In this document: positions 1-15,153 of the stretch, piece after piece | Layout of the letters: every line of letters starts with the position of its first letter | Position numbering within the stretch: the first letter of the stretch is position 1 | DNA from: Pseudomonadota bacterium | GTDB taxonomy: Bacteria; Myxococcota; UBA9042; PHBI01 | Length of the DNA stretch: 15,153 nucleotides | NCBI GenBank assembly: GCA_005772945.1 | Contig: SXIE01000405.1 | Location: 1 to 15,153 of the forward strand | Direction: 5' to 3' | Notes under the pieces: model-generated | Database searches by the model: none | Seen by the model: only the letters and a program-made list of their open reading frames with translations | Told to the model about the DNA's origin: nothing | Position numbers and translations under genes: made by a program

Positions 1-120
1 CGAAGAGCCAAAGCCCGCTCTCGTGACGCCGTCGACCGGGAGGTCTTGCGTGCCATGAACGAGTTGCCCAGAGGCCACATCGTCAGTTGGTTCAAGGACG
101 CCGGATACCGCGCTCGGTGA
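1..120 (+). CDS. C-terminal end of an unrecognised protein, possibly transposase-like
   Basis: Frame 1 is open from the window edge to a TGA at 118-120 and gives the last 39 residues of a protein that starts outside the window. The tail is basic and ends in a Trp-Phe-Lys-Asp-Ala-Gly-Tyr stretch. Some IS630-type transposases end in a similar 'WF..hGY' pattern, but this is weak evidence and I do not assign the family. The codons include AGA twice, CGA, CGT and TTG, and about a quarter of third positions are A or T. The operon to the right uses far fewer of these, so a foreign or mobile origin is possible. The gene converges on the creatininase-family gene, with only 15 bp between the two stop codons. 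Confidence 0.55.
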   Translation, partial: RRAKARSRDAVDREVLRAMNELPRGHIVSWFKDAGYRAR

Positions 121-135
121 ACTCGATCGGCGCTG

Positions 136-1122
136 TCAGAACACCCGCTGCTTGAAGCCGACGAGGCGCTCGAGCAGCGTGCCGAGGCGATCATCGACGA
201 AGAGGTGACGCAGCTTCCAGAGCGGCGAACGGCACTCGGCGGGGGTGCGGCGGCCGTCGAGCAGCTCGGCGAGGGCGTCGGCGCTGTGCTCGGCGAGCAC
301 GTCGAAGATGGCGTTGCCGAGCGCGGCGTCGGCGGCCCACGGGGCGCCGGTGTAGGTGTTTTCCGAAAAATACTTCAAGAGATCCACGAAGTGGCGGATG
401 CGGCCGAGTAGGCCGTCGGGGGCGGTGGGCGGGGTGCCGCGCTCGGCAAGCCATTGCGCGACCGTGCGGGTCGGCAGCGTGCGGTACTCGGCGCCGACGC
501 CGTCGCCGAAGAGGTGGAGCATCAGCGAGGTCTCGATGACGCCGCCGTGCGAGTCGCCCGCGAGGGTCTCGACGGACAGCCCCGGCAGGTGCGCGAGGAT
601 CCCCGAGAGATCGGTGTGGCCGTCGGTGAGGCGCGTGATGAGCAGCGAGAACGCCGACACCATGCGCGCGCCGTGGCGCCGGTTGACGCGGTCGCAGGCG
701 TGCTCGAGCGGGACGAAGTGCCGCGGGCCGCCGTGGAAGTTCGAGAGCCAGATGTCGCGAAAGCCCTGCGCCGCGAGCGAGCGCCCGAGGTCCTCGACCA
801 CGCGCACGACGGTCGACGAACGGAACATGACGCTGCCGCGCTGGGGCAGGACGTCGGCCGCGACGATGAGCGGCGGCATCCGCAGGAACGTGCGATCGGG
901 GACGCGCTCGGCGAGGCGCAGGACCGTGCGGCGCATGAGCTCGTCGGCCTCGGCGTTGTCGGCTGCGACCGGCAGATGCGGCCCGTGGACCTCGAGCGGG
1001 GACAGCGTGGCCGTGACGACGCAGCGCGCCGGGTCGAGCGCCGCGAAGTGGCGCCCCGTGAGAAGGCGCCATTCCAGGACGCGCGCGGACGCATCGGAGA
1101 AAGGGAGGGCGTGGTCGGACAT
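136..1122 (-). CDS. Creatininase-family amidohydrolase
   Basis: This 328-residue protein resembles the creatininase superfamily: metal-dependent cytoplasmic amide hydrolases that include creatinine amidohydrolase, formamide hydrolases of flavin/deazaflavin biosynthesis and MftE. The N-terminal signature 'LEVHGPHLP' carries Glu44, His46 and His49 and is followed by Asp55. It matches the family's 'EqHGpHLPlgtD' metal-binding block. 'NFHGGPRHF' (His130) stands for the usual 'NGHGGN', and 'SHGGVIETS' (about 191-199) for 'HAGExETS'. The length is somewhat above the family norm of about 250, with an extra C-terminal helical region (about 230-328). I chose the ATG at 1122. The frame extends to a GTG at 1185, but those 21 residues are Arg/Pro/Ala-rich and unlike the family. 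No signal peptide is visible. The substrate cannot be read from sequence, and no pathway partner lies nearby. It is divergent from the tamB-type operon, across a 141-bp gap (1123-1263). Confidence 0.85.
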   Translation of the reverse strand: MSDHALPFSDASARVLEWRLLTGRHFAALDPARCVVTATLSPLEVHGPHLPVAADNAEADELMRRTVLRLAERVPDRTFLRMPPLIVAADVLPQRGSVMFRSSTVVRVVEDLGRSLAAQGFRDIWLSNFHGGPRHFVPLEHACDRVNRRHGARMVSAFSLLITRLTDGHTDLSGILAHLPGLSVETLAGDSHGGVIETSLMLHLFGDGVGAEYRTLPTRTVAQWLAERGTPPTAPDGLLGRIRHFVDLLKYFSENTYTGAPWAADAALGNAIFDVLAEHSADALAELLDGRRTPAECRSPLWKLRHLFVDDRLGTLLERLVGFKQRVF

Positions 1123-1250
1123 CGCCGGAGCATGGCACGGCGCGCCGCCGGGCGTCGATCGCGCTGGCGTGCCGCGGCGTGACACCCGTTATGTTCGGCG
1201 CCCAGCGCCGGCGCAGCGGCGATCGGCTTTCGCCCGCAGGCGATGGCTCC

Positions 1251-1256
1251 TATACT
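1251..1256 (+). promoter_or_regulatory. Candidate -10 box of the envelope operon, implying a leaderless start
   Basis: TATACT matches five of six bases of the sigma-70 -10 consensus and is an AT-rich island in a GC-rich gap. The bases 17 bp upstream (about 1228-1233, TTTCGC) are a poor -35. Transcription from this box would begin near 1263-1264, at the ATG chosen for the next gene. No Shine-Dalgarno sequence precedes that ATG, so a leaderless mRNA is the simplest reading. Confidence 0.45.
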
Positions 1257-1263
1257 CGCGCGG

Positions 1264-2868
1264 ATGCACTGGGTCCGGGTCGCAGTGGCGCTATTGACTG
1301 GGCTCGTCCTGACGGCGCTCACGCTGTGGACGGGCACCTACTTCTTGCTGGGCACGAGCGCCGGGCAGGGCCTCCTCATGCCGCTGGTTCCCAAGGGTGT
1401 CGCGGTCGAGCGCGTCTTCTGGGGACCTGCACCGAACAGCGTACGCGCCGCGCGACTCCACATCGAGCGCGGCGCGCTGCGCGTCGACGCGCGCGCACGC
1501 GAGGCCACGATCGCCCTGCCGTCGTTCGACATCGCGGAGGTGACGCTCGACATCGCCAGCGTCACCGTGGACACGACGCGCCCGCCGCCGCCCGTCGTCG
1601 CCGCGCCCCCGACCGCGCCCAAGCGCCCCGCGCCCGCGATTCCGCGGTTGGCGGCCGCCATCGGCGAGCTCTGGTTCGTCGGCGACGGCGTCCAGGCCCA
1701 CGCGCGCGACGCCCGCGTCGAGACCGTCGGCGGGCGCATGGACGGCCCGGACGGCGCCCTTCCCGTCGCGCTGACAACCGGTGCGTGCCACGTCAGCTTC
1801 GCGCGCGGCCGGCGCGTGCTCGGCTGGGATCACTGCGACGCAGCCGCCACGATCGGCGCCGGCGGCAAGGAGCTCGCCATCGCCCGTCTCGGCCTCACGC
1901 GCGGGGGCGGCCCGGTTCTCAGCGCCAGCGGGCACATCTCGCTCGCCGGCGACAAGCCCAAGGCCGAGCTCGTCGCCGACGCCGCGCTGTCGCGGCTCGA
2001 GGCCGAGAGCGTCGCGGGCAAGCTCTTCCCTTGGGGTTTCGAAGCCCAAGGCGTCGTGCTGGCCCTGGACAAGGGTCTCATCGACGGCCGCATCGGCGCC
2101 CTGCACGCATCTGGTCTCGCGGCCGGCGCCGTGCAACTCGCCGACGTGTCCTTCACGTTGCCCCACCTCGCCGTGGCCCCAGGCCTCCTCATCCCGGCCA
2201 TCGACGTCGACGCCCGCGGCCTCTACGCGGCCCGCGCCGAAGGCCTCGGCTGGGCCCTCGAACACCTGACTTTCGGGCGCTTCCAGGGCGCGATCGAGAA
2301 GAAGCTCGAAGGGTTCGTCGAAGCCGGAAGCGTCGCCAACTGGCAGGTCGGCGAGACGGACCTCGGCCCGGTCGCGCTCGACGTCACCATCGTCATGGGG
2401 CTCACCGGCGGCACCATCGCCAGCGACCTCGCGACGGCCAGCGGCGCCCTCGGCGTCAAGAGCCGCCTCAAATCGAGCCCCATCACGAAGCGCACCACCT
2501 TCACCGTCGAGCTCGTCTTCGCCGCCCTCGACGCGCCTCTCATGGGATTCCTGCTCCACGACCTGACCGCCGACGAGCGCGCGACGCTCGGCCACCCGGG
2601 GGCCGGCCGCGCCGAGCTCGCCCTCGACCTCGAGCGCGAGGTCGGCGACGACGGCGCCCTCGCGTGGCTCGCAGAAATCGCCTGGGACGCTACTACCCTG
2701 CGCGGCCCCGGCCCGGACGGCCGCACCCCAGCCGCGCTCGAATGGGACGGCAGCGGCTGGAACGCCGTGGATCCGGAGGCTACGCCCGACCCGCTCGATG
2801 ACGACACCCCGGAGCCGCCCGCCGTACCCGAAACGCCCGACCCCACGCCGCCGGGCGCGACGCCTTGA
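1264..2868 (+). CDS. AsmA/TamB-like membrane-anchored protein
   Basis: This 534-residue protein has an N-terminal hydrophobic anchor (about residues 5-30) followed by a long, mostly beta-rich periplasmic-type region. After the anchor, 'VFWGPAPNS' (51-59) and an 'REATIAL' block (79-85) resemble the start of the TamB-like protein encoded just downstream. That suggests the two are related, although this one lacks a recognisable TamB C-terminal domain. A Pro/Ala-rich spacer lies at about 107-125, and the C-terminal 35 residues are Pro/Asp/Glu-rich and probably disordered. AsmA-like proteins are thought to form hydrophobic grooves or bridges across the periplasm. Here that role is inferred from resemblance and operon partners. 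I prefer the ATG at 1264, 7 bp after the -10 candidate. An in-frame ATG at 1243 would add seven residues but has AGG only 2 bp upstream. The stop overlaps the next start (TTGA, 2865-2868). Confidence 0.8.
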   Translation: MHWVRVAVALLTGLVLTALTLWTGTYFLLGTSAGQGLLMPLVPKGVAVERVFWGPAPNSVRAARLHIERGALRVDARAREATIALPSFDIAEVTLDIASVTVDTTRPPPPVVAAPPTAPKRPAPAIPRLAAAIGELWFVGDGVQAHARDARVETVGGRMDGPDGALPVALTTGACHVSFARGRRVLGWDHCDAAATIGAGGKELAIARLGLTRGGGPVLSASGHISLAGDKPKAELVADAALSRLEAESVAGKLFPWGFEAQGVVLALDKGLIDGRIGALHASGLAAGAVQLADVSFTLPHLAVAPGLLIPAIDVDARGLYAARAEGLGWALEHLTFGRFQGAIEKKLEGFVEAGSVANWQVGETDLGPVALDVTIVMGLTGGTIASDLATASGALGVKSRLKSSPITKRTTFTVELVFAALDAPLMGFLLHDLTADERATLGHPGAGRAELALDLEREVGDDGALAWLAEIAWDATTLRGPGPDGRTPAALEWDGSGWNAVDPEATPDPLDDDTPEPPAVPETPDPTPPGATP

Positions 2869-5800
2869 CCCTCCCTCGCGAAGACCCCGCGGGCCCTAGC
2901 GCCCCCCAGGCAGGGCTGCCCGCAACCCTCGGCACCCTCGCCAGGCCGCTTCGCTGGCTCGTCGCGGGCGTCCGCATCCTCTTCCTGGCCCTCGGTCAGG
3001 TGCTCCTCCTCGCCTACCTCATCGTCTCGCGCACGCTCCTCGCCTTCCTCGCGCTCTACCTCGTCCTCTACTTCCTGGTCGGCGCCAACCCGGTGCGCCA
3101 CCAACTCGAAGCCCTCATCTCGGACGCACTCCCCGGCGGCATCACCGCCGCCAGCGTCCAGTGGGGCCCCCTGCCCTGGCACCTCCGCATCGCGGACGGC
3201 CGCGTCCACGGCGCTCGCGGCGAGGACGTCATCCGCGCGCGCGCCGTCGAGGCGACGATCGACTGGGGCGAGACCGTGCCGCGCCTGGCCGACTGGATCC
3301 TCGCGCCGAACACGCACCCCTTCGGGCTCCGCTTCGAGCGCGTCGACGCGCTCGAGCCCTGGGTCCTCATCGAGGTCGACGACGACTACAACGTCGGCCT
3401 CGTACAGGCGTTCACCATCGCCGGTTGGCATCCCGCCGGCGCGCCCCCGGCCGACCCCGCGGCCCGACCGCCGACCTTCGACATCCAGGCGAACCTGGTC
3501 CGCGTCATCGACGGCTCGGGGCGCGTCGAGACGCCGTCCTTCTGGGTCGAGGCGCGCGGCCTCCAGACGGTCGCGAGCTTCCTCCTGAGCGGCGAGGATC
3601 ACGTCACGATCGACGCCAAGCGCACGACCATCACCGACGCCACGCTGGGCATCTATCAACTGGCGACCACCACCGGCGTCCCCGCGCGCGTCCAGGTCCA
3701 CGATCTCGTCGTCGAGAACTACGCCCAACGCACGCGCGCCCTGCGCTGGGCCCGCGCCACCGGACGCCTCGACCACGGCTCCATCGTCTCTACCGGCTGG
3801 CTCGACGCGACCCCGACACCCGCGATTTGGTCGGCCACGCTCGACGCCGCGCTCGACGACGGCGCCCACGAGACGCGCGACTTCACAGGCGGCGCCGTCG
3901 CCGGTCCGCTCGACGTCCACCTACGCGGCGGCGGGACCCTCAGCCAGCTCGATCTCGACGTGACCGCGACCTCGCCGCGCGCGACACTCGGCCCCCTCGC
4001 CGTCGATGATCTCACCCTGCACGCTCGCAGCCTCCCGCGCGCCACCCCCGCCAATCCCAGGCGGCACGCCCTCCCCCTCGACACCCTCGACGGTCGCGCG
4101 CTCGGCGGCCACGTCGCCCTCCCCGACGGCGCCTGGGAGTCCGCCGCGCCCGACGATCCCCGCGGCGACGCGCGCGACCTCGACGTCGGCTTCACCCTCA
4201 CCAACCTCGACGCCGCGCCCGCGCTCGGCGCCTTCATGCCCCTCGTGCCAGCCGTCCTCGCCGACCTCCTCGCCGGCCGCTACTCCGCGCGCGGCCGCCT
4301 CGCCCTGCGCTACGATCCCGCGACCGCCCAAACGCGCACCGAGCTCGACCTCTTCTCCGCAGGCGTCCTCCTCAGCAACCCGCCCCATCCGCTGCTCGGC
4401 CGCCCCATCACCCTCTCGGGCCAGCTCGCGACGCGCCAAGGCCCCGCCGCCCCCGCCGACCTCGCAGCGGCCAAAGGCGTCCCCTTCGTCGACGAGCTCG
4501 ACCTCGCCCAGGTCGTCCTCGACAGCGGCGAGGACCGCCTGCGCCTTGCCGGCCACCTCGATCTCGCGCGCCAGACGCTCGACCTCGAGCCCTACCTGCG
4601 ACTCGGCGATCTGCGCCCGCTCGGCGACACCGTCGGGCTCCCAGGCATCGCCGGGCGCTTCGTCGTCAAGTCGATGCGCGCGACCGGCACCCTCACCGAT
4701 CCGCGCATCGCCGGCACCATCAACTGGACCGACGCCGCCCTCGACGGGCACCCGCTCGTGCAGGTCACCGGCCGCGTCGAGCTCGCCGGTGGCCGCCTCG
4801 ACGTCAGCCAACTCCGCAGCGCAAACCCTCTTGGAACCTTCGCCCTCGACGGCCAGATCCGCCTCTTCGAGCGCGGCTTCCACCCCGACCCTCAGCTCCC
4901 GTTCGTTCTCCGCGAACTCCAGATCGACCACCTCGCCCTCGGCGCCCTCGACGATCTGCTCGGGCCCGCCGCGCGCATCGACCTCGACGCGCAGAACCTC
5001 GCGGGCCACGCCGCGGGCGGCGCTCTCGCGGCCCTCTCGAGCCTCGCGGGCCACGCGCTCTTCACCGTCCACAGCGCGGTCATCGCCGGCGAGCCCATCG
5101 AATCGATCGTCGCGCACATCGACCCGGCCCACGATCGGATCAACGTCGAAGAGCTCCTCGTCACGACCCCCGCCGGCGCACAATTGCGCGGCGATGCAAT
5201 CATCTACAAGACCCCCGGCGGCATCGCCTCGACCCTCGCCGGCGGCCAGCTCGAGGGGCACCTGGCGCTGAGCGGCCTCACCTTGCCCGCCCTCAAGGCC
5301 GTCCAGCGCCTCGCCCCCCAGCTCGCCGGCAGCGTCGACGCGCGCCTGGTCCTCGGCGGCACGACGCGGCGCCCGACCTTCATCGGCAGCGTCGATCTCG
5401 CCGACGTCGCCTGGGGCGAGGTCGCGCTCGGCGACGCCTCCTTGGCACTCCAGACCCTGCCCGCGACCGGCCCCGACCCGACCTCCCAGCTCGATATCTC
5501 GGCCCACGACAACGCCTTCTTCACCGGCTTCACGCTCGAAGCGGCCACGCTCGCGCTCGACGGCCTCCGCCCCGCCCGCCTCCTGGCGACGATTCGCGCC
5601 AAGGACCTCGCGCTCGAGCGCATCATCCCCGCGGCCAAGAGCGACAAGCTCGAGGTCAGGCTGAGCGGCGTCGCCGACCTCGACCTCCCGTTCGGCGCCG
5701 GCACGCCCCATCTCAGCTTGCGCGCCGCCCCCGGCGACCTGCGCCTGAACCTCCCCGAGCGCGCCGTCGGCTGGGTCAACACCACCGAGCTCCACCTCAC

Positions 5801-7394
5801 CGAGGACGCCGGCCGCCTGCAACTCGACCCGCTCGGCCTCGGCCCCCCGAGCGCCCTCACCGGCGCACCCACCCTCGCCCAAGGCGGCCTGCGCGCCTGT
5901 GGCGCGCTCGATCCCAACGGCCTCGATCTGCAGATCGCGGGCGCCGTCGAGCTCGCCTTCATCCCCGGCATCAGCGGCGCCTTCTCGGTCGCCGCGGGCC
6001 GCCTGCGCATCACGCGCGACGCGGCGCTCGAGAGCGCCATGGCAGACTTGCACGCAGCTGCATGCTTCCCCGATCACCCGCCCATCATGCGCCTCTCCGG
6101 CCCGCCCTCCGCGCCTGCCATCGCCGGCACCTTCGAGACCGAAGGTGTCAACCTCGTGCCCCGCGGCGCCGGACGCGAGCTGCGCTTCACCGAGCACAGC
6201 ACCGTCGTCGTGACCTCGATCCCGCGTGGCCCCGCGAGTCGCGCCAACCTGCGCCTCACCTCGCCGGTCGGCATCGGTCTACGCGGCGAGCTCGACGACG
6301 GCACCTTCGCCGTGAGCGGCGAGTTGCAGCTCGCCGACTTCGCCCCGAGCCGCGCCGATCTCGACCTCACCGGCACCGACCTCTTCGTCCAGAGCCCCGG
6401 CGTCATCGCGCTGACCGCCTCGCCCCACGCCCGGATCCGCGCCCGCGGCCTCGACACCGCCACCCCCGACATCATCGTCGAAGGCGACCTGGCCATCAGC
6501 GAGGGCCGCTTCACCAAGAGCTTCGACACGCTCGCCCAGGCGGTCGGCTCCGCCATCGGCGCCAACACCGACGCGTACTCGCGCTCCGTCCTCGACGACC
6601 TGCCCTGGCTCGCCAACGTGCGCCTCGCCGTCGACATCAAGGCCGACGACTTCGCCATCCGCACCGCCGTCCCGCTCGTCCGCACCGACCTCTCAGCGCG
6701 CCTCGATCTGGGTCTCGCCGGCACGCTCGCCCGCCCCCAGCTGACCCGTCGCATCGATCTCCTCCCCGGCGGCAAGCTGACCTACCTCATCTTCGAGCGC
6801 ACGTTCCAAGTGACCCAAGGCGCGCTCGACTTCGACGGCGACCCCGCGCGCCCGATCGTCGACCTCACCGCGCAGAGCGTCATCACCTACCTCGCGCGCG
6901 CCTCGACCTCGACCCAGGACGAAGACGAAAAGGACGTGACCGTCATCTTGCGCATCACCGGTCGCGTCCCCGAGCTCAAGATCGAGCTCAGCGCCGACGA
7001 CCCCACCTTCGACCAGGCCGACATCCAGAGCCTGCTCATCACCGGCAAGCCCCGCAGCGAGCTCGACCGCGCCCAGGAGAGCGGCGTCGTCTCGGCCGAC
7101 CTCGCCAACGTGCTCAACGCCGTCTTCGCCTCGCCGTTCGTCAAGACGGCCTCCGTCGGGGTCGGGCAGGCCGGCTCGCTCGAGTACCGCGTCGGCACCT
7201 GCTTCGCCCCGAACCTCTGCCTCGACACGACCACCGTCGCGGCCGACACCGAAACGACCATCCGCGCGAAGCTCTCTTTCACGCTCGGCGATAACCTCGT
7301 ATGCGAGGGAACGCTGCGCCGAAGCGACACCGCCACCAGCGCCAACCAGAAGACCTACGAAGCCCGTTGCCGCTACCGCATCCCACTCGAGTGA
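2865..7394 (+). CDS. tamB: TamB-like translocation and assembly module protein (DUF490 family)
   Basis: This 1509-residue protein has an N-terminal hydrophobic region (two stretches, about 38-54 and 58-73), a very long repetitive beta-rich middle and a C-terminal TamB/DUF490 domain (about 1180-1509). The C-terminal domain is the clearest family mark: a Gly-Gly-Lys-Leu strand, then 'FQVTQGALDFDGDPARPIVD' with the family's 'G.i.F......P.ld..A' pattern near residue 1315, then repeated 'V.I...G....L...L.SDP' type strands and 'DIQSLLITGK'. TamB spans the periplasm from the inner membrane and contacts an Omp85 barrel, helping outer-membrane protein insertion or lipid movement. The start is TTG at 2865, overlapping the previous stop by 4 bp. 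No ATG or GTG lies nearby in frame and no Shine-Dalgarno is seen, so translation is probably coupled. The end overlaps the Omp85 gene by 4 bp (GTGA), which strongly supports joint function. The length is similar to or above E. coli TamB (about 1260). Confidence 0.9.
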   Translation: MTLPREDPAGPSAPQAGLPATLGTLARPLRWLVAGVRILFLALGQVLLLAYLIVSRTLLAFLALYLVLYFLVGANPVRHQLEALISDALPGGITAASVQWGPLPWHLRIADGRVHGARGEDVIRARAVEATIDWGETVPRLADWILAPNTHPFGLRFERVDALEPWVLIEVDDDYNVGLVQAFTIAGWHPAGAPPADPAARPPTFDIQANLVRVIDGSGRVETPSFWVEARGLQTVASFLLSGEDHVTIDAKRTTITDATLGIYQLATTTGVPARVQVHDLVVENYAQRTRALRWARATGRLDHGSIVSTGWLDATPTPAIWSATLDAALDDGAHETRDFTGGAVAGPLDVHLRGGGTLSQLDLDVTATSPRATLGPLAVDDLTLHARSLPRATPANPRRHALPLDTLDGRALGGHVALPDGAWESAAPDDPRGDARDLDVGFTLTNLDAAPALGAFMPLVPAVLADLLAGRYSARGRLALRYDPATAQTRTELDLFSAGVLLSNPPHPLLGRPITLSGQLATRQGPAAPADLAAAKGVPFVDELDLAQVVLDSGEDRLRLAGHLDLARQTLDLEPYLRLGDLRPLGDTVGLPGIAGRFVVKSMRATGTLTDPRIAGTINWTDAALDGHPLVQVTGRVELAGGRLDVSQLRSANPLGTFALDGQIRLFERGFHPDPQLPFVLRELQIDHLALGALDDLLGPAARIDLDAQNLAGHAAGGALAALSSLAGHALFTVHSAVIAGEPIESIVAHIDPAHDRINVEELLVTTPAGAQLRGDAIIYKTPGGIASTLAGGQLEGHLALSGLTLPALKAVQRLAPQLAGSVDARLVLGGTTRRPTFIGSVDLADVAWGEVALGDASLALQTLPATGPDPTSQLDISAHDNAFFTGFTLEAATLALDGLRPARLLATIRAKDLALERIIPAAKSDKLEVRLSGVADLDLPFGAGTPHLSLRAAPGDLRLNLPERAVGWVNTTELHLTEDAGRLQLDPLGLGPPSALTGAPTLAQGGLRACGALDPNGLDLQIAGAVELAFIPGISGAFSVAAGRLRITRDAALESAMADLHAAACFPDHPPIMRLSGPPSAPAIAGTFETEGVNLVPRGAGRELRFTEHSTVVVTSIPRGPASRANLRLTSPVGIGLRGELDDGTFAVSGELQLADFAPSRADLDLTGTDLFVQSPGVIALTASPHARIRARGLDTATPDIIVEGDLAISEGRFTKSFDTLAQAVGSAIGANTDAYSRSVLDDLPWLANVRLAVDIKADDFAIRTAVPLVRTDLSARLDLGLAGTLARPQLTRRIDLLPGGKLTYLIFERTFQVTQGALDFDGDPARPIVDLTAQSVITYLARASTSTQDEDEKDVTVILRITGRVPELKIELSADDPTFDQADIQSLLITGKPRSELDRAQESGVVSADLANVLNAVFASPFVKTASVGVGQAGSLEYRVGTCFAPNLCLDTTTVAADTETTIRAKLSFTLGDNLVCEGTLRRSDTATSANQKTYEARCRYRIPLE

Positions 7395-10300
7395 GCCGCC
7401 ACCGGCCCTCCCGTACGCCCACCGCGTCTCGCGGCGCGTTGCGCATCGCGCTCGCCATCGCAGTGCTTTGTACACCAAGCATCTCCCGCGCCGCCGACGA
7501 GCCGCCCGATCCGATCGGCCCGACGCCCGACCGCCCCTCCCGGACGCTTCCTCCCGAAGAGGTCGCGGCTTGCGTCGGCGCTACGCTCCACCACACCGTT
7601 CTCGAAGGCTGCCGCGCCGACACCTGCGCGACCCGCCCCGCACTCCTCGCGTTGCTCGACGCCATCCCGCGCGGCCGCCCACTCGACCTCACCGACCTGG
7701 CCCGCTTCCACGCGGGCCTCGACGGCAGCCAGCTCGTGCGCGACGCGACCGTCACGTGCTTCGCACGCTCTCTCGGAGGCTGCGCCTCCGACGCCGTGCC
7801 GTCGCATGGCTCCAGCACGTGCCGCAGCGACCCGGCCGGCGACGTGCTCGTCGCGACCGTCGTCCCCGCGTCCTTCGTTCGCCAGGTGGCCATCCGCGGC
7901 AACGACCACTTCCGCGCGCACGACCTCATGAAGCGCGTCTTCCTGCGCCCCGGCACCCCGATCGCCGTCGACCCCGCGCGTCCGCTCGACAACGCGGGCA
8001 TCGCCCGCCAGGTCGAGTCCCTGCTCCGCCTCTACCGCAGCGCCGGCCTCGATCTCGCCAAGATCACACCGATCGTCACCCCGCACTCGCCGATCCACGT
8101 CGACCTCGCCTTCGTCATCGACGAGGGCCCGCGCCTGCGCGTCGACTCGGTCGACGCCAAGCACATCCACCATGGCCAGCCCGATCCCGGGGGCCTCGCC
8201 TGCCCGACCATCGAGCCGCGCCGCCTCGAGCGCCTCCTCGGCGTGGGCGCCGGCGACATCGTCACACGCACGACCGAGCGCCAGCTCCACGACAAGCTCC
8301 GCCGCGCCTTTCAAGCCGCCGGCTACGAGCGCCCCGCGCTCAGCATCGACTTCGGCGACGACCAGCGCCTCGTCGTTCGCGTCGAGACCACCCACTGTTG
8401 GCTCGTGCGCGTCTGGCAACGCAACGACGACGATCCCCGCGCCGCTGAGGCGCTCTCGTTCCGCTGGCGCGACCCCGTTCACGCCACGACCCAGCCCGAT
8501 CAGGGCACGCCCTACACCCGCTCGGAGCTGGCCGACTGGAACACCGTCCTGCCCTTTGGCGAGTCCGGCTCCTTCGACAAGACCGAAGCCACGCGCGGCC
8601 TCGACGCGATCGCGCGCACCGTCCGCGCCCAAGGTTACGCCTTTGCCGAGGTCGCCCTCGAGCACCGCGAGCTCGCGCTGCGCCCCGAGCGCCGCGGCCT
8701 CGACTCCGAGGTCACCGGCATCGTCGACTACGTCATCACGCTCAACCTCGGCCGGCGCCTCCGCGCGATCCGCTTCGAGGGCGTCCGCGCCTTCGACGAG
8801 GCCGACCTGCGCGCCACGATGCAGACCCAACCCAACGGATTCTTCAGCGGCGGCGGCGCCTTCGACGAGCTCCGCGTGATGGCCGATCTCGACGCCCTGC
8901 GACGCTTCTACCGTGAGCGCGGCTACCTCGCGATGGGCTTCCGGGACGGCGGCGCCGCCACCGATCCCGGCACCCCAGCGACCTCGCTCGCGAAGAGCGC
9001 AGAGCGCTTGCCCTCGGAGAACCTCATCCGCTCGGTGCTCTCCGAAGAAGACGAGCGCGTCACCTGGCGCTACACCCTCGGCACGCGCGGCTTCCGACTC
9101 GTCAAACACGTCGGCGATCCGGATATCGAACTCGTCCTCCGAATCGACGAAGGCCGCCCGACGACCCTCGCCGCGATCCACGTCGAGGGCGCAACGCTCG
9201 TCGACACCGCCAAGCTCGTCGCGATCACCGGCCTCACCCCCGGCCGCCCCTTTGGCGACCGCCCGCTCGCGGACGCGCTCGAGCGCCTCCACCGCCACTA
9301 CGCCCGCATCGGCCACTACCGCATGAAGGCCACGACCGCCTGCCAGCTCGGCGACGCCGCCGAGCTCGTCGCCTGCACCCCCGACAACCTCGCCCAGCAC
9401 CCGGCCATCACGCTCGAGATCGCCATCGACGAGGGCCCCGAGATCAAGGTCGGCGCGGTCGTCTGGCGCGGCGCCTACGAGACCGACCCGCACATCCTGG
9501 TCCGCGATCTCCCGAAGCGCGGCGAGCGCCTCGACCTCGACCGCGTCGACGACGCCGTCCGCAAGTTGCGCACCCTCTCCATCTTCAACTCGGTGCGCGT
9601 CGACGTCGTCGGCCTCGAGGGCGACGCCCCGAGCGACGAGGTCACGCTCGTCGTCGCCGTCGAAGAGACCCGCTATCGCTTCCTCGACTTCGCGTTTGGC
9701 CTGCGCTCGATCCAACGCGAGAACATCGGCCACCTCCCGGCCTGGTTCGCGACGCTCGCCGGCCTCTTCGTCGGCGAGACCGATCGCACCCACAGCGGCT
9801 TCGGGCGCTCTTTTCCGCTCGACATCCCGGACCTCCTCTTCACCTTCGACTTCGAGTACCTCGACCTGAACGAGGCCGGCCGCGGCAACCAGCTCCGCCT
9901 GCCCTTTTCGGCCGGCTTCTCGCTCTCGCAGTTCTTGCGCGTCGCGACCTTCGACCCGAGCTACACCTTCCCGCGCCTGCTCGACTCGCCCGTGACCCTC
10001 ACCATCCGCGGCATCGCCGAGCTCGATCGCGTCACCGATCCGCTCGACCGCCTCGAGGTCGGCGCCGAGGCCGACCTCTCCTTCCCGATCATGAAGCAGA
10101 TGCTCGCCGGCTTCACCCTGCGCCAGGGCTGGATCCAGCTCGAGCCGCCCGACGCCACCTGCGTCTTCTGCCTCAGCGCGCCGGCCTTCACATTCGGCTC
10201 CGGCCTCACCCAAGACGCCGCCGAGCAAGCCGCCGACGCCCTCGCCTGTGACGACGACTCGGACAGCGACGCCTGCGCCGACAAAGCCTTTCGCCCGCAA

Positions 10301-10978
10301 CTCACCTTCTCGTTCCACTGGCGCTGGGACACCCAAGACACGCCGCTCAACCCGCGGCGCGGCGTCGTCCTCGCAGCCTCGACCAGCTTCATCGTCGATC
10401 GCGATCGCGAGTCCTCCTCCGAGGTCTTCAACCAGTTCGTCAAGTGGGAGCTGAGCGCGCGCGGCGTGATCTCCCTCGGCGATCTCGTCATCGCGGCCTT
10501 CGCGCACTACGGCGGCGCCGTGACGCTCGGCGACCGCGACGCCTTCCTCCCCGCCAACGACCGCTTCACCCTCGGGCAGAACAACGGCCTGCGCGGCTTC
10601 ACCGACAACGGTCTCTGCCGCTACGACAAGCACGGCACGCTCGACCCGACCTGCCCCGACACCTTCGGCGGCAACGTCCTCCTCAATGGCTCGCTCGAGC
10701 TGCGCGTGCCCCTCTTCAAGCTCTGGATCTTGGGCTTCTGGGCGGGCGCTTTCTTCGACGCCGGCGCCCTCGCCGAGGACCACGCCAAGCTCTACCCCGC
10801 AAGCTTCCGCTTCGCCGCGGGCCTGGGCCTGCGCATCCTCGTCGGCGACCTTGTCCCTGTCCGCTTCGACGTCGGCTTCCCGGTCTTCGAGCGGCGCTGC
10901 CTCGCCTACACGAGCGACGGCGCGTGCGTGCGCGAGAAGCCGAGCCAATTCAACTTCGGCTTCCTCTACACATTTTGA
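7391..10978 (+). CDS. Omp85-family outer-membrane protein (TamA/BamA-like) with expanded POTRA array
   Basis: This 1195-residue protein starts at a GTG overlapping the tamB stop. A signal peptide is clear: a basic N-terminus, a hydrophobic core at about 16-30 and cleavage after Ala34 or Ala35 ('SRAAD'). A region of about 50-150 has several Cys and may be a degenerate first POTRA. It is followed by at least five POTRA-like units, with strand-turn starts near residues 160, 250, 457, 585 and 680, such as 'IRFEGVRAF' and 'AIHVEGATL', each closing on a 'V.I.EG' strand. The barrel (about 757-1195) contains the 'RWDTQDTPLNPRRG' block near 980 and the loop-6 signature 'GLRGF' near 1066. It ends in a terminal Phe after alternating aromatic residues, the classic BAM-recognised signal. 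E. coli TamA (3 POTRA, 577 aa) and BamA (5 POTRA, 810 aa) are both much shorter. Coupling to tamB favours a TamA-like role. A BamA-type role cannot be excluded. Confidence 0.9.
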   Translation: MSRHRPSRTPTASRGALRIALAIAVLCTPSISRAADEPPDPIGPTPDRPSRTLPPEEVAACVGATLHHTVLEGCRADTCATRPALLALLDAIPRGRPLDLTDLARFHAGLDGSQLVRDATVTCFARSLGGCASDAVPSHGSSTCRSDPAGDVLVATVVPASFVRQVAIRGNDHFRAHDLMKRVFLRPGTPIAVDPARPLDNAGIARQVESLLRLYRSAGLDLAKITPIVTPHSPIHVDLAFVIDEGPRLRVDSVDAKHIHHGQPDPGGLACPTIEPRRLERLLGVGAGDIVTRTTERQLHDKLRRAFQAAGYERPALSIDFGDDQRLVVRVETTHCWLVRVWQRNDDDPRAAEALSFRWRDPVHATTQPDQGTPYTRSELADWNTVLPFGESGSFDKTEATRGLDAIARTVRAQGYAFAEVALEHRELALRPERRGLDSEVTGIVDYVITLNLGRRLRAIRFEGVRAFDEADLRATMQTQPNGFFSGGGAFDELRVMADLDALRRFYRERGYLAMGFRDGGAATDPGTPATSLAKSAERLPSENLIRSVLSEEDERVTWRYTLGTRGFRLVKHVGDPDIELVLRIDEGRPTTLAAIHVEGATLVDTAKLVAITGLTPGRPFGDRPLADALERLHRHYARIGHYRMKATTACQLGDAAELVACTPDNLAQHPAITLEIAIDEGPEIKVGAVVWRGAYETDPHILVRDLPKRGERLDLDRVDDAVRKLRTLSIFNSVRVDVVGLEGDAPSDEVTLVVAVEETRYRFLDFAFGLRSIQRENIGHLPAWFATLAGLFVGETDRTHSGFGRSFPLDIPDLLFTFDFEYLDLNEAGRGNQLRLPFSAGFSLSQFLRVATFDPSYTFPRLLDSPVTLTIRGIAELDRVTDPLDRLEVGAEADLSFPIMKQMLAGFTLRQGWIQLEPPDATCVFCLSAPAFTFGSGLTQDAAEQAADALACDDDSDSDACADKAFRPQLTFSFHWRWDTQDTPLNPRRGVVLAASTSFIVDRDRESSSEVFNQFVKWELSARGVISLGDLVIAAFAHYGGAVTLGDRDAFLPANDRFTLGQNNGLRGFTDNGLCRYDKHGTLDPTCPDTFGGNVLLNGSLELRVPLFKLWILGFWAGAFFDAGALAEDHAKLYPASFRFAAGLGLRILVGDLVPVRFDVGFPVFERRCLAYTSDGACVREKPSQFNFGFLYTF

Positions 10979-10981
10979 CCA

Positions 10982-11098
10982 CTACGCCTTCTGACCACCG
11001 TGGCCCCCGAGAGCGCCGCGCACCTTGCCGGCCGCCGTCGCGCGCTTTTGCCCACTTGCATCATTGACATCGCGAATCGCGTTCGCGATATTGCCCAC
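10982..11098 (-). CDS. Doubtful small protein of 38 residues
   Basis: A minus-strand GTG at 11098 is preceded, 5 bp away, by GGAAGGGGG (complement of 11104-11112), a good Shine-Dalgarno match. The frame runs to a TAG just 4 bp beyond the end of the Omp85 gene. It encodes a Gly/Ala/Lys/Arg-rich peptide, including 'NIANAIRDVNDASGQK', that reads like soluble helical protein rather than random GC-rich frame. About 71 percent of third positions are G or C, lower than in the neighbouring genes. It overlaps the promoter-like signal and inverted repeat at 11064-11092, so the two readings compete. No family is recognised. Confidence 0.2.
   Translation of the reverse strand: MGNIANAIRDVNDASGQKRATAAGKVRGALGGHGGQKA
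11064..11092 (+). promoter_or_regulatory. Candidate sigma-70 promoter for the OmpA-like gene
   Basis: TTGACA (11064-11069) is a perfect -35 consensus. Seventeen bases later GATATT (11087-11092) matches four of six -10 positions. The spacing is ideal, and the signal sits in the 228-bp gap ahead of the + strand gene starting at 11207, giving a leader of about 108 nt. The spacer is almost entirely filled by an inverted repeat. Confidence 0.45.
11069..11089. repeat. Inverted repeat with 8-bp perfect arms, a candidate operator
   Basis: The arms ATCGCGAA (11069-11076) and TTCGCGAT (11082-11089) are exact reverse complements separated by 5 bp. Each arm also contains the shorter palindrome TCGCGA. 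The repeat lies between, and touches, the candidate -35 and -10 boxes, the classical position for a dimeric repressor site. It could instead be coincidental symmetry in GC-rich DNA or part of the small minus-strand frame. Confidence 0.5.
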
Positions 11099-11194
11099 GT
11101 CGGCCCCCTTCCGTGTCGAGCAGTCGCTCGCGGTCGTCCTCTGCCTCGCAGTCAGGACGACGCCGCGTTGCGCACCCGCTCGATGGCAGCAGCC

Positions 11195-11199
11195 AGGAG
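11195..11199 (+). promoter_or_regulatory. Shine-Dalgarno sequence that fixes the start at 11207
   Basis: AGGAG sits 7 bp before the ATG at 11207. It decides between in-frame candidates at 11000, 11183, 11207 and 11219. Residues encoded upstream of 11207 are Arg/Ala-rich and do not look coding. Confidence 0.75.
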
Positions 11200-11206
11200 C
11201 CCCCCA

Positions 11207-12406
11207 ATGGCCTTCGCCATGCAGGAACGCAAGACCACGTCGGCCGCGACCAACGTGGCCCAGACCAACAACGTGACGGCGGCCACCGACAAGAAGGCCC
11301 AGCTCCGCGGCCTCACCTTCGACGAGGGCACCAAGGCGCTGACGCCCGAGGGTGGCAAGCAGACCGACACCCCGAAACCGGACGCCAAGAACGACAAGGG
11401 ACCGCCTCCCGAGATCGTGGCGCTGGGCCTCAAGAAGGTGAACGTCGACTGCACGCTCGAGGCGTGGGCCGCGCTCAACGAGACCGAGCGCGCCGGCGTC
11501 CTGACCTTCCTCGTCGAGAAGGAGCGTCAGTGCCTGGAGCAGAAGAAGCTCAAGCGCTCCAAAGTGACCATCTCGATGGGCAAGAAGTTCGAGAGCGTCG
11601 ACGAGAAGGTCGTCGACGAGCAGAACAAGAAGGCCCAGGACAATATCGCGCTCATGAACGCCGGCAAGCCGCCGATGGGCGACAAGACGATCGGCGTCAA
11701 GGAAGGCGAGCCCCAGGTCACGGAGACCACGACCGAGAAGATCACCAAGGTCCCCATCACCGAAACCAAGCAGATGAAGGACCACTTCGACGCCGCCGGC
11801 TCGACCTTCGACAGCGCCGACTACAAGCCGGAAGACATGCAGCAGGGCGGGGTCATCGCGCTGCTCGACCAGGCCGCCGAGAAGATCAAGGAGTACCTGG
11901 CGCTCGACCCCAACGCCAAGGTCACGCTGACGGTCATCGCCAGCGAGTCGCACGTCACGAACCCCGATCAGTTCAAGGAGCCAGGCAGCCTCGCGGCCGC
12001 ACGCGCCGCCAACGGCGTCGAGCTCGCCAAGGCGCACTTCGCGGCCCTCGGGATCCCGACCGACAACCTGTCGTTCACGACCCAGAACCTGGGCGCGAAC
12101 GGGCCGAAGTGGGATCCGAAGGCCGGCATCAGCAAGCACGACCCGATGTACACCGCGCACCAGTTCGTGCGCCTCGAGGTCGCCGCCGAGGTCGAGGTCG
12201 AGAGCGACGCCACCGAGGACGTCAAGCAAACGACCACCGAAGAGACGCGCACCCAGGACGCGCAGGTCGTGAAGATGTTGGTCGACGACAAGCACCGACT
12301 CGGCGGCTTGCACCTGAACAACAAGACGTTCACGCCCAAGAAGACCAAGAAGTCGCGCTCCGGCCGGACCCGAAAGCGCAATTGGGGCAGCGTGAGCTGC
12401 CCGTAG
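11207..12406 (+). CDS. Lysine-rich protein with divergent OmpA-like domain and no signal peptide
   Basis: This is a 399-residue hydrophilic protein. Residues 1-70 are Thr/Lys/Pro-rich and include 'AQLRGLTFDEGTKALTPEG' (31-49). Residues 75-190 are charged and helical with two Cys (82 and 109). Residues about 190-328 follow the OmpA C-terminal layout: a first strand 'HFDAAGSTFDSADYKP', a long helix, a strand 'AKVTLTVIASES', 'SLAAARAANGVELAKAHFAALGIP' in the place of 'LS..RA..V...L...GI', and 'HQFVRLEVA' for 'NRRVEI'. The 'GHTD' Asp that helps bind peptidoglycan is not preserved, whereas an Arg in the last strand (322) is. A very basic tail (about 375-391) follows. There is no signal peptide, lipobox or membrane segment, so export by the usual route is not indicated. 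Its cellular role is unknown. Proteins linked to contractile injection systems sometimes carry a short motif like the 31-49 stretch, but this is a weak resemblance and no such genes are present here. Confidence 0.8.
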   Translation: MAFAMQERKTTSAATNVAQTNNVTAATDKKAQLRGLTFDEGTKALTPEGGKQTDTPKPDAKNDKGPPPEIVALGLKKVNVDCTLEAWAALNETERAGVLTFLVEKERQCLEQKKLKRSKVTISMGKKFESVDEKVVDEQNKKAQDNIALMNAGKPPMGDKTIGVKEGEPQVTETTTEKITKVPITETKQMKDHFDAAGSTFDSADYKPEDMQQGGVIALLDQAAEKIKEYLALDPNAKVTLTVIASESHVTNPDQFKEPGSLAAARAANGVELAKAHFAALGIPTDNLSFTTQNLGANGPKWDPKAGISKHDPMYTAHQFVRLEVAAEVEVESDATEDVKQTTTEETRTQDAQVVKMLVDDKHRLGGLHLNNKTFTPKKTKKSRSGRTRKRNWGSVSCP

Positions 12407-12467
12407 TCCGAGAAGAACACGGGCCCCGACGGACCCGACCGCGGCGACCGACGTCCGGCGTCCGGCG

Positions 12468-14723
12468 TCAGCGCGTCGTCGGCGCCCGCGTCCGATACAG
12501 CTTGTCGACGTACGCCACCAGCTCGAAGACGCTCGTCTTGTAGCCGAGGTCGCTGCGCGCGTCGCCCCACCTATTTGCCGCCATATCGGCGTACAAACTC
12601 CCTTTTTGGCACTCTCGCTGGAGCCGCGCGTTCGGGATCTGGCGCACCGCGCAGCTCGCCTCGTCATCGGCCTCGCAGCGGGGATCCACGCAGCCCCGAA
12701 CCCCATCACGCTCGTCACCACACGCGCACTCGCGGCCGCCGGTCTCGCGATCGACGAAGCAGCACGCGCCGTCCGGAAACACCATGATCGCTTTTGGCAA
12801 TCTGCCATCGCCCATGAAGAGTCCCGTCAGCACCGCCGCCGGTCCTAGATCATTGGCGTCCTGCCCGAGCCCATGGAGGAAGTACACCGTCGGGTAGCGC
12901 CGCGTCGCGTTCTCGGGCGCGTCGTAACCGGGCGGCACCGCGATGGTGAACCCGCGCCGCGCCGCCAGCGCCTGCGAGTAGAAGCTCGGGCTCGTGGCGA
13001 CCGGCATCGGCAGATCGTAGGTCCCGTCGACATCCGGCTCGGGCATCCGCCGAATCGCCACCGCCAGAAACGCGGCGATGCGATTGAGCGCATCGATCGA
13101 CGTCCCGACGTGCTTGCCGTCGCCGTCGTCGATCTCCTGCTGCGTCGCATTGGGATTGCCATATTCGACATACACATCACGCCCGATCGCCGCGGGCGCC
13201 AAATCCGCCGCGAACACACCCTGGGTGAAGCCGAGGGGATCGACCTCGGGCAAGAGGCTCCCCTCGCGGCCACCGAAGTCGTGGTACACGCGCGGCTCGC
13301 GTCCCCGCGCGCGCAGGGCCGCGACGATGTTGCGCGCCACGACCCCGGCATGCAGCGCATCGCGGATCCCCGCGTCGACCCAGAAATCCATCCCGGCGAG
13401 CGTCGCCTCCGACGCGCTCCGAATCTTCGTATCCGCATCGTGCGCGACCAGATTCGCAAACGCCGGCACCGCGTCCCAGACCCCGTTGCCCTCGCCCAGA
13501 TCGGGCGCCCCGCTCACGCTCGCGGACACCCCGTCGACCCCGAGGTCCGAGAACGGCTCGCCCAGCTCGTACCCATCGTTGCGCTCGGTCCCGCTCGGAT
13601 TCCCATCCCACGCATAGTCATCGTGATTCGGGTCGTCCCCGAGCCCGCCGGGCGCCCGCGCGCCCACCGCGACACATCCGCCCGCGCCGTCCTCGCGCGC
13701 GTTGTCGCAGCCATCGACCCCGACGTCCTCGAAGCGCTCCCACGGGTTGAGAAACAGGGGTTCGCCGTAGTCGCGCCGCCCGTTCGCATTGATGTCGACC
13801 GCGAGCAGCGCGCTGATCGACCGGTCGCGCGGCACCGTCACATCGAAGTCCGACGGCAAGAGTCCCGGCTGCGCGGCATGATCGATATCGCAGAGCGGGA
13901 TCACCGGATACGCGCCGACGGGGTTGTATTCGAGGTTGTAGGACAGCGCCTGGGGGATCGGCACGGGCGCCGCACAGCGCTCGGCCTCGGAGTGTGCGCG
14001 CCACCAGGCGAGGTCGACGCCGATCGGAAACAGCGGCGACAGCGGGTTCATCGGCAGCGCCAAGTTCCCGTATGCACACGAAAAATTGTCGATGATCTCG
14101 GCATAGAAGCCGCGCGTCATGGTGATCCCGTTCGTGTCGTAGTGCAGATGGTTGAACTCCTGCGCGTACTCGAGCGGCGAGTACGTCGCCCCCGGACCGC
14201 ACGTCACCGGCGGCACCGCCAGCGGGTCGTCCAGGTCGGTCCGCGCCGCGAGCTGCTCCAGCGGACAGAACCCGCGAAAGTGCAGGCGCAGCATCTGCGC
14301 CATCATGTAGGTCGAGTCGGCGTAGCCGCCGAGCGCCCCCACGACATCGAAGGTCCCCGGGTGCTCGAGCGCGATGTTGATCGCGACCGCCCCCATCGAC
14401 ATCCCGCCGATCGCGCGGAACGTCGATGCCCGCGGCGGCGTCACCTCCACGTCCGCCTGCGCATCGTCCGACACCGCATCGACCTCGGACGCGTCGGTCT
14501 CCGGGCCGCTCGCGTCGCCCCCAACGCCGGTCTCCGACCCTGCCGCCGCGTCGAACTCGTCGACCTCGACGCCCGCCATCGCATCGTTCACGTCGGTCCG
14601 CACCTCGACGGCTTCGGCCCCCTCGGCGCTGCACGCCGCGCCCGTCGCCAAAACGGCGAGACACGCGCGCACCAGCCACGGACACGAACACGCACCGAGA
14701 GAAACGGGACGATCGGATCTCAT
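12468..14723 (-). CDS. Lipoprotein esterase of the alpha/beta-hydrolase fold, apparently circularly permuted
   Basis: This 751-residue protein starts at the ATG at 14723. The frame extends upstream to 14849, but those residues are not signal-like. A basic N-terminus and hydrophobic stretch lead to 'ATGAAC', so Cys31 may be lipidated. The usual Leu at -3 is replaced by Gly. Residues 38-94 are an acidic linker. 'AIGGMSMGA' supplies the nucleophile elbow (Ser109). 'DAGIRDALH' (Asp455) and 'GKHVGTSID' (His538) fit the other triad members. 'YPTVYFLHGLGQD' (His617-Gly618) is the esterase-D/antigen-85-like oxyanion block, and the protein ends 'ELVAYVDKLYRTRAP'. That ending is the segment normally just before the nucleophile strand. 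Between Ser and Asp is an Asp/Gly-rich insert with an EF-hand-like loop (310-321), and residues 654-705 form a Cys-rich insert. The likely role is hydrolysis of a carboxylic ester at the cell surface or in the periplasm; the substrate is unknown. It converges on the OmpA-like gene with a 61-bp gap. Confidence 0.85.
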   Translation of the reverse strand: MRSDRPVSLGACSCPWLVRACLAVLATGAACSAEGAEAVEVRTDVNDAMAGVEVDEFDAAAGSETGVGGDASGPETDASEVDAVSDDAQADVEVTPPRASTFRAIGGMSMGAVAINIALEHPGTFDVVGALGGYADSTYMMAQMLRLHFRGFCPLEQLAARTDLDDPLAVPPVTCGPGATYSPLEYAQEFNHLHYDTNGITMTRGFYAEIIDNFSCAYGNLALPMNPLSPLFPIGVDLAWWRAHSEAERCAAPVPIPQALSYNLEYNPVGAYPVIPLCDIDHAAQPGLLPSDFDVTVPRDRSISALLAVDINANGRRDYGEPLFLNPWERFEDVGVDGCDNAREDGAGGCVAVGARAPGGLGDDPNHDDYAWDGNPSGTERNDGYELGEPFSDLGVDGVSASVSGAPDLGEGNGVWDAVPAFANLVAHDADTKIRSASEATLAGMDFWVDAGIRDALHAGVVARNIVAALRARGREPRVYHDFGGREGSLLPEVDPLGFTQGVFAADLAPAAIGRDVYVEYGNPNATQQEIDDGDGKHVGTSIDALNRIAAFLAVAIRRMPEPDVDGTYDLPMPVATSPSFYSQALAARRGFTIAVPPGYDAPENATRRYPTVYFLHGLGQDANDLGPAAVLTGLFMGDGRLPKAIMVFPDGACCFVDRETGGRECACGDERDGVRGCVDPRCEADDEASCAVRQIPNARLQRECQKGSLYADMAANRWGDARSDLGYKTSVFELVAYVDKLYRTRAPTTR

Positions 14724-14829
14724 CGACTCGATCTGATAGCAGTCGCAGCGCCCCGGGTCACCAGGAACGTGGCGCCGATCCCGATAGACCGGTCGCGAAA
14801 GCGCATGGTAGCGTGTCCGCCGGAACACC
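14724..14829. other. Divergent intergenic region between the esterase and the right-edge gene
   Basis: These 106 bp must hold the promoters of both outward-facing genes. I see no strong -35/-10 pair on either strand. The best + strand Shine-Dalgarno is GGAA at 14822-14825, 4 bp before the ATG at 14830. A TAG at 14809-14811 closes that frame upstream and so limits where it can start. Confidence 0.6.
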
Positions 14830-15153
14830 ATGGCGAGCTTCGAAATCACGGTCGAGAGCCCAGAGACGAAGCCCGTGCGGCTGTTGGTGGGTGGCGAGAA
14901 CTGGGTCGATGCCTGGCACGAGGGCGCGCGCGCGCTGGGCGACGATCCCTACGCCGCGGACGCCGTGTGCGTCGTCAAGTCCGACGGTTCCTTCCACCTC
15001 CAGCTGCCGCGCGCCCGCCGCACGTTCATCGTGCGCGGCCCGGTCGACCTGCCGCCTTCGAGCGTCGCGCCCGCCCGCGGCCACCCCCTCCTCGTGCCCG
15101 AGCACGGCGGCCCGCCGATTCGGATCCACACGCCGACCAGTCGCGGGGCGCCG
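14830..15153 (+). CDS. N-terminal part of an unrecognised protein
   Basis: The ATG at 14830 opens a frame of 108 codons with no stop before the window edge. The first 70 residues look like a compact mixed alpha/beta domain, with 'FEITVESPETKPVRLLVGG', then a helical 'WVDAWHEGARALG' and strands ending 'RRTFIVRG'. A Pro-rich stretch follows from about residue 75. There is no signal peptide, so the protein is probably cytoplasmic. Such a small N-terminal domain followed by a linker could precede a signalling or regulatory domain encoded beyond the edge, but nothing here shows that. It is divergent from the lipoprotein esterase. Third positions are strongly G/C, as expected for a native gene. I do not recognise the family. 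Confidence 0.65.
   Translation, partial: MASFEITVESPETKPVRLLVGGENWVDAWHEGARALGDDPYAADAVCVVKSDGSFHLQLPRARRTFIVRGPVDLPPSSVAPARGHPLLVPEHGGPPIRIHTPTSRGAP

Follow-up and report, generated by a model that had tools for sequence, protein, structure and literature searches.

What kind of protein is encoded at 12468..14723 on the (-) strand of the 15,153-nucleotide stretch of DNA analysed here (the window)? The gene, called P0001 in what follows, specifies 751 amino acids plus a stop and matches the Pfam Esterase family, and the initial annotation held that its catalytic blocks run Ser109, Asp455, His538 and then an HG dipeptide at 617-618. The nearest known proteins by sequence, for both halves of P0001, are the CE1/feruloyl esterases (PF00756; 7xrt, 1jjf) and the esterase 8z91. 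These have the GxSMG elbow, the HG block and the acid block in common with P0001, but their HG block precedes the nucleophile, whereas the P0001 family has the order Ser-Asp-His-HG. Taken as a whole, our reading, which we hold with high confidence, is that the catalytic domain of P0001 is a true circular permutant of a hydrolase of the CE1/Pfam Esterase type, which should have one active site, and that the protein is most likely a calcium-stabilised outer-membrane ester hydrolase.

The features of the gene all lie on the (-) strand. Starting instead from a GTG at 14849 would lengthen the protein by 42 residues; the ATG is favoured because the signal peptide then comes directly. Sequence pattern and family alignment place this signal peptide, up to the lipobox cysteine C31, at residues 1-31 (14631..14723), making the product a probable lipoprotein. 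The linker that follows (residues 32-98, 14430..14630) is acidic, with 19 D/E and 2 K/R in 67 residues, and model confidence there is mostly low (pLDDT below 50 at residues 27-75 and 77-87). The initial annotation had likewise placed a lipid anchor and acidic linker before the nucleophile strand. That strand, b5, and its elbow (residues 99-136, 14316..14429) correspond to the mid-part of an ordinary esterase and include the S109 codon at 14397-14399, within GGMSMG.

Between the nucleophile and acid blocks is a large insertion with conserved cysteines and acidic loops (residues 137-440, 13404..14315), a putative cap. It contains the EF-hand-like loop DINANGRRDYGE (residues 310-321, 13761..13796), a probable Ca2+ site recognised in the family alignment. 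Strand b7 and the acid block (residues 446-472, 13308..13388) carry D455 in AGIRD (13359-13361), the probable acid by homology. Strand b8, H538 in GKH (13110-13112) and the last helix occupy residues 514-558 (13050..13184) and, by the model and the family alignment, end at the ancestral C-terminus. A linker between the two old termini had been proposed at about residues 558-590. It is present, but that range is too wide: by DSSP of the model the helix 542-558 ends before it and the strand 580-583 starts after it, leaving about residues 559-579 (12987..13049). The ancestral N-terminal half, now C-terminal (residues 580-751, 12471..12986), is recognised by its esterase matches and comprises the first strands, the HG oxyanion block and the pre-b5 helix. 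The dipeptide His617-Gly618 (12870..12875) lies in FLHGLG, as also placed by the family alignment, and the helix that leads into the nucleophile strand in ordinary esterases is found at residues 728-742 (12498..12542), with the chain ending 9 residues further on.

Conservation was assessed in a family alignment of 181 rows, made of 152 database proteins and 29 open reading frames (ORFs) from genome loci, six of which duplicate a database protein. The four residues named at the outset were numbered correctly, and their columns are near-invariant: Ser at S109 in 177/181 rows (the other four are gaps), Asp at D455 in 181/181, His at H538 in 180/181 and Gly at G618 in 181/181. The sole non-His cell belongs to P0155 and is an alignment slip, because His322 of P0155 is invariant in alignment A3. 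The arrangement seen in P0001 is more than a chance resemblance. His617 is more variable, being His in 158/181 and Pro in 20/181 (e.g. VIYFLPGSGMW in P0063). This variation, along with a GG in place of HG in the compact relatives described below, would fit a non-enzymatic binding or sensor lipoprotein that retains the hydrolase fold, but the Ser-Asp-His triad is kept throughout, which is unexpected for a pseudoenzyme, and we consider this reading improbable.

Outside the catalytic columns, the EF-hand-like loop is strongly conserved (D310 181/181; N312 as N or D 181/181; G315 174; D318 171; E321 181/181). So are cysteines 250, 278, 654 and 705 (179/181) and 153 and 175 (171 and 172, respectively). 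The C31 column is Cys in 132/181 rows, with 39 gaps and 10 other residues; by sequence pattern, 118/150 members of the large group and 64/119 compact relatives have a lipobox-like motif. The longer members L028, L030, L032, L033, L035 and L036 have about 70 additional residues inserted in the HG half, and their HG segment match extends over about 145 residues, compared with 78 otherwise. Thirteen of 276 database proteins, including P0069, P0077, P0109 and P0219, begin at a Met right after the catalytic Ser (MGA...); these starts are probably mis-called, with the nucleophile thereby lost.

Direct evidence for permutation comes from which parts of an ordinary esterase each half resembles. The Pfam Esterase profile scores 39.2 bits against P0001 (cut-off 22) in two stretches, the better of which aligns residues 97-138 to profile positions 111-153. 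Among PDB sequences, CE1 feruloyl esterases are matched through their N-terminal part by residues 552-652 and through their nucleophile region by residues 99-139, so P0001 carries the two halves of an ordinary esterase in exchanged positions. When the sequence is rotated (560-751 followed by 100-560), the Pfam score rises to 45.2 bits and the match to feruloyl esterase 7xrt improves from E 1.3e-4 in native order to E 2.8e-8. One of the two stretches of the rotated match to 7xrt runs from the C-terminal helix (ELVAYVDKLYRTRAPTTR) across the join into FRAIGGMSMG.

The rotation was extended to the whole family with an HMM built on 19 esterases of ordinary order: 17 ORFs of genomes belonging to the same phylum, an ORF of L004 (a record named Chloroflexi), and P0157. 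The sample had 24 ORFs with an HG block; left out were L008, L101, L103 and L104, which have no nucleophile match, and L089, a duplicate. Across the 181 permuted proteins rotation lifts the median best stretch from 57.3 to 84.0 bits. The rotated score is the higher in 173/181, and a stretch covering both blocks is found in 171/181 rotated sequences versus 1/181 native ones. Rotation at random cuts gives a median of 84.3 against 84.0 for the chosen cut and is not a true negative control, because cuts inside the middle preserve the new join; it shows that the gain comes from the join, not from the exact cut position.

In native order the C-terminal half can be matched up to model position 123 (10-90 percent: 121-126), where a median of 6 residues of the chain are left, and the N-terminal half takes up the model at position 127 (125-128); both positions are medians over 180/181 proteins. 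The cut is therefore clean and falls in the loop preceding the nucleophile strand. As in a natural circular permutation, the two halves correspond to adjoining portions of a single ordinary domain, which is restored when the termini are joined. It had been proposed that the C-terminal end is the piece that normally runs into the nucleophile strand; the rotated stretch, which crosses the join and closes the gap from 123 to 127, bears this out.

The blocks would also be out of order if this contig were misassembled, or if an ordinary esterase gene had recently been rearranged in it alone. Two protein searches for homologues, each scoring the roughly 8000 candidates with the most shared words, gave 157 proteins including the query. 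With segment HMMs at E < 1e-3, 153 of these, counting the query and its identical copy P0002, have the nucleophile, acid/His and HG segments in that order, once each. The other four are two fragments that fit the order (P0068, P0153), an ordinary-order esterase (P0157) and one protein without any match (P0156). The permuted order was also found in 29/30 loci from genome searches, 6 of the 29 duplicating database proteins; the remaining locus, L038, lacks a nucleophile match and is close to a contig edge. Two scans of genome contigs returned, respectively, no relatives and four (three permuted, plus the ordinary-order esterase of L004).

A further search from the two shortest members gave compact relatives of 500-710 amino acids, 119 of them new among the best 120 of 169. 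The nucleophile precedes the HG equivalent in 119/119, and all three segments are detected at E < 0.01 in 108. Relatives from other contigs and assemblies thus have the same order, and these independent homologues refute a misassembly or one-off rearrangement, to which we give next to no probability.

In the compact relatives (P0158-P0276) the HG reads GG, with neither Gly varying across 37 aligned rows and the pair found in 107/119 by a loose pattern, and acidic EF-hand-like loops can be seen by eye. Their few taxonomic labels include Candidatus Binatia, Dormibacteraeota, Deferrisomatales and Alphaproteobacteria. In the phylum of one relative (G003; 377 genomes), at least 180 genomes have some match and at least 99 have one with E < 1e-79; these counts are lower bounds, three candidates having been scored per genome, and the gene order was checked in 30 loci. 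In the phylum of L004, 0/151 genomes gave a match at E up to 1e-30 in a search run without a positive control, and in L004 itself only the ordinary-order esterase was found, at L004 1385-2158. The permuted clade as collected contains 272 database sequences (153 + 119), counting both the query and its identical copy and including some with cut N-termini. Where annotated, its members are called hypothetical protein, enterochelin esterase-like enzyme or alpha/beta hydrolase-fold protein. The CE1-like permuted clade takes in both the probable lipoproteins frequent in the relatives' phylum and the compact forms.

Whether the two halves build a single domain was addressed with structure models. The best full-length match of the models of P0001 and P0155 is the type 2 polyhydroxybutyrate (PHB) depolymerase of Penicillium funiculosum (PhaZ; 2d80/2d81), aligned sequentially over both halves at a structural-alignment identity of 14-15 percent. 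The fold of 2d80 was reportedly termed circularly permuted by Hisano et al. in 2006. In line with the initial annotation, P0001 yields one confident model, and a permuted hydrolase can be superposed on it across its two halves; the P0155 alignment is stronger. By Foldseek E-value, 30 chains of feruloyl and related esterases, each over some 120-150 columns, rank ahead of 2d81 (rank 31, 293 columns) for the P0155 model, and most canonical CE1 structures align with one half only of either model.

Such half-matches are what separate pieces would give, as if the protein held two partial hydrolase-like domains that fail to complete one another within the same chain, being either two incomplete domains or parts of a domain-swapped dimer. 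Coevolution fits that too: in mean-field DCA on 181 rows (146 effective), inter-half contacts were not enriched, making up 20 of the top 120 pairs (17 percent) versus 35 percent of all pairs. We rate two partial domains as very improbable and prefer one permuted domain. A99-T750, a pair among the top DCA scores, would fit former neighbours, yet both residues sit at alignment ends.

The type 2 depolymerases also provide a precedent. In the catalytic domains of type 2 extracellular PHB depolymerases, that of P. funiculosum among them, the oxyanion hole comes after the triad, on its C-terminal side (PMC2666664); the type 1/type 2 division is restated in another paper (PMC11893044). The zones given for 2d81 are oxyanion C250 and L251, nucleophile A39 and S40, acid T123 and base loop H155 (PMC7034887), which is the same chain order as in P0001. 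This kind of permutation is therefore already known (PMC2666664, PMC7034887), and the view that natural permutations of this fold with intact catalytic blocks seem unusual needs correcting: a precedent exists, and P0001 is itself one of a large family.

Both proteins have Ser-Asp-His followed by an oxyanion residue, and the permuted fold is common to the P0001 model and 2d80/2d81. The type 2 enzyme is an extracellular serine esterase (PMC2666664), and P0001 is predicted to be one as well. They differ in that 2d80 has 318 residues, while P0001 has a probable lipid anchor and a 300-residue insertion that includes an EF-hand-like loop. Feruloyl esterase chains, at 268-388 residues, likewise have no room for this insertion. 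A survey of the alpha/beta-hydrolase superfamily describes permutations of the peripheral strands b1 and b2 (PMC11878206); these too are non-standard strand orders within the superfamily, but there strands are permuted and reversed, whereas in P0001 the entire first half of the domain has moved. In the open-access literature searched, we found no description of permuted esterases of the P0001 family. What is new is thus a large permuted clade without a description found in that literature, not a new kind of permutation.

Did the P0001 family and the type 2 depolymerases inherit one permutation event, either being a branch of the other? The common catalytic order (described for type 2 in PMC2666664) and the best full-length structural match favour this, but the structural identity is only 14-15 percent, and sequence profiles lead elsewhere. 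Three family profiles match feruloyl esterase 7xrt at E 4e-20 (profile A1, two stretches), 3e-25 and 5e-14, and the best PDB match is 7xrt (4e-20, 3e-25) or esterase 8z91 (3.5e-26), whereas 2d80/2d81 are absent among the matches listed at E up to 10 for the three profiles (one listing being the best 60 of 78). A search of 356 genomes with a type 2 PhaZ motif gave one match, a 359-amino-acid ORF whose order looks ordinary by eye. A shared event is in our estimate possible but doubtful.

A tree was made of 57 permuted sequences (29 large, 28 compact) and 19 canonical ones in ancestral block order, the permuted rows having all three segments and being cut into blocks. One branch, with support 100/97, splits permuted from canonical sequences in this tree, which has a narrow canonical sample found with the permuted family's own profile and no outgroup. 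This split agrees with a single permutation event at the base of the clade; the permutation probably happened once and predates the divergence of the sampled clade. Intermediates with a block present twice would be expected if the permutation arose through tandem duplication and trimming; none was found among the 157 proteins at E < 1e-3, despite several N-terminal extensions of at least 200 residues. That this large CE1-like esterase clade goes back to one ancient permutation, which arose separately from that of the type 2 PHB depolymerases yet at the same site before the nucleophile strand, has in our judgement about an even chance of being right.

Gene context gives no functional hint for P0001, since no neighbour recurs beyond close relatives in 23 regions around family genes (22 of them with a recognised family ORF). 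The only recurrent neighbours are those shared inside small groups such as L086/L087, L084/L085 and L077/L079/L080/L081, and none of the window's own neighbour genes recurs among the 23. The window encodes a creatininase-family amidohydrolase at 136-1185 (-) (PF02633, E 1.5e-31), a TamB-like gene at 2865-7394 (+) (PF04357, E 1.7e-31) and a POTRA/Omp85 gene at 7301-10978 (+) (PF01103, E 3.4e-29), whose longest frame overlaps the TamB-like gene by 94 bases. The latter two form a TamA/TamB-like pair. Two ORFs, at 1243-2868 (+) and 11000-12406 (+), have no convincing Pfam match; the C-terminal part of the second looks OmpA-like by eye.

How might such a protein work? We propose that the chain was cut in the loop immediately before strand b5 and the old C-terminal helix joined to the old first strand through the linker of about 20 residues (559-579), so that a lipid anchor at the new N-terminus would be followed by an acidic tether running straight into b5 and the Ser109 elbow. 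Direct entry of a tether at the nucleophile strand is made possible by the permuted order. As in type 2 PHB depolymerase, strands from both halves would make a single sheet, and Ser109, Asp455, His538 and the HG block should make up one active site in a predicted pocket. The large insertion, with its EF-hand-like loops and conserved cysteines, may lie over this site as a cap and select a bulky ester. Export and lipid anchoring, disulphides, Ca2+ binding and ordinary serine-esterase chemistry are predicted from sequence features. P0001 would most likely act as a calcium-stabilised outer-membrane carboxyl-ester hydrolase with a bulky or polymeric ester as substrate; the CE1 similarity suggests polysaccharide esters as putative substrates, and the PhaZ-like structure of the model suggests polyesters.

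For annotators the family carries a warning, as profile searches report permuted esterases as two fragments rather than one domain. The permuted clade also offers natural material on how a catalytic domain tolerates termini moved beside its nucleophile. If the permutation is indeed independent, evolution would have used the pre-nucleophile junction at least twice. The junction would then be a privileged site, possibly owing to the fact that a flexible membrane tether can there attach beside the active-site serine.
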